A stretch of 64,000 nt of DNA from Salinarchaeum sp. Harcht-Bsk1 (GTDB taxonomy: Archaea > Halobacteriota > Halobacteria > Halobacteriales > Salinarchaeaceae). Positions 1-64,000 of the stretch are shown one piece after another; the stretch's first letter is position 1, and every line of letters begins with the position of its first letter. Both the position numbers and the translations under genes were made by a program. The stretch covers positions 992,001-1,056,000 of the forward strand of contig NC_021313.1 in NCBI RefSeq assembly GCF_000403645.1. Reading direction: 5' to 3'. A model generated the notes under the pieces. That model made no database searches. It worked only from the letters and a program-made list of their open reading frames with translations, and was not told where the DNA came from.

Positions 1-297
1 GGCGATCCGGTTCACCGAAATTGGTTGTCGACGCATTCGAACCCCGGACACGGCGGTATCTCGATCCGAGGACACGTATAAAGGGCAGGCTACGCCGGCG
101 GCGGCGGGCGAGGCGGCCGCTCGGGCGGCCGTCGAGCGACGCGACCTGTCGAGAGAACGTCGTCAATTCGCGGCAATAGTATCCTGTTTCCGGGCCACAG
201 TGCGCCTTGGCCAACGATTAAGCGGATCGCCGCCCAGTATTGTACCACATGCCAGTGCGAGGAATTCGAGGGGGCGAACGGGCGGGGCCCCCGAGCG
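1..297. other. Leading stretch without a recognised gene
   Basis: No open frame here resembles a known protein on either strand, and no tRNA or other RNA fold was recognised. A TATAAA string lies at 77-82, but it is more than 200 bases from the crtB start. It could belong to a longer leader or have no function. Antisense frames here are shadows of crtB. Confidence 0.4.
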
Positions 298-1260
298 ATG
301 CTTGAGGATCGCCAGGTCGAACGGAGCCGGGCGATCCAGCGCCGAACAGGACCTACCTTCTACTTCGCGACGAAGTTCCTCCCCGAACGGGTCCGGGAGC
401 CGACGCACGTCCTCTATGCCTTCTTCCGGATCGCCGACGAGGTGGTCGACGACGCCGAGGTGATCGACCGTCCTGCCGAGGACAAGCGGCAGGCGCTCGA
501 ATCGTTCCGCGCCGAGGCACTCGGCGAGACCGAGCCCTCCGATCCGGTCCTCGAGGCGTTCCGGGAGGTCAAGGACGCCCACGACATCCCCGACGAGGAG
601 GTCAACGCCTTCGTCGACGCGATGGAGACGGACGTCGAGAAGAAACGGTACGCCGACGTCACCGAACTCCGCGAGTACATGCGTGGCTCCGCGGCCGCCG
701 TCGGGGCGATGATGACCGCGATCATGGAGCCCGCCGATCGCGACCGGGCGATGCCCCACGCCAAGGCGCTGGGCGAGGCGTTCCAGTTGACGAACTTCCT
801 CCGGGACGTTCGCGAGGACGTCGTCGACCGCGACCGCATCTACCTCCCGCTGCGAACGCTCGAACGGCACGGCGTCGACCCCGACCAGATCGCCGCCCTC
901 GAGTTCGACGCGGGGATCGCGGCCGCGATCCGGGAGGAACTCCACCGCACCGAACGCTTCTATCGCCACGGCGTCGCCGGGATCGAGACGCTTCCGGACG
1001 ACTGCCAGTTCCCCGTCCTCCTCGCGGCGGTGCTGTACGCGGACTACCACCGCTCGATCCGGGCCGATGACTGCGACGTGATCACGTCGCCGCCCACCCT
1101 CTCGCGTCGACGGACGCTCTCCCTGTTCGCCAGAACCAGAGCCCGGTGGCAGTTCAACAAGGATCCCGCCGCCGTCTTCGACGCCGTCAGCCCGATCTCG
1201 ATGCCCGCGAGAGAGGATCGCGACCCGACGGGCGAGCCGCTGACGCTGCCCACGCCCTGA
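298..1260 (+). CDS. crtB: Phytoene/squalene synthase family protein (CrtB)
   Basis: This 320-residue protein is a head-to-head prenyl synthase. It most likely condenses two geranylgeranyl-PP into phytoene, the first committed step of carotenoid synthesis, at the inner face of the membrane. The first Asp-rich motif DEVVDD lies near residues 47-52. The second, NFLRDVREDVVDRDR, lies near 164-178. Both coordinate Mg-diphosphate in this family. The length is normal. ATG 298 is the most upstream start in frame. It converges with the bacterioruberin genes cruF, lyeJ and crtD, and its stop is 39 bases from the cruF stop. That context favours phytoene over squalene as product. Confidence 0.92.
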   Translation: MLEDRQVERSRAIQRRTGPTFYFATKFLPERVREPTHVLYAFFRIADEVVDDAEVIDRPAEDKRQALESFRAEALGETEPSDPVLEAFREVKDAHDIPDEEVNAFVDAMETDVEKKRYADVTELREYMRGSAAAVGAMMTAIMEPADRDRAMPHAKALGEAFQLTNFLRDVREDVVDRDRIYLPLRTLERHGVDPDQIAALEFDAGIAAAIREELHRTERFYRHGVAGIETLPDDCQFPVLLAAVLYADYHRSIRADDCDVITSPPTLSRRRTLSLFARTRARWQFNKDPAAVFDAVSPISMPAREDRDPTGEPLTLPTP

Positions 1261-1299
1261 CCGGCGTCCAGCCGAGCGTCCGGGTCGACGCTCCGGGCA

Positions 1300-2154
1300 C
1301 TACTCGAGCGTGCGCGAACCGAAGGGTAGTCCGGCGAAATCGAACCACGGTGCCCTAACGAGCACGAGGAGAATGCCTGTCGCGACGAGCGCCGGCACGA
1401 GGTTGAACGCGGCGACGTTGACCAGCCCCCAGAAGATCCCGAAGTTGATCAGGTCGTCGAGCAGGTACGGGCAGGTTTCGAGCCGCGAGACGATGGCGTC
1501 GTGGTCGAACGCGACCGTGAGGATGCCGACGGCGACCGTCGCCGCGAGGATCCAGCCGAGGAAGTTGATCACCGGGACGCCGTAGTAGACGCCCGGATCG
1601 GTCCAGCCCCAGAAGTCGAGCGCGACGGCGCCCGGGTCGAGCACGAGGTCCAGGACGACCACGAGCGCGACGACCGTCGGGAAGCGAATCGCGAGCCGGT
1701 CGGCGCGATCGCCCAGCACGAGGATCCCGAGCAGGTAGGAGTTGAGCAGGATCGGGACGAAGAAGATGGGCAGCGCGAGCGGCACGTCGCCGAAGACCAT
1801 CGGCCCGAGTTCGCGTTCGTAGGTGAACTCACCGTAGGGCAACCCGGTCTGGACGCCGACCAGTTCGATCGCCCACGTGAACGCCGCGAGCGCGAGCAAG
1901 CCCACCGCTGCCCGCCGATCGACGATCGGTGCGATCCCCGAAGCGAGCGGGAGCGCCATGATCGTCACGGCGGCCACCATCAGGTACGGGTTGAACGCCA
2001 GCGCGTCCGGCACGTACCCCGCCTCGCCAGCGAGCAAGAGCACGACGCCCACCAGCGGGAACGTGACCGCGATCGTGACCCGGTTGTCGTGGACGATCGA
2101 ATCGAGCCGGGACTCGACGCGCTCACGTCCCGTCTCGCCGCCGAGGCGATCCAT
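1300..2154 (-). CDS. cruF: Bisanhydrobacterioruberin hydratase-like membrane protein (CruF)
   Basis: This hydrophobic protein of 284 residues has about seven membrane segments and matches the DUF422/CruF carotenoid hydratases. In haloarchaea, CruF hydrates the ends of bisanhydrobacterioruberin, the last step to the C50 pigment bacterioruberin. I chose ATG 2154, which gives an N-terminus MDRLGGETGRERVESRL ahead of the first membrane segment. A GTG at 2232 would add 26 residues and sit 10 bases after lyeJ, so it remains possible. It is the last gene of the leftward crtD-lyeJ-cruF operon. The function is inferred from family and order. Confidence 0.85.
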   Translation of the reverse strand: MDRLGGETGRERVESRLDSIVHDNRVTIAVTFPLVGVVLLLAGEAGYVPDALAFNPYLMVAAVTIMALPLASGIAPIVDRRAAVGLLALAAFTWAIELVGVQTGLPYGEFTYERELGPMVFGDVPLALPIFFVPILLNSYLLGILVLGDRADRLAIRFPTVVALVVVLDLVLDPGAVALDFWGWTDPGVYYGVPVINFLGWILAATVAVGILTVAFDHDAIVSRLETCPYLLDDLINFGIFWGLVNVAAFNLVPALVATGILLVLVRAPWFDFAGLPFGSRTLE

Positions 2155-2242
2155 TACCGATGCTGGGACGCGCTTACCCAAGAAGGGAGCGTTCGCGGCG
2201 GGGAAGAGCGCGTCGGGGCGAGTTCGGCCCACGAGCAGCCGC

Positions 2243-3184
2243 TCAGACCAGCGACGACGGCGGCACGATCTGCGCGAGGCCCCACATCGTCAGTCCCGCG
2301 CCAACGACCCCGTTGATCGCCGGGTACCACCAGTAGGCGCGATCGACGGGAACGTCCGACCAGGCGATGCCGAGGACGAGCAGCGGGTACAGCGAGAGTG
2401 CGGCGCCCGCGCGGAGATCGGCCATCCCGAACGCCGCGGCCGCGAGCGCCCAGGTCGTGAAGCAGTACGCGAGCGTCCGTCGCTCGCCGAGCCAGGTCGC
2501 CGTCGTCGCGATGCCCGCCTCGCGATCCGGTTCGACGTCCGGAATCGCGGAGAAGGTGTGCATCGCCATCGTCCACAGGATACCGCCCGTCAGCGGCCAG
2601 ACCGGCGGCTGCGCGCCCGCAACGGTCGCGTAGGCGGCAGCGCCGGGCAAGACGTAGAGCCCGTTCGACAGCGAGTCGAGGACGGGTCTGGTCTTGAACC
2701 GGACCGGCGGCGCGCTGTAGGCCGTCGCGAGCAGGCCCCAGGCGGCCAGCCACGGCCACGCGATCGGGTCGGTGAGCGAGACGACGCCGAAGAGGCCCAG
2801 GCCGGACGCGGCGACGGCGACCGGGACGAACCGCTGTCCACGGTAGCGGACCTCCCGCTCGTCCTTCTTCGGATTCTCCGCGTCGACGTCGGCGTCGAAG
2901 ACGTCGTTGACGCCGTAGAGGTAGACGTTCGCTGGGACGAGGAAGTACGCGAACAGGGCGAGGGTCGCTGGCGTGAGGAGGTCGGCCCGTGCGTCGGCGG
3001 CGTAGACCACGCCGACCAGCACCGGGCCGGCGAGGTAGAGCCAGAAACGGGGACGCGAGAGCGCGAACAGGTAGACGGCGACGTCGGAGAGGGACGACTG
3101 GCTCGCGTCCGGGCGCTCCGGGTCAGATCGAACCGCTGCCGTCTCGGTGGAATCGCCCTCGCGTTCCGAGTGCTCCTCGCTCAT
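2243..3184 (-). CDS. lyeJ: UbiA-family prenyltransferase, lycopene elongase/hydratase (LyeJ)
   Basis: This 313-residue integral membrane prenyltransferase carries both UbiA Asp motifs, NDVFDADVDAENPKKDE and, further on, SAIPDVEPDREAG, which bind the prenyl diphosphate through Mg. In haloarchaea the homologue between crtD and cruF adds C5 units to both ends of lycopene with hydration, giving the C50 skeleton of bacterioruberin. An acidic, Ser/Glu-rich N-terminal tail of about 30 residues precedes the first membrane segment. The start lies 6 bases after the crtD stop, so the two are surely co-transcribed. Other UbiA roles such as menaquinone or archaeol synthesis are less likely given the neighbours. 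Confidence 0.9.
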   Translation of the reverse strand: MSEEHSEREGDSTETAAVRSDPERPDASQSSLSDVAVYLFALSRPRFWLYLAGPVLVGVVYAADARADLLTPATLALFAYFLVPANVYLYGVNDVFDADVDAENPKKDEREVRYRGQRFVPVAVAASGLGLFGVVSLTDPIAWPWLAAWGLLATAYSAPPVRFKTRPVLDSLSNGLYVLPGAAAYATVAGAQPPVWPLTGGILWTMAMHTFSAIPDVEPDREAGIATTATWLGERRTLAYCFTTWALAAAAFGMADLRAGAALSLYPLLVLGIAWSDVPVDRAYWWYPAINGVVGAGLTMWGLAQIVPPSSLV

Positions 3185-3190
3185 CGGCTG

Positions 3191-4900
3191 TCAGTGCGCG
3201 TGATCCTCGAGGACCTTGTCGGCCGCGTGCTCGCCGCTGATCAGGCACATCGGGACGCCGATGCCCGGCGTCGTGTACGAGCCGGTGAAGTAGAGTCCGT
3301 CGACGGCGGAAGACCGATGCGAGGGCCGGAGCACCGCCGTCTGGGTCAGCGTGTGCGCCATGCCGAGTGCGGTGCCCTTCGCGGCGTTGTAGCGCTCGCC
3401 GAAGTCGGAGACGCAGAAGGACTCCTCGACGACGATCCGATCGCGGACGTCCTCGCCGCTGTGCTCGGCGAGGTCGGCGAGCACCTGATCGCGGTAGGCC
3501 TGTCGCGTCGCCTCGTCGTCATCGAGACCCGGCGCGATCGGGACGAGGACGAAGAGGTTCGAGTGCCCCTCGGGTGCGACAGAGTCGTCCGTCACGGACG
3601 GGGCACAGACGTAGTACGCCGGATCGTCGGGCCAGGCGGGCTCCTTGAAGATCTGATCGAAGTGGCCGTCCCACTCCGGCGGGAGGACCAGCGTGTGGTG
3701 GTCGAGGTTCGGCACGTCGCCCTCGACGCCGAGGTAGAGGAGGAAGGCGGAGGGCGCGTAGGTGCGATCGTCCCAGTACGCCGGTTCGCGGTCCCGGCGG
3801 TCGTCGTCGAGCAGTTCGGTCTCGACGTGGGCGAGGTCGGCGTCGGAGACGACGAGGTCGGCGGGGACGGCCGCGGACGTGGCGCCGCCGGTGGCCGAAG
3901 CGGTTCCGCCGTTGGCCGAAGCGGAACCATCGGTGGCCGAAGCAGTCCCGCCGTTGGCGACAGGAGTACGACCAGCAGCGTCGCTGCGGGGGACCAATCG
4001 TCGATTCCCTGCGGGCGGGCCGTCCTCGGGAATCGCGATCGCCGGCGGAACCTCGCCGGGGACGTCCGCGACTGGATCGAACCGTTCCGCCCCCGCTGTC
4101 CGCTCCACGTCGAGACTGAACCCGCCCTCGCGGCCGCGGATCGCCGTGACGTCGCAGTTCACCCGGTACTCGACGCCGAGTTCGGTTCCGAGTTCGACGA
4201 TCGCGTCCACGACGCCGCCCAGGCCGCCCTCGGGGTACCAGACGCCGAGGCCGAAGTCGACGTGGCTCATCAGGTTGTAGAGCGCTGGGGTGTTCGAGGG
4301 CGATCCACCGAGGAAGACGAGCGAGTACTGGACGATCTGGCGGAGTTTCGGGTGCTCGAAGTAGTCCGCGACGTGGTCCTCCATCGACCCGAGGAAGGAG
4401 AGGCCGCGGCCGTGCTTCGCGAGGCCGGGATCGAGCCAGTCCGCCGGCCGCGATCGGTCGTGGTAGACGAAGTGCTCCATCCCGACCTCGTAGGTGCGCT
4501 GGGCTTCGGCGAGGTAGTCCTCGAAGGCCGCACCGGCGCCCTCCTCGTACTCCTCGAACAGGGGAATCGCGGCCCGGTGGTCCGCCGGGACGTCGATGCT
4601 GTCGCCGTCCTTGAAGTAGATGCCGTAGTGGGGATCCAGCCGTGTGAGGTCGTAGTAGTCTGTCGGCTCGCGATCGAAGTACGCGAAGAAGCGCTCGAAG
4701 ACGTCCGGCATCAGGTACCACGACGGCCCCATGTCGAAGCGGAACCCGTCGCGATAGAGGCGGCTCGCCCGCCCGCCGAGCTGTTCGTTGCGCTCGTAGA
4801 CGGTGACGTCCGCGCCCGCGTCCGCGAGGAAGCAGGCCGTCGAGAGCCCGCCGAAGCCGCTGCCAATCACCGCGACGGAGCGGTCTCCGAGGTCGGTCAT
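3191..4900 (-). CDS. crtD: Phytoene desaturase family protein, probably carotenoid 3,4-desaturase (CrtD)
   Basis: This FAD-dependent oxidoreductase of 569 residues has an N-terminal dinucleotide-binding motif GSGFGG (about residues 13-18) with the downstream ER-(9)-GR pattern, and a C-terminal FAD motif around DGLYFTGSYTTPGIGVPM (18 residues). In haloarchaea the copy placed before lyeJ and cruF is the 3,4-desaturase of the bacterioruberin pathway. A CrtI-type phytoene desaturase role cannot be excluded, as crtB is close by. The start MTDLGDRSVAVIGSG was chosen because it opens directly on the FAD fold; the open frame upstream is non-homologous. A low-complexity Ala/Gly/Ser/Asn/Thr insert interrupts the middle (about residues 295-345). 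Confidence 0.88.
   Translation of the reverse strand: MTDLGDRSVAVIGSGFGGLSTACFLADAGADVTVYERNEQLGGRASRLYRDGFRFDMGPSWYLMPDVFERFFAYFDREPTDYYDLTRLDPHYGIYFKDGDSIDVPADHRAAIPLFEEYEEGAGAAFEDYLAEAQRTYEVGMEHFVYHDRSRPADWLDPGLAKHGRGLSFLGSMEDHVADYFEHPKLRQIVQYSLVFLGGSPSNTPALYNLMSHVDFGLGVWYPEGGLGGVVDAIVELGTELGVEYRVNCDVTAIRGREGGFSLDVERTAGAERFDPVADVPGEVPPAIAIPEDGPPAGNRRLVPRSDAAGRTPVANGGTASATDGSASANGGTASATGGATSAAVPADLVVSDADLAHVETELLDDDRRDREPAYWDDRTYAPSAFLLYLGVEGDVPNLDHHTLVLPPEWDGHFDQIFKEPAWPDDPAYYVCAPSVTDDSVAPEGHSNLFVLVPIAPGLDDDEATRQAYRDQVLADLAEHSGEDVRDRIVVEESFCVSDFGERYNAAKGTALGMAHTLTQTAVLRPSHRSSAVDGLYFTGSYTTPGIGVPMCLISGEHAADKVLEDHAH
3885..3960 (-). repeat. 21-bp in-frame tandem repeat inside crtD
   Basis: Three full 21-base units (3885-3905, 3906-3926, 3927-3947) and a partial fourth follow one another. 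Each carries the core GTTGGCCGAAGC or GGTGGCCGAAGC on the + strand. They encode seven-residue repeats of the type NGGTASA/TDGSASA on the minus strand. The period is a multiple of three, so changes in copy number would keep the frame. Confidence 0.85.
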
Positions 4901-5137
4901 GGGCAGTGATTGGACGGCGTGGGTGGTAAACCCTCCACCTCCGGCGGGATCGTCACTCACCGTGCGATCACCGGGTCCCCGTGCGATCGCAGTTCCAGTG
5001 CGTGCGGACGCTGTGCAGTCTCCGACGACGCGAGGCAGCGACGCCACCACGGGCCGGGACGAACCAGCGTACCGGCGTCCCCAGACGGCGAGCGATCCCT
5101 GCCAGATCGCTTTTCTCCTCGGCCGAGAAGTGACCGT

Positions 5138-6529
5138 ATGGACGAAGGGACCTACCGGGTTCTCGTCGAGGAACTTCCCGACATCGCGACGATCGCCGAC
5201 CCCGACGGGAGGATCACCTACGTGAGTCCCACCGTCGAGCGGACCCTCGGCTACGAGCCCGACGAACTCCTCGGGGAAGTCGGCTACGAGTTCCAGCACC
5301 CCGACGACCGCGAGGCGGTCGCGGCGGCCTTCGAGCGTCTGCTGGAATCGCCGGACACAGTCGAGACCGTCGAGACGCGGTGGCGGCACGCGGACGGAAC
5401 CTGGTGCTGGATCGAGGCGAGCCTGCAGAATCGGCTGGACGACGACGTGATCGACGGGATCCTCATAAACTCGCGCGAGATCTCCCGACGGAAACGACGA
5501 GAGGAACAGTACCGGGAGCTCGCCGAGGAGTACAGGACCCTGCTGGACAACGCGGAGGACGCGATATTCTTCCTGAGCGTGGATACCGACGGATCCGAGG
5601 TGGCCTTCCGATTCGAGCGGCTGAGCCCCTCCTACGAGGCGCAGACGGGGTTGACGACCAGCGAGACGCGGGGGAAGACGCCCGTCGAGGTGTTCGGCGA
5701 TGAGGCCGGCGCGGAGCTCGCCGCGAACTACGAGCGTTGCGTGGAGGCTCGCGAACCGATCTCCTACCAGGAGGAACTGTACGTCGAGGAGGGCGCGCGC
5801 TTCTGGCAGACCAACCTCGCACCGGTGCTCACCAACGGCGAGGTAACGCGCATCGTCGGGATCACGCGCAACGTCACCGACCGCGTCGAGCGAGAGCGAC
5901 AGCTCCGCGCCAAGACCAAACAGCTCGATCAGTTTGCCAGCGTGGTGGCCCACGACCTCCGCAATCCGCTGAACGTCGCACAGGGGCGGGCCGCACTGCT
6001 GGGAGAGGAGTTCGACAGCGAGCACGTGGAGCCGCTACTGGGCGCGCTCGACCGGATGGAGTCGCTCATCGAGGACACGTTGACCCTCTCGCGACAGGGC
6101 CAGGTCGTCGCCGATCCGGAACCGGTCGAACTGGTGGACGTCGTCGGGTCGAGCTGGCAGAGCGTCGCGACGGAAGACGCGACCCTCGAGATCGTCGCGG
6201 GCGGCACGATCTCTGGCGACGCGAACCGGCTCCAGCACGTCTTCGAGAACCTGTTTCGCAACGCGATCGAACACGGCGACGCGGACTGCACGATCCGCGT
6301 GGGCCGGATCGACGACACGGAGTTCTACGTCGAGGACGACGGCCCTGGCATCCCCGACGACCGCAAGGACACGGTGTTCGAGTGGGGTACCTCCTCGGCG
6401 GCAGACGGCTCGGGGATCGGGCTCACGATCGTCGAGCGGATCGCGGAAGCGCACGGCTGGACGGTGGACGTCGTCGACGCCGCGGACGGCGGTGCGCGCT
6501 TCGAGTTCAGTGGCGTCGCGATCGAGTGA
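5138..6529 (+). CDS. PAS-domain sensor histidine kinase
   Basis: This soluble sensor kinase has 463 residues. Two PAS domains (about 1-115 and 125-250; the first carries the PAC-like segment WRHADGTWCWIEAS) are followed by a dimerisation/phosphoacceptor domain with VVAHDLRNPLN, His272 being the phosphorylation site. The HATPase domain shows the N box FENLFRNAIEHG, the G1 box DDGPGIPDD and the G2 box GSGIGLTIVERIAEAHGW. There are no membrane segments, so it probably senses a cytoplasmic signal, redox state or a ligand bound by PAS. No response regulator lies beside it, which is common in haloarchaea. It diverges from crtD, and whether it controls pigment genes is unknown. Confidence 0.9.
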   Translation: MDEGTYRVLVEELPDIATIADPDGRITYVSPTVERTLGYEPDELLGEVGYEFQHPDDREAVAAAFERLLESPDTVETVETRWRHADGTWCWIEASLQNRLDDDVIDGILINSREISRRKRREEQYRELAEEYRTLLDNAEDAIFFLSVDTDGSEVAFRFERLSPSYEAQTGLTTSETRGKTPVEVFGDEAGAELAANYERCVEAREPISYQEELYVEEGARFWQTNLAPVLTNGEVTRIVGITRNVTDRVERERQLRAKTKQLDQFASVVAHDLRNPLNVAQGRAALLGEEFDSEHVEPLLGALDRMESLIEDTLTLSRQGQVVADPEPVELVDVVGSSWQSVATEDATLEIVAGGTISGDANRLQHVFENLFRNAIEHGDADCTIRVGRIDDTEFYVEDDGPGIPDDRKDTVFEWGTSSAADGSGIGLTIVERIAEAHGWTVDVVDAADGGARFEFSGVAIE

Positions 6530-6601
6530 GGGAACCGTCGCGTTCCCGGCCGCGTCGAATCGACGGCCGATCCAGGTGCGTGTACACCGGGGGACGGGCC
6601 G

Positions 6602-7135
6602 TCAGTCCCCGGCTGGAACGATCCACGGAAGGCCAGCCCGCAACCCGTCGATACCCACCGCGGCGAGAAATGCCGGCGGCATCGTTACGATCGTGTAGAC
6701 GACGCTCCCCACCGGTGCGACGAACAGGGACGACGCCGGCGGTGGTGTGAGGTAGGACCGTTCCACGAGGAGTTCGAGCACGGGACTGAGCAATCCGAAC
6801 AGGAAGAACTGCACCAGTCCCGCGCCGACGGGGACGAGCAGCACGAAGAGGACGAGGTGATAGCGTAGATCCGTCCGCGTCCACTGCCGGCGGCCACACG
6901 ACCTGCAGTGGACGCCGAACACGCGACGCTGACAGGCCGTGCAGTACCACGTGATACCCGCTCCACTCCAGACGAGGGTTGCAACGACGACGAGCGGTGC
7001 GATCAGGACGACCGCCTCGGGCGCGTCGGTGTAGCGCCACGCCACGTAGACGAGCAGGTACAGAATGCCGAAGGCGGCCGAGAACAGTCCGAGTCGGGGG
7101 AGCCAACGAGCCGATGCGTTCGTCGGTGTGGGCAT
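6602..7135 (-). CDS. Haloarchaeal membrane protein with an embedded zinc ribbon
   Basis: I do not recognise this 177-residue protein. It has about four hydrophobic segments. Between the second and third sits WYCTACQRRVFGVHCRSCG, two Cys-x2-Cys pairs spaced like a small zinc ribbon and facing one side of the membrane. The codon pattern and charged loops fit a real gene. Downstream on the other strand is a XapX-type membrane protein. The role is unknown; metal binding is inferred only from the Cys spacing. Confidence 0.65.
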   Translation of the reverse strand: MPTPTNASARWLPRLGLFSAAFGILYLLVYVAWRYTDAPEAVVLIAPLVVVATLVWSGAGITWYCTACQRRVFGVHCRSCGRRQWTRTDLRYHLVLFVLLVPVGAGLVQFFLFGLLSPVLELLVERSYLTPPPASSLFVAPVGSVVYTIVTMPPAFLAAVGIDGLRAGLPWIVPAGD

Positions 7136-7275
7136 GGATGAGATCTCGACGGCCTCGGGAGACGCTCCCGCCGGGAATCGACGTGGCGACCACGACGCAT
7201 GCCACGATCATAGCAGTTGTCCCTCACGACCGAAATCGGCCAGCAGCTTTTGCCCCGGGCTGCCGGAGACACGAC

Positions 7276-7473
7276 ATGGACCTCCCGCTCGTCGCGCTGG
7301 CGCTCCTGACAGGGTTCCTCACCGGTGCGCTCTTCGCGTTCGTCCAGGTCCCGATCCCCGCACCGCCGGAGCTTCCGGGACTACTCGGGATCGTCGGGAT
7401 CTACCTCGGGTACACGGTCGTCGACTGGGCGGGCGTCGGGATCGATCTGCTCGGCAGGCTAGGGCTCGGCTGA
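7276..7473 (+). CDS. XapX-domain small membrane protein
   Basis: This 65-residue protein has two hydrophobic helices and matches the XapX family: GFLTGALFAFVQVPIPAPP, then LPGLLGIVGIYLGY. The family is small, membrane-bound and functionally uncharacterised in bacteria and archaea. ATG 7276 gives the family's usual short N-terminus. It stands alone between a divergent membrane protein and the convergent end of the sdh operon. Confidence 0.85.
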   Translation: MDLPLVALALLTGFLTGALFAFVQVPIPAPPELPGLLGIVGIYLGYTVVDWAGVGIDLLGRLGLG

Positions 7474-7514
7474 GCGCGGCGGCAAGAGAAAGCGGACCGC
7501 GACGGCGAGATCGC

Positions 7515-9353
7515 TCAGTAGCTGCGTTCTTTCGGCTCGTAGACCTTGTTCTGACCCTGCAGGTCGACCGGCTTGTACCAGAGGTCCGGTCGACCGTCGT
7601 CCCAGCTGACCAGCGTGTGCTTGAGCCACTCGTCGTCCTTGCGCTCCTGGTGCTCGGCGCGCCAGTGGGCGCCCCGGAACTCGTCGCGGGCGAGCGCACC
7701 CAGCGCGATCGTCTCCGCGGCGTCGATGATGTTGCGCGTCTCGATCGTGTGGATGAGGTCGGTGTTGTAGGTGCGGCTCGGATCCGAGACCGCCACGTCC
7801 TGGTAGCGCTTGCGCGCGTCGCGGATGTCCCGCAGGGCCTGCTTGATGCTCTCCTTCTCGCGGAACACGTTGACGTTCTCGGTCATCGTCTGCTGCACCT
7901 CGGCGCGGATCTCGGCGTGGTTGACGCCGTCGTCGCGTTCGAGGAGGCCGTCGATCCGCTCGCGCTCCTGGTGGATGGCGTCGACCAGCACGTCCTCGGA
8001 CTCGACGGCGCCGCCGTCGGCGGAGACGTCCTCGCTCGGCGCGTCGACGGCACCGGGCTCGACGGGCGCGCCGAGGTCCTCCTCTGGCTCGGCCTCGTCG
8101 GTGCGACCGGTCTCGAGTTTGGCGTCGGCCCGCTCGGGGTTCGCCGCGTGGCGGCCAGCGCGAGCGCCGAAGACGAGCAGTTCCGGCAGCGCGTTTCCGC
8201 CGAGGCGGTTGGCGCCGTGGACGGAGGCGCAGGCGCACTCGCCCGCCGCGTAGAGACCGTCGACGACGGTCGCGCCGTTCTCGTTGGTCTCGATGCCGCC
8301 CATCTCGTAGTGCTGGCCGGGCTTGACCGGCATCGGCTCCTCGTAGGCGTTCACGCCCTCGAAGTCTTCCGCGAGGTGGACGATGTTCTCGAGGCGGTCG
8401 GAGATGCGCTCCTCGCCGAGGTGGCGCATGTCGAGGTAGACGTACTCGTCCTCCACGCCGCGGCCCTCGTTGACCTCGGTGAGTTCGGCGCGGGAGACCA
8501 CGTCGCGGGAGGCGAGTTCGCCCTCGTTGTTCGCGTAGCCGTACTCGAACATGAAGCGCTCGCCCTCGCTGTTGTAGAGGATGCCCCCTTCACCGCGGAC
8601 GCCCTCGGAGATCAGCACGCCCGTCGAGGGCAGCGTCGTCGGGTGGAACTGGACGAACTCCATGTCTTCGAGCGGGACGCCTGCTCGGTAGGCCATCGCC
8701 TGCCCGTCGCCGGTGCAGGAGACGGCGTTGGTGGTGTGGTCGAACGCCTGGCCGGGGCCGCCCGTCGCGAGGACGACGCCGTTCCGGGCGCGGAAGCCAG
8801 CGACCTCGCCGGTCCGAATCTCGTAGCCGACGACGCCGGTGCAGGTCCGATCCGCGGGGTCCGGTTCGTCGGTGACGGCGAGGCGGGTCACGTACCACTC
8901 GTCGTAGACCGGGATGCCTCGCTTGACCACCTGCTCGTACATCGTGTGGAGCATGTGGTGGCCGGTCTCCGCGCCGGCGTAGGTGGTGCGAGCGAAACTC
9001 AGGCCGCCGAAGGGTCGCTGGGAGACGGTGCCGTCCTCCTCGCGGGAGAAGGGCATGCCCCAGTGTTCGAGGTCGATGACTTCCTGTGGGGCGTCCTGGG
9101 CGAGGGTCTCGACCGCGGGGGCGTCCCCGAGGTAGTCCGACCCCTTCATCGTGTCGTAGGCGTGGAGTTCCCAGTCGTCGCCCTCTCGCAACGCGGCGTT
9201 GATTCCACCCTCCGCCGCGCCTGTGTGGCTCCGGACCGGGTGGAGCTTCGAGACCATCGCGACGTCGGCGCCCTCCTCGTGTGCGGCGATCGCGGCGCGG
9301 AGACCGGCGCCACCGGCCCCGACCACGATCACGTCGTGTTCGTGTACTGTCAT
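7515..9353 (-). CDS. sdhA: Succinate dehydrogenase flavoprotein subunit
   Basis: This 612-residue SdhA oxidises succinate to fumarate at a covalently bound FAD. The N-terminal FAD fold VVGAGGAGLRAAIAAHEEGA is followed by RSHTGAAEGG, whose His43 is the expected FAD attachment site. The capping-domain and catalytic segment HPTTLPSTGVLISEGVRGEG and the C-terminal helical domain with HTLVSWDD are present. An acidic insert (about residues 400-450, rich in Glu/Asp/Ala/Val) is longer than in bacterial enzymes. It is the last gene of sdhC-sdhD-sdhB-sdhA and starts 4 bases after the sdhB stop. The complex sits on the cytoplasmic membrane and links the TCA cycle to menaquinone. Confidence 0.97.
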   Translation of the reverse strand: MTVHEHDVIVVGAGGAGLRAAIAAHEEGADVAMVSKLHPVRSHTGAAEGGINAALREGDDWELHAYDTMKGSDYLGDAPAVETLAQDAPQEVIDLEHWGMPFSREEDGTVSQRPFGGLSFARTTYAGAETGHHMLHTMYEQVVKRGIPVYDEWYVTRLAVTDEPDPADRTCTGVVGYEIRTGEVAGFRARNGVVLATGGPGQAFDHTTNAVSCTGDGQAMAYRAGVPLEDMEFVQFHPTTLPSTGVLISEGVRGEGGILYNSEGERFMFEYGYANNEGELASRDVVSRAELTEVNEGRGVEDEYVYLDMRHLGEERISDRLENIVHLAEDFEGVNAYEEPMPVKPGQHYEMGGIETNENGATVVDGLYAAGECACASVHGANRLGGNALPELLVFGARAGRHAANPERADAKLETGRTDEAEPEEDLGAPVEPGAVDAPSEDVSADGGAVESEDVLVDAIHQERERIDGLLERDDGVNHAEIRAEVQQTMTENVNVFREKESIKQALRDIRDARKRYQDVAVSDPSRTYNTDLIHTIETRNIIDAAETIALGALARDEFRGAHWRAEHQERKDDEWLKHTLVSWDDGRPDLWYKPVDLQGQNKVYEPKERSY

Positions 9354-9357
9354 TCGA

Positions 9358-10242
9358 TCACCAGAACTTCAGGTTCGACTTCACTGCCTCCCGCTTGAGC
9401 TCCTGAATGTGCTCGGTCAGCGGGATGTCCTTCGGGCAGACCTCGGTGCAGGAGAACTGGGTCTGGCAGCGCCAGACGCCATGTTCCTGCTCCATGATCC
9501 GCAAGCGGTGCTCCTTGATCTCCTCCTCTTCGCGTTCGTCCATCGCGAAGCGGTAGGCCTTGTTGATCGCCGCAGGGCCGAGATACTCGTTGTCCCCGGC
9601 GGCAATGTTACAGGAAGACATACAGGCGCCACACCAGATGCAGCGGGTGGCCATCTTGATCTTCTCGCGGTTCTCGGGGGACTGTCGCTGCTCCTCCAGT
9701 TCGCCCTCCGGGAACTCCTCGCTTTGCATGTAGGGCTCGACGGCCTCCATCTGGTCGTAGAAGTGCTCCATGTCCACCACGAGGTCCTTGACGACGTCCT
9801 GGTGTGGCAGGGGCTCGATCCGGACCGGTTCGTCGAGCGCGGAGAGCTGCGTCTTGCAGGCCAGTCGCTGTGAACCGTTGATGAAGAGGGCGTCGGAGCC
9901 ACAGACAGCCTGCCGGCAGGAGTGCCGGAAAGTGAGCGAGGAGTCGAACTCGTCGCGGGCGTAGATGAGCGCGTCGAGCGCGGTCATCCCCTGGACGTAG
10001 GGAACGTGGAAGTCGTCGAAGCGCGGCTCTTCCTTCTCGGGGACCTCCGGGTCGAACCGGAAGACCTTGAGGTGCGTCGTCTCCTCGGCCGCGGCCTCCG
10101 TCGCCGCACGTTCCTCCTCGGTCACCTGCATCCGCGCGTGCTTCTCCGCGCGCCGGCGGTCGCCGGGCGATTGGACCGATTCGATCTCGGTCTGCTGTGC
10201 GTCTGCCGCGCCGTCGGCCGCCTCTTCCTGTTCAGTGCTCAT
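9358..10242 (-). CDS. sdhB: Succinate dehydrogenase iron-sulfur subunit
   Basis: This 294-residue SdhB passes electrons from FAD to quinone. After an acidic N-terminal extension of about 55 residues, unusually long for SdhB, come the 2Fe-2S ligands in SCRQAVCGSDALFING (Asp in the third position, as in E. coli). They are followed by CIWCGACMSSC and CQTQFSCTEVCPKDIPL for the 4Fe-4S and 3Fe-4S clusters. The start was set at MSTEQEEAADG because it overlaps the sdhD stop by four bases (ATGA), a normal coupling in this operon. Confidence 0.96.
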   Translation of the reverse strand: MSTEQEEAADGAADAQQTEIESVQSPGDRRRAEKHARMQVTEEERAATEAAAEETTHLKVFRFDPEVPEKEEPRFDDFHVPYVQGMTALDALIYARDEFDSSLTFRHSCRQAVCGSDALFINGSQRLACKTQLSALDEPVRIEPLPHQDVVKDLVVDMEHFYDQMEAVEPYMQSEEFPEGELEEQRQSPENREKIKMATRCIWCGACMSSCNIAAGDNEYLGPAAINKAYRFAMDEREEEEIKEHRLRIMEQEHGVWRCQTQFSCTEVCPKDIPLTEHIQELKREAVKSNLKFW

Positions 10243-10610
10243 GCGAAGGTCACCCCCGCCATCGCCATCGCGACGCGAATCCCCTGCCCGACGAGCACCA
10301 GGCCCGCCAGGATGAGGCCGTACTTCGCGACCCGTTTTCGCGCGCCCTGGATCCCCTGGTTCACCAGCGCGTTGTAGATCCCGTTGACGCCGTGGAACGC
10401 CGCGGTGACGAGGAAGAGGACCATCGTGGCGAAGTACGCCGGATCCTCCATCCGCGCCCGGGTTCCCGCGAACGTCACCTCGTAGGCGTGGTTGAGGAAG
10501 TGCAACTGGAAGAAGTGGAACGCCAGCAGCACGACCAGTAGCGCAGCGGTGATGCGCTGGAGCAGCCACGACGTGCCGTTCGGTTCGAACGACGAGTAGC
10601 GCTCCGCCAT
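10239..10610 (-). CDS. sdhD: Succinate dehydrogenase membrane anchor subunit SdhD
   Basis: This 123-residue protein has three hydrophobic helices. The first helix has the pattern WLLQRITAALLVVLLAFHFF; the second holds FHGVNGIYNALVNQG, with the His-Gly-x-Asn-Gly signature of archaeal and bacterial SdhD heme/quinone sites. It anchors SdhAB to the membrane with SdhC. ATG 10610 shares one base with the sdhC stop codon (TGATG). Confidence 0.93.
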   Translation of the reverse strand: MAERYSSFEPNGTSWLLQRITAALLVVLLAFHFFQLHFLNHAYEVTFAGTRARMEDPAYFATMVLFLVTAAFHGVNGIYNALVNQGIQGARKRVAKYGLILAGLVLVGQGIRVAMAMAGVTFA

Positions 10611-11017
10611 CAGACGACACCTCCTCCGAGGAAGGTCGGCACGCTGGCGACGACGACCGCGCCCGTCACCACGAGTGCCGCGTAGAAGCTCTTGTCCTGT
10701 GCCTCGAGTCCGATCCCGAGATCGACCATCAGCAGGCGAACGCCGTTGAGAATGTGGAAGACGGCGGTCGCCAGCAGGCCGATCTCGAGGATGCGGATCA
10801 CCAGGACCGATTCGAGGCCCTGGAGCGTGTCCGTGTATGCTGCCGGATCGCCCCCGGCCGCCTGAATCGCCGTGGACAACACGGCGATGTGTGTGAACAG
10901 GTAGCCGATGAGGATCCAGCCGGTGAACTTGTGGAGGATCCAGGCCCACATGCCGGCGGAGAACTCCCGCCAGCGCCCGAAGTCCTCGATCAGCCCCCGA
11001 TCGTACGACTGGCTCAT
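10610..11017 (-). CDS. sdhC: Succinate dehydrogenase cytochrome b subunit SdhC
   Basis: This 135-residue membrane anchor is the first gene of the operon. The segment [20 protein letters not shown] resembles the SdhC quinone/heme site; [15 protein letters not shown] lies in the next helix. There are three membrane helices. The start MSQSYDRGL is the only Met in frame near the homologous region. The upstream region holds an AT-rich stretch with the small palindrome GTAGTTACTAC, the likely promoter region of the whole sdhCDBA operon. Confidence 0.93.
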
Positions 11018-11050
11018 TTTCCCATGCGGGACTTTGCCGGCGTGCGTATA

Positions 11051-11061
11051 GTAGTTACTAC
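11051..11061. promoter_or_regulatory. Small palindrome in the sdhC promoter region
   Basis: The perfect inverted repeat GTAGT-T-ACTAC is centred about 39 bases upstream of the sdhC ATG, where BRE/TATA or an overlapping operator would lie for a leaderless archaeal transcript. No regulator is known for it. Confidence 0.3.
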
Positions 11062-11171
11062 ACCGGGGCGCAATTTCGTTGTGAGGCGAACTGGTTCGGG
11101 TCGCTGTGGTACGCACGCTGGAGCGCGACGATGCCGTACGCTGAAGTAGCCCGGTTGTCACTACTCGGACC

Positions 11172-11570
11172 ATGCAAGAAACGATTCGCGTCTCCACGGA
11201 CGACCGCCTGGAGGCGGTGCCGATCACCGACCGCGTCGCGTCGTGGATCCCCGACGACCTCGACGCGGGCACTTGCCACGTCTACGCCAGGCACACGACG
11301 ACTGGCGTGCTGCTCAACGAGAACGAGTCGCGGCTTCGTGCGGACGTAGAGGAGCTGCTAGTGGACCTCGTTCCCACGGACGGGTACCATCACGACGAGC
11401 TGGACGGCAACGCCGACAGCCACCTCCGCGCGTCCTTGCTCGGCCCAGACGTGACGATCCCGATCACCGACGGCGACCTCGCCCTGGGTACCTGGCAGTC
11501 GATCCTGCTAGTGGAGTGCGACGGCCCGCGAGAGCGCGAACTCGTCGTCACCGTGACGGAAGCGGAGTAG
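11172..11570 (+). CDS. YjbQ/UPF0047 family protein
   Basis: This 132-residue protein belongs to the YjbQ (UPF0047) family. It has the [13 protein letters not shown] segment near residues 36-48, the [14 protein letters not shown] segment and the C-terminal [17 protein letters not shown] that characterise the fold. Bacterial members have been linked to weak thiamin-phosphate-synthase activity, but the physiological role is unsettled. It is divergent from sdhC and followed by menE, with no obvious functional tie to either. Confidence 0.9.
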
Positions 11571-11678
11571 CGACGGTTCGACTCGCGAAGCAGTGACGGA
11601 AGCCCGAAGGGAGGAGCGGCCGGGCGCGCTCCGGTGCAACCGGACCGCCTTTGTACAGTCCAGTCCACGTCACCGACG

Positions 11679-13301
11679 ATGCGAACCCCGCAAGGGAGCG
11701 ATCCCGTCGCCGAGCGAGCACGGGTGAGCGCCGACGAAACCGCGCTCGTCCGCGCCGCCGACGGCAGCAGCTGGACCTACGGCCACCTCGACGAGGCCGT
11801 CGAGCGGACCGCCGGCAAGCTCGCCACACTCGACGTCGAGCGGGGCGATCACGTCGGCCTGCTCGCAGAGACTGGCGTTCCCGCCGTCCGCACGATCTAC
11901 GGCGCGCTCCGACTCGGGGCGGTGCCGGTGCCACTCAACACCCGTCTCACCGCGGACGAACTCGGTCCGCAACTCGACACGGCGGACGTCGAGGTCCTCG
12001 TCTGCGAGCGGGGGACGGGGGCCCTGGGCGTCGCGGCCGCGAAGGAGGCGCCTCGCGAGCCCCCGACGACGATCGCGACGCTCGACGGCGACGATACTGA
12101 CGCCGACGAGGCGGTTCGCCTCGGTGCGCAGTCCGCCGACGGATTCGAGACGACGGTGCCCGATCCAGACGACGTCCGGCTCCTGCTCTTCACCTCGGGC
12201 ACGACCGGGCGTCCAAAGGCCGTCGAACTCACCGCCGAGAACCTCCGTTCCAGTGCCGTCGCCTCGGCCCTTCGGCTCGGAATCGACCCGGACGATCACT
12301 GGTTCGACCCGCTCGCCGTCTACCACATGGGCGGGTTCGCGCCGATCTACCGCTCGATCTGCTACGGCACGACGGCGATCCTCCAGCGCGAGTTCGACGC
12401 GGCGGCCACCCTCGCCGCCATCGACCGCACCGACTCGACCTGCCTCTCCGTCGTCCCGACGATGCTCCAGCGGATGCTCGACGCCGCGGACGAGGCGGAT
12501 GGAGCATCTGCGAACGGCACCGGGGCAGGATCCGCGAACGGCGCCGGTACTGGTCCGGCCGCCGACCCGCTCGCCGACCTCCGGTTCGTCCTCTCCGGCG
12601 GCGCGGCGACGCCGCCCGCGCTCGTCGAGCGGTGTGCCGACCTCGACGTCGCGCTGTGCCCGACCTACGGCATCACCGAGACCTGCTCGCAGGTCGCGAC
12701 CGCGTTGCCGGCGGAAGCGCGCGACCACGAGGGGACCGTCGGCCGACCGCTGTACCCGACGACCGTCACGATTCTCGGCGACGACGGTGTCGATGAGGGC
12801 CCTGGCGAACCGCTGCCTGCAGGAGAATCCGGCGAGATCGTCGTCGACGGTCCGACCGTCTCGCCGGGATACTACGGCGACGAGACGGCCACCGCCGAGA
12901 GCCGCTCCGACCTCGGCTACCACACCGGCGACCTCGGCCGCCGGGACGACGCCGGGCGACTCTGGGTGCTCGGCCGCGCGGACGACGCGATATCCACCGG
13001 CGGGGAACTCGTCCACCCCGCCGAGGTCGTCGAGGCGCTCGAAGCCCACCCCACGATCGACGCGGCGGCCGTCGTCGGCCTCGACGACCCGGAGTGGGGC
13101 GAGCGCGTCGCCGCGCTTTTGGTCCCGACCGACGCCGAGGTGTCTCCAGGGGACCTCCGCGACACCGGCGCGGATCGGCTCGCAGGGTACAAACGCCCGA
13201 AGACGGTCGCGCTGGCCGACGAACTCCCGCGAACGGCGTCCGGAACCGTCGACCGGGACGCCGTCCGGGAGCGGCTGCGGGCGGACGGGATCGAATTCTG
13301 A
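11679..13301 (+). CDS. menE: O-succinylbenzoate-CoA ligase-like acyl-CoA synthetase (MenE)
   Basis: This 540-residue AMP-forming acyl-CoA synthetase has the P-loop-like FTSGTTGRPKAVELT (about 170-185), the A5 motif CPTYGITETCSQVATALP, the A7/A8 region YHTGDLGRRDDAGRLWVLGR with ADDAISTGGE, and the C-terminal Lys in PRTASGTVDRD. Overall resemblance is closest to MenE, which activates o-succinylbenzoate in menaquinone synthesis. No other men gene is in the window, so substrate assignment rests on similarity. ATG 11679 was preferred to an upstream GTG. An Ala/Gly/Asn/Ser-rich insert lies at about residues 274-297 in a surface loop. Confidence 0.82.
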   Translation: MRTPQGSDPVAERARVSADETALVRAADGSSWTYGHLDEAVERTAGKLATLDVERGDHVGLLAETGVPAVRTIYGALRLGAVPVPLNTRLTADELGPQLDTADVEVLVCERGTGALGVAAAKEAPREPPTTIATLDGDDTDADEAVRLGAQSADGFETTVPDPDDVRLLLFTSGTTGRPKAVELTAENLRSSAVASALRLGIDPDDHWFDPLAVYHMGGFAPIYRSICYGTTAILQREFDAAATLAAIDRTDSTCLSVVPTMLQRMLDAADEADGASANGTGAGSANGAGTGPAADPLADLRFVLSGGAATPPALVERCADLDVALCPTYGITETCSQVATALPAEARDHEGTVGRPLYPTTVTILGDDGVDEGPGEPLPAGESGEIVVDGPTVSPGYYGDETATAESRSDLGYHTGDLGRRDDAGRLWVLGRADDAISTGGELVHPAEVVEALEAHPTIDAAAVVGLDDPEWGERVAALLVPTDAEVSPGDLRDTGADRLAGYKRPKTVALADELPRTASGTVDRDAVRERLRADGIEF

Positions 13302-13389
13302 AGAAGGACGCCGACGGGCATCGATGGCGTCCCGAACCGATGCCAGCAGGCGCACCTGCCCGGGCCCGGGAATCCGGAGCGAGCGACAG

Positions 13390-13659
13390 TCAGGTAGACG
13401 CCTGACTACGCGACCAGCCCGGGTCCTGGCCGGTGCAGTCGATGTGGTCGGCCCGACAGGCCGGGCAGTAATCGGGAGTATCGGACTCGCTTCGGGGAAC
13501 GTACACCGCGCCGCCGCACGTCACGCAGGCGTCCGCGACGATGGTCGCACAGTCCGCACAGACGTTGAAGTCGTCGACCGTGAGCTCGCGAAGGGGTTCG
13601 AGCTGTTTGTCGAGGAGATACTCGTCGATGACCGTCTGGCAGTTGTGGCACGGTTGCAT
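13390..13659 (-). CDS. Small haloarchaeal zinc-finger protein
   Basis: This 89-residue protein has three Cys-x2-Cys knuckles: CHNC near the start, CADC with VTCGG in the middle, and YCPACRADHIDC near the end. The spacing predicts two bound zinc ions. I recognise it only as the type of small multi-knuckle zinc protein common in Halobacteria. The start MQPCHNC puts the first knuckle at the N-terminus as usual for the type. It is convergent with menE. The function is unknown; nucleic-acid or protein binding is a guess. Confidence 0.75.
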   Translation of the reverse strand: MQPCHNCQTVIDEYLLDKQLEPLRELTVDDFNVCADCATIVADACVTCGGAVYVPRSESDTPDYCPACRADHIDCTGQDPGWSRSQAST

Positions 13660-13858
13660 GGCGATGCAGTGTGCCACTCGTTGTCTCACTTGAAATACCT
13701 GTCTCCGATGCCGGAATCGGACACAGTCGGGACGGGCCGTGCGAGTGACCGATCGCTTGTTTCCTGCCCTCCGCCGTCCGGTCTGCCTCGCCCAGACCGG
13801 GATCCAGGTCCGACCAGTTCCCAAACGCTCATTTGCGGTCCGCGACTCCCAACGACCA

Positions 13859-15187
13859 ATGCACGTCAGCGTCGTCGGGAGCGGCTACGTCGGGTCGACG
13901 ATCGCCGCGGTGTTCGCGGACTGGGGACACCAGGTCACGGCGGTCGACGTCGACGAGGACATCGTGGACGCGATCAACGGCGGCGAGGCGCCGATCCACG
14001 AACCGGGGCTGGACGAGCGCGTCGCCGAGCACGGCGGCGACCGCCTTCGCGCGACGACGGACTACGACGAGATTCCCGCGACCGATATCACCTTCCTCGC
14101 GTTGCCGACGCCCTCCCGCGAGGACGGTTCGATCGACACGAGCATCATCGAGGCCGCCGCCGAGGCCCTCGGCGAAGCGCTCGCCGACGTCGACGAACAC
14201 GTCGCGATCGTCAAGAGCACGGTCGTCCCCGGAACGACCGAGAACGTCCTCGCACCGCTCGTCAAGGCGAAGGCCGGCGATCGCGTGAGCGTCGGGATGA
14301 ACCCCGAGTTCCAGCGCGAGGGAACCGCCGTCGCTGACTTCCTCGATCCCGACAAGCTGGTCTTCGGTACGGAGGCAGGCGGCGCGAACGGCATCGGCGA
14401 GGACGCTGAGGAGGACCGCGCGCTCGACGCCCTCTACGAGGTCTACGCTCCGTTGATCGAAGCGCAGGACCCACCGATCGTCGAGACGGGGCTCTCGGAG
14501 GCGGAGTTCATCAAGTACGCCAACAACGCGTTCCTCGCGGCGAAGGTCAGCCTCATCAACGACCTCGGCAACGTCGCCAAGGAGTTCGACGTCGACGCCT
14601 ACGAGGTCGCCGACGCCATCGGGCTCGACGACCGCATCGGCGAGCGCTTCCTCCGCTCGGGCGTCGGCTGGGGCGGCAGCTGTTTCCCGAAAGACGTGAA
14701 GGCGATCATCGCAGCGGCGGAAGCAAAGGGGTACGACCCCGCAGTCCTGCAGGCCGCCGTCGACCTCAACGACCGCCAGCCCGAGCGCCTGCTCGACCTC
14801 CTCGACCGCCACCTCGACGTGGAGGGCAAGACGGTCGCCGTCCTCGGCCTCGCGTTCAAGCCCGGTACCGACGACGTGCGGAACTCCCGAGCGATCCCGG
14901 TGATCGAGGGGCTCGAAGCGCGCGGCGCCGAGATCGTCGCCTACGACCCGGTCGCCGTCGAGAACATGCGCGAGCACTTCCCGGACCTGACCGCTGCCGA
15001 CAGCGCGGCGGCCGCGATCGAGGGCGCCGACGCAGCTGTCGTCACCACCGACTGGGACGAGATCGAGGCGCTCGACTCGGCGGCCGTCGGAGGGATGGCC
15101 ACCCCGGTGATCGTCGACGGCCGGCGCGCGATCGATCCCGCAATTCTCGACGTCGAGGGGCTCGTCTACGAAGGACTGACCTGGTAG
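13859..15187 (+). CDS. aglM: UDP-glucose 6-dehydrogenase (AglM-like)
   Basis: This 442-residue enzyme oxidises UDP-glucose twice with NAD+ to UDP-glucuronate. It has the Rossmann motif [10 protein letters not shown] at the N-terminus, the [14 protein letters not shown] segment, the active-site Cys275 in [10 protein letters not shown], and the C-terminal NAD/UDP domain with [14 protein letters not shown]. The start [12 protein letters not shown] fits the family; the upstream extension is unrelated. It is 9 bases from the convergent stop of a UTP-glucose-1-phosphate uridylyltransferase-like gene. In Haloferax volcanii, AglF and AglM act in series to make UDP-GlcA for the S-layer N-glycan, and the pairing here suggests the same. 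Confidence 0.93.
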
Positions 15188-15196
15188 GCAACGGGC

Positions 15197-15940
15197 TCAC
15201 CGATTCGCGAGCACCGCTTCTGCAAGCTCGACGTCCGCCGGCGCGTTCACGTTCACCCGCTCACCCACATAGCGGTGCGTGTGCACCGTCTCGCCACGAT
15301 CGAGCAGCCAGGTCAGCGAGTCGGCGAGTTCGTACTCGCCGGTGTTGGCGGGTTCGATCGCGTCGATGGCCTCGAAGATCGACGGTTCGACGGCGATCGC
15401 CCCGGCGCTGACGAGCGTACTTGGCGGGGAGTCGGGCTTCTCGACGACGCGCTCGACGCGGCCCGCCTCGTCGGTCACCACGACGCCAGTCTCTCGAGCG
15501 GTCTCGACCGACGCTTCCTCGACGAGCATCGTGGCGACAGGATCGCCGTCTGCCGCTTCGTGGGCAGCGGCGAGCGGCTCCAGATCGGTCGCGAAAACGT
15601 TGTCCCCGTTGCAGACGAGTGCGGGACCGTCGACGACGGGGGCCGCTCGTCCGACGGCGTCCGCGAGGCCGCGCGGCTCCGGCTGGTGGACGTACTCGAT
15701 CGGAACGCCGCCGTACGAGTCGCTGAAGTGCGCTCGGACCTGCTCGCCGCGGTAGCCAACCACGACGACGAAGGAAGCGGGATCGATCGGCGCGAGCGCG
15801 TCGAAGACGTGGGCGAGCAGCGGCTTCCCCGCGACCGCGACGAGTGGTTTGGGTCGTTCGGCAGTCAGGGGTCGGAGCCGCGTTCCCTCGCCCGCCGCGG
15901 GGACGATTGCGGTCCACTCGCGGGTCTCGTCGGCTGCCAT
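15197..15940 (-). CDS. aglF: Sugar-1-phosphate nucleotidyltransferase (AglF-like)
   Basis: This 247-residue nucleotidyltransferase opens with the activation motif PAAGEGTRLRPLTAERPKPL. The sugar-binding NGDNVF and the EKPDSPPS segments follow. It has no C-terminal beta-helix, so it is a single-domain RfbA/GalU-type enzyme. It would join glucose-1-P and UTP into UDP-glucose, the substrate of the adjacent UDP-glucose dehydrogenase. dTTP or another sugar phosphate is possible. It converges tail to tail with aglM, which fits the known AglF-AglM partnership. Confidence 0.82.
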   Translation of the reverse strand: MAADETREWTAIVPAAGEGTRLRPLTAERPKPLVAVAGKPLLAHVFDALAPIDPASFVVVVGYRGEQVRAHFSDSYGGVPIEYVHQPEPRGLADAVGRAAPVVDGPALVCNGDNVFATDLEPLAAAHEAADGDPVATMLVEEASVETARETGVVVTDEAGRVERVVEKPDSPPSTLVSAGAIAVEPSIFEAIDAIEPANTGEYELADSLTWLLDRGETVHTHRYVGERVNVNAPADVELAEAVLANR

Positions 15941-16009
15941 TCGGGTCGAGAAAGGAGCGCCATCGGGAAAATCGACGTGGTGCTGTAGCGAGCAGCGTGC
16001 CGCAGCCGC

Positions 16010-16429
16010 TCAGTGTTCTGACCAGCCGCCACTGTCGACGACTTCGAAGAGCTTCCCCCAGTTTCCGCGGTCCTCGTCCTCGGGGAGTTGGTCGCGCAGT
16101 TGCTGGAAGTCGGACTCCGGCACGCACTCGCGGACGAGGTCGACGACCACGCGAGCGTGGTACGCCGCGTCCGCGGGATCGGCCTGCTCGATCTCCGCGA
16201 CGCGGTCGAGGAAGGTCGACCAGTCGAAGCGTTCGCCGTGTTCGTCGACCGCGTCGGTGAGGTACCACTTGACCTCCATCGGGAGCGACGCCGCGAGGTC
16301 CTCCGCGTTGTCGGCGGGGATCCGCTGGCCGAGCGTCATCATCGTCGCCCGGGTCGCGCGCACCGCCTCCCCGGTGCCGGGCAGTTCGAGTCGGTGCTGG
16401 ACCTCGCCGGTGAACTCGTCGAAGTTCAT
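16010..16429 (-). CDS. DUF2267 family protein
   Basis: This acidic 139-residue protein begins MNFDEFTGEVQHRLELPG, and the centre has RATMMTLGQRIPADNAEDLAASLP. Both are typical of DUF2267, an all-alpha domain seen as tandem repeats in many haloarchaea and actinobacteria. A second half repeats the pattern (DWSTFLDRVAEIEQ, DAAYHARVVVDLVRECVPES). Function is unknown; members often sit beside stress proteins, as here with a universal stress protein. ATG 16429 was preferred over an upstream Met because the family starts at MNFDEF. Confidence 0.85.
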   Translation of the reverse strand: MNFDEFTGEVQHRLELPGTGEAVRATRATMMTLGQRIPADNAEDLAASLPMEVKWYLTDAVDEHGERFDWSTFLDRVAEIEQADPADAAYHARVVVDLVRECVPESDFQQLRDQLPEDEDRGNWGKLFEVVDSGGWSEH

Positions 16430-16543
16430 AGGTCGCTCAACGACGGCCACGTCCGTAAAGCGAATGGACGATTCTCGCGGTCCTGGAGGGGTATGCCGGT
16501 CCTACACCGTCGGAGCCAGAACGGGGCACCAGTTCGGCAGTTC

Positions 16544-17419
16544 CTACTCCTCGGGTTCCGGCCCGCCGACGGTGAGCACGGGGACGTCGCTCAGACGGAT
16601 CACGCGCTCCGTGACGCTCCCGAGCAGGTAGCGGTCGACGCCGGTGCGGCCGTGGGTGCCGAGCACGATGCAGTCGACGTCTTCCTCGTCGGCGTAGTTC
16701 ACGATCGCGCGGTACGGCACGCCGTGGAGGATCGTCGTATCGATCGATTCGGCGCCAGCGTCGGCGGCTCGCTCGGCGAGCGACGCCAGGGTCTCCTCGC
16801 CAGCATCCTCGAGCGCATCCATCGCCACCTGCATACCTGCGCCGTTCCGTACGACCGTGTCGTCGACGACGTACGCACCGGTGATCGAAGCGCCAGTAGC
16901 AGCTGCGAACCCGACGGCCTGCTCGAGGGCGCGGTTCGAGGAGTCGCTCCCGTCGGTCGGTACGAGGATCGACGCGAACTCGGTGGGGACGCCGGTGTCC
17001 TCGTGCACCGTCATCACCGGGACCGGCGATTCGCGGATCGTCTGCTCGGCGACGCTCCCGAGGATCAACCGCCCGAGTCCCTGCCGGCCGTGGGTACCCA
17101 TGACGATGCAGTCGACGTCGTGTTCGTCGACGTAGCCCAGGATCGCCCGGTGGACGTCGGCGTCGCCGGTGATCATGGACGTCGTCACCTCGACGCCCGC
17201 CTCGACGGCCTGCTCGGACACCTCGTCGAGCGCCTGTTGCCCCTGCGTTTCGAACGGGCCTGCTTCGTCGTCCTCGACGCCGGGTGGGAGTTCACCCACC
17301 TCCAGCACGTGGAGCGCGTGCACCTGGGCGTCGAATCGTCGGGCGAGTGCGATCGCGGTCGCGGCGGCCGTCTCACCGACCGGGCTGCCGTCCACCGGAA
17401 CGAGGATTCTGTCGTACAT
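16544..17419 (-). CDS. Tandem universal stress protein (UspA family)
   Basis: This 291-residue protein has two Usp domains in tandem (about 1-142 and 150-285). Each starts with a beta strand of the type RILVPVDGS or SILVPTDGS. Each ends with the ATP-binding signature: GTHGRQGLGRLILGSVAEQ in the first, GTHGRTGVDRYLLGSVTER in the second, so both are the nucleotide-binding type. Such proteins respond to salt, starvation or energy stress in archaea. It stands alone among small haloarchaeal genes. Confidence 0.92.
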   Translation of the reverse strand: MYDRILVPVDGSPVGETAAATAIALARRFDAQVHALHVLEVGELPPGVEDDEAGPFETQGQQALDEVSEQAVEAGVEVTTSMITGDADVHRAILGYVDEHDVDCIVMGTHGRQGLGRLILGSVAEQTIRESPVPVMTVHEDTGVPTEFASILVPTDGSDSSNRALEQAVGFAAATGASITGAYVVDDTVVRNGAGMQVAMDALEDAGEETLASLAERAADAGAESIDTTILHGVPYRAIVNYADEEDVDCIVLGTHGRTGVDRYLLGSVTERVIRLSDVPVLTVGGPEPEE

Positions 17420-17534
17420 GGTCGCTCACCTGGAACTACGGCACAGACGCCCCTAAAGGCGGGGCACGGTTCTCGGCGCGTGACTGCGAGAGTGGCGTGC
17501 GTTCGCCCGAACGGATCCGCTCGTTGCGGCCCAC

Positions 17535-17822
17535 TTACTGCCCGGCCGGTTCGACGTCGAGTTCGCCCTCCGCAGCCGTCGTCGCCGCGGTTCGCCAGAC
17601 GAGTTCGAACTCGATGCTCTGTTTGGCCTCCGTGTCTCCTTCCGACCAGTCGGACTCGCCCTCGAGTTTGAACGTGATCGGGTCGGTGGGGTCGAGGTCG
17701 ACCTGCCGATCGCCCAGCGTTAGCGTGACGGGGGCGTCGGCGTCGAGTTGCTCCGCGAGATCGCGGAGGTAGGTCGCGACCTCGGTGCGGGTCCGGGTCT
17801 CCTCTGTTTCGAGTTCTCCCAT
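17535..17822 (-). CDS. Amphi-Trp domain-containing protein
   Basis: This 95-residue acidic protein has the layout of the amphi-Trp domain: a helix with TRTEVATYLRDLAEQLD, the strand VTLTLGDRQVDLDP, and then IEFELVW with the conserved Trp near the end of the fold. The family is common in haloarchaea and uncharacterised. The gene is single, and the flanking intergenic gaps show nothing else. Confidence 0.8.
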   Translation of the reverse strand: MGELETEETRTRTEVATYLRDLAEQLDADAPVTLTLGDRQVDLDPTDPITFKLEGESDWSEGDTEAKQSIEFELVWRTAATTAAEGELDVEPAGQ

Positions 17823-17959
17823 GAATCGACCGACGTTCGCTGCCGGGAAGAGTACGAGCCCCGTATCAGGTGGGCTGGCCGGGAAGGGCCTGCTTGAGCT
17901 AGGGCTTGCCGTGGGGGCTCAGATCGGTCGAAACGCGACCCGGCGGATCGGGAACGACC

Positions 17960-18943
17960 TCAGGAGTTCAGGACGAGTGGTTCGTACCACTCGCGGTTGG
18001 CCTCGTACCACTCGACGAACTTCTCGACGCCCTCGCGAATGTCCGTCGTCGGCTCGTAGTCGAACAGTTCGCGGGCCTTCGAGACGTCGGAGTGAGTGTG
18101 GCGGGCGTCGGCCTCTTTCGCGTCGTCGAAAACGAGGTCGACGTCGGCGCCGGTCACGTCGATGACGTGCTCGGCGAGTTCCTCGATGGTGATGGTGTCC
18201 GTCGAGCCGACGTTGACGTCCTCGCCGTCGGCGGCGTCGGTGTCCAGGAGGGCGAGGTTCGCCGAAACGATGTCCTCGACGTAGGTGAAATCGCGCGTCT
18301 GCTGGCCGTCGCCGTAGATGACCGGCGGTTCGCCGTTCAGGCAACGAGAGACGAAGTTCGTGATCGCCATGTTCGGGCGCATCCGGGGGCCGTAGACGGT
18401 GAAGTACCGGAGGTTGACGACGGGGAGGTCGAACACGTCGGTCCAGACCTTGCCGTAGTGCTCGGCGGCGAGTTTGGTGACGCCGTAGGGGCTCTTCGGG
18501 TAGTTCGGGTGCTCCTCGTCGTAGGGGAGGTAGTCCGGTCGGCCGTAGACCGACGAGGAGGAGGCGTTGATCACGCGCTCGGTGCCGGCCTCGTCGGCAG
18601 CCTGGAGGACGTGGAGGAAGCCGGTCGTGTTGATCTCGTGAGGCTTCAGGGGGTTCTCGACGCTCGTGCGGACGCCGGCCTGGGCGGCCTCGTGGTAGAC
18701 GAAGTCGAACGCGTGTTCGGCGAAGAGGTCCTCGACGAGGGACTGGTCCGTGATCGAGCCGTCGACCCACTCGAAGCGCTCCGGGGCGATTTCGCGGGCG
18801 ATCTCGAGGTTCCGCTCCTTGATCCCGACGTCGTAGTAGGGATCGAGCGGATCGACCACGACGACCTCGTGGCCCTCCTCGAGGAGCGCGTGCGTGACGT
18901 GCGAGCCGATGAACCCCGCTCCGCCGGTGACGAGGACTGTCAT
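17960..18943 (-). CDS. NAD-dependent 4-epimerase (UDP-glucuronate/UDP-glucose 4-epimerase type)
   Basis: This extended SDR of 327 residues has the Rossmann motif TGGAGFIGSH at the N-terminus, the catalytic Ser in NASSSSVYG and the Tyr-x3-Lys pair in SPYGVTKLAAE. The RYFTVYGPRMRPNMAI and GDGQQTRDFTYVED segments match archaeal GalE/UDP-glucuronate 4-epimerases. The early segment PLDPYYDVGIKERNL resembles the UDP-GlcA epimerases. With UDP-glucose dehydrogenase nearby, UDP-GlcA to UDP-GalA is a good candidate reaction. The start MTVLVTGG was chosen because it opens on the fold. It diverges from glmM. Confidence 0.85.
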   Translation of the reverse strand: MTVLVTGGAGFIGSHVTHALLEEGHEVVVVDPLDPYYDVGIKERNLEIAREIAPERFEWVDGSITDQSLVEDLFAEHAFDFVYHEAAQAGVRTSVENPLKPHEINTTGFLHVLQAADEAGTERVINASSSSVYGRPDYLPYDEEHPNYPKSPYGVTKLAAEHYGKVWTDVFDLPVVNLRYFTVYGPRMRPNMAITNFVSRCLNGEPPVIYGDGQQTRDFTYVEDIVSANLALLDTDAADGEDVNVGSTDTITIEELAEHVIDVTGADVDLVFDDAKEADARHTHSDVSKARELFDYEPTTDIREGVEKFVEWYEANREWYEPLVLNS

Positions 18944-19099
18944 TGCGTGGACCTCTCGGCGGAGCGGTTTGGCGATTGTGGTTCGCGCTGCCCGGTCTTC
19001 CGCCAGGAGCGGCCCTGCGCCCACGACCGAAAGGAGACGTTACCGCACCGACGATCGAACGCCGGTGTTGCTTAGTACCCGACCCTCGAACCGCGGACC

Positions 19100-20458
19100 G
19101 TGTTCGGAACAAGTGGCGTCCGCGGTCGCTTCGGATCGGACGTGACGGCCGATCTCGCACTCTCGATCGGACGAGCGGTCGCGAGCGACGGCGCGGATCG
19201 GATCGTTCTCGGCCGGGATCCGCGGACGACCGGGGACCTCCTCGCCGACGCCGCGGCCGCCGGTGCGAGAGAGTGTGGCGCGGACGTGATCGACCTCGGC
19301 CTCGCTGCGACGCCGACGATCGCACGGAGCGTCGGCTGGCAGGACGCCGACGCCGGAATTGCCGTGACGGCCTCGCACAATCCGCCGGAAGACAACGGAC
19401 TCAAACTCTGGGAGCCCAGCGGCCAGGCGTTCGGAAAGGACCACCGCGAGCAAATCGCGAGGACCGTCCAGAACGGCGAGGCGGGATCAGCAGACTGGGA
19501 GGCCGTCGGTAGCAGGACGGCCTGGAACGGTGCCGAGGATCGCCACGTCGCTGCCATCGTGGACGCGATCGCTGCAGAACCGGACAGCGGACTCGCGGAC
19601 CTCGAGGTTGTGGTCGACGTCGGCAACGGCGCCGGCGGGATCACCGTCCGCGCGCTCCGCGAACTCGGCTGCTCCGTCACGGCGCTGAACGAACGCCCTG
19701 ATGGGCACTTCCCCAGCCGACCGAGCGAGCCGACCGAGGAGAACCTCGCTGCGCTCGGGTCAGTCGTCGGTGCTGCCGACGCGGACCTCGGCGTCGCCCA
19801 CGACGGCGACGCGGACCGGATGATGGCCGTCGACGAGACGGGGAGGTTCGTCGGCGGCGACGCGCTCCTCGCGCTGTTCGCGACCGACGCGGTCGAAGGA
19901 TCCGCCGCAGGCAGTCAGGTCGCAGCACCGGTCAATACCAGCCTCGCCGTCGACGACGCGCTCGCGGGCGTCGGCGCCGATCTCGTCAGGACCCGGGTCG
20001 GCGACGTGTTCGTCGCAGAGCGCGCCAGCCAGCCCGACGTGGGCTTCGGCGGCGAGCCCAGCGGTGCCTGGATCTGGCCGGGGGAGACCCTGGCGCCGGA
20101 CGGTCCGCTCGCCGCCTGTCGACTCGCGAAAATGGTCGCCGACGGCGGCCCGCTCTCCGCGATGGTCGGCGAGATCGAGCAGTACCCGATTCGGCGGGAC
20201 AGCCGCGAGGTCGCCGAGAAGGCGGCGACGATGGAGCGAATCCGCTCGGCGGCGACCGACGAGTACGCCGACGCAGCCGACAGCGACGTCGAAACGCTCG
20301 ATGGCGTCAGGGTGACCACCGACGACGGCTGGTTCCTCGTTCGCGCGAGCGGCACGCAGCCGCTGATCCGCGTGACCGCAGAGGCGCGTGAGGCGGGGCG
20401 AGCCGACGAGCTGCTCGCGGCGGCCCACGGCCTGCTGGACGACGCGATCGTGGAGTGA
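19100..20458 (+). CDS. glmM: Phosphoglucosamine mutase-like phosphohexomutase
   Basis: This 452-residue alpha-D-phosphohexomutase starts with GTG and the family's N-terminal MFGTSGVRGRFG. The phosphoserine loop is TASHNPPEDNG (Ser92), the metal loop HDGDADRMM, the sugar loop GGEPSGAWIWPG and the phosphate-binding loop RASGTQPLIRVTAEA. It probably converts glucosamine-6-P to glucosamine-1-P. Order with glmU, a glmU-like gene and glmS makes a complete route from fructose-6-P to UDP-GlcNAc. A phosphomannomutase activity as side function is possible. A weak TATA-like GCTTAGTAC lies about 30 bases before the start. Confidence 0.9.
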   Translation: MFGTSGVRGRFGSDVTADLALSIGRAVASDGADRIVLGRDPRTTGDLLADAAAAGARECGADVIDLGLAATPTIARSVGWQDADAGIAVTASHNPPEDNGLKLWEPSGQAFGKDHREQIARTVQNGEAGSADWEAVGSRTAWNGAEDRHVAAIVDAIAAEPDSGLADLEVVVDVGNGAGGITVRALRELGCSVTALNERPDGHFPSRPSEPTEENLAALGSVVGAADADLGVAHDGDADRMMAVDETGRFVGGDALLALFATDAVEGSAAGSQVAAPVNTSLAVDDALAGVGADLVRTRVGDVFVAERASQPDVGFGGEPSGAWIWPGETLAPDGPLAACRLAKMVADGGPLSAMVGEIEQYPIRRDSREVAEKAATMERIRSAATDEYADAADSDVETLDGVRVTTDDGWFLVRASGTQPLIRVTAEAREAGRADELLAAAHGLLDDAIVE

Positions 20459-20539
20459 GTCCCGTCCCGGCAGTCGTCGGTGCACGATCGCCAGCGACGG
20501 AGCCGAACCGTTTTCACCCGACCGCGAAAACGCACGTCC

Positions 20540-21778
20540 ATGGACGCCGTCATCGTCGCCGCGGGCAAGGGAACCCGGATGCGCCCGCTGACAGACACCC
20601 GACCGAAGCCGCTCCTCCCCGTCGGCACCACGACGCTCCTCGAACGAGCGATGGCCCAGTGCGCGCCACACGTCGAACGCTACGTGCTCGTCGTCGGCTA
20701 CCGCGGCGAGCAGATTCGCGAGACGGTCGGCGACGAGTTCGATGGCAAACCGGTCGCGTACGTCGAACAGCGCGAGCGCAAGGGCACCGCCCACGCAGTG
20801 GGGCAGGCGGCCGACGTCGTCGACGACCGCTTCCTCGTCCTGAACGGCGATCTCGTGCTCGACGACGCGCTGTTCGAGGCCCTCGCGGCGACCGACGGCC
20901 ACGCGCTCACCGTGACGACGGTGCCGAATCCGTCGCAGTATGGCGTCGTGGACGTCGACGCTTCGGCGAGCGGCGACGGTGCCCATGCCGACCTCGAAGT
21001 CACCGGTATCGTCGAGAAGCCCGAGGATCCGCCCTCCGACCTCGGCAACGTCGGCGTGTACGCCTTCGAGCCGTCGGTGTTCGACGCGATCGATCGGACC
21101 TCGCTGAGCCCCCGCGGCGAGTACGAGATCACGGACTCGATCGATCTCCTGCTCGAAGATGACGAGGCGATCGCCGCCGTCGAGTACGACGGCACCTGGC
21201 TCGACGTCGGGCGGCCCTGGGAGCTGCTCGACGCGAACGAGTCGGTGCTCGGACAGCTAGATTCCGCGGATGCGGCACTCGATGGGACCGTCGAGGAGGG
21301 CGCAACGCTCCACGGCCCGGTCGTGGTGGAGGACGGCGCACGCGTTCGATCCGGCGCCTACGTCGAGGGACCAGTGGTGATCCGATCCGGCGCGGACGTC
21401 GGTCCCAATGCGTACGTTCGCGGGGCGAGCGTGATCGGGCCGGACGTCCGGATCGGCAACGGCGTCGAGGTCAAGAACTCCGTGCTCCTCGAGGACGCTC
21501 ACGCCGCGCACCTCTCCTACGTCGGCGACTCCGTGCTCGGCGCTCACTCGAACTTCGGGGCGGGGACTGTCGTCGCGAACCTCCGCCACGACGACGCCAA
21601 CGTCCGGATGCGCGTCAAGGGCGAGGCCGTCGATACCGGCCGTCGGAAGCTCGGCGTCGTGCTCGGCGACGAGGTGAAGACCGGGATCGACACCAGCCTG
21701 AACGCCGGCGTCGTGCTCGGGACGGGGGCGGCGACGGAACCCGGAGAGACGGTGACCCGGGATCGCGGACGGGAGTAA
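20540..21778 (+). CDS. glmU: Bifunctional GlmU-type UDP-GlcNAc pyrophosphorylase/GlcN-1-P acetyltransferase
   Basis: This 412-residue protein has two domains. The N-terminal nucleotidyltransferase carries AAGKGTRMRPLTDTRPKP and LNGDLVL. The C-terminal left-handed beta-helix carries the acetyltransferase signature HLSYVGDSVLGAHSNFGAG, followed by VANLRHDD. It would acetylate glucosamine-1-P and then attach UMP from UTP. It sits between glmM and a second nucleotidyltransferase, all on one strand, consistent with a UDP-GlcNAc operon that feeds N-glycans. ATG 20540 opens directly on the fold. Confidence 0.9.
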   Translation: MDAVIVAAGKGTRMRPLTDTRPKPLLPVGTTTLLERAMAQCAPHVERYVLVVGYRGEQIRETVGDEFDGKPVAYVEQRERKGTAHAVGQAADVVDDRFLVLNGDLVLDDALFEALAATDGHALTVTTVPNPSQYGVVDVDASASGDGAHADLEVTGIVEKPEDPPSDLGNVGVYAFEPSVFDAIDRTSLSPRGEYEITDSIDLLLEDDEAIAAVEYDGTWLDVGRPWELLDANESVLGQLDSADAALDGTVEEGATLHGPVVVEDGARVRSGAYVEGPVVIRSGADVGPNAYVRGASVIGPDVRIGNGVEVKNSVLLEDAHAAHLSYVGDSVLGAHSNFGAGTVVANLRHDDANVRMRVKGEAVDTGRRKLGVVLGDEVKTGIDTSLNAGVVLGTGAATEPGETVTRDRGRE

Positions 21779-21895
21779 CGAGGCCGAAACCGCCGCGCTG
21801 GGAGCGGCAATTCGGTCCTCGACAGGGATCGCGACGCATCGACACACGCGAGTAGCGACGGTGTGTTGAAGTGCGACCCGGCAAAATACGATGCC

Positions 21896-23068
21896 ATGAC
21901 CGAGGTCACGACGGCGGTGATCCTTGCGGCGGGGGAGGGCCGCCGGCTCGAACCGCTCACGAACCGCCGGCCGAAGCCAATGCTTCCGATCGTCGATCAG
22001 CCCCTGCTGGAGTACGTGCTGGAGGCGGTCGTCGACGCGGGGATCGAGCACGTGGTGTTCGTGGTCGGGTACGAGCGCGATCGGATCCAGACCCACTTCG
22101 GCGACGGCGACGACTGGGACGTCGAGATCAGCTACGCACTCCAGGAGACGCAACTCGGGACGGGCCACGCCGTAGTGCAGGCCGAATCCCTCGTCGACGG
22201 GCCGTTCCTCGTGCTGAATGGCGACCGCATCATCGACACCGAGACCGTGCAGTCGGTCCGATCGGCCTTGCAATCGGGCGACGACGGGCCGGCGATGGCA
22301 GTCACGCGCTCCGCCACGCCGTCGGAGTACGGCGTCGTCAACGTGCAGGGCGACCGCGTCGTCGACCTCGTGGAAAAACCACGCGAACCGGCGTCAGATC
22401 TCATTAACGCCGGCGTGTACGGGTTCACACAGGCGGTGTTCGAGGCCATTCGCGGAACGCCGACCGACGACGACGGCGAGCAGTCGATCACCGCGACGAT
22501 CGATCGGCTGCTCGCCGACGGGACGGTGCGGGCAGTCCGCAACGACGGGCTCTGGCTCGACGTGTCACACCTCTGGGACCTCCCGTCGGTCACTGGCCGA
22601 ATGCTGGATCGAGACGGCGGCGCCGTGGCGGGGTCCGTCGCCGAGAGTGCGACGGTCGCGGACGCGACGCACCTCGCGAGCGGCTCCCGCGTCGGGGCAA
22701 ACGCCACGATCGGTCGCGGCACGACGCTCGCCGACAACGCGAGCGTCGGTGCGAACGCCGTCGTCGAACGCTCCGTCGTCTTCCCCGACGCGACGGTCGG
22801 TCCCGGTGCGGTGCTCCGGGACTGCATCGTCGGCGCAAACGCCACGATTGGAGCGAACGCGACGGTCCCCGGTGGCGAGGCGACGGTGATCGTCGAGGGA
22901 ACCGTACACGAAGACGTCAGGCTGGGTGGCGTGATCGGCGATAACGCCAGCATCGGCGGCGGTGCCGTCCTCGATCCGGGTGCGATCCTGTACGACGACG
23001 CCGAGGTCGCCCCCGGTGCGAGCGCGTCGGGGACCGTCGGCGAGGGCACCGTGATTCGGAGGGGCTAA
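21896..23068 (+). CDS. GlmU-like sugar nucleotidyltransferase with beta-helix domain
   Basis: This 390-residue paralogue of the preceding gene has the pyrophosphorylase motif LAAGEGRRLEPLTNRRPKP, then LNGDRIID and VEKPREPASD. A long left-handed beta-helix follows, with many hexapeptide turns such as GANATIGRGTTLADNASVG. The helix lacks the HLSYVGDS-NFGAG acetyltransferase signature. It is therefore a sugar-1-P nucleotidyltransferase of unclear sugar specificity, or an inactive partner of GlmU. ATG 21896 was preferred to an upstream GTG. The glmS start follows after one base, so the two are coupled. Confidence 0.82.
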   Translation: MTEVTTAVILAAGEGRRLEPLTNRRPKPMLPIVDQPLLEYVLEAVVDAGIEHVVFVVGYERDRIQTHFGDGDDWDVEISYALQETQLGTGHAVVQAESLVDGPFLVLNGDRIIDTETVQSVRSALQSGDDGPAMAVTRSATPSEYGVVNVQGDRVVDLVEKPREPASDLINAGVYGFTQAVFEAIRGTPTDDDGEQSITATIDRLLADGTVRAVRNDGLWLDVSHLWDLPSVTGRMLDRDGGAVAGSVAESATVADATHLASGSRVGANATIGRGTTLADNASVGANAVVERSVVFPDATVGPGAVLRDCIVGANATIGANATVPGGEATVIVEGTVHEDVRLGGVIGDNASIGGGAVLDPGAILYDDAEVAPGASASGTVGEGTVIRRG

Positions 23069-23069
23069 C

Positions 23070-24881
23070 ATGTGTGGAATCGTGGGCTACGTCGGCACTG
23101 GCGCCGCCCTTCCGGTTTTGGCAACCGGCCTCTCGAACCTCGAGTATCGCGGCTACGACTCGGCGGGCGTCGCGCTCGCCGACGGCGATCTCGACGTGTA
23201 CAAGCGCTCGGGTGAGGTCGACGCGCTTCGTGCTGCGCTGCCCGAGTCCGCCCCGCAGCACCGTGGAATCGGCCACACTCGCTGGTCGACCCACGGGCCA
23301 CCGACGGACGCGAACGCTCACCCACACACCGGCTGCTCGGGCGACGTCGCGGTCGTGCACAACGGAATCATCGAGAACTACGACGCGCTGCGAGCGGAAC
23401 TCGACGCGGACGGGCACACCTTCACCAGCGAGACCGACACCGAAGTCGTCCCCCACTTGATCGAGGCCGAACTCGAGACAGGGGCGTCGCCCCGCGAGGC
23501 GGTCCGCTCCGCCGTCGAACGGCTCGAAGGGAGCTTCGCGATCGTCGTGACGATCGCAGGCGACGACGAACTCTACGCGACGCGCCGGGACAGCCCGCTC
23601 GTCGTGGGGCACGGCGACGGCGAACAGTTCCTCGCGAGCGACGTGACTGCCTTCCTCGAACAGACGCGCGAGGTCACGTACCTCGAGGATGGCGACCTCG
23701 CGATCCTTGCTGCCGGAGGTGTGACGATCGAGCGCGACGGCGAAACGGCCGATCCCGACCGAGAGACGCTCGACTGGGAGGCCGACGCCGCCGAGAAGGG
23801 CGGCTACGAGCACTACATGCTCAAGGAGATCCACGAACAGCCCGCTGCGCTCCGGCAGACGCTCTCCGGGCGGATCGATCCCGACGCCGGAACGGTGGAC
23901 CTCGACCTCGATCTCCCAGCGGAGTACGTCTCATCGCTCGAGGAGGTCCAGTTCGTGGCGGCGGGGACCTCGAACTACGCTGCGCGGTACGCCGCCGAAC
24001 TCGTCGAGGAGCTGGCAGACGTGCGCGCAACCGTCGAGATCGCCAGCGAGTACGAGTTCTCCGGGGGCCGGGATCCCTGGCGAACGCTCACGGTCGCGGT
24101 GACCCAGAGCGGCGAGACTGCTGACACGCTCTCGGCGATCCGTTCGGCGAGTCGCGCCGGCGCCCGAACCCTCTCCGTGACGAACACGCTCGGCAGCACT
24201 GTGACGAGGGAGACCGACGACAGCCTCTTCATCCGCGCTGGCCCCGAGATCGGGGTCGCGGCGACGAAGACCTTCGCCTCGCAGGTCGCGACGATGACGA
24301 TGCTCTCGGTCGCGCTCGGTCGACAGCGCGGCACGCTCTCCTCCGACCGCGCGAGCGAGGTGCTGTCCTCGCTCCGTGGCGTTCCGGGCGCCGTCCAGCA
24401 GGTGCTCGATCGGGCGGACGACGTCGGCGAGGTCGCACGCGAGCACGCCGACGCGGACGCCTTCTTCTTCGTCGGTCGACAGTACGGGTGTCCGGTCGCA
24501 CTCGAGGGAGCACTGAAGCTCAAGGAAATCTCGTACGATCACGCCGAGGGGTTCGCTGCTGGAGAACTCAAGCACGGCCCGCTCGCGCTGGTAACGCCCG
24601 ACACCCCGGTTCTCGCGATCATGACCGATGGCTCCCGCCCGGATGCCACGCTCAACAACGTGAAGGAGGTGCAGGCGCGCGGCGCACCAGTCATCGGGGC
24701 GTCGTCCCACGAGGGAGCGGATCGATATCTCGACGTCGAGTGGCCGGTGCCCGACGTCGGCGTCCTCGAACCGCTCGTCGCCAACGTCTACTGGCAGCTC
24801 TTCGCGTACTACGTGGCGGAGTCCAAGGATCGGTCGATCGACAAGCCGCGGAACCTGGCGAAGAGCGTTACCGTCGAGTAG
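23070..24881 (+). CDS. glmS: Glutamine-fructose-6-phosphate aminotransferase (isomerizing)
   Basis: This 603-residue enzyme makes glucosamine-6-P from fructose-6-P and glutamine. It starts MCGIVGYVG, so Cys2 becomes the N-terminal nucleophile of the class II glutaminase domain, with HTRWSTHGPP downstream. Two SIS isomerase domains follow (first with AAGTSNYAARYAAEL, second with FVGRQYGCPVALEGALKLKE). The strongly conserved C-terminus KPRNLAKSVTVE is intact. Length and motifs are normal. It closes the glmM-glmU-glmU2-glmS cluster, placing the entry step last. Confidence 0.96.
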   Translation: MCGIVGYVGTGAALPVLATGLSNLEYRGYDSAGVALADGDLDVYKRSGEVDALRAALPESAPQHRGIGHTRWSTHGPPTDANAHPHTGCSGDVAVVHNGIIENYDALRAELDADGHTFTSETDTEVVPHLIEAELETGASPREAVRSAVERLEGSFAIVVTIAGDDELYATRRDSPLVVGHGDGEQFLASDVTAFLEQTREVTYLEDGDLAILAAGGVTIERDGETADPDRETLDWEADAAEKGGYEHYMLKEIHEQPAALRQTLSGRIDPDAGTVDLDLDLPAEYVSSLEEVQFVAAGTSNYAARYAAELVEELADVRATVEIASEYEFSGGRDPWRTLTVAVTQSGETADTLSAIRSASRAGARTLSVTNTLGSTVTRETDDSLFIRAGPEIGVAATKTFASQVATMTMLSVALGRQRGTLSSDRASEVLSSLRGVPGAVQQVLDRADDVGEVAREHADADAFFFVGRQYGCPVALEGALKLKEISYDHAEGFAAGELKHGPLALVTPDTPVLAIMTDGSRPDATLNNVKEVQARGAPVIGASSHEGADRYLDVEWPVPDVGVLEPLVANVYWQLFAYYVAESKDRSIDKPRNLAKSVTVE

Positions 24882-24910
24882 CCGACGTTCGGCACGCTGT
24901 TCTCGAACGG

Positions 24911-25039
24911 TCAGTCGTCGGCCGTGCGCTGCTCGGAGAGGTGTTCCCAGACTTCCACGCAGCCACAGCCGTCCTCGACGTCGTCGACGTGTGAGACGTC
25001 ACAGGCGGCGTCGTCGCTGACCTCGCTGGAGTTACTCAT
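24911..25039 (-). CDS. Very small Cys-containing acidic haloarchaeal protein
   Basis: This minus-strand frame encodes 42 residues with an acidic N-terminus (MSNSSEVSDDAACDVSH), then DGCGCVEVWEHLSEQR and a short acidic tail. It has three Cys in all, two of them in GCGC. I recall small haloarchaeal proteins with a similar Gly-Cys-x-Glu-x-Trp-Glu-x-Leu-Ser ending, but I cannot name the family. It is convergent with glmS. An overlapping seven-codon frame (ATG at 25053) ends across its start codon and might affect its translation. The role is unknown; Cys ligation of a metal or a redox role is a guess. Confidence 0.6.
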   Translation of the reverse strand: MSNSSEVSDDAACDVSHVDDVEDGCGCVEVWEHLSEQRTADD

Positions 25040-25210
25040 TGTCTGAGTCACTCATCTTTGCCATCCGTAATAAGTCCTGTGGGAAGGCCCCTATGGTGAG
25101 GGGTTTCGAGGCGCTGGACGTCGGGGCGCTCCACATTTTACCGACGGTGACGGGAGGAGAGACGGGGAACCGAACCGTTGAAACGCCTGTAGGGAGTTCG
25201 CTCGCGGTAG

Positions 25211-26962
25211 ATGAACCGCGACCGGATCCGCCGGGAGATCCAGGCGAATCCCTGGCTCACCGGCGTGCTGGTTCTGGCCGCCGTTCTCCTGTACTTCGGC
25301 ATCTGGCGGATCGCGCCCTACCAGATGATCCCCGACGAGGTCGCGGCGACGACCCAGCCGCTGACGATCGCCCGGGAGCCCTACGGGATGACGGAGTTCA
25401 AGAAGGGCGGGAACCTCCACATCTGGCTGCTCGCGCTCGCCTACGTCGTCGTCATGCTGCCCGTCGGCGCCTACTGGTTCGCGACCGGGCAGATCCAGGC
25501 CGTGCTCGACGAGGCCAATCGCGTCTCGCAGTACACCGACGGCGGCCAGTGGGCCGAGGCGAACCAGCAGCTCCTCGAGACCTACCACCTGCTCGTGCGG
25601 ACGGGGCGTCTCGTCTCCGCGACTGCGGGGCTGCTGACGGTGCTGGGCGTCGCCCTCCTCGCCCGCAGGCTCGGCGGGAAACCGGCTGGCGTCATCGCCG
25701 GGACGACGCTGTCGGTGAGTCTCGGCTTCGTGCTCACGGCGAAGTACGCCACCGAGGACGTCGTCGTCGCGTGCTTCGCCGTCTGGACGTTCCTGCTGCT
25801 CGTCTGGCACCACGACACCGGCGAGGACCGTTACCTGCTCTACGGCGCCGCCGCGACGGGCCTCGCCATCTCGACGAAGGCCACCGCGGGCGTGCTCGTG
25901 TTCGTCGTCGCGATCCTCGCCTTCCGCCGGTACGAGCCTGCCGAACTCCTCTCAGCCGACGCGATCCGCGATCTCGTCCGCTACCCCGTGGCGGCGATCG
26001 CGACGTACGTGGCGACGACACCGTCGTTGCTCGTCCACCCCGGCCGCTACGTCGACGAGATCGCGCGTTACTTCACGGTGAAATCCGGCGGCGCAACCTT
26101 CTACGCCGCCAACGAGCCGGGGTGGATCGCCCACCTCGGCCACCTCGTCACCGCACTCGGCGTGCCGCTGCTCGCCCTGGTGATCCTCGCGACGATTGGC
26201 GTGGCGGTGCTCGCCGTGACGGATCGGGTGAGCCGATTCACCCTCTACCCCCTGGGTTTCGCGGTCGCGTTCTTCCTGGTCGACTCGTTCACCTCCAGTA
26301 CGCAGTACAACCGGATCCTGTTGATCGTCCCGCTGCTCGCAGTGTTCGTCGGACTGGTCGGCGCCTGGGCGATCGACGCCGAGCGACCCCGCGAGTTCCA
26401 CACGGTCGCCCGCGCAGCCCTCGCGATCGTCCTCCTGCTCTCGCTGTTCTACACCGCCAGCGGCGCGATGGTCTGGAGCACGTCCCGCGGTGAGGCCACC
26501 GAATGGCTCGACGGGAACCTGGAAGACGGGGCGGAGGTCACCGTCCTCACGAAGCCGGTGTACCTGCCCGCCTTCCCCGAGACTGTGAACGTCACCCGCG
26601 CGTCCGTCGACCCGCTCTACGACAGGCACACCGACGCCCGGAAGGAGCGCGTCCTCGAGCGGGTGCGCTGTCACGAGACGGACTACCTCGTGCTCTCGAG
26701 TTTCCACTACGAGCGCTACGTCGAGGACCCGGTGATCTCGCCGAACCGCACGGCCTTCTTCGACTCGCTGCTCGCGGGCGAGGAAGGCTACCGGGTCGTC
26801 GCGGAGTTCGGCCCGTCCGATCCGAACCTCCAGCGCGACGCCGAGGCGAACTTCGAGCGCGCGCTTCGGCTGGAGCCGCCCTCGCGGAACACCAACAACC
26901 CGCGGATTATCGTGATGGAGCCGACGGTGCCGGAAGGTGAGGGCGCGAACTGCGGAGACTGA
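25211..26962 (+). CDS. GT-C family glycosyltransferase (GT39/PMT-like), membrane
   Basis: This 583-residue polytopic protein has about eleven membrane helices. The first extracytoplasmic loop has the acidic motif YQMIPDEVAATT, the site that binds metal or substrate in GT-C enzymes using polyprenyl-phosphate sugars. A soluble C-terminal domain of about 130 residues follows the last helix. It would add a sugar from dolichyl-phosphate sugar outside the cell, to lipid-linked glycan or protein. It lies at the start of the glycan locus, downstream of the UDP-GlcNAc genes. The donor and acceptor cannot be told from sequence. Confidence 0.8.
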   Translation: MNRDRIRREIQANPWLTGVLVLAAVLLYFGIWRIAPYQMIPDEVAATTQPLTIAREPYGMTEFKKGGNLHIWLLALAYVVVMLPVGAYWFATGQIQAVLDEANRVSQYTDGGQWAEANQQLLETYHLLVRTGRLVSATAGLLTVLGVALLARRLGGKPAGVIAGTTLSVSLGFVLTAKYATEDVVVACFAVWTFLLLVWHHDTGEDRYLLYGAAATGLAISTKATAGVLVFVVAILAFRRYEPAELLSADAIRDLVRYPVAAIATYVATTPSLLVHPGRYVDEIARYFTVKSGGATFYAANEPGWIAHLGHLVTALGVPLLALVILATIGVAVLAVTDRVSRFTLYPLGFAVAFFLVDSFTSSTQYNRILLIVPLLAVFVGLVGAWAIDAERPREFHTVARAALAIVLLLSLFYTASGAMVWSTSRGEATEWLDGNLEDGAEVTVLTKPVYLPAFPETVNVTRASVDPLYDRHTDARKERVLERVRCHETDYLVLSSFHYERYVEDPVISPNRTAFFDSLLAGEEGYRVVAEFGPSDPNLQRDAEANFERALRLEPPSRNTNNPRIIVMEPTVPEGEGANCGD

Positions 26963-27030
26963 TGCCGCGAGCTTCCTCGGACTGCAGGCGAACGTCCGAG
27001 CGGTATCGCGATACTGAGACCACTCTCCAC

Positions 27031-27149
27031 CTGGCGGACTGAAAGGGCGAGGCCCGTCTCGCCCACGCTCAGCCGGCCCTATCCGAATGAGCGAAGCGAA
27101 TGAGGATATCTGGCTGAGCGTGGGCGTGCGGGTCGAGGGCTTTCGAGGC
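27031..27149 (+). repeat. Dispersed palindromic element, copy A
   Basis: The left end reads GGCGGACTGAAAGGGCGAGG; the right end reads GAGGGCTTTCGAGG. Between them is a perfect 15-bp stem (27060-27074 with 27112-27126) enclosing a core of the type CCTATCCGA ... GAGGATAT (27078-27109). Copies B and C share the ends, and copy C shares the core, but the stem sequence differs in each. It fills the gap between the GT-C gene and a leftward sulfatase-like gene. Confidence 0.8.
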
Positions 27150-27190
27150 AGTTGCTGCGCTGCGAGGTCCTCCGCGACGTCGACACGTGC

Positions 27191-28495
27191 TTACTTGTAC
27201 CCGAGATCCTCGAGCAAGCCGTCGATCTCCAGCCGTTCGCCCTCGGTGAGTTCCCGGTCGGGGAACCGAGCGCGATACTGCTCGATGGCGTCCTCGTCGT
27301 CGATCGGGTACAGCTCCAGGGGATCCTCCTCCAGGTCGTAGAACTCCGGCGACCAGTCGCGGTCCGGATAGACCACGAGCTTCTTGCCGTCGGCACGCAG
27401 CCCGCGGGCCCAACTCTCCCGTTTGAGGAGCGAGGCACCGCAGGCACGCATGTAGGCGTCGCGATCCGTGACGCGCTCGGGCGACAGCAGCGATTCGCCG
27501 TCGATCGACTCGGTGCCTTCCTCAGTAGCCGATCGATCGTCGCCGTCGAGCAGGTCGAGCAGCGTCGGAAAAACGTCGACCTGCCGGACCTGCGCGTCGA
27601 CCTCGGCCTCGGGAATCCCCGGCCCCGACAGTACGAAAGGCACGTTCGCGACGGGGTCGGCGACGTTCTCGCCGTGGCGGTCGTCGAGGAAGCGATCCGG
27701 AACGGAACGCGGCCACCGCTCCGCGACGAACCGGTCGATCCGGCGCTCGATCGGGCGGGTGTCGAGGCCGAGGTAGTACCGCAGGCCGGTGCGAGCGTAC
27801 TTCCCGAGCTTGTGAACGGGATTGTGGATCCAGGTAATGGCCTCGCCGTGGTCGCCGTGCAGCGCGATCACCGTATCATCCGGCAGTCGGTCGCAGACGC
27901 GCTCCAGCGATCGGTCCAGCGCCGACAGCGTGCGGGCGTAGGGCGTCTCGCCGTACTGCGGGTCGTCGAAGTCGGGCGGGACCTCGATCGGCTTGTGGAT
28001 GGCCCACAGGTGGAGGTAGCAGAAGAACGGATCGTCAGCGTCGGACTCGGCGAGGGACTCGATCGCATCGGCGGCTTCGGCCTCCCACTCTTCGGTCAGC
28101 TTCTCGGTCCGATCGCGGTAGTGATACTCGTCGAAGCCGCGATCGAGCCCGGTGTCCTCGACGAGGGGGCCGGTGACCATCGCGGTCGTCTCGTAGCCCG
28201 CCTCCGAGAATCGCTCGGCGAGGGTGTCGACGTCCTCGCGAAGGCGGCCCTCGTCCAGCGAGTGGATGCCGTTGCCCTCGGAGTAGCGACCGGTCATGAA
28301 GCTCGCGACCGCGGGGGTGGTCGTGGTCGCAGTCGCGAACGTCGACGGGTAGCTGGCACCGCGCTCGACGAGCGAATCGATGAAAGGGGTGTCCGCGTGG
28401 TCGGTGCCCACGAAGTCCGAGCGGAGGCAGTCGACGCAGACGAAGAGGACGTTCGGACGCTCAGCTGGCGGATCCTCGGATCCGCCGTTGCTCAT
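27191..28495 (-). CDS. Sulfatase-like alkaline-phosphatase-superfamily protein 1
   Basis: This 434-residue protein has the sulfatase fold: the first metal strand NVLFVCVDCLRSD (residues 15-27), the nucleophile region TTTTPAVASFMTGR (57-70) and the metal motif LHGDHGEA near the middle. The formylglycine Cys of classical sulfatases is absent; Thr59 occupies that place (Thr-x-Pro), as in phospho-transfer members of the superfamily. No signal peptide or membrane helix is seen, so it is probably cytoplasmic. The C-terminus ends LLEDLGYK. It starts 4 bases after the next sulfatase-like gene (28500-29648), forming a two-gene operon. The substrate, sulfate or phosphate on glycan intermediates, is unknown. 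Confidence 0.85.
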   Translation of the reverse strand: MSNGGSEDPPAERPNVLFVCVDCLRSDFVGTDHADTPFIDSLVERGASYPSTFATATTTTPAVASFMTGRYSEGNGIHSLDEGRLREDVDTLAERFSEAGYETTAMVTGPLVEDTGLDRGFDEYHYRDRTEKLTEEWEAEAADAIESLAESDADDPFFCYLHLWAIHKPIEVPPDFDDPQYGETPYARTLSALDRSLERVCDRLPDDTVIALHGDHGEAITWIHNPVHKLGKYARTGLRYYLGLDTRPIERRIDRFVAERWPRSVPDRFLDDRHGENVADPVANVPFVLSGPGIPEAEVDAQVRQVDVFPTLLDLLDGDDRSATEEGTESIDGESLLSPERVTDRDAYMRACGASLLKRESWARGLRADGKKLVVYPDRDWSPEFYDLEEDPLELYPIDDEDAIEQYRARFPDRELTEGERLEIDGLLEDLGYK

Positions 28496-28499
28496 CTCC

Positions 28500-29648
28500 T
28501 CACCCGGCATCCTTGTAGCCGAGTTCCTGCAGGCGCTGCTCGACCGATTCGTCCACGTCGGCGCGGCCGACCGACGCTTCCTCGCCGCCCTCCTCGAAGG
28601 AGACGTCCGCGTCCGCGGCGATCAGCGTCGACTCCCGATCGCGGATCGCGACGGTCGCATCCTCGTGCCACGGGGCGACCGTCACGGCCTTTTCGGTGCC
28701 AGACTCCCGGAGGTCGTGCCCCGGCCACTCCGCGGGGGGTTCGACGCCGGCGGCGCTCGCGAGCGTCGGCCCGACGTCGAGCAGGCTCGCCCGATCCGCG
28801 GCGACGTCGACCCCGTCGATCGCCAGCGGGACCTGGACGATCGGATCCGGGACGCGCCGGCGGTACCCCTGGTGGTAGTAGTAGCCCTCCTCGCCGAGTT
28901 CGTCGCCGTGGTCTGAGGTGAACGCGAAGATCGGATCCTCGGCGTCGATCTCCTCGTAGAGGCGCTCGACGCGCTCGTCGGTTTGGGCGAGGGCGTCGCG
29001 GTACGTGTCGACGAGTTCCTCGTGCTCGGCGTCGGTCAACTCGGGATCGGGGAGGAGCGAGTCGCGGCCGCTCGCTTCGGCCTTCCGATCGAGTTCGGTC
29101 GGGAGCGCATCGTCGCCGCGGCCGTAGGGGCGGTGGCTCTCCATCAGGTGGACCCAGAGGAAGCGCGGGCCCTCGGCGTCGTTGAAGTGCTCGATTGCGT
29201 GGTCGACCACGTCGTCGTCCGGCGGGAGGCCGGAGAGGACCGCCTCCATCGGGAAGAGACGGTGGTAGACCGCCCGGACGACCTCGAACTGGCCGAGGTA
29301 CTCACGCAGGGAACTCCGGCGGTTCTCGACGGCGTTCCCGCCGCCGTCCATGAAGTTCTCGTAGTGGTCGAAGCCTGCGTCGAAGTCGAACGCGGGGTCA
29401 GCCTGCGCGCTGGCAGCGACGCCGAGGCAGGTGTACCCCGCGTCGTCGAAGACCTCCGCGATCGTCGGCGAGACGGCCTTGGACTGGATCGAACCAGTGA
29501 GGCGCGCGGAGTGAAGCCCGCCGAGACTCGGCCGGGTGTAGTGGCCGGCGGTGATGCCGAGCATCGGATCCAGCGAGTCGACGAACGCCATCTCTTCCGC
29601 GAAATCGTAGCGGACGGAGTCGGCCGTGACGAGGACGACGTCTCTCAT
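28500..29648 (-). CDS. Sulfatase-like alkaline-phosphatase-superfamily protein 2
   Basis: This 382-residue protein starts on the first metal strand MRDVVLVTADSVRYD. The nucleophile region is HYTRPSLGGLHSARLTG with Thr38 in Thr-x-Pro; FAFTSDHGDELGEEG carries the later metal ligands. There is no formylglycine Cys and no signal peptide. The tail is VEQRLQELGYKDAG, sharing the RLxxLGY ending of the other superfamily members in this window. It is the first gene of a leftward pair with protein 1. Upstream codons in the open frame look non-homologous, so the Met at 29648 was taken as start. Confidence 0.83.
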   Translation of the reverse strand: MRDVVLVTADSVRYDFAEEMAFVDSLDPMLGITAGHYTRPSLGGLHSARLTGSIQSKAVSPTIAEVFDDAGYTCLGVAASAQADPAFDFDAGFDHYENFMDGGGNAVENRRSSLREYLGQFEVVRAVYHRLFPMEAVLSGLPPDDDVVDHAIEHFNDAEGPRFLWVHLMESHRPYGRGDDALPTELDRKAEASGRDSLLPDPELTDAEHEELVDTYRDALAQTDERVERLYEEIDAEDPIFAFTSDHGDELGEEGYYYHQGYRRRVPDPIVQVPLAIDGVDVAADRASLLDVGPTLASAAGVEPPAEWPGHDLRESGTEKAVTVAPWHEDATVAIRDRESTLIAADADVSFEEGGEEASVGRADVDESVEQRLQELGYKDAG

Positions 29649-29889
29649 GGCCGAGACCCTCCGGCACTTCGCTGTCCGGCGACCCCCAGCGCGTCGGGCG
29701 ACCGCCGGCGTAGATGTGCTCCCGTCATGTCGATGATCGTTGCGGGCGTCGGCGGGTCGGTGCCGACCGTCCCGCATCCGTCGGCTACCCGAGCCTGTGC
29801 GTGCGGGTAGTATCAGGGTTGTGATAGCGCGTCGAGTATCACGGCCGGGTGTCGGCATTTCCGAACGGCGGAGAGGCGACGACAGCCGA

Positions 29890-29952
29890 TTGCCGAACGA
29901 CGATTACGAGTTCCGGAACGACCAGTATGAGTTACCGAACGACCGTCACGAG
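29890..29952 (-). repeat. 21-bp tandem repeat across the stop codon of the DUF2304-GT2 gene
   Basis: Three consecutive 21-base units occupy 29890-29910, 29911-29931 and 29932-29952. On the minus strand each reads CTC-x-GTCGTTC/CC-xAA. The first contains the stop TAA; the same codon is GAA and CAA in the next two. The repeats are in frame with the gene, so the frame would continue for two more units and 17 further codons if the stop were read through. Confidence 0.85.
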
Positions 29953-31002
29953 GATCGTCCGCGTGAGCCCGAGGGCGTACCCGAGCTTCGGCTTCTTCGT
30001 CTCGCCGGCGTCGCGACTACGGATCGTGACGGGGACCTCCTCGATACGGAGCCCGTTCTTGCGGGCCTCGATGATGAGCTCCGGGGCGCTGAAGCGCTCC
30101 TCGGTCAGCGTGAGTTCGTCGAGCCGGGAGCCCCGGATCGCACGATAGCCGTTCGTACAGTCCGTCACGTCGGCCTTCGAGACGAGATTGATGAACCAGG
30201 TGAACGCGCGGATGCCGAACCGGCGCGTCGGGCTGTTACCCGAGTCGTCCTCGCCGAGATACCGGGAGCCGAGGACGTAGTCCGCGCGGTCCTCGAGGAT
30301 CGGCTCGATCAGGGACTCGAGGTCGGCGGCGCGGTGCTGGCCGTCGGCGTCCATCGTCACGACGACGTCGGCGCCGTGTTGCTGGGCGATCGCGAACCCG
30401 GTCTTGAGCGCGCCGCCCTGCCCCTGGTTGATCGGGTGTTCGGTGACGATCGCGTCGGCGTCGGCCGCCGCGGCGCGCGTGTCGTCTTTGGATCCGTCCG
30501 AGACGACGATCGCCTCGACGCGGTGGCCCAGCACGCGCCCGGGCAGCGACTCGACGACGCCGCGGACGCTCTCGGCCTCGTTGTAGGCTGGGATGACGAC
30601 GCCGACGGTCGGCTCGTCGTGCGCCCGACCGTCGACGTTCCGGATCGCGAGCTGTCGGGTGAGTTCGCTGATCGACAGCTGGTTGTTCCGGATCATCGCC
30701 AGCGCGTAGAGCAACAGGAACGCGAAGGCGACGTTCGCCAGCAGGGAGACGACGAGCGATCGGCGCTCGACGTTGAGGACGCCACCGATCGCGCCGAAGA
30801 TGCCAGGGAGCACGCCGACGGTGAGCAGCCCCAGCGAGATCGCGGTCGCGACTGCCAGCTCCGTGCGCGAGAAGTTCGTCCGGTAGCGCTCGAACCCCCA
30901 CGCGAAGACGAGCACTGCGACGGCGACGAGGAAGAGCTGCAGGACGGTGTTGCTCAGCCCGGGCAGGCCGATCGCGAGCGACGAGGGCGTCACTGTAATC
31001 AC
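29932..31002 (-). CDS. DUF2304-GT2 fusion glycosyltransferase
   Basis: This 356-residue fusion has an N-terminal membrane part (about residues 1-120, three to four helices, DUF2304-like, ending near LLYALAMIRNNQLSISELTR). It is followed by a GT-A family 2 domain of the dolichyl-phosphate-mannose-synthase type, with VVIPAYNEAESVRGV, VVSDGSKDDT and the DxD motif VVTMDADGQHRAADL. It would load a hexose onto dolichyl phosphate at the cytoplasmic face, an AglD/AglJ-like role. It is divergent from a deacetylase and flippase-like gene pair. Its stop codon lies within a tandem repeat. Confidence 0.87.
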   Translation of the reverse strand: MITVTPSSLAIGLPGLSNTVLQLFLVAVAVLVFAWGFERYRTNFSRTELAVATAISLGLLTVGVLPGIFGAIGGVLNVERRSLVVSLLANVAFAFLLLYALAMIRNNQLSISELTRQLAIRNVDGRAHDEPTVGVVIPAYNEAESVRGVVESLPGRVLGHRVEAIVVSDGSKDDTRAAAADADAIVTEHPINQGQGGALKTGFAIAQQHGADVVVTMDADGQHRAADLESLIEPILEDRADYVLGSRYLGEDDSGNSPTRRFGIRAFTWFINLVSKADVTDCTNGYRAIRGSRLDELTLTEERFSAPELIIEARKNGLRIEEVPVTIRSRDAGETKKPKLGYALGLTRTILVTVVR

Positions 31003-31144
31003 CTCGAAATCCGAATGGCTGGCGAGTTAGTCATTTCGGAAGCTAACTGCGAGAGAGTGGGGAGCCGATGGCGAGCGGCAGCCCAGCGCCGCACGCCGCG
31101 TCAACAGACCCAAGTACTCGTCAACGAACCCTTCTGGGTAGACG

Positions 31145-32011
31145 ATGACGCGAGGTCGGGCGGCGCTCACGGTCGACCTGGAGACCTTCGAGCAGCTACC
31201 GGCCTACCGCGACGCGAACGGAACGACCGATCGGACCGACGTCGGCCTCGAGGTGCTCGACGACCTCCTCGCACTGCTCGACCGCCACGGCGCCACCTGC
31301 ACGTTCTTCACGGTGGCCAGCATCGCCGAGGACCATTCCGACCTGATCGCCGAGATTGCCGACCGCGGTCACGAAATTGCCTCGCACACCCGCTCGCACC
31401 GGCATCTGCCCGACCTCGCTCCCGACGAGCGCCGGGAAGAGATCACCGAGTCCCGTTCCATCCTCGAACACGCGGCCGGCACCGACGTCTCGGGCTTCCG
31501 GGCGCCCTCTTTTCAGCGAACCGACGATTCCCTCGAACTGCTCGCCGACGCGGGCTACGAGTACGACTCGAGTGTCGTCGCCGCTCGCTCGATCGGGTGG
31601 TACGGCGGCGGGCCGAAGCTCCACGACCCCTGTCCCGCGACGGCCGTCGATCCGGACGCCCCGGCCGACCTCCGCGAACTCCCCGTCTCGGTGATGCCCG
31701 GGCTCCGATTGCCGCTCACCGGCGCCTGGCTCCGCCTGTTCGGGATCCACTACGCGCTCGCCGGCATGATGCTGCAGGCCCGGCAGGGGCGCGCGCCCGT
31801 GCTGTACGTCCATCCCTGGGAACTGGCGGACCTGCCCGACGTCGAGGGCGTCCCGCGGCGGGTGACGGTCCGGACCGGCGACTGGACGTGGCGAGCGCTC
31901 GAGCGGATCCTGCAACAGGACGTCGAGTTCGTCACGGCTCGAACGCTCGCGATGGACGGCGCGGCAAGCGAGTCGCCACCCCAACCCAACGACGTGGAGG
32001 GTCGATCGTGA
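31145..32011 (+). CDS. Polysaccharide deacetylase family protein (NodB fold)
   Basis: This 288-residue carbohydrate esterase-4-like enzyme shows the metal/catalytic motifs: LTVDLETFEQ at the N-terminus, HEIASHTRSHRHLP, then FRAPSFQRTD and late LYVHPWEL. In archaeal glycan loci this type often follows the PEP-CTERM/GT-associated deacetylase layout. Lack of a signal peptide suggests action on a cytoplasmic or inner-face lipid-linked sugar, removing N-acetyl groups. The stop overlaps the GTG of the next membrane protein by four bases, so the pair is translationally coupled. Confidence 0.87.
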   Translation: MTRGRAALTVDLETFEQLPAYRDANGTTDRTDVGLEVLDDLLALLDRHGATCTFFTVASIAEDHSDLIAEIADRGHEIASHTRSHRHLPDLAPDERREEITESRSILEHAAGTDVSGFRAPSFQRTDDSLELLADAGYEYDSSVVAARSIGWYGGGPKLHDPCPATAVDPDAPADLRELPVSVMPGLRLPLTGAWLRLFGIHYALAGMMLQARQGRAPVLYVHPWELADLPDVEGVPRRVTVRTGDWTWRALERILQQDVEFVTARTLAMDGAASESPPQPNDVEGRS

Positions 32012-33039
32012 ACCGGAAGCGCCTGGTGACGGCGGCGAAATTCCTGGTCGGCGTCGCGCTGCTCGGGTGGGTCCTCTCGAGCGTCGACTGGGGCACCCTC
32101 CAGGACGACCTCGCTCGCCTCGACGCGTGGGTGCTGCTCGCCGTCCTCGCCGTCACCGCGCTCGAGTTCGGGACGCGGTTCGCGATGTGGCACGCCCTCC
32201 TGCGGAGCGTCGGCCGGCGCTCGACGCGGACCGTCGCCGAGGTCGATCTCAGCATCAAGTTCATCAATCACGTCGTGCCCTCGAAGGCCGCCGGCCACGC
32301 CGTCGCCCCGCTCGTCCTCCGGCACTTCGCGGATCTTGAGTGGAGCGACGCCGTCGGGATCGCGGGCTCGAACACCGCGCTCTACAGCCTGATATACGGA
32401 CTCACGGCGATCGTCGGGCTCGCGGTCTTCGCACTCGATCTGCCGCTCTGGCTGCTCGTCGGGATCGCCGCATCGACGGGGCTCTATCTCCTCGCCGCAG
32501 TCGCGATCTGGGGGACCGGGTTCGGTGCCGGCAGGCGGTACGGCCAGCGGCTCCTCGCGATCGGCGCATCGGTGCCGCTCGTCGGTTCGGTCGTCGCTCG
32601 CGCGGCCGGCGCGCTCCCCGCGATCGCCGGCCCGGCGCGCGAGACGTTCCAGGTCACCGTCACGAACCCCCGGGGCATCGTCGAGTACGCGCTCGCGATG
32701 GCGGGCACGATCGCAGTCTTCCCCGCGATCAGGGTCGGGCTCCTGCTCGCAGCCTTCGGCGAGCCGTTCGAGCCCGTCGTCCTCCTGCCGATCGCGCTCG
32801 TCACCGCCTACAGCCTGACGATCATGCCGATCACGCCCGGCGGCGTCGGCGTCGCGGAGTTCTCCGCGCTCTACGTGTTCGTCGCGCTCGGCGTGCCCGA
32901 GACGGCGATCGTCTCGGCGATCGTGATCGACCGCTTCCTCGGCGTCTACCTCCCGGCGTTCATCGGCTGGCTCCCGATGATGAACGTGGACTTCGGGAGT
33001 CTGGTGCGCGGCGAGCCGGCAGGCGGGGAAGGGTCGTAG
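32008..33039 (+). CDS. LPG-synthase-TM/UPF0104 family membrane protein (possible lipid-glycan flippase)
   Basis: This 343-residue protein has about eight helices and matches the lysylphosphatidylglycerol synthase transmembrane family (UPF0104), including the hallmark MPITPGGVGVAEFSALYVF near residues 272-290. The same domain forms the C-terminal half of the Haloferax glycosyltransferase AglD, so a role in moving or handling dolichyl-linked sugars is likely. GTG 32008 overlaps the deacetylase stop (GTGA). The transport function is an inference; no member in archaea is settled as a flippase from sequence alone. Confidence 0.82.
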   Translation: MNRKRLVTAAKFLVGVALLGWVLSSVDWGTLQDDLARLDAWVLLAVLAVTALEFGTRFAMWHALLRSVGRRSTRTVAEVDLSIKFINHVVPSKAAGHAVAPLVLRHFADLEWSDAVGIAGSNTALYSLIYGLTAIVGLAVFALDLPLWLLVGIAASTGLYLLAAVAIWGTGFGAGRRYGQRLLAIGASVPLVGSVVARAAGALPAIAGPARETFQVTVTNPRGIVEYALAMAGTIAVFPAIRVGLLLAAFGEPFEPVVLLPIALVTAYSLTIMPITPGGVGVAEFSALYVFVALGVPETAIVSAIVIDRFLGVYLPAFIGWLPMMNVDFGSLVRGEPAGGEGS

Positions 33040-33137
33040 CTCGGGCGAGGGACCACCGTGCTGATGCTGGCGTTACATTCCACGATTATCAGCACCCGAG
33101 GGATCCACGTTCCAGTAGCGGCTTCTCGAACCACGCT

Positions 33138-33309
33138 CCTGGCGGACTGAAAGGGCGAGGCCGGCTCCGGGAAGCCCGACGAAGTAAGGACCGGAGGGAG
33201 CGGAGCGACCGAGGACCGCAACGAGTCGCGCGAGTCACGCGAGCGAAGCGAGTGTGACGTCGTCGGAGCTTGCTCCGACGGAAGCGGAGCCGGCCGAGGG
33301 CTTTCGGCG
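33138..33309 (+). repeat. Dispersed palindromic element, copy B
   Basis: The left end GGCGGACTGAAAGGGCGAGG (33141-33160) is identical to copy A, and the right end is CCGAGGGCTTTCG. An 11-bp stem pairs 33159-33169 with 33285-33295; a separate perfect 9-bp hairpin with a TT loop lies at 33261-33280. The core is longer than in copies A and C and rich in GAGCGAAGCGAG-type strings. The remainder of the 33040-33399 gap has no gene that I can support. Confidence 0.78.
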
Positions 33310-33399
33310 TCCTTGCAAGCGCTGATGCGGCTCCGATCTCGGGTGCTGATCAATTCGGAAGCGAAACGGTATTTCGGCGGGACCCGAAACCGGCAGGCA

Positions 33400-34944
33400 A
33401 TGACCAAGACGATCGTCGTCGGGCTCGACGGGGCGAGCTGGGACCTCCTCGATCCCTGGATCGAGGCTGGCCACCTCCCCACGATCGAGCGGCTCCGCGA
33501 GGAGGGGAGCTGGGCGACGAACCGCAGCTGTTACCCGCCGGTGACCTTCCCGAACTGGAAGGTGTACGCGTCGGGGAAGAATCCCGGCCAGTTCGGCGTG
33601 TTCTGGTTCGAGCGCGTGGACCTCGCGAACGGCACGATCGACGTGATGGAGGGCGCGGACTTCGACACCGCGGAGCTGTGGGACTACCTCAACGACGAAG
33701 GCCACTCGACCGGCGTCGTGAACATGCCCTCGACCTACCCGCCCCGCGAGGTCGACGGGGTGATGATCGCCGGCGGGCCCGACGCCGTCGAGGGCGAGTA
33801 TCGCTCGATCGACTCGGGGTACACGTACCCGCCGGAACTCGCCGAGGAACTCCACGAGCGCTTCGACTACGACGTTCACCCCGATCCGCTCCTCTCTTCG
33901 AACGAGGAAACCGGCGCGGAGGTCGACGAGATCCTGCGTCTGCTCGACCTGCGCTTCGACGTGGCGATCGACGCGTTGCAGGAGCGCGACCTCGACTTCG
34001 TCCACGTCACACTCTTTTACCTCAACGTCATCCACCACTTCTTCTGGGACGCCGAGCCAAGCCTGCGGGCCTGGCAGCTCGTCGACGAGCGCCTCGCGGA
34101 GATCGACGCGATGGAGGGCGTCAACCTCGTGATCACCTCCGATCACGGCAGCATGGAGACCGAGGCAGAGTTCTACATCAACGAGTGGCTCGCCGAGAAC
34201 GGCTACCTCACGAAGGCCCGCTCCGCGGAGTACTACTTCCAGCGCCTGGGCCTGACCCGCGAGCGAGCCCTGGCACTCGCGAAGCGTGCCGGGGCAGTCG
34301 ACCTGCTCGCGAAGGTCGTCCCCGAGCGCATCCAGCGGATGGTGCCCCAGGAGGCCGGCGCGAAGCGCGGGCGGAAGCTGGAGGCGATCGACCTCGCCGA
34401 GACCGCGGCCGTCGCGAGCAGCCAGGGGCCGATCTACCTGAATCCTGACGTCGCGACGGAAGAGACCCGCGAACAGTTGATCGAGGACCTCCGCGCCGTC
34501 ACGGACGACCAGGGCGAGCCGTACTTCCCCGCGGTGTACCGCGGCGAGGAGGTCTATTCGGGCGAGTACGTCGAGGACGGCCCGGACGTCGTCGTGGAGC
34601 AGCGACCCGGAATCCACGTCAACGACGGGCTCGGCGGCGGTGAGGTCGTGACGGAGCCGGATCGCTGGGCCGCAGAGAACACGATGACCGGCATCTTCCT
34701 CGCGACGGGGCCGGACTTCGAGCCGCGGGGCCACATGGACGAGATCGACATGGTCGACGTCGCGCCGACGCTGCTGGCGACCTACGACGTCGCGATCCCG
34801 ACCGACGTCGACGGCGAGGTGTTGGACATCTTCTCAGAGCCGCGCGATCCCGGCACGCGCGAGCCGATCGATCTCGACGACGATCGTGGGAGCGAGGCGG
34901 GCGACGTGGAGGACCGGCTGAAGCAGCTCGGCTACATGGAGTGA
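33400..34944 (+). CDS. Type I phosphodiesterase/nucleotide-pyrophosphatase-like protein
   Basis: This 514-residue alkaline-phosphatase-superfamily member of the NPP type opens with VVGLDGASWDLLDPW. The nucleophile is Thr49 in PPVTFPNWKVYASGKNPG; later metal ligands sit in VITSDHGSMETEAEF and near the C-terminal GIHVND. No signal peptide is present. The tail VEDRLKQLGYME has the shared RLxxLGY ending. It resembles protein 51499-53016 along its whole length (a clear paralogue). Inverted copies of the palindromic element flank it. It probably cleaves or transfers a phospho- or sulfo-ester on sugar nucleotides or lipid-linked glycans; the substrate is unknown. Confidence 0.87.
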   Translation: MTKTIVVGLDGASWDLLDPWIEAGHLPTIERLREEGSWATNRSCYPPVTFPNWKVYASGKNPGQFGVFWFERVDLANGTIDVMEGADFDTAELWDYLNDEGHSTGVVNMPSTYPPREVDGVMIAGGPDAVEGEYRSIDSGYTYPPELAEELHERFDYDVHPDPLLSSNEETGAEVDEILRLLDLRFDVAIDALQERDLDFVHVTLFYLNVIHHFFWDAEPSLRAWQLVDERLAEIDAMEGVNLVITSDHGSMETEAEFYINEWLAENGYLTKARSAEYYFQRLGLTRERALALAKRAGAVDLLAKVVPERIQRMVPQEAGAKRGRKLEAIDLAETAAVASSQGPIYLNPDVATEETREQLIEDLRAVTDDQGEPYFPAVYRGEEVYSGEYVEDGPDVVVEQRPGIHVNDGLGGGEVVTEPDRWAAENTMTGIFLATGPDFEPRGHMDEIDMVDVAPTLLATYDVAIPTDVDGEVLDIFSEPRDPGTREPIDLDDDRGSEAGDVEDRLKQLGYME

Positions 34945-34999
34945 GGTTGAACGGAGGGGATGGTCGCATACCAGACCGTTCACAGCTCGCCGTTTCGAC

Positions 35000-35119
35000 C
35001 TCGAAAGCCCTCGGCGCGCTCGCGGCCGCTGCGCGACATATCCTCGCTCGCTCTGCTCGCTCGGATAGGGGTCACGCAGCGGCCGCCAGACGCGCCTCGC
35101 CCTTTCAGTCCGCCAGGAG
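35000..35119 (-). repeat. Dispersed palindromic element, copy C (inverted)
   Basis: This copy lies on the opposite strand to A and B, with the GGCGGACTGAAAGGGCGAGG end at about 35095-35114 and the CCTCGAAAGCCCTCG end at about 35000-35014. A perfect 12-bp stem pairs 35022-35033 with 35075-35086 and encloses the same core as copy A (CCTATCCGA ... GAGGATAT read on the minus strand). The rest of the 34945-35326 gap shows no gene. AGTAAC is repeated at 35304-35309 and 35320-35325, just before the next start. Confidence 0.8.
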
Positions 35120-35326
35120 GAGCGGTCGGTTGGGAGACTGGTTCCGTGGGCTGGCAGCGGAGCGCCGCCGTCGCCAGCCAGGTTTGCTGTCCTGTGCCAG
35201 AGGGTCGAATTGCTTCGGGGTGGACTGATCGGATAGGTCGATTCGTAGCGGATGCTCCCCCGAGAGTCCGCCAACCGGGTGAGAAGATTTATGCCCCGAG
35301 GTTAGTAACTCACGAGCTGAGTAACC

Positions 35327-36517
35327 ATGTCTGTCATCGTAACCGGTGCGGACGGCTACCTCGGGTGGCCAACCGCCCTCCGGATCGCGGATCGTACCGA
35401 CGAACGCGTCGTCCTCGTGGACAACGGCGGCCGCCGCGAGTGGGTCGAGTCCGTCGGCTCGACGAGCGCGGTACCCATCGCCTCGATGGAAGACCGCCTC
35501 GCGGCCGCGGAGGAGGAACTCGGCCTCGCGAACCTCTCGTACGTCGAGGCGGACCTGACCGATCGCGCCGCGATCGACCAGCTCCTCTCGGTCCACGAGC
35601 CGGATACGATCGTCCACGCCGCGGCCCAGCCCTCCGCGCCGTACTCCCAGATCAACGGCGAGCGGGCGAACTTCACGCAGCACAACAACATGCAGGCCAC
35701 GCGGAACCTCGTCTGGGGGCTCGAGGAGGCCGGCATGACGGACACGCACCTCATCGAGACCACGACCACCGGCGTCTACGGCGCGCCGGAGTTCCCGATC
35801 CCCGAAGGCGGCGCCGTCATGGAGAACGATGGCGATCGCGACGACGTGCCCTTCCCCGCGATGGCGGGCAGCTGGTACCACCTCACGAAGTCCCACGACG
35901 CGGCGAACCTCCGGCTCGCCCACGACCAGTTCGGGATTCCGATCTCGGACGTCCGGACCGCGATCACGTACGGCACGGGCACCGAGGAGACCGAGGCCCA
36001 CCCCGACCTCGCGACGCGCTTCGACTTCGACTACTACTTCGGCGTCGTCGCCCACCGCTTCTGCGCCCAGGCCGTCGCCGGCTACCCGATGACCGTCTAC
36101 GGCAAGGGCGAGCAGCGCAAGCCCTTCATCGCCCTGGAGGACGCCGTCGAGGGGCTCGCGCGGCTCGCGGTCGGCGCGGACGCCGACGACGATCCCGCCG
36201 AGCGGCCCGACGACCACGTCGTCTACAACCAGGTCACCCGCGCGATCAGCATCGTCGAGGTCGCCCAGACGATCGCCGACGTCTCCGGGGAGTTCGACCT
36301 CGACGTCGCCGTCGAGCACTTCGAGAACCCCCGCGACGAGGACGAGACGCACAAGATGGAGATCGAGAACGACCGCTACGCCGACCTGATCGGCGGGCAG
36401 TCGACGGACTACGAGGAAGGCGTCCGGCAGATCCTCGGCGACCTCGTCGAGTACCAGGACACCGTCGCGGCGCACGAGGACCGGTTCCTGCCGGGCGTGC
36501 TGACCGACGATGAGTGA
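35327..36517 (+). CDS. sqdB: UDP-sulfoquinovose synthase (SqdB/Agl3 family)
   Basis: This extended SDR of 396 residues has the family marks of SQD1/SqdB and the Sulfolobus Agl3: GADGYLGWPTALRIADRT at the N-terminus, AAQPSAPYSQI, the catalytic Thr in TTTTGVYGAPEF, the Tyr-x3-Lys of WYHLTKSHDA, and AVAGYPMTVYGKGEQRKPF. The family converts UDP-glucose and sulfite into UDP-6-sulfo-quinovose. In Sulfolobus, Agl3 supplies sulfoquinovose to the N-glycan. Placement among glycosyltransferases and upstream of aglB argues for the same here rather than for a sulfolipid. A TATA-like TTTATG lies about 35 bases before the start. It overlaps the next SDR by eight bases. Confidence 0.88.
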   Translation: MSVIVTGADGYLGWPTALRIADRTDERVVLVDNGGRREWVESVGSTSAVPIASMEDRLAAAEEELGLANLSYVEADLTDRAAIDQLLSVHEPDTIVHAAAQPSAPYSQINGERANFTQHNNMQATRNLVWGLEEAGMTDTHLIETTTTGVYGAPEFPIPEGGAVMENDGDRDDVPFPAMAGSWYHLTKSHDAANLRLAHDQFGIPISDVRTAITYGTGTEETEAHPDLATRFDFDYYFGVVAHRFCAQAVAGYPMTVYGKGEQRKPFIALEDAVEGLARLAVGADADDDPAERPDDHVVYNQVTRAISIVEVAQTIADVSGEFDLDVAVEHFENPRDEDETHKMEIENDRYADLIGGQSTDYEEGVRQILGDLVEYQDTVAAHEDRFLPGVLTDDE

Positions 36518-37514
36518 CGGGGTGGCGGGGGTCGACGCCGACGGGGGCGTGGGCGCCGGCCAGCGCGTCCTCGTGACCGGCGGCTGTGGCTACATCGGGA
36601 GCGCGCTCGTGCCACAGCTCCTCGACGACGACCGGGTTGCCGACGTCGTCGTGCTCGATTCGCTCGCCTCCGGGTCGCCCGCGAACCTCGCGGGATCGGT
36701 CGGCGAGGGGCTCGAGTTCCGGCGCGGCGACGTGCGCGAGTATGGCGACGTCGAGAGCGCCACGCGCGGTGCGGACGCGGTGATCCACCTCGCGGCGATC
36801 ACCGGCGCGGCGTCGACGCACGATCGGCGCGAGGAGACGTTCGCGGTGAACCGCGACGGCACCGAGAACGTCCTCACCGCCGCGGGGAAGTTCGACGTCG
36901 AGAGCGTCGTGGTTGCATCGTCGTGCAACAACTACGGCCGCGTCGCGAGCACGGACATCGACGAAACCGCCGAGCAGAACCCGCTGAACCCCTACGCGGA
37001 GTCGAAGGTCGCGTCGGAGGAGCTGCTCGCCGACGCCATCAACGAGCACGGCTTCGACGGCACGGCACTCCGGATGAGCACCGTCTACGGCTGGGCGCCG
37101 GGGATCCGGTTCAACCTCGTCGTGAACCACTTCGTGTTCCGCGGACTGACCGGGCGGCCGCTGACGGTCTACGGCGACGGCTCGAACTGGCGGCCGTTCG
37201 TCCACGTCGAGGACGCCGCACGGGCCTACGCGGAGGCCGCGCTCAATCCCGACACCTGGTCGCAGCAGGTCTACAACGTCGGCCGGAACGACCAGAACTA
37301 CCGGATCGAGACCGTGGCAGGGGTCGTTCGCGAGGAACTCGATCGAAGCCTCGACGTCACCTACCTCGAGGAGGAACATCCGGGTCCGTCCTACCACGTG
37401 AACTTCGATCGGCTCGCCGAGACCGGCTACGAGCCCGAGTGGACGCTCCGGGAGGGCGTTCGCGACGTCGCCGCGCACCTCGAAGGGTCCGAGGCCGAGG
37501 AGGTGGTGGCGTGA
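36510..37514 (+). CDS. NAD-dependent sugar-nucleotide epimerase/dehydratase
   Basis: This extended SDR of 334 residues has the Rossmann motif TGGCGYIGSALV after an N-terminal acidic tail of about 18 residues, then HLAAITGAASTHDRREETF, the Ser site VASSCNNYGRV and the YAESKVASEEL Tyr-x3-Lys. The GWAPGIRFNLVVNHFV and GDGSNWRPFVHVEDAA segments are common in UDP-glucose 4-epimerase relatives acting on modified sugars. The exact reaction is not predictable. It overlaps the sqdB stop and the next start (GTGA), so sqdB and three SDR-type genes form one operon. Confidence 0.82.
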   Translation: MSDGVAGVDADGGVGAGQRVLVTGGCGYIGSALVPQLLDDDRVADVVVLDSLASGSPANLAGSVGEGLEFRRGDVREYGDVESATRGADAVIHLAAITGAASTHDRREETFAVNRDGTENVLTAAGKFDVESVVVASSCNNYGRVASTDIDETAEQNPLNPYAESKVASEELLADAINEHGFDGTALRMSTVYGWAPGIRFNLVVNHFVFRGLTGRPLTVYGDGSNWRPFVHVEDAARAYAEAALNPDTWSQQVYNVGRNDQNYRIETVAGVVREELDRSLDVTYLEEEHPGPSYHVNFDRLAETGYEPEWTLREGVRDVAAHLEGSEAEEVVA

Positions 37515-38518
37515 CGGCGACGCCCACCGCCGACGACCACGACGTCGGCGACACGCCGACCGTCGCGGTGACCGGCGCCGGCGGCTACATCGGTAGCCGG
37601 GTCCTCCAGATCTTCCAGCGCGAGCATCCCGAGTGGGAGCTCACGGCGATCGACAACGGCTACCGCTCGCAGGTCTGGTCGGTCGGCGACGTCGACATCG
37701 ATCACGTCGACATCCGGGACCGGGGGCGGCTCGAAGACGCACTCTCGGGGGCGGACGTCGTCGTCCACCTCGCGGCGGTCAGCGGCGTCGACGACTGCGA
37801 CGAGAACGCCGACCTCGCCTACGAGGTCAACGTCACCGGAACGAGCAACGTCGCGTGGTTCTGCCGCAAGACCGGCGCGGCGATGGCGTTCCCGTTCTCG
37901 ATGGCGGTACTCGGCGATCCGGAGACGTTCCCGATCACGGCCGACCTGCCGCGGGACCCCATGAACTGGTACGGCCGGACGAAGGCGATCAGCGAGGGCG
38001 ACATTCAGGCTTTCGCCGACGGTGCCTTCCCCGCGCACCTGTTCATGAAGTCCAACCTCTACGGCGATCATCTCGTCGACGACACGGTCGTCTCGAAGCC
38101 CACCGTGATCAACTTCTTCGTCGACCGGGCGCTCTCCGGCGAGACGCTGACGGTGTACGAGCCGGGCACGCAGTCCCGGAACTTCGTCCACGTCAAGGAC
38201 GTCGCGAGGGTCTACCTCCACAGCACGGAGCGGTTGCTCGAACGGCTCGCCGATGGGGAGACCGGCGCCGAGACCTTCGAGGTCGCCAGCGACGAGGACC
38301 CCTCGGTGATGTCGGTCGCGGAGCAGGTCCAGTCGATCGCAGCCGAGGAGACCGGCACCGAACCACCGGTCGAACTCGTCGAGAACCCCCGCTCCGCGGA
38401 GACGATGGTCGAGGACTTCGCGGTGGATACCTCGCGGATTCGCGAGGAATTGGGCTGGGAGGCTCGCCACGACGTGGCCGAGTCGGTCCGCGAACTGCTC
38501 GCTCGGGAGGAGCATTGA
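37511..38518 (+). CDS. NAD-dependent epimerase/dehydratase, atypical
   Basis: This SDR of 335 residues starts at GTG. The nucleotide motif is TGAGGYIGSRVL. HLAAVSGVDDCDENAD and the Ser site PFSMAVLGDPETFPI precede NWYGRTKAISEGD with Tyr-x3-Lys. SNLYGDHLVDDTVVSKPTVI and YEPGTQSRNFVHVKDVA follow. The Ser-Met-Ala-Val-Leu-Gly segment replaces the usual SSxxVYG, so it belongs to a less studied SDR branch. It is the third and last gene of the sqdB operon. The likely job is a further modification of the nucleotide sugar made by its neighbours. Confidence 0.8.
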   Translation: MTATPTADDHDVGDTPTVAVTGAGGYIGSRVLQIFQREHPEWELTAIDNGYRSQVWSVGDVDIDHVDIRDRGRLEDALSGADVVVHLAAVSGVDDCDENADLAYEVNVTGTSNVAWFCRKTGAAMAFPFSMAVLGDPETFPITADLPRDPMNWYGRTKAISEGDIQAFADGAFPAHLFMKSNLYGDHLVDDTVVSKPTVINFFVDRALSGETLTVYEPGTQSRNFVHVKDVARVYLHSTERLLERLADGETGAETFEVASDEDPSVMSVAEQVQSIAAEETGTEPPVELVENPRSAETMVEDFAVDTSRIREELGWEARHDVAESVRELLAREEH

Positions 38519-38545
38519 TAGGCCTCCCCGCGTGAGCCTGGTGCA

Positions 38546-39406
38546 ATGAGGACCGAGGACGAGCGAATCGAACTCCTGCAGTCCCTCGACCTGAAGGAGT
38601 ACGAGGCCACGGCGCTCGCGCACCTCCTGTCGGCGGGCCGGACCACCGCGCCCGACGTCGCCGAGGCGACCGGTATTCCGAAGGCCCGAGTCTACGACGT
38701 ACTCGCGTCGCTGGGGGAGCAGGGGTACGTCAAGGTGATTCCGGGCCGTCCGAAGGAGTACCAGCCCAAATCGCCCGAGGCGGTACTGGAGCGGGCAAAG
38801 GAGAACCGCCGGCAGGCCTACGAGGACTACGTCGGCGAGGTGGAGTCGCTGCGGGAGGACGTTCTCGAGACGTTCGGGCCGCTCTTCGAGCAGGCCGACG
38901 AGGACGTGACGCCGACGGCGGAGCTGTTCCACGTCGTCGACGTCGGGGAGCCGAGCGAGACGGAAACGCGGAGATTGTACAACGTCGCAGAGGAGACGGT
39001 CTACGTGATCACGAACAGCTTCGCGTACTTCGACGCAGTGGAGCCGGCGGTGCGGGATGCGCTGGATCGTGGGGTAGCGGTGTCGGTGCTGTTGCTGGAT
39101 CCGGCGCATCTGCCAGAGGAGAAGGCCGAGGTGCAGTCAGCGATCGTCGAGCGGATTTCGGCGGAGTATCCCGGAGTGGAGTATCGATTCAGTGAGGAGC
39201 GATTACCCTGGCGGGGGACGTTCGTCGATCCGGGAGGGGACTACGAGAGCGGACAGGCGATTTTCCTGACCGAGGAGCCCGACGTGCCCAATCACCGGCG
39301 GCAGGCGGCGATTACGGAGAACGGATCGTTCGTGGCGGGGATGAAGCGGTACTTCGATCTGGTGTGGGAGTATGAAAGCAGGGATGACGTGTCGAGATCG
39401 GGCTAA
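38546..39406 (+). CDS. TrmB-family transcriptional regulator
   Basis: This 286-residue protein has an N-terminal winged helix-turn-helix (about 10-75, including LKEYEATALAHLLSAG and ATGIPKARVYDVLASLGE), a coiled segment (about 85-110) and a C-terminal PLD-like sugar-sensing domain with VYVITNSFAYFDAV and a late FLTEEPDVPNH stretch. TrmB proteins in Archaea bind sugars or sugar phosphates and switch carbohydrate operons. Sitting between the sqdB operon and the glycosyltransferase operon, it could control either according to sugar supply. ATG 38546 is 27 bases after the preceding stop. Confidence 0.85.
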   Translation: MRTEDERIELLQSLDLKEYEATALAHLLSAGRTTAPDVAEATGIPKARVYDVLASLGEQGYVKVIPGRPKEYQPKSPEAVLERAKENRRQAYEDYVGEVESLREDVLETFGPLFEQADEDVTPTAELFHVVDVGEPSETETRRLYNVAEETVYVITNSFAYFDAVEPAVRDALDRGVAVSVLLLDPAHLPEEKAEVQSAIVERISAEYPGVEYRFSEERLPWRGTFVDPGGDYESGQAIFLTEEPDVPNHRRQAAITENGSFVAGMKRYFDLVWEYESRDDVSRSG

Positions 39407-39466
39407 GCCGTACGGGAGGCGCTGAACCGTCACACCCGAGACGTGGGTGAAAAGCGACCCCGCAGG

Positions 39467-39476
39467 CATTTTAACG
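39467..39476 (+). promoter_or_regulatory. TATA-like promoter of the GT2-GT4 operon
   Basis: CATTTTAACG lies with its TTTTAA at 39469-39474, 24-29 bases before the ATG at 39498. This is the spacing of a haloarchaeal TATA box for a leaderless transcript. Confidence 0.45.
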
Positions 39477-39497
39477 GTCGGACTGTTGCTCGAAGGT

Positions 39498-40640
39498 ATG
39501 AACCTCCTGGTGGCCGCGACAGTCGGTATGCTCGCTGTCGCTGCAGTGCCCTACGTGCTCTATCTTGGATTCTATGCCCTGATTCGGCCATCGGGCTCAC
39601 CTGCGAATAAAGAGGCCCAGGAGCCGACGTTGAGCATCGTCCTGCCGACGTTCAACGAAGAGCGAATCGTCGAAGGCAAACTAGAGCGGATCTGCTCGCT
39701 CGACTATCCGATGGATAAGGTAGAGGTTGTGGTCGTCGACGCCAGCGATGACGAGACACCGGATCGAATTCGTGATTTTTTCGCGAACAGGGAGTCACCC
39801 GAATTGACCCTGATTGAGGAAGAGACCCGTCGGGGTCTCGCCCTGGCGCTCAACGACGCGTACGCCGCCGCGAGCAACGAAGTAGTCGTCAAAACAGACT
39901 GTGATTCGGAAGTAGCCGATGGCGCTCTTCGGGAGGCCGTCGCCAATCTCGCCGACCCCCATGTCGCTGCTGTGACCGGTCGAAACGCAGAGGTGCTAGG
40001 TGGTAGCGACGTCGAGTCCGGGTATCGTGGCGTCCAATCGTACATCCAGACGCTCGAGTCACACCTTGATTCGACACTGATCTTTCACGGCCCCTTCTCC
40101 GCGTTCGAGAACGACGCAATCGTCCCGATCGACGAAGACTCGATCGCCGATGACACCGAGCTCGCGCTAAAGATTCGTCGTGGCGGCCAACGGGTACTGT
40201 TCGACCCCGCCATCCGGTACCGAGAGGCGGCACACTCGGCGTTTCGAAAGCGACGCAAGCAGAAGGACCGACGGGCGATGGGTCTACTTCGCTTGCTGGT
40301 CCGCAACCGGGACGCCCTGGGACGGTACGGACGGTACGGCCGCGTCGTGCTGCCATTTAACTGGTGGTTCATGATCGTCTCGCCGTGGCTCCTCGCGGCG
40401 ACGCTGTTGACGGGAACAGTTGCAGGTGTGTCCGTCTTCGGTCCGGCGGGACTGGTCCTGCCGCTCGCAGTCGGTGGGTTCGTCTTCGCAGGATCGCGAG
40501 ATATGCTCGGACCGCTTCAGGCACTGTACGCGGTGTTCGACACACAGGTGTCGCTCTTGCGCGCGGCAATCAAGCTCCTCGCCGGCAAGGGGAGTGCCGT
40601 CTGGGAGATCGACTCGGAACTCCGGGAGGCGTACGAGTGA
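39498..40640 (+). CDS. Family 2 glycosyltransferase, membrane-bound
   Basis: This 380-residue protein has one N-terminal helix, a GT2 domain (LSIVLPTFNEERIVEGKL, VVVDASDDETPDRI, DxD-like KTDCDSEVADG, acceptor-site DDTELALKIRRGG) and three or four C-terminal helices. It resembles processive or lipid-linked hexosyl transferases with C-terminal membrane anchors. The use of a nucleotide sugar at the inner membrane face is certain by family; the sugar is unknown. The next GT4 gene begins within its stop codon (GTGA), so the two act together. Confidence 0.87.
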   Translation: MNLLVAATVGMLAVAAVPYVLYLGFYALIRPSGSPANKEAQEPTLSIVLPTFNEERIVEGKLERICSLDYPMDKVEVVVVDASDDETPDRIRDFFANRESPELTLIEEETRRGLALALNDAYAAASNEVVVKTDCDSEVADGALREAVANLADPHVAAVTGRNAEVLGGSDVESGYRGVQSYIQTLESHLDSTLIFHGPFSAFENDAIVPIDEDSIADDTELALKIRRGGQRVLFDPAIRYREAAHSAFRKRRKQKDRRAMGLLRLLVRNRDALGRYGRYGRVVLPFNWWFMIVSPWLLAATLLTGTVAGVSVFGPAGLVLPLAVGGFVFAGSRDMLGPLQALYAVFDTQVSLLRAAIKLLAGKGSAVWEIDSELREAYE

Positions 40641-41689
40641 ATATCCTGCAGGTCTCACCGCGGTACCCGCCACACACAGGTGGCGTCGAAAAGCAAGTTC
40701 AGGAGCTGAGCGAACGTCTGGTCGATCGCGGACACGAGGTGACGGTCGTGACCGCAGACGCGAGCGACGACGTCGAGAGGCGGGAGACCCGCAACGGCGT
40801 GATCGTTCGGCGCCACGGCTCGCTCACACCCGAGGGAGCGATTCACTTCGCGCCAGGAATTCGGCGCGCCGTCCAGCAGCGTGACGCAAATCTCGTCCAC
40901 GCCCACAACGTCCACTCGCTCCCACTGCCGATCGCGTCCTTCAGTGCAAACGCCCCGGTCATAGCAACGGCGTACTATCACGGAGCGAGTTCGAGTCGGT
41001 GGCGAAACGCCCTCTGGGTTCCGTACCGTCCGGTTGCTCGCCGGGCGCTCCGTCATGCACGTACGGTGACTGCCGTTAGCGAGTGGGAGCGCCGAACGAT
41101 TCGAGACGACTTCGGCGTCGATCCCGAGGTAATCCCGATCGGGCTCGAGACGGCCAAGTTCAGGAATGCAACGCCGATCGACCGCGACCGACCGTACCTC
41201 CTCACCGTATCCCGGCTGGAGGAGTACAAAGGGGTCCAGCACGCTATCAGAGCACTTACCGAGCTACCGGAGTACGACCTGCTCGTCGCTGGCGACGGCC
41301 CCTATCGGGACGACCTCAAGTCGATCGCGAGCGAGGTCGGCGTCGCCGACCGGGTGGAGTTCCTCGGCAATCTCGATCACGACGTTCTCCCCGGATACTA
41401 CGCCGGTGCCGCTGCGTACTGCTCCTTCTCTGAGTTCGAGAGTTTCGGGATTACCGTCGCCGAAGCGCTGGCGAGCGAGACGCCGGCGGTTGTTCTCGAA
41501 GCGACCGCACTGGCCGACTGGACGAAGCGATCGGACGTCGTCGGAGTATCGAACGTGGACACGGAAGCCGTGGCAGGCGCCATCGAGGACGTGATCGGTC
41601 GGGATGCGCCCTCGGCGAGTATCGCGACCTGGGAGGACACCGCCGATCGATACGAGGACCGCTATCGAGCGACGATCGAGAGTGAGTAA
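40637..41689 (+). CDS. GT4-family glycosyltransferase
   Basis: This 350-residue GT-B enzyme begins NILQVSPRYPPHTGGVEKQ, the usual glycine-rich N-terminal loop. The donor-site region is TVSRLEEYKGVQHAI, followed by VAGDGPYRDDL and the Glu-x7-Glu motif FSEFESFGITVAEALA. It is a retaining transferase that extends a lipid-linked glycan in the cytoplasm. GTG 40637 overlaps the GT2 stop. Without homologue data the sugar cannot be named. Confidence 0.88.
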   Translation: MNILQVSPRYPPHTGGVEKQVQELSERLVDRGHEVTVVTADASDDVERRETRNGVIVRRHGSLTPEGAIHFAPGIRRAVQQRDANLVHAHNVHSLPLPIASFSANAPVIATAYYHGASSSRWRNALWVPYRPVARRALRHARTVTAVSEWERRTIRDDFGVDPEVIPIGLETAKFRNATPIDRDRPYLLTVSRLEEYKGVQHAIRALTELPEYDLLVAGDGPYRDDLKSIASEVGVADRVEFLGNLDHDVLPGYYAGAAAYCSFSEFESFGITVAEALASETPAVVLEATALADWTKRSDVVGVSNVDTEAVAGAIEDVIGRDAPSASIATWEDTADRYEDRYRATIESE

Positions 41690-41821
41690 CTCCACAGTGC
41701 CCGATTGTGAGCGGATGTAGCGGGTCGATATTATTGAGGCAGCGCTTCAGATTCGATTCAGCTCTCGAATAGCCCACCCGAGAGCGAACAGCATTTACTG
41801 TGCGGGGTCGGGAGTACTGGC

Positions 41822-42928
41822 ATGCGCATCCTCTACCTCACCGAAGAGGCCATATCCTTTCGCGACGCGATGGTGAGGGGAGGTGCAATCCACGTCCGAA
41901 ACGTCGTTGAGGGGCTGCGAGAGCGTGGTCACGAGGTGCATCTCGTCGACTGGAACGACGCTCCTGAACGGTCGTTTCAGCATTCGATCCATCCACGAAC
42001 GCGGTTCGTGGATGGACCCCTCCGGACGGCACGCAGGGCGATGCAAGTCGCACGGGCCGAAGACGTGGACGTGATACTCTCGAAGACCCGGAAGACGTAC
42101 CTCCCGGGACTTGTCGCTGCCAGGCGGGTCGGTGTGCCCCACGTCGTGCACGTGGGCGTGTTGCCAGAGGCGACGCGAGCGGGGTTCGTCGAGCGACTCG
42201 ATACTGCGTCGCTCCAGGCACGTCTGCGAGCACCGCACGACGGATATTTCGTCGTCTGCGAGGCCGTCGCTGGCGTCCTCCGTGGTCTGGGCGTCCGTAA
42301 TGACCGCATCTACGACATCAAAAACGCCGTCGACACGGAGGTCTTCTCACCCGACGCGGTGTCGGAGTATCCCGACTGGCTCGAAAACACTGTTGCGGGC
42401 GCTGGCGAGAGATTCGTCGTCGGCTACGTCGGCGGTCTCCAAGTGTATAAAGGCATTCGGGACTTGATGCCGGCGATCAGGCGATCGGACGATGATGTAC
42501 AGATATTCATCGCCGGCGACGGCCCACAACGCGGGTGGCTCGAAGCCGAACTCAAGGGGCGGGGATCGTTCCTTGGGTCCGTTCCGTACGATTCGATGCC
42601 GGCCGTCTACGACGCGATGGACGCTCTCGTGTTGCCTTCCTACACGGAGGGGCTCCCACGTGTGGTGCTCGAAGCGCAGGCGATGGCGACGCCGGTGATC
42701 GCATCCCGAGTTGGAGGAGTACCGGAGGTCGTGGAGGACGGTGAGACGGGCTTCCTCTACGAGCCGGGTGACGCTGTGGGACTCAGTGACGCCATTGACC
42801 AAGTCGCCTCGGGAGAGGATCTCCGGCGACGCATCGGGCAACGTGGCCGTGCGAACGTCGTTGAAAAGTGGTCGTGGGTTCAACTCTACGATCGATACGA
42901 GAAGTTTCTCAAACAGATCGTTAGATAG
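41822..42928 (+). CDS. GT4-family glycosyltransferase
   Basis: This 368-residue GT-B enzyme has the N-terminal acceptor domain RILYLTEEAISFRDAMVRGG and the donor domain with VGYVGGLQVYKGIRDLM, IAGDGPQRGWL and the Glu-x7-Glu motif YTEGLPRVVLEAQAMATP. It is followed after one base by the flippase gene, as typical of a lipid-linked glycan assembly operon. A TATA-like TTTACT lies about 25 bases before the ATG. Confidence 0.88.
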   Translation: MRILYLTEEAISFRDAMVRGGAIHVRNVVEGLRERGHEVHLVDWNDAPERSFQHSIHPRTRFVDGPLRTARRAMQVARAEDVDVILSKTRKTYLPGLVAARRVGVPHVVHVGVLPEATRAGFVERLDTASLQARLRAPHDGYFVVCEAVAGVLRGLGVRNDRIYDIKNAVDTEVFSPDAVSEYPDWLENTVAGAGERFVVGYVGGLQVYKGIRDLMPAIRRSDDDVQIFIAGDGPQRGWLEAELKGRGSFLGSVPYDSMPAVYDAMDALVLPSYTEGLPRVVLEAQAMATPVIASRVGGVPEVVEDGETGFLYEPGDAVGLSDAIDQVASGEDLRRRIGQRGRANVVEKWSWVQLYDRYEKFLKQIVR

Positions 42929-42929
42929 C

Positions 42930-44549
42930 ATGAATGAGAAACAACCAACCGACGACCTCAACGACGTGGACGAGAATCGGATCCCTGGCGAGGCGCCAGC
43001 TTCTGCGGATACGACCAAGTCCTCGCTCACGAAGGATCAGGCCGTCCGGGATGTCGTCAAGGGCGCTGGCGTGGTCTACGGCGGGCTGGTGGCGCAGATG
43101 GCGCTGGCCTTCCTCGCCCAGCGCTTCGCAGCGGTGCATCTTTCGATTAGCGGCTTCGGCGGACTCACAACAGGAACGGCGCTGTTGAACCTCGGCGGGA
43201 TCGTCGCCGGCCTCGGGTTGTCCTCCGGACTGACGCGGTACCTTCCTCGTGTCGAAGAAGAGGAGAAGCGGCCGATCGTGACGTACCTGTTTGCACTCAC
43301 GATCCCCATCGGCGTCGGCCTCGCCGCAGTTACGGTACTCTATGCAGACTTCATCGCGGCTGAGATGTTCGGTGATGCCGGCGTCGCGGTAAGCATCCAG
43401 GTCTTCGGTGCGGCCATCCCCTTCGCCGCGATAATGAACCTCGCGATCGGCGGAATTCGCGGTCAAAAGATCTCCCGCTTCCGCGTCTACGTGCGGAACC
43501 TCCTCCACCCGGCGTCCCGGTTTGCCCTCATCATCGTCGCAGTTTTTGTGGGTGCCGACCAAGCGGGTTTCGCGTTTGCCTATGCGATACCATTTGTGGT
43601 CGGGGCAGCCATCGCTTCGGTACTTTTCGAGCGAACGTTGCCCGAGGCCAGTGACTGGGACGGCGGACGAGAGCGGCTATCCGAGATCATTCGTTACTCC
43701 CTACCATTCACCGTCTCAGGGCTCGCATCTTTCGTTTACCGGTCCATCGACATCTTCCTCTTACTGTACTTCGTCGGGAGCACCGCCGTCGGGATCTACG
43801 GCGTCGCCTATGCGATGGCACAGATGATGGGTATGTTTTCAACCGCATTCAATTACCTCGGGACGCCCGTGTCGAGCGAACTTGAAAGCGAGAATCGACT
43901 TGACGAGGCGATCACAGTTCAACGGGGTGTCGCTCGGTGGTTGGCCATTGCGAGCACTACTGCGCTTATACCGATGGTCCTCTTTGCTGATGACCTAATT
44001 AGAATCATCTATCGTTCAGGATACTCCGAAGGAGGCCTAGCTCTTGCGATTCTAGCGGTCGGGTTCGCGTTAAAAAATGTACTATTGACGCATGGCCCAC
44101 TGTTAGAAGCACTGGGACTTTCCAAGCTATCTGCAGTTAATACCACGTCAGCCGCCTTAGTCAACTTCGGACTCAATCTATGGCTCATACCACGGTATAG
44201 CTTTACTGGAGCTGCAATTGCGACGACAATTTCACTCTTCGTACTCGGCCTTCTACCAGTGATTGAGATTGCATATTATTCCGGTTCAACGGCAATTGGT
44301 TGGAATGTGATAGCACCGGTTGTCCTGGCCATCCCCATAGGTATTATAGCATTCATTGTCTCCTCACAGATACCTGCGACCATCCTATGGATTACTATAT
44401 TTGGAGTTGGCTTCGCTGGATGCTATGGCGCCGCAATCATCGGTATATTGGGGTTCACTCCAACCGAGGTAATGATTCTGCATTCAATTCAAGATAAATA
44501 TGTATCTGATAACACCATTATTAATAAGATACTCCAGAGATTCATTTGA
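42930..44549 (+). CDS. Wzx-like oligosaccharide flippase (MOP superfamily), compositional mosaic
   Basis: This 539-residue protein has an acidic cytoplasmic tail (about 45 residues) and 12-14 membrane helices. It has the Wzx/RfbX polysaccharide-transport layout; GAGVVYGGLVAQMALAFLAQ starts helix 1. It would flip lipid-linked glycan across the membrane before AglB acts. The gene changes character within its length. Bases to about 43,980 are GC-rich like the rest of the locus, and the remainder is clearly AT-richer (36 of 60 G/C at 43921-43980 against 26 of 60 at 43981-44040). The frame is intact throughout, so it is a functional mosaic, not a broken gene. Confidence 0.87.
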   Translation: MNEKQPTDDLNDVDENRIPGEAPASADTTKSSLTKDQAVRDVVKGAGVVYGGLVAQMALAFLAQRFAAVHLSISGFGGLTTGTALLNLGGIVAGLGLSSGLTRYLPRVEEEEKRPIVTYLFALTIPIGVGLAAVTVLYADFIAAEMFGDAGVAVSIQVFGAAIPFAAIMNLAIGGIRGQKISRFRVYVRNLLHPASRFALIIVAVFVGADQAGFAFAYAIPFVVGAAIASVLFERTLPEASDWDGGRERLSEIIRYSLPFTVSGLASFVYRSIDIFLLLYFVGSTAVGIYGVAYAMAQMMGMFSTAFNYLGTPVSSELESENRLDEAITVQRGVARWLAIASTTALIPMVLFADDLIRIIYRSGYSEGGLALAILAVGFALKNVLLTHGPLLEALGLSKLSAVNTTSAALVNFGLNLWLIPRYSFTGAAIATTISLFVLGLLPVIEIAYYSGSTAIGWNVIAPVVLAIPIGIIAFIVSSQIPATILWITIFGVGFAGCYGAAIIGILGFTPTEVMILHSIQDKYVSDNTIINKILQRFI

Positions 44550-44630
44550 GTAATTTAAAACCCATACGGGTGGAATGGCTTGATTGTTGATCCGTCAATC
44601 ATTAAGCGACAGAACTAGATATGAGATACA

Positions 44631-45491
44631 ATGAGCCCTTCACTCGCACACGCAATCCCCGAGATTAAGAAGAATTATAATTCTCTTAATTGGTGGCGAA
44701 ACCGAGTGTTCGTCCCACACATCGTCGGACCGGTGACCAGATTAAACCCACAATGGCCAAGTTATCAGGATGCAATTCATGTAATGGATGAAGAATGGGA
44801 CAACTTGATCGTCCTTGACGCTTGTAGAGCGGACGAATTTGAGAAAGTTGCTAACCTTGATCAGTTTGACAGTTATGAAAGAGTCGTTAGCCTAGGGAGC
44901 CACTCTAGCGAGTGGACACGCCGGAATTTCGCGAATGACGAATTTGGTGATACGGTTGTGGTTTCTGCGAATCCTCATACTGCGAAAGTGGCTGGTAACT
45001 CTTTCCACGATATCATACCACTCTGGGAGGTGGCGTTTGACGACGAAGAGGGGACCGTCCTCCCTGAGGATGTCGTTGAGGCAGCTCTCGAAGCTTCCGA
45101 AAAGTATCCTCAAAAGAGACTTATCGTTCATTTCATGCAACCACATGCGCCCTTCGTAGGTACGGAAATCACCGATATAGATGATCCAGAGAACTATTGG
45201 AAGGCATATCGCGATACTCTTGAGTACGGGCTATCCAATGCGATCGATCTTGCCGAGGAGCTCTCTGGTCGCACCGTTTTTACTGCAGACCATGGAGAAC
45301 TAAATACAGGAAAAATTCTGAGTACGTTGGGTATTGATTGTCACCGGCCAAAACTCCGCCACCCTGGATTGGTTGTCGTCCCTTGGGCCGTGATCAATGG
45401 GGAACGACGTGAAACGAGTACTGATTCAGTTCGAAGCGCAGAAAGCGGAGTGATAAACGATAGACTCCGCGATCTCGGTTATAAAGTTTGA
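44631..45491 (+). CDS. Short sulfatase-like alkaline-phosphatase-superfamily protein
   Basis: This 286-residue protein is shorter than the other members here. The metal strand is NLIVLDACRADEFEKV (58-73). The usual nucleophile loop is replaced by LGSHSSEWTRRNF, where Thr96 is the only plausible nucleophile. HFMQPHAPFVG and VFTADHGELNTGK carry later metal ligands. No signal peptide is seen. The tail INDRLRDLGYKV keeps the shared ending. It lies in the AT-rich block directly after the flippase. The activity is unknown; fold assignment is firm from the Asp-x-Cys-Arg and Asp-His-Gly motifs. Confidence 0.8.
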   Translation: MSPSLAHAIPEIKKNYNSLNWWRNRVFVPHIVGPVTRLNPQWPSYQDAIHVMDEEWDNLIVLDACRADEFEKVANLDQFDSYERVVSLGSHSSEWTRRNFANDEFGDTVVVSANPHTAKVAGNSFHDIIPLWEVAFDDEEGTVLPEDVVEAALEASEKYPQKRLIVHFMQPHAPFVGTEITDIDDPENYWKAYRDTLEYGLSNAIDLAEELSGRTVFTADHGELNTGKILSTLGIDCHRPKLRHPGLVVVPWAVINGERRETSTDSVRSAESGVINDRLRDLGYKV

Positions 45492-45541
45492 GCAAGCAAT
45501 ATTGTTACATCTAATCAGTCTATATTACCGATCGGCAACCG

Positions 45542-46915
45542 TTACTCAACGTATCCCAAATCTCGGAGCCTATCCTTCGTGTCGCGGGATACCGAAACAT
45601 TCGGGTTATCAGCCTCGCTAGCCTCTACTTCCTCTAAATGATCATCCAATATAGATTTCATTCTATCCACTACTTCAGGGTTTCCCGTGGAGACATCCTC
45701 GGACTCCTTAGGATCATTGCGCAGATCAAACAATTCAAGTTCATCGGAATCCATCCACCAAATTAATTTCCACCGGTTCGTTCTACTTGCTAAAGTGGTC
45801 GGACTGCCAGTACAGATTGCCACCCTATCATCGTCATCACGGCCACCCGCGTCACTGAGCAACTTATTCACTGTATCACCTTGCACGGCATCTGGAGTTG
45901 ACACATTTAGAGAATCATAGATCGTTGGCCCAATATCAGCCAGCTCGACTTGGTCGGAAACGGTCCCCATGTGAGAGGAGTTAGGATTATTCATAATGAG
46001 GGGGACCCGGACTAGTTCATCGTAGGGGTTAGGATGATGACCATAATAGCCGTGTTCACCAAATGACTCACCGTGGTCAGCAGTGATTGTAACATGAGTC
46101 TCATTGAGCACCCCCTGTTCAGAGAGCTTATCAAGTAGCCGACCGATTTCATAGTCAGTATATTTTACTTCACCGTGATACAAGTCGAGGAGCAGGTCAC
46201 GATCCGACAGCCCTTCCGGATTCTCGTGCATTTGGCCATTAATTCTCGCTATTTGTCGGTTCTTAGGAAGATCTGCCACGAGATCTTGTAGATGCCGACG
46301 CGGCGGCATGAATGGATAGTGTACGTCCATATAATGTAACCACAAGAAGAATCGCCGATCTCTGTCACGTTCTTCTAGCCAGTCAATTGCATTATCGGTA
46401 ATCGTCGTGGCATTAGCATAAGCGGCTGTTCCTGTAGACATAGAGAATAGGTGCCACCCTCGACGGAGCCATGAATATAGCAAACTATTGTTATCGATCC
46501 GTTCCTCGATATAGTTTTTGGCCCGATTTATTAATCCCATATCAGAATCATTGGTATCACCCCCGATATCGTTGAAACTGTCGAATCCCCGGTCGTAGTT
46601 CATATTTGGACCAAGATGCGGATTTGAGTGGTATGCTACAGTCACAAATCCTTCATTGGAAAGATGTTCAGCTAAAAACGGTCGAGACTCATTGAGATAC
46701 TGATACCCACCATACATCAATGGATATGTGCTGGTGAGGATGCTTGGGAAGCTCGAAGGCGTGCTCGAACCGTTTGCAGCTGCATTTGTGAATTGAACGC
46801 CACTCTCGATAACCTCGTCTAAACGAGGAGTTACGGATTCGCCATATCGGGTAGACCCAACTGCATCTGCTCTGAGACTATCGATCGTGATTAAAAGGGC
46901 GTTCTGACACTTCAT
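45542..46915 (-). CDS. Sulfatase-like alkaline-phosphatase-superfamily protein (Ser type)
   Basis: This 457-residue protein starts MKCQNALLITIDSLRAD. The nucleophile region is NGSSTPSSFPSILTSTYP with Ser51 in Ser-x-Pro, the only member here with Ser rather than Thr. ITADHGESFGEHGYYGHH is a full sulfatase metal motif, and the ELFDLRNDPKESEDVS segment is the typical sulfatase C-terminal subdomain. The tail is TKDRLRDLGYVE. Of the eight it is the nearest to a true (Ser-type) sulfatase, but the Arg of Ser-x-Pro-x-Arg is missing. A TTG start 27 bases upstream is possible but less likely. Confidence 0.85.
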   Translation of the reverse strand: MKCQNALLITIDSLRADAVGSTRYGESVTPRLDEVIESGVQFTNAAANGSSTPSSFPSILTSTYPLMYGGYQYLNESRPFLAEHLSNEGFVTVAYHSNPHLGPNMNYDRGFDSFNDIGGDTNDSDMGLINRAKNYIEERIDNNSLLYSWLRRGWHLFSMSTGTAAYANATTITDNAIDWLEERDRDRRFFLWLHYMDVHYPFMPPRRHLQDLVADLPKNRQIARINGQMHENPEGLSDRDLLLDLYHGEVKYTDYEIGRLLDKLSEQGVLNETHVTITADHGESFGEHGYYGHHPNPYDELVRVPLIMNNPNSSHMGTVSDQVELADIGPTIYDSLNVSTPDAVQGDTVNKLLSDAGGRDDDDRVAICTGSPTTLASRTNRWKLIWWMDSDELELFDLRNDPKESEDVSTGNPEVVDRMKSILDDHLEEVEASEADNPNVSVSRDTKDRLRDLGYVE

Positions 46916-47087
46916 TAGTGGATTCAGGTTCGACGCTCCCAAAAACTCAAGGATTTCAGTGAGTCGATTTGTTTCGTTTCAAGCGCACATACGAAATATA
47001 TCACATCGGCACTAAAGTGGACCTTGCTAAGATAAAATAGAATTTTCTGTAGATATATTATTATGATTAAAATTTCATTATGTGAAT

Positions 47088-48179
47088 TCAAGCTAGGTCC
47101 CCCAAAAGTAGCGTTTCATATGCGTTCGCCAGCCCCTCGATAGTAAACTGGCGATCAAGCGTGACTGAACTGTAATTTCTTCGGAGTAGTTTTGAAAGCT
47201 GGTTGTCTTGATCAAATGTCTCTGTTGCGATGAGCGAGCATTCACCAACATCACGCGCAATTGACGGAGTGCCACACGCTGTAGCCTCTAAAAGCACATT
47301 CGGAAGACCTTCATGTAGCGATGGATGAACATAAATATCTGCCGCACGATAGTAATCGGGGAGTGATTCATGGTCCAATCTGCCTAAAGGTTCAACACAC
47401 GGCGTCGCTTCTAATTCATCCAGCAGTGGTCCGTCCCCGATGACGTACCAGCGTATAGGGTCTTGGCCTTTTGCTAGTTCGGCAGCGGTTCGCTGGATAG
47501 TCTTTGCACCTTTTCTCCGGGACACGCGGCCCACTGTAAGAAACACTCGTCCTTCGTTAATCAAGGGCATCCCTAGTTTCGACCGGATTTTAGCTCGCGT
47601 TGATTCTGATACTGGGGAGAAAGATTCGGTGTCTACTGGCTGTGGGACTTCATGGACGTTCCTATGTCGGAGCCTGTGAGCGAGTGCCTCACGCCCTTCT
47701 GGGCCAAGGGCAACAACATCATCGCCGAGATGTGTTGGAATCATGCTGATGCAATTCTTGAGGCCAAATAGCTGCAGCTGCTTAGAAAGTGTTGAAGCAA
47801 ACCGGAATTCTTCGAAGTCCATTCCCGCCACTCTAACTACGGTTCTTGTTCTTGTCAGCGAACCGGCAATTGCCGCCGCCGTTCCATGTGTTGGGAAACG
47901 GGTTAATTGGAATAGAACGTCAGGAGACCGATTTTTGACATATCTTCGGAGGCCTTGAGCCAGATCGATTATCTTCTTTCGTGCACTCCCCGGGTTCCCA
48001 AGACCGGGGTTGATCATTCGGTAGCCATCTACATCATCGATTCCAGACCCCCCAATTAAATCACAATTAAATGAAGTTTTTGCAATATCAAGTGCTTTTC
48101 GTATATTATAAAGGAGAGTTCGGACGTTACCAGGCAAACGATATCCTCCAACGAGTCCTACGCGAACTGAATTATCCAT
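47088..48179 (-). CDS. GT4-family glycosyltransferase
   Basis: This 363-residue GT-B enzyme from the AT-rich block begins VRVGLVGGYRLPGNVRTL, has the donor-domain motif LTVGRVSRRKGAKTIQ, then VIGDGPLLDEL and the Glu-x7-Glu stretch HEGLPNVLLEATACGTP. The gene is on the minus strand, like the Ser-type sulfatase gene beyond it, with a gap of 172 bases between. It is a likely strain-variable transferase that alters the outer part of the glycan. Confidence 0.85.
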   Translation of the reverse strand: MDNSVRVGLVGGYRLPGNVRTLLYNIRKALDIAKTSFNCDLIGGSGIDDVDGYRMINPGLGNPGSARKKIIDLAQGLRRYVKNRSPDVLFQLTRFPTHGTAAAIAGSLTRTRTVVRVAGMDFEEFRFASTLSKQLQLFGLKNCISMIPTHLGDDVVALGPEGREALAHRLRHRNVHEVPQPVDTESFSPVSESTRAKIRSKLGMPLINEGRVFLTVGRVSRRKGAKTIQRTAAELAKGQDPIRWYVIGDGPLLDELEATPCVEPLGRLDHESLPDYYRAADIYVHPSLHEGLPNVLLEATACGTPSIARDVGECSLIATETFDQDNQLSKLLRRNYSSVTLDRQFTIEGLANAYETLLLGDLA

Positions 48180-48485
48180 ATCGGCACTATGTGCAAGGAC
48201 TCATATAATGTATGTTCTTGGAAGATTCCATAGATAGTCAGATATATTTTGCTAATTGGAAATATCACAACCCAATGGAGTATAAGTTCGGGCCGGGATT
48301 TTTTTATCGAACAATTATCGACAATCATATTCTCTATTGAAAAAGTCTATAAATTGATCTGGATACCTGGGCCTGAAACCCAATTGGATATCGGAATTGG
48401 AAAAGTGATAGAAAATTATACGAGAGACTTCCTTTGCACTGAGGCCTATAGTTAGGTACTTGGGACGTGACCCATCTAACCATGC
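48180..48485. other. AT-rich divergent intergenic region, no gene supported
   Basis: These 306 bases separate the leftward GT4 from the rightward methyltransferase. Open frames of 60-85 codons exist on both strands but match nothing I recognise, overlap each other and have no family-like motif. Poly-T/A runs and TATA-like strings (near 48240-48250 and 48340-48350) suggest that promoters for both directions are here. Confidence 0.45.
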
Positions 48486-49061
48486 ATGGATCAAATGAAG
48501 GACGAGAAACCCAACGAAGCTGAGAATGTCAAAGTAGATCTTGGTGGAGGTAAAAATCCACTCGACGACCACATTAATGTAGATTTGAGAAAGTTGCCAG
48601 AAGTAGATATCGTCGCAACTGCGGATGATCTACCGTTCGCTGATTGTACCGTCGACCGGATCCATGCAAACTCTCTTGTCCCTCACATCGACAATCTCAA
48701 TGCTGCCATGGATGAATGGTCGCGAGTGCTCACTGAAGGAGGTGAGCTTGAACTCGCCGCAACACATGCAAATAGTACTGGTATTGTTGCGGATCCGGAT
48801 CACTATTCATGGAGTTGGACCTCAACCACACCAGGATGGTACGACATCGACAGTGAATGGGCATACTATAGTGATACCGAATTACAGCTCGAAGAGGTAG
48901 ACGTAGTAGGCTGGCTACGTCCGGAACGTTGGTGGATTCGCCCGCCTTCATGGCTTTTTGGGATTCTGATTGATTGGGTGAGCCATGAAGTGGCGGATGA
49001 GTTGATAAAATTACCTTTCGGCGGTGGACGCGTTCGAGCTACTTGGAGGAAACCGAAATAA
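48486..49061 (+). CDS. SAM-dependent methyltransferase-like protein
   Basis: This 191-residue class I methyltransferase-like protein has motif I KVDLGGGKNPLDDHINVD (21-38), the acidic post-I strand and VLTEGGELELAATHAN near motif III/IV. The N-terminus is like the small methyltransferases found in glycan loci that act on sugars. The C-terminus has a Trp-rich patch (LRPERWWIRPPSWLFG). It starts in the AT-rich block and is followed after three bases by a sulfatase-like gene on the same strand. O-methylation of a hexose or hexuronic acid is the likely job, by analogy to methylated haloarchaeal glycans. Confidence 0.78.
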   Translation: MDQMKDEKPNEAENVKVDLGGGKNPLDDHINVDLRKLPEVDIVATADDLPFADCTVDRIHANSLVPHIDNLNAAMDEWSRVLTEGGELELAATHANSTGIVADPDHYSWSWTSTTPGWYDIDSEWAYYSDTELQLEEVDVVGWLRPERWWIRPPSWLFGILIDWVSHEVADELIKLPFGGGRVRATWRKPK

Positions 49062-49064
49062 CGT

Positions 49065-50438
49065 ATGATGTCTCAACTTCTTAACAACGACATAGTGGAT
49101 GACGTTCGAGTTGATCGTGTTGTATTGGTACTCGTAGACTGTTTGCGATTTGATGCTTATCAGTCATCGATGCCTAACCTCCGGAGACTTGCTAATGAAC
49201 ATATCGAATTTTCCGATCACCACTCTCTCGGCCCAATGACTCCCGCCAGCGTACCGGCCCTATTTCAATCACGTCAGCCCATCGAACATGGAGGGGCCGG
49301 AATGGCCCTACGTGAAGACATTCCATCGATTGCTGAGGTTCTTTCCAGAGAAGGTGTGAACACCGCAGGGTGGCACTCGAATACATACGTGTCTGCTGAA
49401 TCCGGATATTCTCGAGGATTTGATTCATACGTCGACTTGGGCGAAACCGGCACCGAGAATGATGAAGAGAGATCAAACAGAGGGGATATCAGTGAAATCT
49501 TAGCTCGCCTCAATCTCCAAAGTGTCGCAGAGAGTGTTTTGGATGCTCTGAAACGACAAGGCCTTATCCAATGGACCAACCAACCGGATGCCGAGGAATT
49601 TTTCGATAAGTCGATGTCATGGATGAACACCGGTGAGCAAGAATTCCATTACATACATCTTATGGACCCTCACTTTCCATACTTTCCCCCGGCTTCATAC
49701 CGCAAGGAGAACTCAAAGACTTTGTATAACCTCAATCAACTGATACAGGACGATCCGAGTCAAATTGATCATTCAGAATTGGAGATATTACGTTCAACGT
49801 ATCTACAAGAGGTCTCCTACGTAGACGATAGGATAGCAGAGTTCGTAGATTATCTACGTTCGTCTGGCGAGTGGGATTCAACCGCATTAGTAATAACTGC
49901 AGATCACGGTGAATTATTCCGAGACAAGACACCTCCTAGCGGAATGGAAGATATCACACATCCAAGTTACTGCTGTGAAGAGCTTATTCACGTTCCTCTT
50001 GTCATCGCTGGAGGAGGAATACCAAACAACTCAATTTCTAAAGTTACAAGTGCTGAAGATGTTTCGCCGCTAATTTGTGATTTATTTGGAGCTGAAATCC
50101 CACCAGAGTGGGATCGCGATGAACTATTCGAATGTCCAGTGGCTGTCTCCTCTTCCATGCATCAACGTGAAAAAGGTGTAACCATCTCAGAGGACTTTGT
50201 TCATATTAGCGTTCGTTCGGACCAAGAAACAATCCTATGGTGGAGTAACGAAACCCCCACCGAGTATTATCACCGAGACAATGGGGAAGAGCGAGTTTCA
50301 CATAATGAGATTGACGAAAAGAAACTTCATTCAGTATGTGAGACAGTATCATTGTGGGCAGACTCAATTGACGAGCAAACGGATATTGGAGGAGAAGTAA
50401 GTGAACGATTGAGACAACTTGGGTACGTCGAAGATTAA
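49065..50438 (+). CDS. Sulfatase-like alkaline-phosphatase-superfamily protein
   Basis: This 457-residue protein has the metal strand VVLVLVDCLRFDAYQ (19-33), the nucleophile region LGPMTPASVPALFQS, HLMDPHFPYFPP and LVITADHGELFRD. The canonical position (two before Pro) is Met58, so Thr59 directly before Pro would have to act; the active site is atypical. There is no signal peptide. The tail VSERLRQLGYVED keeps the shared ending. It overlaps the convergent deacetylase by four bases. It is coupled with the preceding methyltransferase gene. Confidence 0.83.
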   Translation: MMSQLLNNDIVDDVRVDRVVLVLVDCLRFDAYQSSMPNLRRLANEHIEFSDHHSLGPMTPASVPALFQSRQPIEHGGAGMALREDIPSIAEVLSREGVNTAGWHSNTYVSAESGYSRGFDSYVDLGETGTENDEERSNRGDISEILARLNLQSVAESVLDALKRQGLIQWTNQPDAEEFFDKSMSWMNTGEQEFHYIHLMDPHFPYFPPASYRKENSKTLYNLNQLIQDDPSQIDHSELEILRSTYLQEVSYVDDRIAEFVDYLRSSGEWDSTALVITADHGELFRDKTPPSGMEDITHPSYCCEELIHVPLVIAGGGIPNNSISKVTSAEDVSPLICDLFGAEIPPEWDRDELFECPVAVSSSMHQREKGVTISEDFVHISVRSDQETILWWSNETPTEYYHRDNGEERVSHNEIDEKKLHSVCETVSLWADSIDEQTDIGGEVSERLRQLGYVED

Positions 50439-51244
50439 TGTTCAGAAGATAACGAATCTAGTCGCAAGCGGGCATATTCGGAGGCGGTGATGTATTGTAT
50501 CTTATCATCAGATGTTGAAAATAACCTTTCGACACGCTGCCGAAATTCGGCACCGCCCTGATTATTATTAGATATTGCATCGAATGGGTGCATGTAAAAA
50601 GAAACAAAGTCGGTGGCTGAAAGGAGATATTTGATCGCCTTTGTTCCTGAACAAAGCAAGCGGTCTGTTTTCAATGTATTTGCAGTAGCTGTCACCGTTC
50701 CGCGCAATCCGTAACGAGAAAATAAAGGAATCTTATCAAATGTCGTTGGTATTTCGAATATCCCATCCCAATTGAAAGGTTTCGATCGTTGAGTTATGGA
50801 TGAAGGGAGATGCTGAGTATATCTCATGTTCACAGAAGCATCGACCAAGAATCCGAGATCCCTCAAGATTTCAATAGTCGCTTCGGAGGCACTGTGGCGA
50901 CCCGCGCGAAAAGAGCGAATGGAATCTGGGTCCACACCGATAGCGTCGGCTATTGCCCCACGCGTCGAACTAATCACCTCAGATTGAACGTTCGGTGGCA
51001 GTTCCGCTAATTGGTCATGATCGTAACCGAATTCCTTTGGATGTACATGAACACCTATCTCATGTTGATCTGCTAGCTCCGATATTAATCCAGGTATTTC
51101 TGTTGCAATTCTGTGAGTCGTGAAAACGGTTCCTTGGGGGATTGTGTTGCTAAACCAATCCATTACCTCTCGAATCCCCCGAAGTCCGCCATCCAGATTG
51201 GGTTCAAGATCGACAGAGAACACAATGTGATTTGGGAGAGTCAT
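50435..51244 (-). CDS. Polysaccharide deacetylase-like protein
   Basis: This 269-residue NodB-fold protein has VFSVDLEPNLDGG at the N-terminus, HEIGVHVHPKEFGYD (the two metal His), SFRAGRHSASE and the late FYMHPFDAISN. The first motif has Glu in place of the usual second Asp, as in several CE4 relatives. It differs from the deacetylase at 31145-32011 in length and motif order details, so the two are not recent duplicates. It is in the AT-rich block and lacks a signal peptide. Likely action: deacetylation of a lipid-linked amino sugar. Confidence 0.8.
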   Translation of the reverse strand: MTLPNHIVFSVDLEPNLDGGLRGIREVMDWFSNTIPQGTVFTTHRIATEIPGLISELADQHEIGVHVHPKEFGYDHDQLAELPPNVQSEVISSTRGAIADAIGVDPDSIRSFRAGRHSASEATIEILRDLGFLVDASVNMRYTQHLPSSITQRSKPFNWDGIFEIPTTFDKIPLFSRYGLRGTVTATANTLKTDRLLCSGTKAIKYLLSATDFVSFYMHPFDAISNNNQGGAEFRQRVERLFSTSDDKIQYITASEYARLRLDSLSSEH

Positions 51245-51498
51245 GAACTATCCTAAAAGCTTCAGGGATATATGCCTCCGGGATGAATCGGTTAAACGGC
51301 CGGGGGCCCATTGTGATCATTTAATAATAATTTGATGAGAAAGCACCAGATGATCGAACACTGCCTATTTTATTTGATTCTTTATAGATCAGATACATTC
51401 CCGCCAGCCTTCGTTATTTCCGTCTAAAACCGTTTCGGGCATTTATTATTGGATTGGAAATATATGGGCCACATCAACCAGAATTGTAAACATATATA

Positions 51499-53016
51499 TC
51501 ACTGCAAATAGCCCAGATCCTCAAGACGGTCCTCAACTCCATCACTACCCTGCCGATTCAAGAACTCCGGTGTGATAGGATCGCGGAATATCGGTTCCTC
51601 ACCGTCAAAGAGGGCCAACGGCATTCCGTCGACGTCTTCGGGAATCGGGCAGCCGACCGAGTGGAGGACGGTCGGGGCGACGGCAGTGATCGGGACCGGT
51701 TCCTCGACCGCCGACGCAGTCACGTCGGGACCGTCGGCGAGGAACAGACCGGTCCGAACGTTCTCCGCACGCCAGTGACTGACGTCCTCAAAGACGGGGT
51801 TGTCACCGATCGCGCCGCTGGTGTGAATCCCCGGCGTCTGATCGAAGACGATCTCGGGTGCGTCCTCGACGTAGGGGCCGTCGTACGCCTCCTCGCGGGT
51901 GAGGACCTCCCGGGCGATCGGCGTCCCGGAGACGTCGCTCTCGAGGTCGGCAAGGCGGTCCATAATCTCGTCGCGCGTCGACTCGGCGCCGTCGAGTACG
52001 TATATCAGGCCCTGCCCGCTTGCAATCGCCCGGCTCTTCGACCAGTCCACCCGGTCGAGTTTGTGCTCGCGCTTGGCACCCTCTTCGTCCATCGGGACCT
52101 GACTCTTGACGAACTCGGGCGTAATCTTCGCGATCAAATCCTGGGCTCCGAAGCGCTCGGCGATCTTCAGGACGCGCTTCTTGTTGATACCGAGGCGTTC
52201 GAAGGCTGAGGTTGCGTCAGTCTTGGTGTGCAGGAAGCCTTCCTGCTCGAGCCAGGTATTGGCGTAGAACATCGTGTCGATCTCATCACAGCCGTGGTCC
52301 GAGAGGAGGACGAGCGTCGCGTCAGGGTGTTCTTGACGGATCGCACCGAGATGTTCGTCGATGACCTGCCACGCCCGGTAAGTCGGTTCGTCACGCCAGA
52401 AGTAGTGCTGGAGCACGTTGACGTAGAAGACCGTGCAGTGGGCAACGTCGACTTCCCGTTCATCGAGCAGTCGGCGGTAGGTTTCCAGCCGCTGGTCGAT
52501 CAGGTCAACAACGGCGTCTGCGGCGTCTGTGTCCTCGGAGGATGTCACCGCCACATCGGGATGGACATCGTACCCCGCCGCGTCGAGTTCGTCGCCAAGA
52601 TCCGGCGGCGTCGTGTAGTCGGTCTGCTCGCTCCCGGGGCCACCGGCGACCATGAAGCCATCCAGTTCGAACGGTGGGTAGCTCATCGGGAGGTTCACGA
52701 CACCGGCAGTCTGCCCGTCTTCGTTAAGGTAGTCCCAGAAGTTCGCACTCTTGAACGAGCGAGAGTTCGGCGTCGAGAGCGTTCGGTTCTCGGCGTCGAT
52801 CTTCTCCCACCAGTAGACACCGAGTTTGCCGGGGTTCTTCCCGGTCGAGTAACAGCGCCAGTTCGGACAGGTCACCGGCGGGAGGCAGCTCTGTAAATCT
52901 GCGTCCACTCCAGAATTTCGCAACGACGCGATGTTCGGAAGGTCCCCGTCGTCGAGCCACGGCTGGAGCAGGTCCCAGTTCGCTCCGTCGAGACCGACGA
53001 CGACGGTGTTTGGCAT
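51499..53016 (-). CDS. Type I phosphodiesterase/nucleotide-pyrophosphatase-like protein, paralogue
   Basis: This 505-residue protein is a full-length paralogue of protein 33400-34944. It begins MPNTVVVGLDGANWDLLQPW, with nucleophile Thr49 in PPVTCPNWRCYSTGKNPG, the motif LLSDHGCDEIDTMF and GIHTSGAIGD near the end. The tail is VEDRLEDLGYLQ. There is no signal peptide. The last 20-30 codons and the downstream flank are AT-rich while the rest is GC-rich, so the composition edge of the inserted block lies inside this gene's 3' end. A TATA-like GTAAATA sits 24-30 bases before its ATG. Confidence 0.86.
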   Translation of the reverse strand: MPNTVVVGLDGANWDLLQPWLDDGDLPNIASLRNSGVDADLQSCLPPVTCPNWRCYSTGKNPGKLGVYWWEKIDAENRTLSTPNSRSFKSANFWDYLNEDGQTAGVVNLPMSYPPFELDGFMVAGGPGSEQTDYTTPPDLGDELDAAGYDVHPDVAVTSSEDTDAADAVVDLIDQRLETYRRLLDEREVDVAHCTVFYVNVLQHYFWRDEPTYRAWQVIDEHLGAIRQEHPDATLVLLSDHGCDEIDTMFYANTWLEQEGFLHTKTDATSAFERLGINKKRVLKIAERFGAQDLIAKITPEFVKSQVPMDEEGAKREHKLDRVDWSKSRAIASGQGLIYVLDGAESTRDEIMDRLADLESDVSGTPIAREVLTREEAYDGPYVEDAPEIVFDQTPGIHTSGAIGDNPVFEDVSHWRAENVRTGLFLADGPDVTASAVEEPVPITAVAPTVLHSVGCPIPEDVDGMPLALFDGEEPIFRDPITPEFLNRQGSDGVEDRLEDLGYLQ

Positions 53017-53039
53017 GGGCCAATCTAAGAAACGACCCC

Positions 53040-53046
53040 TATTTAC
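53040..53046 (-). promoter_or_regulatory. TATA box of the phosphodiesterase gene
   Basis: On the minus strand GTAAATA is 24-30 bases upstream of the ATG at 53016, with no room for a Shine-Dalgarno. This fits a leaderless haloarchaeal transcript. Confidence 0.45.
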
Positions 53047-53072
53047 CTGTGGTGGAGTCGAGAGACGGACTC

Positions 53073-53088
53073 GGGGTATTTTTACCCC
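53073..53088. promoter_or_regulatory. Perfect palindrome in the divergent promoter region
   Basis: GGGGTA-TTTT-TACCCC is a perfect 6-bp inverted repeat between the leftward phosphodiesterase and the rightward UXS-like gene. Its AT-rich centre resembles a TATA box, and the symmetry suggests an operator serving both directions. Confidence 0.35.
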
Positions 53089-53180
53089 CTGGTCAGTAAT
53101 CCGCCCCCATGTACGGTCCAATCGCGGGGTCGTTACCCGCTCGTCCCCGTTGCAACTCGATGGAGGGCCGAGCCTGAGCC

Positions 53181-54140
53181 ATGTCCCGACCACACGCCGT
53201 CGTAACCGGTGGAGCCGGGTTCCTCGGGAGCCACCTCGTCGACGCCCTCCTCGACGACGGGTACAGGGTGACCTCGTTGGACAACTTCGGAAGCGGCCGC
53301 GAGTCGAATCTCGAGCACGTCGAGAGCGACCACTTCGAGAGTCGCCGCCACGACGTTCGCGAGCCGTTCCCCGTCTTCGACCGCGTCGACGAGGTCTACC
53401 ACCTCGCGTCCCGCGCGAGCCCAGATGACTTCGTCGATCACGCAGTCGAGATCGCCCTGACGAACAGCGAGGGAACGCACAACGCCTACGAGTGCGGGCT
53501 GGAACACGACGCACCGGTATTGCTCGCCTCGACCAGCGAGGTGTACGGCGACCCGGACGTCAATCCGCAGCCCGAATCCTATACTGGGAACGTTAACGTG
53601 CGCGGTCCGCGCGCTCCGTACGACGAGAGCAAGCGGTTCTCCGAGGCGCTCGCAATCGCCTACGATCAACAGTACGATCTCGACGTTCGAACCGTCCGCA
53701 TCTTCAACACCTACGGCCCCCGCATGCGACCCGACGACGGCCGCGCAGTGCCGAACTTCCTTTCGCAAGCGCTCCGTGGCGAGGATCTTACGGTGTACGG
53801 CGACGGCTCACAGACACGGTGCTTTTGCTACGTCTCGGACCTCGTTCGCGGCTTCAGGACGATCATGGAGGCAGACGCGGACGTCGTCTCCGGTGAGGCG
53901 TTCAATCTCGGTAGCACCGAGGAAATCACGATCGAGACGCTCGCAAAGACTGTCCTCGAAGTCCTCGACACCGACAGCGAAATCGCCTACCGAGAGCTAC
54001 CGGAGGATGATCCGAAGGTTCGTCACCCAGACCTGTCCAAGACCGACGCCGCTCTCGACTGGGATCCACGTGTGTCCCTCAAGGAGGGGCTCCGGCGAAC
54101 CGCCGAGGAGCTCGCCGCCGAGCTCGATCTCGAAACGTAG
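53181..54140 (+). CDS. UDP-glucuronate decarboxylase (UDP-xylose synthase)-like SDR
   Basis: This 319-residue extended SDR closely follows the UXS pattern: TGGAGFLGSHLVDALL, LDNFGSGRESNLEH, YHLASRASPDDF, LASTSEVYGDPDVNPQPESY, the Tyr-x3-Lys of APYDESKRFSEAL and RIFNTYGPRMRPDDGRAVPN. GDGSQTRCFCYVSDLV is almost the family consensus. It would oxidise, decarboxylate and reduce UDP-GlcA to UDP-xylose. UDP-GlcA can be provided by the aglM product at 13859-15187. A dTDP-glucose dehydratase role is less likely because of the UXS-specific STSEVYGDP and GNV segments. Confidence 0.83.
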   Translation: MSRPHAVVTGGAGFLGSHLVDALLDDGYRVTSLDNFGSGRESNLEHVESDHFESRRHDVREPFPVFDRVDEVYHLASRASPDDFVDHAVEIALTNSEGTHNAYECGLEHDAPVLLASTSEVYGDPDVNPQPESYTGNVNVRGPRAPYDESKRFSEALAIAYDQQYDLDVRTVRIFNTYGPRMRPDDGRAVPNFLSQALRGEDLTVYGDGSQTRCFCYVSDLVRGFRTIMEADADVVSGEAFNLGSTEEITIETLAKTVLEVLDTDSEIAYRELPEDDPKVRHPDLSKTDAALDWDPRVSLKEGLRRTAEELAAELDLET

Positions 54141-54268
54141 GAGCTCCGGTCCCCTTCGACGCCAAGGGAGATCCGGTGACAACTCGGGACGCAGTAAGCT
54201 CCGAGTTCGAACTGGACTCAACGGGCCGATTGGGAAAGCATACGTCCATCGCCTCGAAGGGTGCTTGC

Positions 54269-55324
54269 ATGACCAGTCTGGACAGCGTTCTCGTCACTGG
54301 TGGCGCCGGCTTCGTCGGGAGTCACGCGGTGGAGTACTACGCCGATCGCGGCGTCGAAGTCACTGCACTCGACAACCTGAGCCGCGTCGAAACGCTCGAG
54401 ACCGCTGACGATAGCCGCAACACTGCCGCTTACAACTGGGAGTACATCCGAGAGGAGTATCCCTCGGTCGAGCTCGTCGAAGCTGACGTCCGTGACGAGG
54501 ATCGACTCGAAACGATCGTCGAGGGCCACGATGGGATCGTCCACACGGCAGGGCAGGTCGCGGTGACGGCCTCGCTCGAGGACCCCCGCACCGACTTCGA
54601 GGTCAACGCCGAGGGGACGTTCAACGTCCTCGAAGCCGCGCGCGCTGCCGAAAGCGATCCGGCGGTCGTCATGGCGTCGACAAACAAAGTCTACGGAGAC
54701 AACGTCAACGAAATTCCCGTCCGCGAGGAGGAGACGCGATACTGGTACGACGACCCCGAGTACGAGGACGGCGTCCCGGAAACCCTCTCGATCGACGACT
54801 GTGAGCACACGCCCTACGGCGTCTCGAAGCTCGCCGGCGACCTCTACGTCCAGGACTACGCGGATCGGGGCGTCGTTGAAGCGGCCGCGTTCCGGATGTC
54901 GTGCATCTACGGCCCGCGCCAGTTCGGAAACGAGGATCAGGGGTGGGTCGCGCACTTCGCGATCTCCGCGCTCCGCGACGAGCCGCTCACGATCTTCGGC
55001 GACGGCAAACAGGTCCGCGACGTCCTCTACGTCGACGACCTGATCCGGGCCTATGACGCATTCCTTTCCGACCCCGACGGCAAGCCCGCGATCTACAACG
55101 TCGGCGGTGGTCCCCACAACACCACGAGCCTCGTCGAATTCCTCGACGCACTCGAATCGGTAGTCGGCAACCGGCCTGACGTCGCCTTCGACGACTGGCG
55201 CGAAGGCGACCAGAAAGTGTACGTATCCGACGTATCGAGGGCGTGCAACGAACTCGACTGGTCGCCAGATGTCGACTTCGAGGAGGGCATCGAGCGGTTC
55301 GTCGACTGGTGGGAGTCCCGGTAA
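54269..55324 (+). CDS. CDP-paratose/tyvelose 2-epimerase-like SDR
   Basis: This 351-residue extended SDR has TGGAGFVGSHAVEYYADRG, HTAGQVAVTASLEDPRTDFE, MASTNKVYGDNVNEIPV, HTPYGVSKLAGDLYVQDYAD and FRMSCIYGPRQFGNEDQGW. WREGDQKVYVSDVSRA is near the end. These match the tyvelose epimerase (CDP-paratose 2-epimerase) branch, in particular the Gly-Gln-Val-Ala-Val-Thr and Asn-Lys-Val-Tyr-Gly segments. Archaeal members may act on other nucleotide sugars, as no CDP-3,6-dideoxyhexose genes are seen here. ATG 54269 starts at the fold; an upstream extension is unlikely. Confidence 0.8.
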   Translation: MTSLDSVLVTGGAGFVGSHAVEYYADRGVEVTALDNLSRVETLETADDSRNTAAYNWEYIREEYPSVELVEADVRDEDRLETIVEGHDGIVHTAGQVAVTASLEDPRTDFEVNAEGTFNVLEAARAAESDPAVVMASTNKVYGDNVNEIPVREEETRYWYDDPEYEDGVPETLSIDDCEHTPYGVSKLAGDLYVQDYADRGVVEAAAFRMSCIYGPRQFGNEDQGWVAHFAISALRDEPLTIFGDGKQVRDVLYVDDLIRAYDAFLSDPDGKPAIYNVGGGPHNTTSLVEFLDALESVVGNRPDVAFDDWREGDQKVYVSDVSRACNELDWSPDVDFEEGIERFVDWWESR

Positions 55325-55504
55325 ACATCATTCGCCCGTGTGTCGACATCCATCGCATCGGCTCGTCGCCATCAGGAGCCAACTCGCTCAGTCGAAGCCC
55401 GAGAACGACAAGGTAGAAGACAACGCCGGTCCCAACACCCGTTCAATGACGTCGAGGGGGCCGTTCCGACCGCAGGCTCACTGCTCCATCGGGCGCGGGC
55501 TATC

Positions 55505-56872
55505 ATGGAGGCTCGCATGAACGTTAAACGTCGCCTCGTCGCGGCCTTGCCTCCGACGGTGAAGCGGCTGCTGGCTCGTCCGTACGATCTCGTACAGACA
55601 AAGCGAGCGAACCGGACCTTTCGGGCCCGGGACCGGCCGTCGATCGACCCCGACCCAGACGCACCCCAGCACGTTGTCCTCCTCGTCGTCGACGCACTCC
55701 GTAGCGACGTCGTCACGGAAGAGACGATGCCATTTCTCGCGTCGATGGACGGGACGACGTCAGCGCTCACACCGAGTCCATGGACCTTTCCTGCGGTCTC
55801 CTCGATGCTGACTGGTGCGTACCCCCACGAACACGGAGCGATCAGAGCTCCGAACGTCGCAGACGAGGGCTTTGTCCTGCCAGAACGGATTCCGGACGAT
55901 CGGTTGACGCTCAGCGACTATTTCGCTGCAGCTGGTTACCACACCTACGGTGGCTTCGGCCATGACACTCCGTTCGTCGCGCTCTCTGGCAGATTCGCCA
56001 CGCACGATCTCAGTCACCAGCTCGACGCATCTGCCGCAGACGTGCTTGCTGACCACGAGCAATGGATTACTGACCGATCGAACTCACCGACGTTCTCCTA
56101 CGTCCACCTCGCAGATCCACACATTCCGGTGACGCCACCCAACGAGTACTGGCAAAAGTACGACGTCGACAGCTCGATCGAGAATCTCGAGAACTGGGAG
56201 TACGAACGAACTCTCGAGCCCGACGAGGCCGCCGAGCGCTATCGGGAGCACCGGTGGCGGCTCTACCGAGCTGCCGCCGAGTATGTCGACGACTGCATCT
56301 CGGCACACATCGAGTCGATCAGGTCGATACTCGACGACGTGACGATCGTCGTCACCGCCGATCACGGCGAACTTCTCTGGGACCACGTCGCGCTGGACCA
56401 GGAGCAGTTCTTCGGCGACGGATGCGTCGATCACGGTGGGACGCCGTACGAAGCACTCGCACGAGTGCCGCTCCTTTCAGACGAACTGCCAACCGCGCCG
56501 AACGACGGTTCGCCTGCCTCACTAATCGATCTTGCACCGACGCTGCTGTCCTCGATCGGAGTGGACGCCCCAGAGGGCACGAGCGGCCTCGATCTCCACG
56601 CCGACGATCATAACCCTCGGTCACTCCTCGTCGAGGGCTGTCTAGGCCCCGAGGAGCGAAAAGCGGTCTATAGCGATGGAGACAAACTGATCGCATCGGA
56701 GTCCGGTACTACGCTCACGTTCGACCTGCCCGACGAGACGCCGGTCGAGTTCGATTCGGCGAGCACCGAAACGCTTCGGTCGAAGCTCCCGCCCTGGCCA
56801 GACAGTGATATCGGATCCACTAACGTCTCTGGCGTCGTCGAGAACCGACTCGACGCCCTCGGATACAAGTAA
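55505..56872 (+). CDS. Sulfatase-like alkaline-phosphatase-superfamily protein
   Basis: This 455-residue protein has a basic N-terminal region (residues 6-40, rich in Arg/Lys) that may lie on the membrane surface. VVLLVVDALRSDVV follows as the metal strand, then SPWTFPAVSSMLTGAYPHEH with Thr94 in Thr-x-Pro, HLADPHIPVTPP and IVVTADHGELLWD. No signal peptide or helix is seen. The tail VVENRLDALGYK keeps the shared ending. It stands just upstream of aglB on the same strand. A second ATG 12 bases later is equally possible. It probably acts on the lipid-linked glycan before transfer. Confidence 0.84.
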   Translation: MEARMNVKRRLVAALPPTVKRLLARPYDLVQTKRANRTFRARDRPSIDPDPDAPQHVVLLVVDALRSDVVTEETMPFLASMDGTTSALTPSPWTFPAVSSMLTGAYPHEHGAIRAPNVADEGFVLPERIPDDRLTLSDYFAAAGYHTYGGFGHDTPFVALSGRFATHDLSHQLDASAADVLADHEQWITDRSNSPTFSYVHLADPHIPVTPPNEYWQKYDVDSSIENLENWEYERTLEPDEAAERYREHRWRLYRAAAEYVDDCISAHIESIRSILDDVTIVVTADHGELLWDHVALDQEQFFGDGCVDHGGTPYEALARVPLLSDELPTAPNDGSPASLIDLAPTLLSSIGVDAPEGTSGLDLHADDHNPRSLLVEGCLGPEERKAVYSDGDKLIASESGTTLTFDLPDETPVEFDSASTETLRSKLPPWPDSDIGSTNVSGVVENRLDALGYK

Positions 56873-57039
56873 CGACAACTCGGCGCCCCAGTCATACGTA
56901 CCGCTAAGTCAGCGCCTCGGCTGCAAGTACAATAGGGCCCGACGCCCACTGACCAAACGGATTCAATTGTGACTCCTGGCTCTTGGGTCGAGCCGTCTTT
57001 CACAAGGCTTATTCGCCGTTTCCGCTACCCGCTAAAACA

Positions 57040-60009
57040 ATGAGCACCGAGACCGAAGACGATCAACTCCCCGAGTCGGAGGCGATTGTCGAGCCCCTCC
57101 AGCGATGGTACCACGTGCCGGCGCTCGCGGCGATACTCATCTACATGCTCTGGACGCGAACGCGTGCCTACGACAAGTTCGTTCGCGATGGCGAGGTCCT
57201 GTTTAGCGGTAACGACCCATACTACCACTACCGTGCGACAATGTACAGCGTCAAGAACTGGCCGAGCCGCGTGTACGGTGAACCGTGGACGCTCTTTCCC
57301 GAGGGCCAGAACGTGGGCAACTTCGGGACGCTGATGGACCAAGTCGTCGCGACGGTGGCGTTGGTCGCCGGTCTCGGCGACCCCTCTGCCCAGCAAGTTG
57401 CGAAGATATCCCTTCTCGCCCCGGCGATTTTCGGGGCCCTCACGACGATCCCAGCCTATTTCCTGGCAAAGAAGCTCGGCGGTAATCGGATCAGTGGCCT
57501 GACCGCGGCCGGTCTCGTCGCGCTGGTTCCACAGGCTTCGTGGATCACGCGCACCAGCGTCGGCTACTACGATCACCACGTCGCCGAAACGCTGACGATG
57601 TCGATCGCCATGCTCGCTATGGTGAACGCACTGGTAGTCGTCGGGCGCGAGCGGCCTGTGTTCGAACAGGTACAAGATCGCGATTGGGATGGACTTCGTC
57701 CGACGCTCGTCGCGAGCGTCCTCGCTGGCGTGGCGCTCGCCGCGTACCTGCTCACCTGGGCCGCCGGTGTGGTGCTCGTCGGAATCTTCGGCGTTTTCTT
57801 CGTCGTCGCCATGTCCGTCGCGGTTATACGTGGCGAAAGCCCGGAACACCTCGCCTTTGCCGGTGTGATCACTCACCTCGTTGCTTTCCTGGTCGTCCTC
57901 CCCTTCATCCAATCGTTCACGATCGAAACTACTACGCTATCGCTGCTGCAGCTCTTGCCCATCATCGGAATCGTCGTCGGCTGTACCATCCTCGCTGCAA
58001 TCGCACGAGAGTGGGAAAATCGGGAACTGGATCCCGGGCTTTATCCCCTTATTGTCGCCGCCATTGGACTAGTAGCAGTTGGTGCAATTTGGGTGCTACT
58101 TCCCGAAGTAGCACAAGCTGTCTGGGGGAACCTCCAGCGAATCTTGTTCCTCGGTCAGTCCGACACCACCCTGACGATCAGTGAGGCACAGTCAATGCTG
58201 GCGGACGATAGGCCGCCTGTTACTGAACAGTTCTGGGATGGCTACGGCTTCGCCTTCTTCACCGCAATGATCGCAGGCATTTGGATGGTTGCCCGAGGGC
58301 TCCTCGCAAAGCGGACCCGATCGGAGTATCTCCTGATCACCGTCTGGACTGCCTTCCTCCTCATGATGACGCTGACCCAGGTACGATTTCATTACTACCT
58401 CGTGATCCCCGTCGCCGTCCTGAACGGCTGGCTCGTCGCGCAGGTCCTTCGAATTGCGGCCTTCCCCTCCCTCGAGGACTTCGAGGACCTCCAGGCATAC
58501 CACGTCCTGACCGTCTTTGCGATCCTTATGTTGCTGTTCGTACCGATCGCGTCGCCCATCGCGGCCGCGACCGCAGCCGATCTCTCCAGCGATACGCGCC
58601 CAGGTAGCAGCGTGACTACGTGGGACGACAGTCTGGACTGGATGAGCGAGAACACACCCGAACCCGGGACGTACGGAGGAGAGGAGAACGAAATGAATTA
58701 TTATGGGCCGTTCGATGCAGTCGAAGGCAATTACGAGTATCCTGCGGGAGCTTACGGCGTGATGTCGTGGTGGGACTACGGCCACTGGATAACCGTCGAA
58801 GGGGAACGCATCCCAAACGCGAATCCGTTCCAGTCCGGTGCCAGAGGTGCGAGCGCCTACTTCCAAGCCACCAACGAGACGCGCGCGAACCTCATGCTCG
58901 AGGCGCTGTCGTCCTCGAACGTCTCCGGCGGCCAGCTCGACGACATGTCCAACGCCGAACTCCGCGAGGCCATCGAGGCCCAGAGCGAGCAGGAGGCCGG
59001 CGAGGACACCCGCTACGTCGTCATCGACGACCAGATGGTCGGCGACAAGTTCTACGCGATCACGCAGTGGGCCGGCGCGGACTTCAGCGACTACTACACC
59101 GGCGAGCGCTACCAGCTCGGTGGCCAGAACACCACGCTGACGGTGCCCTCGGAAACCTACCGAGACACCATGCTCGCAGAGCTGTACTTCGGTGACGCCG
59201 CTGGCCTCTCCCACTATCGCCTCGTCCACGAGGTGGACAGCTACTCCGTGGTCGGCGGGTACGTCAGTCCGAACCGCGCCGGGCCGTTCACGACGCTCCG
59301 CTACGGCTTCGACTGGGCCGACGCCCAGCAGACCGCGGCACAGCTCCGCCAGGCGAGCTTCTTCGGCCAGGCGCTGCAGGCCGGCCAGAACGCCTACATT
59401 TACGACGCGAGCGTCGAGTCGACGGTCAAGACCTTCGAGCGCGTCGAGGGGGCGACGCTCACCGGCCAGGCCGAGCCCAACGAGTCCGTGATCGTGACGG
59501 TGCCGGTCCAGACGGGGACGAACCGGACGTTCACGTACTCCCAGCAGACGACCGCCGACGCCGACGGCAGCTTCGAGATCACGGTGCCGTATCCGACGAA
59601 CAACGAACTCGGCCCCGAGGACGGCTACACCAACGCGAGCGCCGTCGCGAACGGCACGTACACCGTCCGCGCTGGCGGCTTCCAGAACCCGCGGGCCCAG
59701 GCGTCCGACGTCAGCGTTCCCGAGCCTGCGATCTACGACGGGAGTGAGATACCGGTCGACCTCGAACCCGTCGAGGGCGGCACCGGCAACGACTCGACCG
59801 ACGGCAACGCCAGCGGTTCGATGTCGGAAGCGAGCGCGACGAGCGAGACGTCGGCGAGTGGATCGGCCGCCGAACCAGAGACCACGAGCGACGTCGGCTC
59901 CAGCGCGATCTCGACCGGCGCATTCGGCGCCCTCGCCGCGCCCGGGAACGCTCTCACCGCACCGGTTCGCTCGCTCTTCGAATCGTTCGCTGCCGAGATC
60001 GCAGGCTAA
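57040..60009 (+). CDS. aglB: Oligosaccharyltransferase AglB (STT3 family)
   Basis: This 989-residue protein transfers dolichyl-(pyro)phosphate-linked glycan to Asn-x-Ser/Thr sites at the outer face of the membrane. The first external loop has GNDPYYHYR (57-65) with the catalytic Asp; RTSVGYYDHHVAE gives the second acidic motif. About 13 helices precede the soluble domain, which carries the STT3 signature WWDYG (577-581). The C-terminal domain ends in a long Ser/Thr/Gly/Asp-rich stretch (about residues 917-960) and a short hydrophobic end. ATG 57040 follows a TATA-like TTATTC about 27 bases upstream. The DUF368 gene starts two bases after the stop. Confidence 0.95.
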   Translation: MSTETEDDQLPESEAIVEPLQRWYHVPALAAILIYMLWTRTRAYDKFVRDGEVLFSGNDPYYHYRATMYSVKNWPSRVYGEPWTLFPEGQNVGNFGTLMDQVVATVALVAGLGDPSAQQVAKISLLAPAIFGALTTIPAYFLAKKLGGNRISGLTAAGLVALVPQASWITRTSVGYYDHHVAETLTMSIAMLAMVNALVVVGRERPVFEQVQDRDWDGLRPTLVASVLAGVALAAYLLTWAAGVVLVGIFGVFFVVAMSVAVIRGESPEHLAFAGVITHLVAFLVVLPFIQSFTIETTTLSLLQLLPIIGIVVGCTILAAIAREWENRELDPGLYPLIVAAIGLVAVGAIWVLLPEVAQAVWGNLQRILFLGQSDTTLTISEAQSMLADDRPPVTEQFWDGYGFAFFTAMIAGIWMVARGLLAKRTRSEYLLITVWTAFLLMMTLTQVRFHYYLVIPVAVLNGWLVAQVLRIAAFPSLEDFEDLQAYHVLTVFAILMLLFVPIASPIAAATAADLSSDTRPGSSVTTWDDSLDWMSENTPEPGTYGGEENEMNYYGPFDAVEGNYEYPAGAYGVMSWWDYGHWITVEGERIPNANPFQSGARGASAYFQATNETRANLMLEALSSSNVSGGQLDDMSNAELREAIEAQSEQEAGEDTRYVVIDDQMVGDKFYAITQWAGADFSDYYTGERYQLGGQNTTLTVPSETYRDTMLAELYFGDAAGLSHYRLVHEVDSYSVVGGYVSPNRAGPFTTLRYGFDWADAQQTAAQLRQASFFGQALQAGQNAYIYDASVESTVKTFERVEGATLTGQAEPNESVIVTVPVQTGTNRTFTYSQQTTADADGSFEITVPYPTNNELGPEDGYTNASAVANGTYTVRAGGFQNPRAQASDVSVPEPAIYDGSEIPVDLEPVEGGTGNDSTDGNASGSMSEASATSETSASGSAAEPETTSDVGSSAISTGAFGALAAPGNALTAPVRSLFESFAAEIAG

Positions 60010-60011
60010 CC

Positions 60012-60944
60012 GTGCAGTTGCGCGCCGCGATCGTCACGTTCCTGAAAGGCGCGGCGATGGGCACCGCCGACATCGTGCCCGGCGTCTCCGGCGGCACGAT
60101 CGCGCTGATCGCGGGGATCTACGACCGCCTCGTGGGTGCGATCGCCGAACTGCACCCCTCGCCGCTGCTCCACCTGCTGCGCCCCTACGACGCTGCCGAG
60201 CGTGCGGCCTTCGCCGAGGCGTGGCAGGAGATGGACATCACCTTCCTCCTCGTGCTCGGCAGCGGGATGGTCACCGCAGTGATCGTGCTCTCCCAGCTCA
60301 TCCCGATCGCGCTGGAGGAGTACCGCGCCCTCACCGGCGCGTTCTTCGTCGGCCTGATCGCGGCCTCCGTCGTCCTGATCGGTCGCGACGTGCCCTGGAC
60401 GCGGGTGCGGACGGCCCTCGCACTGGGTGCCGTCGCGCTCGTCGTCCTCGTCGCGACGATCACGGTGAACCTCGCCGACCCGTCGATCGCGTTCGTCTTC
60501 GCCGCCGGCGCCATCGCCATCTCGGCGATGTTGCTACCGGGGCTGTCCGGAGCCCTCCTCCTCTTGATCCTCGGCCAGTACGAGTACCTCCTCGACCAGC
60601 TCGACGCCCTGCTCTCGGCGCTGGCCGGCGTCGCGACCGGGAGCGACTCGATCGCGGACGTCGTCGAACCGGGCGCGGTCGTCGTGGCGTTCCTCTCGGG
60701 CGCGGTGCTCGGGGTGCTGACCCTCGGGCGGGTCGTCGACCGTGCGCTCGAACGCGACCGCGCGACGACGATCGCCGTGCTCGTCGGGTTGATGGCCGGC
60801 GGACTGTATCCGCCGGGGCGAATGGCGGTGAACTCGGCGACGGGATCGCTGACGCAGGCGGCGGCTGCAGTGGTGATCGCCGTCGTCGGCGCAGTCGTGG
60901 TGACGGCGTTCGACTACGTCACCCACGACCTCGACTACGTCTAG
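60012..60944 (+). CDS. DUF368 membrane protein (PopT-like polyprenyl-phosphate translocase)
   Basis: This 310-residue polytopic protein of the DUF368 family has the N-terminal signature LKGAAMGTADIVPGVSGGT and an internal repeat around LLPGLSGALLLLILGQYEYL, both Pro-Gly-x-Ser-Gly motifs of the family. Bacterial DUF368 proteins (PopT) have been shown to return undecaprenyl phosphate to the cytoplasmic leaflet. The GTG start is two bases after aglB, so the two are one operon. This makes recycling of dolichyl phosphate after glycan transfer the natural hypothesis. No direct proof in archaea is known to me. Confidence 0.88.
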   Translation: MQLRAAIVTFLKGAAMGTADIVPGVSGGTIALIAGIYDRLVGAIAELHPSPLLHLLRPYDAAERAAFAEAWQEMDITFLLVLGSGMVTAVIVLSQLIPIALEEYRALTGAFFVGLIAASVVLIGRDVPWTRVRTALALGAVALVVLVATITVNLADPSIAFVFAAGAIAISAMLLPGLSGALLLLILGQYEYLLDQLDALLSALAGVATGSDSIADVVEPGAVVVAFLSGAVLGVLTLGRVVDRALERDRATTIAVLVGLMAGGLYPPGRMAVNSATGSLTQAAAAVVIAVVGAVVVTAFDYVTHDLDYV

Positions 60945-61003
60945 CATCAGTTGCTGTACGTTCAGTTGCTGATGTCGACCGTACTGTAGACCGCTTGGAT
61001 ACC

Positions 61004-61160
61004 GGGAGATCAGAGATCTCCCGACGTCGCGGCTTGCGCCGCGACAGCCCCTCCCGCTCGATGATCCTCACTCGCTGTGCGCTTCGCTCGGCCTTCGGCC
61101 TCGCTGCAGCGCTTGCGTCGTTACGATCGACGAGCGGTCGGCCCCTTCCAGTCCCACCCC
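61004..61160 (-). repeat. Palindromic element, diverged copy D, with extra hairpins
   Basis: Read on the minus strand it starts GGGACTGGAAGGGGCCG (related to GGACTGAAAGGGCGAG of copies A-C). It has an 11-of-13 stem (61125-61137 with 61054-61066), a core with GAGCGAAGCG and GTGAGGAT, then GGGCT. Two more perfect 8-bp hairpins follow (61026-61045, loop TTGC; 61004-61022, loop AGA). It lies between the convergent ends of the DUF368 gene and nop10, where a terminator function for both is conceivable. Confidence 0.65.
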
Positions 61161-61233
61161 GTTCATATTCGCGTTGAGCGATAGCCGGTGGTACGCATAC
61201 TAGAACGTCGCTCCATAGAAAAGCCGGCAGCCG

Positions 61234-61410
61234 TCAGTCCCGACGGCGAGCGCGTCGCCGGTACTCGCCGTGGGGATCCTCCGGCGAGAACGGAGCCGGC
61301 GCGCTGTTCACGGCCTCGGCCCCGCACTCCGGGCAGGCGTCGCCGAGGGTGTAGACCGGCCGCTCGTGTTCGTCCTTCCAGGCCGAGCAGACGTGGATGT
61401 CGGATTTCAT
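61234..61410 (-). CDS. nop10: H/ACA RNP component Nop10
   Basis: This 58-residue protein is part of the archaeal box H/ACA ribonucleoprotein that guides pseudouridylation of rRNA. It has the Nop10 zinc ribbon: an early single Cys (HVCSAW) and the pair CPECG, with YTLGDACPECG followed by SAPAPFSPEDPHGEYRR, the strongly conserved C-terminal segment. The N-terminus MKSDIHVCSA fixes the start. It is the last gene of the rpl44e-rps27e-aIF2alpha-nop10 operon. Confidence 0.95.
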   Translation of the reverse strand: MKSDIHVCSAWKDEHERPVYTLGDACPECGAEAVNSAPAPFSPEDPHGEYRRRARRRD

Positions 61411-61453
61411 GGCGATGCGGTCCGAAAAGTGGGATCGAGGTGCCGCGAACCGC

Positions 61454-62251
61454 TTACTCGTCCTCGGTGCGTCGGTCGCGGTGGAACTCGCCGGCACCGC
61501 CGATGCCCTCGATGGCCTCGACCGCGCGGGCACCGCTCTCCTCGAGTTCGCGTTCGGCAGTCTTGTAGTTGGGCGCCTTGACGCGGAGGCGGTACTCGGG
61601 GGAGCCGACGTACGTCACCTCGAGGTCGACCTCGTCGGGGACCTCGCCGTTCCCTTCCGCGGCCTGGAGCGCTTCCTTGACGTCGTCGACGCCGTTCGTA
61701 CCGGGGGATTCGAGGTCGACGTAGCCCGTGACGGTGACGTAGGGCACCGAGACGTTGTCGCGGGCGGCCTCGACGATCGCGTCGATCTCGTCGTCCTCGA
61801 GGTCCACGCCGTCGAGGGCTTCGTGGCCGTGGATCGCGGACTCCTCGAAGGCGGCGTAGAGGGTGCCGTACTCCGCGAGGAGCGCGTTCGCGATCGCGGT
61901 GAGGTCCTCGTCGTCGCCGTCGGGGAACGCGATCTCCATCCAGTTGTCGGCCTTCTGCTCGTTCTTCCACTCCTGAATGGTGTCCGAGCGCTGGTGGTCG
62001 TTGACGTCCTTGATCGAGAGGTCGATCTGCTGGCTGGACTCGTCGACGTCCAGCACCTTCGCGACGACGGTCTGCCCCTCCTGAACGTGGTCGCGGACGT
62101 TCTTGATCCAGCCGGAGGCGACCTCGCTGATGTGGACCAGCCCGCGCTTGTCCTCGTACTCCTTGAGGTCGACGAACACGCCGAAGTCCTCGATCTCGTC
62201 GATCTCGCCGACGACGAGCTCGCCGGGCTCGGGCCAGCCGCTGTACTTCAT
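61454..62251 (-). CDS. tif2a: Translation initiation factor aIF2 subunit alpha
   Basis: This 265-residue alpha subunit of the heterotrimeric factor brings initiator tRNA to the ribosome. An N-terminal S1/OB domain ([20 protein letters not shown], then [15 protein letters not shown]) is followed by a helical domain and the C-terminal alpha-beta domain that binds the gamma subunit ([19 protein letters not shown]). Length and motifs are standard. The start overlaps the rps27e stop by four bases. Confidence 0.96.
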
Positions 62252-62436
62252 AGTGCGTCTGCCTGTCGGGACTCGACGACCTCGACGACGTCGGACTCGA
62301 GCGTGGCGAGCCCGCCGGTCGGCGTCGCGAGCGTGTGGCCACAGACCGCACAGACGACGTCGCTGGCGGCCTTGCCGAAGATTACCTGTTCGTTCTCACA
62401 GTCGGGGCACTCGACGCGGATGAAATCTCCTGCCAT
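62248..62436 (-). CDS. rps27e: 30S ribosomal protein S27e
   Basis: This 62-residue zinc-binding ribosomal protein has Cys pairs CPDC and CAVCG, spaced as a C4 zinc ribbon, and the typical [19 protein letters not shown] opening. The start [10 protein letters not shown] is two bases after the rpl44e stop. An upstream Met would overlap rpl44e by many codons and is unlikely. Confidence 0.95.
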
Positions 62437-62438
62437 CG

Positions 62439-62720
62439 TTACTCCTGGAACTCCAGTCGACCGGCGCGCCATCCCTCGCGGAGGTGGGCCTTCCCGCAGT
62501 CGCCACAGCGGTACTTGAGATCAGTCTTCTTGGTGGGCTTGTCGCCACCGGGCACCTTCGAGAACCGACCGCGGTTCCCGATGCCCTTTCGACCGGCGCG
62601 CTCGCGGCGGGCCATCCACTTGAGGCCGGTCGTGCGGCCCGTTCGGACCTTCTCGACCTCGTGTTCGTGGTGTGCTTTGCAGTGCGGACAGTACGTGTTA
62701 AAGCGGCGCGGCATCTCCAT
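62439..62720 (-). CDS. rpl44e: 50S ribosomal protein L44e
   Basis: This 93-residue ribosomal protein begins [20 protein letters not shown], with its zinc site from the Cys pairs CPHC and CGDC ([18 protein letters not shown] at the end) and a basic central region. The first gene of the operon, it diverges from the universal-stress-protein gene with a gap of 249 bases. MPRRF at 62714 is an alternative start. Confidence 0.95.
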
Positions 62721-62851
62721 CCGTGGTCACCTTGGATGGTGAGTTACGTGGGGCGGCTTAAACCCGCTACGGTTCGCCGTTGGCAGCGTCCGCCCCCGTC
62801 GTGGCAAGAGCAGGAGGAAGGGCGAAGGCAAGAGACGTTCCTACAGAATTC

Positions 62852-62881
62852 ATATATTCGGCATATTCGGCATATTATCGG
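62852..62881. promoter_or_regulatory. 9-bp direct repeats upstream of a universal stress gene
   Basis: ATATTCGGC occurs twice in perfect tandem (62854-62862, 62863-62871), followed by a similar ATATTATCGG. A related TTATTATCGG lies at 62902-62911. The cluster is in the AT-rich divergent gap between rpl44e and the stress gene, about 100 bases before the latter's ATG, where an activator could bind. Confidence 0.4.
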
Positions 62882-62969
62882 TCATACACGAACTGTAACG
62901 GTTATTATCGGCAGAATTGTTAACTTACTGGCAGTGATACCAACGATCGACGGAGACGCACCCACCGAC

Positions 62970-63446
62970 ATGTTCGACTCGATACTCGTGGTGACGAACG
63001 GCACCGACCCCGGATCCCGGCCCGCCGAGCGTGCTGTAGCGCTCGCCGAGACGCACGACGCCGAACTGCACGCGCTGTACGTCGTCGACGTGGCCAAGGA
63101 CTGGGATATGGCCGTCGAGCGACGCGAGGCCGAGGGCGAAGCGGCGGTCGAGTTCGTCGCGAACCGCGGCGCGGAACGGGACGTCCCGGTCGTCAAGCAC
63201 TTCCGGTACGGTCGCACTCACGAGGAGATCGTGGACTACGCGGCAGCCCACGAGGTGGACCTGGTCGTCGTCCCGTCGACGACTCGGCGCGGGCTCTCAC
63301 GAATGCTCGCTCCGACAGACCTCGCCGAGCGAGTGATCGGACGGACCGACGTGCCGGTGCTCGGGATCGACGTGGCGGACGCCACCGAGCATGGGTCGGC
63401 CGAGGAGGCCGGTGACGGTGCGAACGCGCCCACCGTCGCGGACTGA
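62970..63446 (+). CDS. Universal stress protein (UspA family), single domain
   Basis: This 158-residue Usp domain begins MFDSILVVTNGTDPGSRP. The C-terminal nucleotide-binding site is altered: VVPSTTRRGLSRMLAPTDLA in place of the usual Gly-x2-Gly-x9-Gly-Ser, so ATP binding is doubtful. An acidic, Ala/Gly-rich tail of about 20 residues follows. It is transcribed from an AT-rich region with short direct repeats, away from the ribosomal operon. Confidence 0.88.
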   Translation: MFDSILVVTNGTDPGSRPAERAVALAETHDAELHALYVVDVAKDWDMAVERREAEGEAAVEFVANRGAERDVPVVKHFRYGRTHEEIVDYAAAHEVDLVVVPSTTRRGLSRMLAPTDLAERVIGRTDVPVLGIDVADATEHGSAEEAGDGANAPTVAD

Positions 63447-63523
63447 GAACGGATGCACGGGATCGATCACCGACGGAGCCCGGTCTCGAAGCCCTTAATT
63501 GACGGTCCCACCAAGCCGCTTGC

Positions 63524-63790
63524 ATGAAGCGGCTCATCGTGAACGGGGACCCGGGGTTCCGGAAGGACGCCGAGATCACGGTCGACGGCGAGGAGCTGGT
63601 GGCCTTCCAGGTCACCCGGAACGGCGACTGGCACGGGCCGGACCGCGTCCAGCTATGGTGCGTCGTCGGCACCGAGGACGAGCGTCAGACGTACGTCGAG
63701 CGGGACTTCGTCCCCCACTGGCTCGACGTCGAGCGCGTCGAGGACTCCGCGGTCGAGGTGCGGACGAAGGGCGGCGACCTCATCGTGTGA
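63524..63790 (+). CDS. Conserved small haloarchaeal protein (HAH_0734-like)
   Basis: This 88-residue protein (MKRLIVNGDPGFRKDAEI; DWHGPDRVQLWCVVGTEDER; HWLDVERVED) matches what I remember as the HAH_0734 family, conserved across Halobacteria with no known function. The acidic composition and mixed alpha/beta pattern suggest a small soluble protein. The gene is single with a short upstream gap. Confidence 0.75.
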   Translation: MKRLIVNGDPGFRKDAEITVDGEELVAFQVTRNGDWHGPDRVQLWCVVGTEDERQTYVERDFVPHWLDVERVEDSAVEVRTKGGDLIV

Positions 63791-64000
63791 ATCGGGCGCG
63801 CCCGGTGCCTCCTCGCCGAGGCCGGCAGCCAGTACCGCACACGCCTGGCCGCGACCGCCGCGTTTTACGTAGCCGGCCGTCGAGCCGTCGGTTGTCGATG
63901 GTATCACCAGCCGTGATCGCGGGCAGCGTGACGCAGGCTGCTCGGAACGCCGTCGCAGGACCCACACGCTGCACGTGATCCCAACAGTGCTGTCCGCGAT
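63791..64000. other. Trailing stretch, no supported gene
   Basis: A TATA-like TTTTACG (about 63862-63868) is followed at 63898 by an ATG opening a frame of only 26 codons. I see no homology, so this may be a promoter for something beyond the window or nothing. Confidence 0.3.

Follow-up and report, generated by a model that had tools for sequence, protein, structure and literature searches.

The short palindromic elements dispersed over the window, i.e., the stretch of 64,000 nucleotides from Salinarchaeum sp. Harcht-Bsk1 that was analyzed here, are very probably the hairpin core of a haloarchaeal superfamily of IS6-family MITEs and old descendants of a mobile form moved by a transposase of the ISH29/ISH15 group. 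We propose that in this mobile form a GGYRGTGTTCAGATAAG repeat would be followed by about 40 nt, a folded core of about 118 nt, another 27 nt or so and the repeat in inverse orientation. The core itself would consist, in this order, of a 5' tail, a terminal helix, a tandem G-A loop, a long variable stem, an inner core of type I or type II and the 3' end. An ISH29/ISH15-group transposase (IS6 family, DDE) would recognize the ends and, upon inserting the element, duplicate 8 bp of target sequence. The window copies would descend from such intact forms with inverted repeats that have since been lost to recognition, and the fold would serve the element or its host, either as RNA or as single-stranded DNA, independently of the ends.

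Copies in the window and distribution of the family

Three copies had been described in the initial annotation. They proved to be real and to lie essentially where they had been placed: copy A at 27030..27144 (+ strand, 115 nt), copy B at 33138..33305 (+ strand) and copy C at 35003..35117 (- strand). All three have sharp borders (CCTGG...CTTTC) and contain an exact copy of the 17-mer GGACTGAAAGGGCGAGG, for which only 0.27 occurrences are expected in the window when up to three mismatches are allowed. A covariance search revealed copy D at 61043..61161 (- strand), which had previously been overlooked. Copies A and C have the core CCTATCC...GGATAT in common (type I), as had been noted, while the core of copy B differs (GACGAAGTAAGGACC...GGACCGCAACGAGTC, type II) and is of the same type as that of copy D. 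Copies A, B and C carry alpha ends (CCTGGCGGACT-GAAAG...CTTTC in copy A) and copy D carries beta ends (GGGTGGGACTGGAAGGGGC...), its 3' terminus being broken by other small hairpins. With E-values that are to be read as rough, covariance model R1 yields 109 bits for copy A (E 1.6e-19) and 113 bits for copy C (E 2.2e-20), and model R2 yields 67 bits for copy B (E 2.1e-12) and 35.8 bits for copy D (E 8e-6); copies A, B and D are also evident from the sequence itself.

The ends had been regarded as imperfect inverted repeats of each other, and this is reflected in their layout. The 5' conserved end of copy A, CCTGGCGGACTGAAAGGGCGA (27030..27050, + strand), falls into near-invariant columns of 34 type I copies and comprises an unpaired tail of 11 nt, the strand GAAAG of the terminal helix and the loop GGCGA. 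In the 3' conserved end, CGAGGGCTTTC (27134..27144, + strand), CTTTC pairs with GAAAG, and a near-invariant internal loop (GGGCGA / YGAGGG) that contains tandem G-A mismatches follows. The stems are complementary inside each copy, again as originally described. Copy B contains an extra inserted hairpin and is bracketed by a perfect 13-bp inverted repeat, the left arm of which (ATCAGCACCCGAG, 33088..33100, + strand) is not an IS6-type end; the spacings of this arm and of the right arm (CTCGGGTGCTGAT, 33338..33350, + strand) resemble those of IS6-type ends.

The family extends far beyond the window. In the source genome (3.26 Mb), about 18 copies have the ends of copies A to C, and the type II model has at least 90 matches there and at least 102 in the congener, but none in one further genus of the same family. 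Within the order, 106 of 295 genomes contain the end pattern of copies A to C; copy numbers range from 0 to 153 per genome and are highly uneven within genera. A covariance-model search of haloarchaeal genomes, as proposed in the initial annotation, returned matches to the type II model in 153 of 196 genomes (53 of 66 genera); the copy counts are lower bounds. Dozens to more than 100 copies per haloarchaeal genome are often present; they lie between genes, in either orientation, and were unannotated in the plasmid records examined. Copies from Halosimplex, Halorussus, Halonotius, Halovenus and others have one outer scaffold in common, which holds either a type I core (CCCTATCC...GGATAT), frequently around a GCGAGCGAAGCGAGC mini-hairpin, or a type II core (GACGAMGYAAGSACYGCAG...GAGGAGCGCAGCGAGYC). 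Beta ends (GGGTGGGACT-NNAAG-GGGC...GGGG-CTTNN) are found on many type II matches, often as head-to-head pairs around a conserved central segment. A literature search by motif letters returned nothing relevant, and as far as could be checked, this family of hairpin-cored haloarchaeal MITEs has hitherto been uncatalogued.

Some arrangements depart from the common scaffold. Some copies, mainly in Halosimplex pelagicum, are followed by two to five tandem repeats of the 3' end GCGAGCGCGGCGAGGGCTTTC with similar spacers of 35-40 nt and a period of mostly 54-63 bp (L069, 1727-2080; L127, 3156-3499; L075, 4735-5086; L152, L151, L108 and L057), so that more than one 3' end might be available for pairing with a single 5' end. 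The entire interior is absent from the minimal forms CCTGGYGGAYTGAAAGGGCGAGGGCTTTCG (L026, L049, L101 at ~5928 on the - strand, and L008), which may have arisen when the GAGG repeats at the base of the hairpin slipped against each other or may represent an empty scaffold. In composite repeats of 400-540 bp (L215, L222, L230, L234 and L236), two head-to-head beta hairpins flank a conserved center with GGYTGGGGAGG that carries hairpins of its own; these composites, for which plasmid matches are weak, likely constitute a further repeat class. In several copies (L016, L036 and L006), CCTGG is preceded at a distance of about 22 nt by CGAAAGCCCAC, which gives the impression of an older element end at this position.

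Covariation in the folded core

Stem changes with retention of pairing had been taken as a sign of selection on a folded structure, and this conclusion is now backed by many more copies and by strong covariation in a larger alignment. Scored on structures derived from the same alignments, and in counts that are not independent of relatedness, 19 of 29 pairs are changed on both sides in type I (34 copies) and 22 of 30 in type II (44 copies). In type I, 96.3% of the cells are paired and 116 cells show both-side changes as compared to 30.6 in shuffles; the corresponding values for type II are 93.7% and 236 versus 76.8. For neither type did any of 500 shuffles attain the observed number of both-side changes, and the signal was lost when the partner was shifted by one to three columns. 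The terminal helix is near-invariant among alpha copies, a conservation that is inflated because copies were gathered via their ends, and covaries between subfamilies (GAAAG/CTTTC, GGAAG/CTTCC, CGAAG/CTTCG, CAAAG/CTTTG). It is adjoined by tandem G-A mismatches, which are near-invariant, as are other unpaired bases (26 and 29 columns conserved at 90% or more). G-U mispairs outnumber A-C mispairs by 28:5 and 43:15, again in counts affected by relatedness. An outer helix, in which the flanks outside GAAAG/CTTTC would pair, was considered and rejected, since it showed no covariation and a mean energy of -12.4 versus -12.5 kcal/mol for permuted flanks.

Quasipalindrome correction is known to occur in palindromes of double-stranded DNA. 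In principle, pairing could thus be kept by mutation alone, template switching within the palindrome copying one arm onto the other, and the strong differences between the arms of different copies are in line with this. However, such a process predicts no strand preference, which is at odds with the excess of G-U over A-C mispairs (not phylogenetically independent counts), and it should erase mismatched loops, whereas the tandem G-A and other loops are near-invariant. Countered by both observations as the sole cause of the pairing, this explanation appears quite improbable. Taken together, the compensatory changes, the G-U bias and the invariant unpaired bases argue that the core is maintained as a single folded strand. 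The G-U excess points to the CCTGG strand as the one that acts in single-stranded form. Together with the conservation of two copies between diverged flanks in the congener, it suggests that selection acts on this folded strand itself. The fold presumably has a role. A simple MITE would be expected to do without a conserved folded core, so that the MITE model alone leaves the covariation unexplained.

These properties would also be expected if the core were an independent structured non-coding RNA family that is spread by MITE ends as one vehicle among others. In addition to covariation, conserved unpaired bases and G-U bias, this explanation is favored by the one scaffold shared by two core types, by a core that outlasts the loss of the ends and remains conserved amid diverged flanks, and by head-to-head composites and tandem arrays that contain the core but have no IS6 ends. 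On the other hand, Rfam 15 returned no match in the window and none at a relaxed threshold over copies B and C, no promoter-like (TATA-like) signal occurs at a fixed distance from the copies, and copy number is very high and patchy. The orientation to neighboring genes is unbiased (58 same, 46 opposite, 34 convergent and 36 divergent, on gene calls from a codon-usage script), which led us to reject a role as 3' UTR, terminator or riboswitch as well. A cognate neighbor gene was likewise dismissed, as the adjacent genes are housekeeping genes and differ. We regard an independent RNA family as possible but doubtful. Similarly tentative is the broader notion of a structured single-strand family, RNA or single-stranded DNA, that is carried by IS6 MITEs, has an independent function which persists after transposition has ceased, and includes fixed copies (copy C, for example) that have been adopted by the host. 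The structured RNA option of the initial annotation may nevertheless survive as an additional property of the element.

Terminal repeats, target duplications and probable descent of the window copies

The case for IS6-type mobilization comes from intact relatives. Words enriched in the flanks of the copies pointed to GTGTTCAGATA at 53-55 nt on the upstream side and to TATCTGAACAC at a downstream distance of about 27 nt. The pattern TGTTCAGATA-N175-205-TATCTGAACA, with both 10-bp ends perfect, occurs in 20 of 394 genomes (15 of 95 genera), while the reversed control gave 0. The intact elements are about 205-235 bp long, too short to encode a transposase, and have 17-bp terminal inverted repeats GGYRGTGTTCAGATAAG. 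Three of 41 distinct intact elements lack the hairpin; the others have it, combined with alpha or beta ends and with either core type. When the inverted repeat was extended to GGYRG..., and with a few loci counted twice, 8-bp target duplications were exact for 18 of 44 hairpin-bearing intact copies and present with at most one mismatch for 20 of 44, as compared to 0.24% (at most one mismatch) for swapped flanks. Note that when all copies were searched for 8-bp repeats with the offset left free, the signal was weak (top offset 4 versus 3 permuted); it became clear only upon restriction to intact-ended copies. In genome G151, near-identical copies at different sites have different duplications, a sign of recent movement.

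Four elements of about 700 bp (in G168, G130 and G006) share the GGYRGTGTTCAGATAAG ends and carry a transposase, and that of the one element tested matched the NCBIfam model NF033587 (IS6) with 2e-55. Plasmid relatives of these elements are annotated as ISH29 and ISH15. Two of the four are themselves bordered by 8-bp duplications (CACCCGCA, GCCGGTGA), and duplications of this length are known for IS6 elements. From the shared ends and duplications we infer that an IS6 transposase would mobilize the short elements in trans. The view of a MITE-like element moved by a distant transposase thus gained substance from intact relatives with IS6-family terminal inverted repeats and 8-bp target duplications. 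A search with PF13610, a weak model that scores these IS6 transposases barely above its cut-off, indicated a patchy presence of IS6 and gave no hit in G143 despite the intact copies there. A different MITE without the hairpin core (TGTTCAGATAA...AGTAATA; L350, L362 and L367) has the same IS6-type ends and perfect 8-bp duplications.

An origin as a PATE or REP element related to IS200/IS605 and moved by a Y1 transposase was also considered. The elements are palindromic and intergenic, and PATEs are abundant in Haloquadratum and have been described as making no duplications (PMC3119063). The intact copies, with 8-bp duplications and IS6-type ends, contradict such an origin. Furthermore, the source genome (G000) is devoid of detectable Y1_Tnp and TnpB, PF01797 (Y1) having no match there or in the congener G001, and 28 of 29 TnpB loci were without the ends in their flanks, the exception being 1.2 kb off. 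We consider this origin extremely improbable, and the initial suggestion of a REP-like repeat in the strict sense, dependent on Y1/TnpA_REP, is disfavored for the source genome. Viral spread was rejected because the search yielded just one chance match in a phage coding region (viral_contigs) and none in phages.

IS6-type inverted repeats or duplications are not found on the window copies, the ends are missing from most copies of the genus, and both are almost never seen in the source genome, where no IS6-type end match stood clearly above the control and neither IS6 (by PF13610, weak for these proteins) nor Y1 nor TnpB transposases were detected. Some copies in high-copy genomes such as Halosimplex are without IS6-type ends and have tandem 3' arrays. 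One could argue that the source-genome copies owe their insertion to a different transposase that recognizes different ends and have only the core in common with IS6 MITEs; besides the absence of IS6-type ends, the 13-bp inverted repeat ATCAGCACCCGAG/CTCGGGTGCTGAT around copy B is compatible with this. Yet 48 copies from the genus have no inverted repeat in common, and a few copies, among them L009 (12/17 at +27), retain weak right-end remnants, which makes another transposase unlikely. The window copies are best read as old descendants of the mobile form, a descent suggested by their core and ends.

Comparison with the congener G001 gives information on individual sites. Copy C has an ortholog at the same site (96% identical) with one compensatory pair (C-G to U-A), and L004 has one that is 91% identical. 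One of the four flanks of these two copies is 77% identical to the congener and contains another conserved palindrome; the other three are 14-43% identical. Copy B is missing from the orthologous intergenic region. An intergenic slot after an MFS transporter gene (L005/L035) is occupied by type II in the source genome and by type I in the congener; here, cores may have been exchanged on a common scaffold or sites may have been reused.

Comparison with known repeat families

MITE interiors are usually regarded as disposable. In the hairpin family, no other part is as conserved as the interior, which also covaries, so that the role of the fold can be tested directly. Intergenic palindromes in about three quarters of the sampled haloarchaeal genomes receive one identity and one probable mover, and the covariance models permit their routine annotation.

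The closest counterparts are the two IS6-family MITEs in ISfinder, MITEBth2 and MITEHarch3, of 227 and 336 bp (PMC6807381, PMC7986276), which resemble the hairpin family in size, IS6-type ends and lack of a transposase. Judged by its name, MITEHarch3 is probably from the halophilic archaeon DL31, and it may belong to the hairpin family. Unlike the hairpin family, the IS6-family MITEs are described in the papers found without a conserved and covarying core, two end types or a spread over 53 genera. Elements of the ISH29/ISH15 group share terminal inverted repeats and 8-bp duplications with the hairpin family, but enclose a transposase of ~211 aa, and their interior is unrelated to the hairpin core. 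REP/REPIN elements with TnpA_REP (RAYT) are likewise dispersed intergenic palindromes, and the head-to-head pairs of the beta subfamily are reminiscent of them. They are, however, associated with Y1 TnpA_REP, whereas the source genome is without a Y1 transposase; among archaeal Y1 enzymes, the IS200 type is the only subclass seen (PMC6006769). The PATEs and SMR-A elements of Haloquadratum, too, are short transposase-free haloarchaeal repeats with palindromes or inverted repeats (PMC3119063). SMR-A elements, of ~110 bp and with mobilization described as unknown, differ from the hairpin family in that they make no duplications and target PATEs (PMC3119063). PATEs share their ends with IS605 transposons and generate no duplications, whereas the hairpin family combines IS6 ends with 8-bp duplications (PMC3119063).
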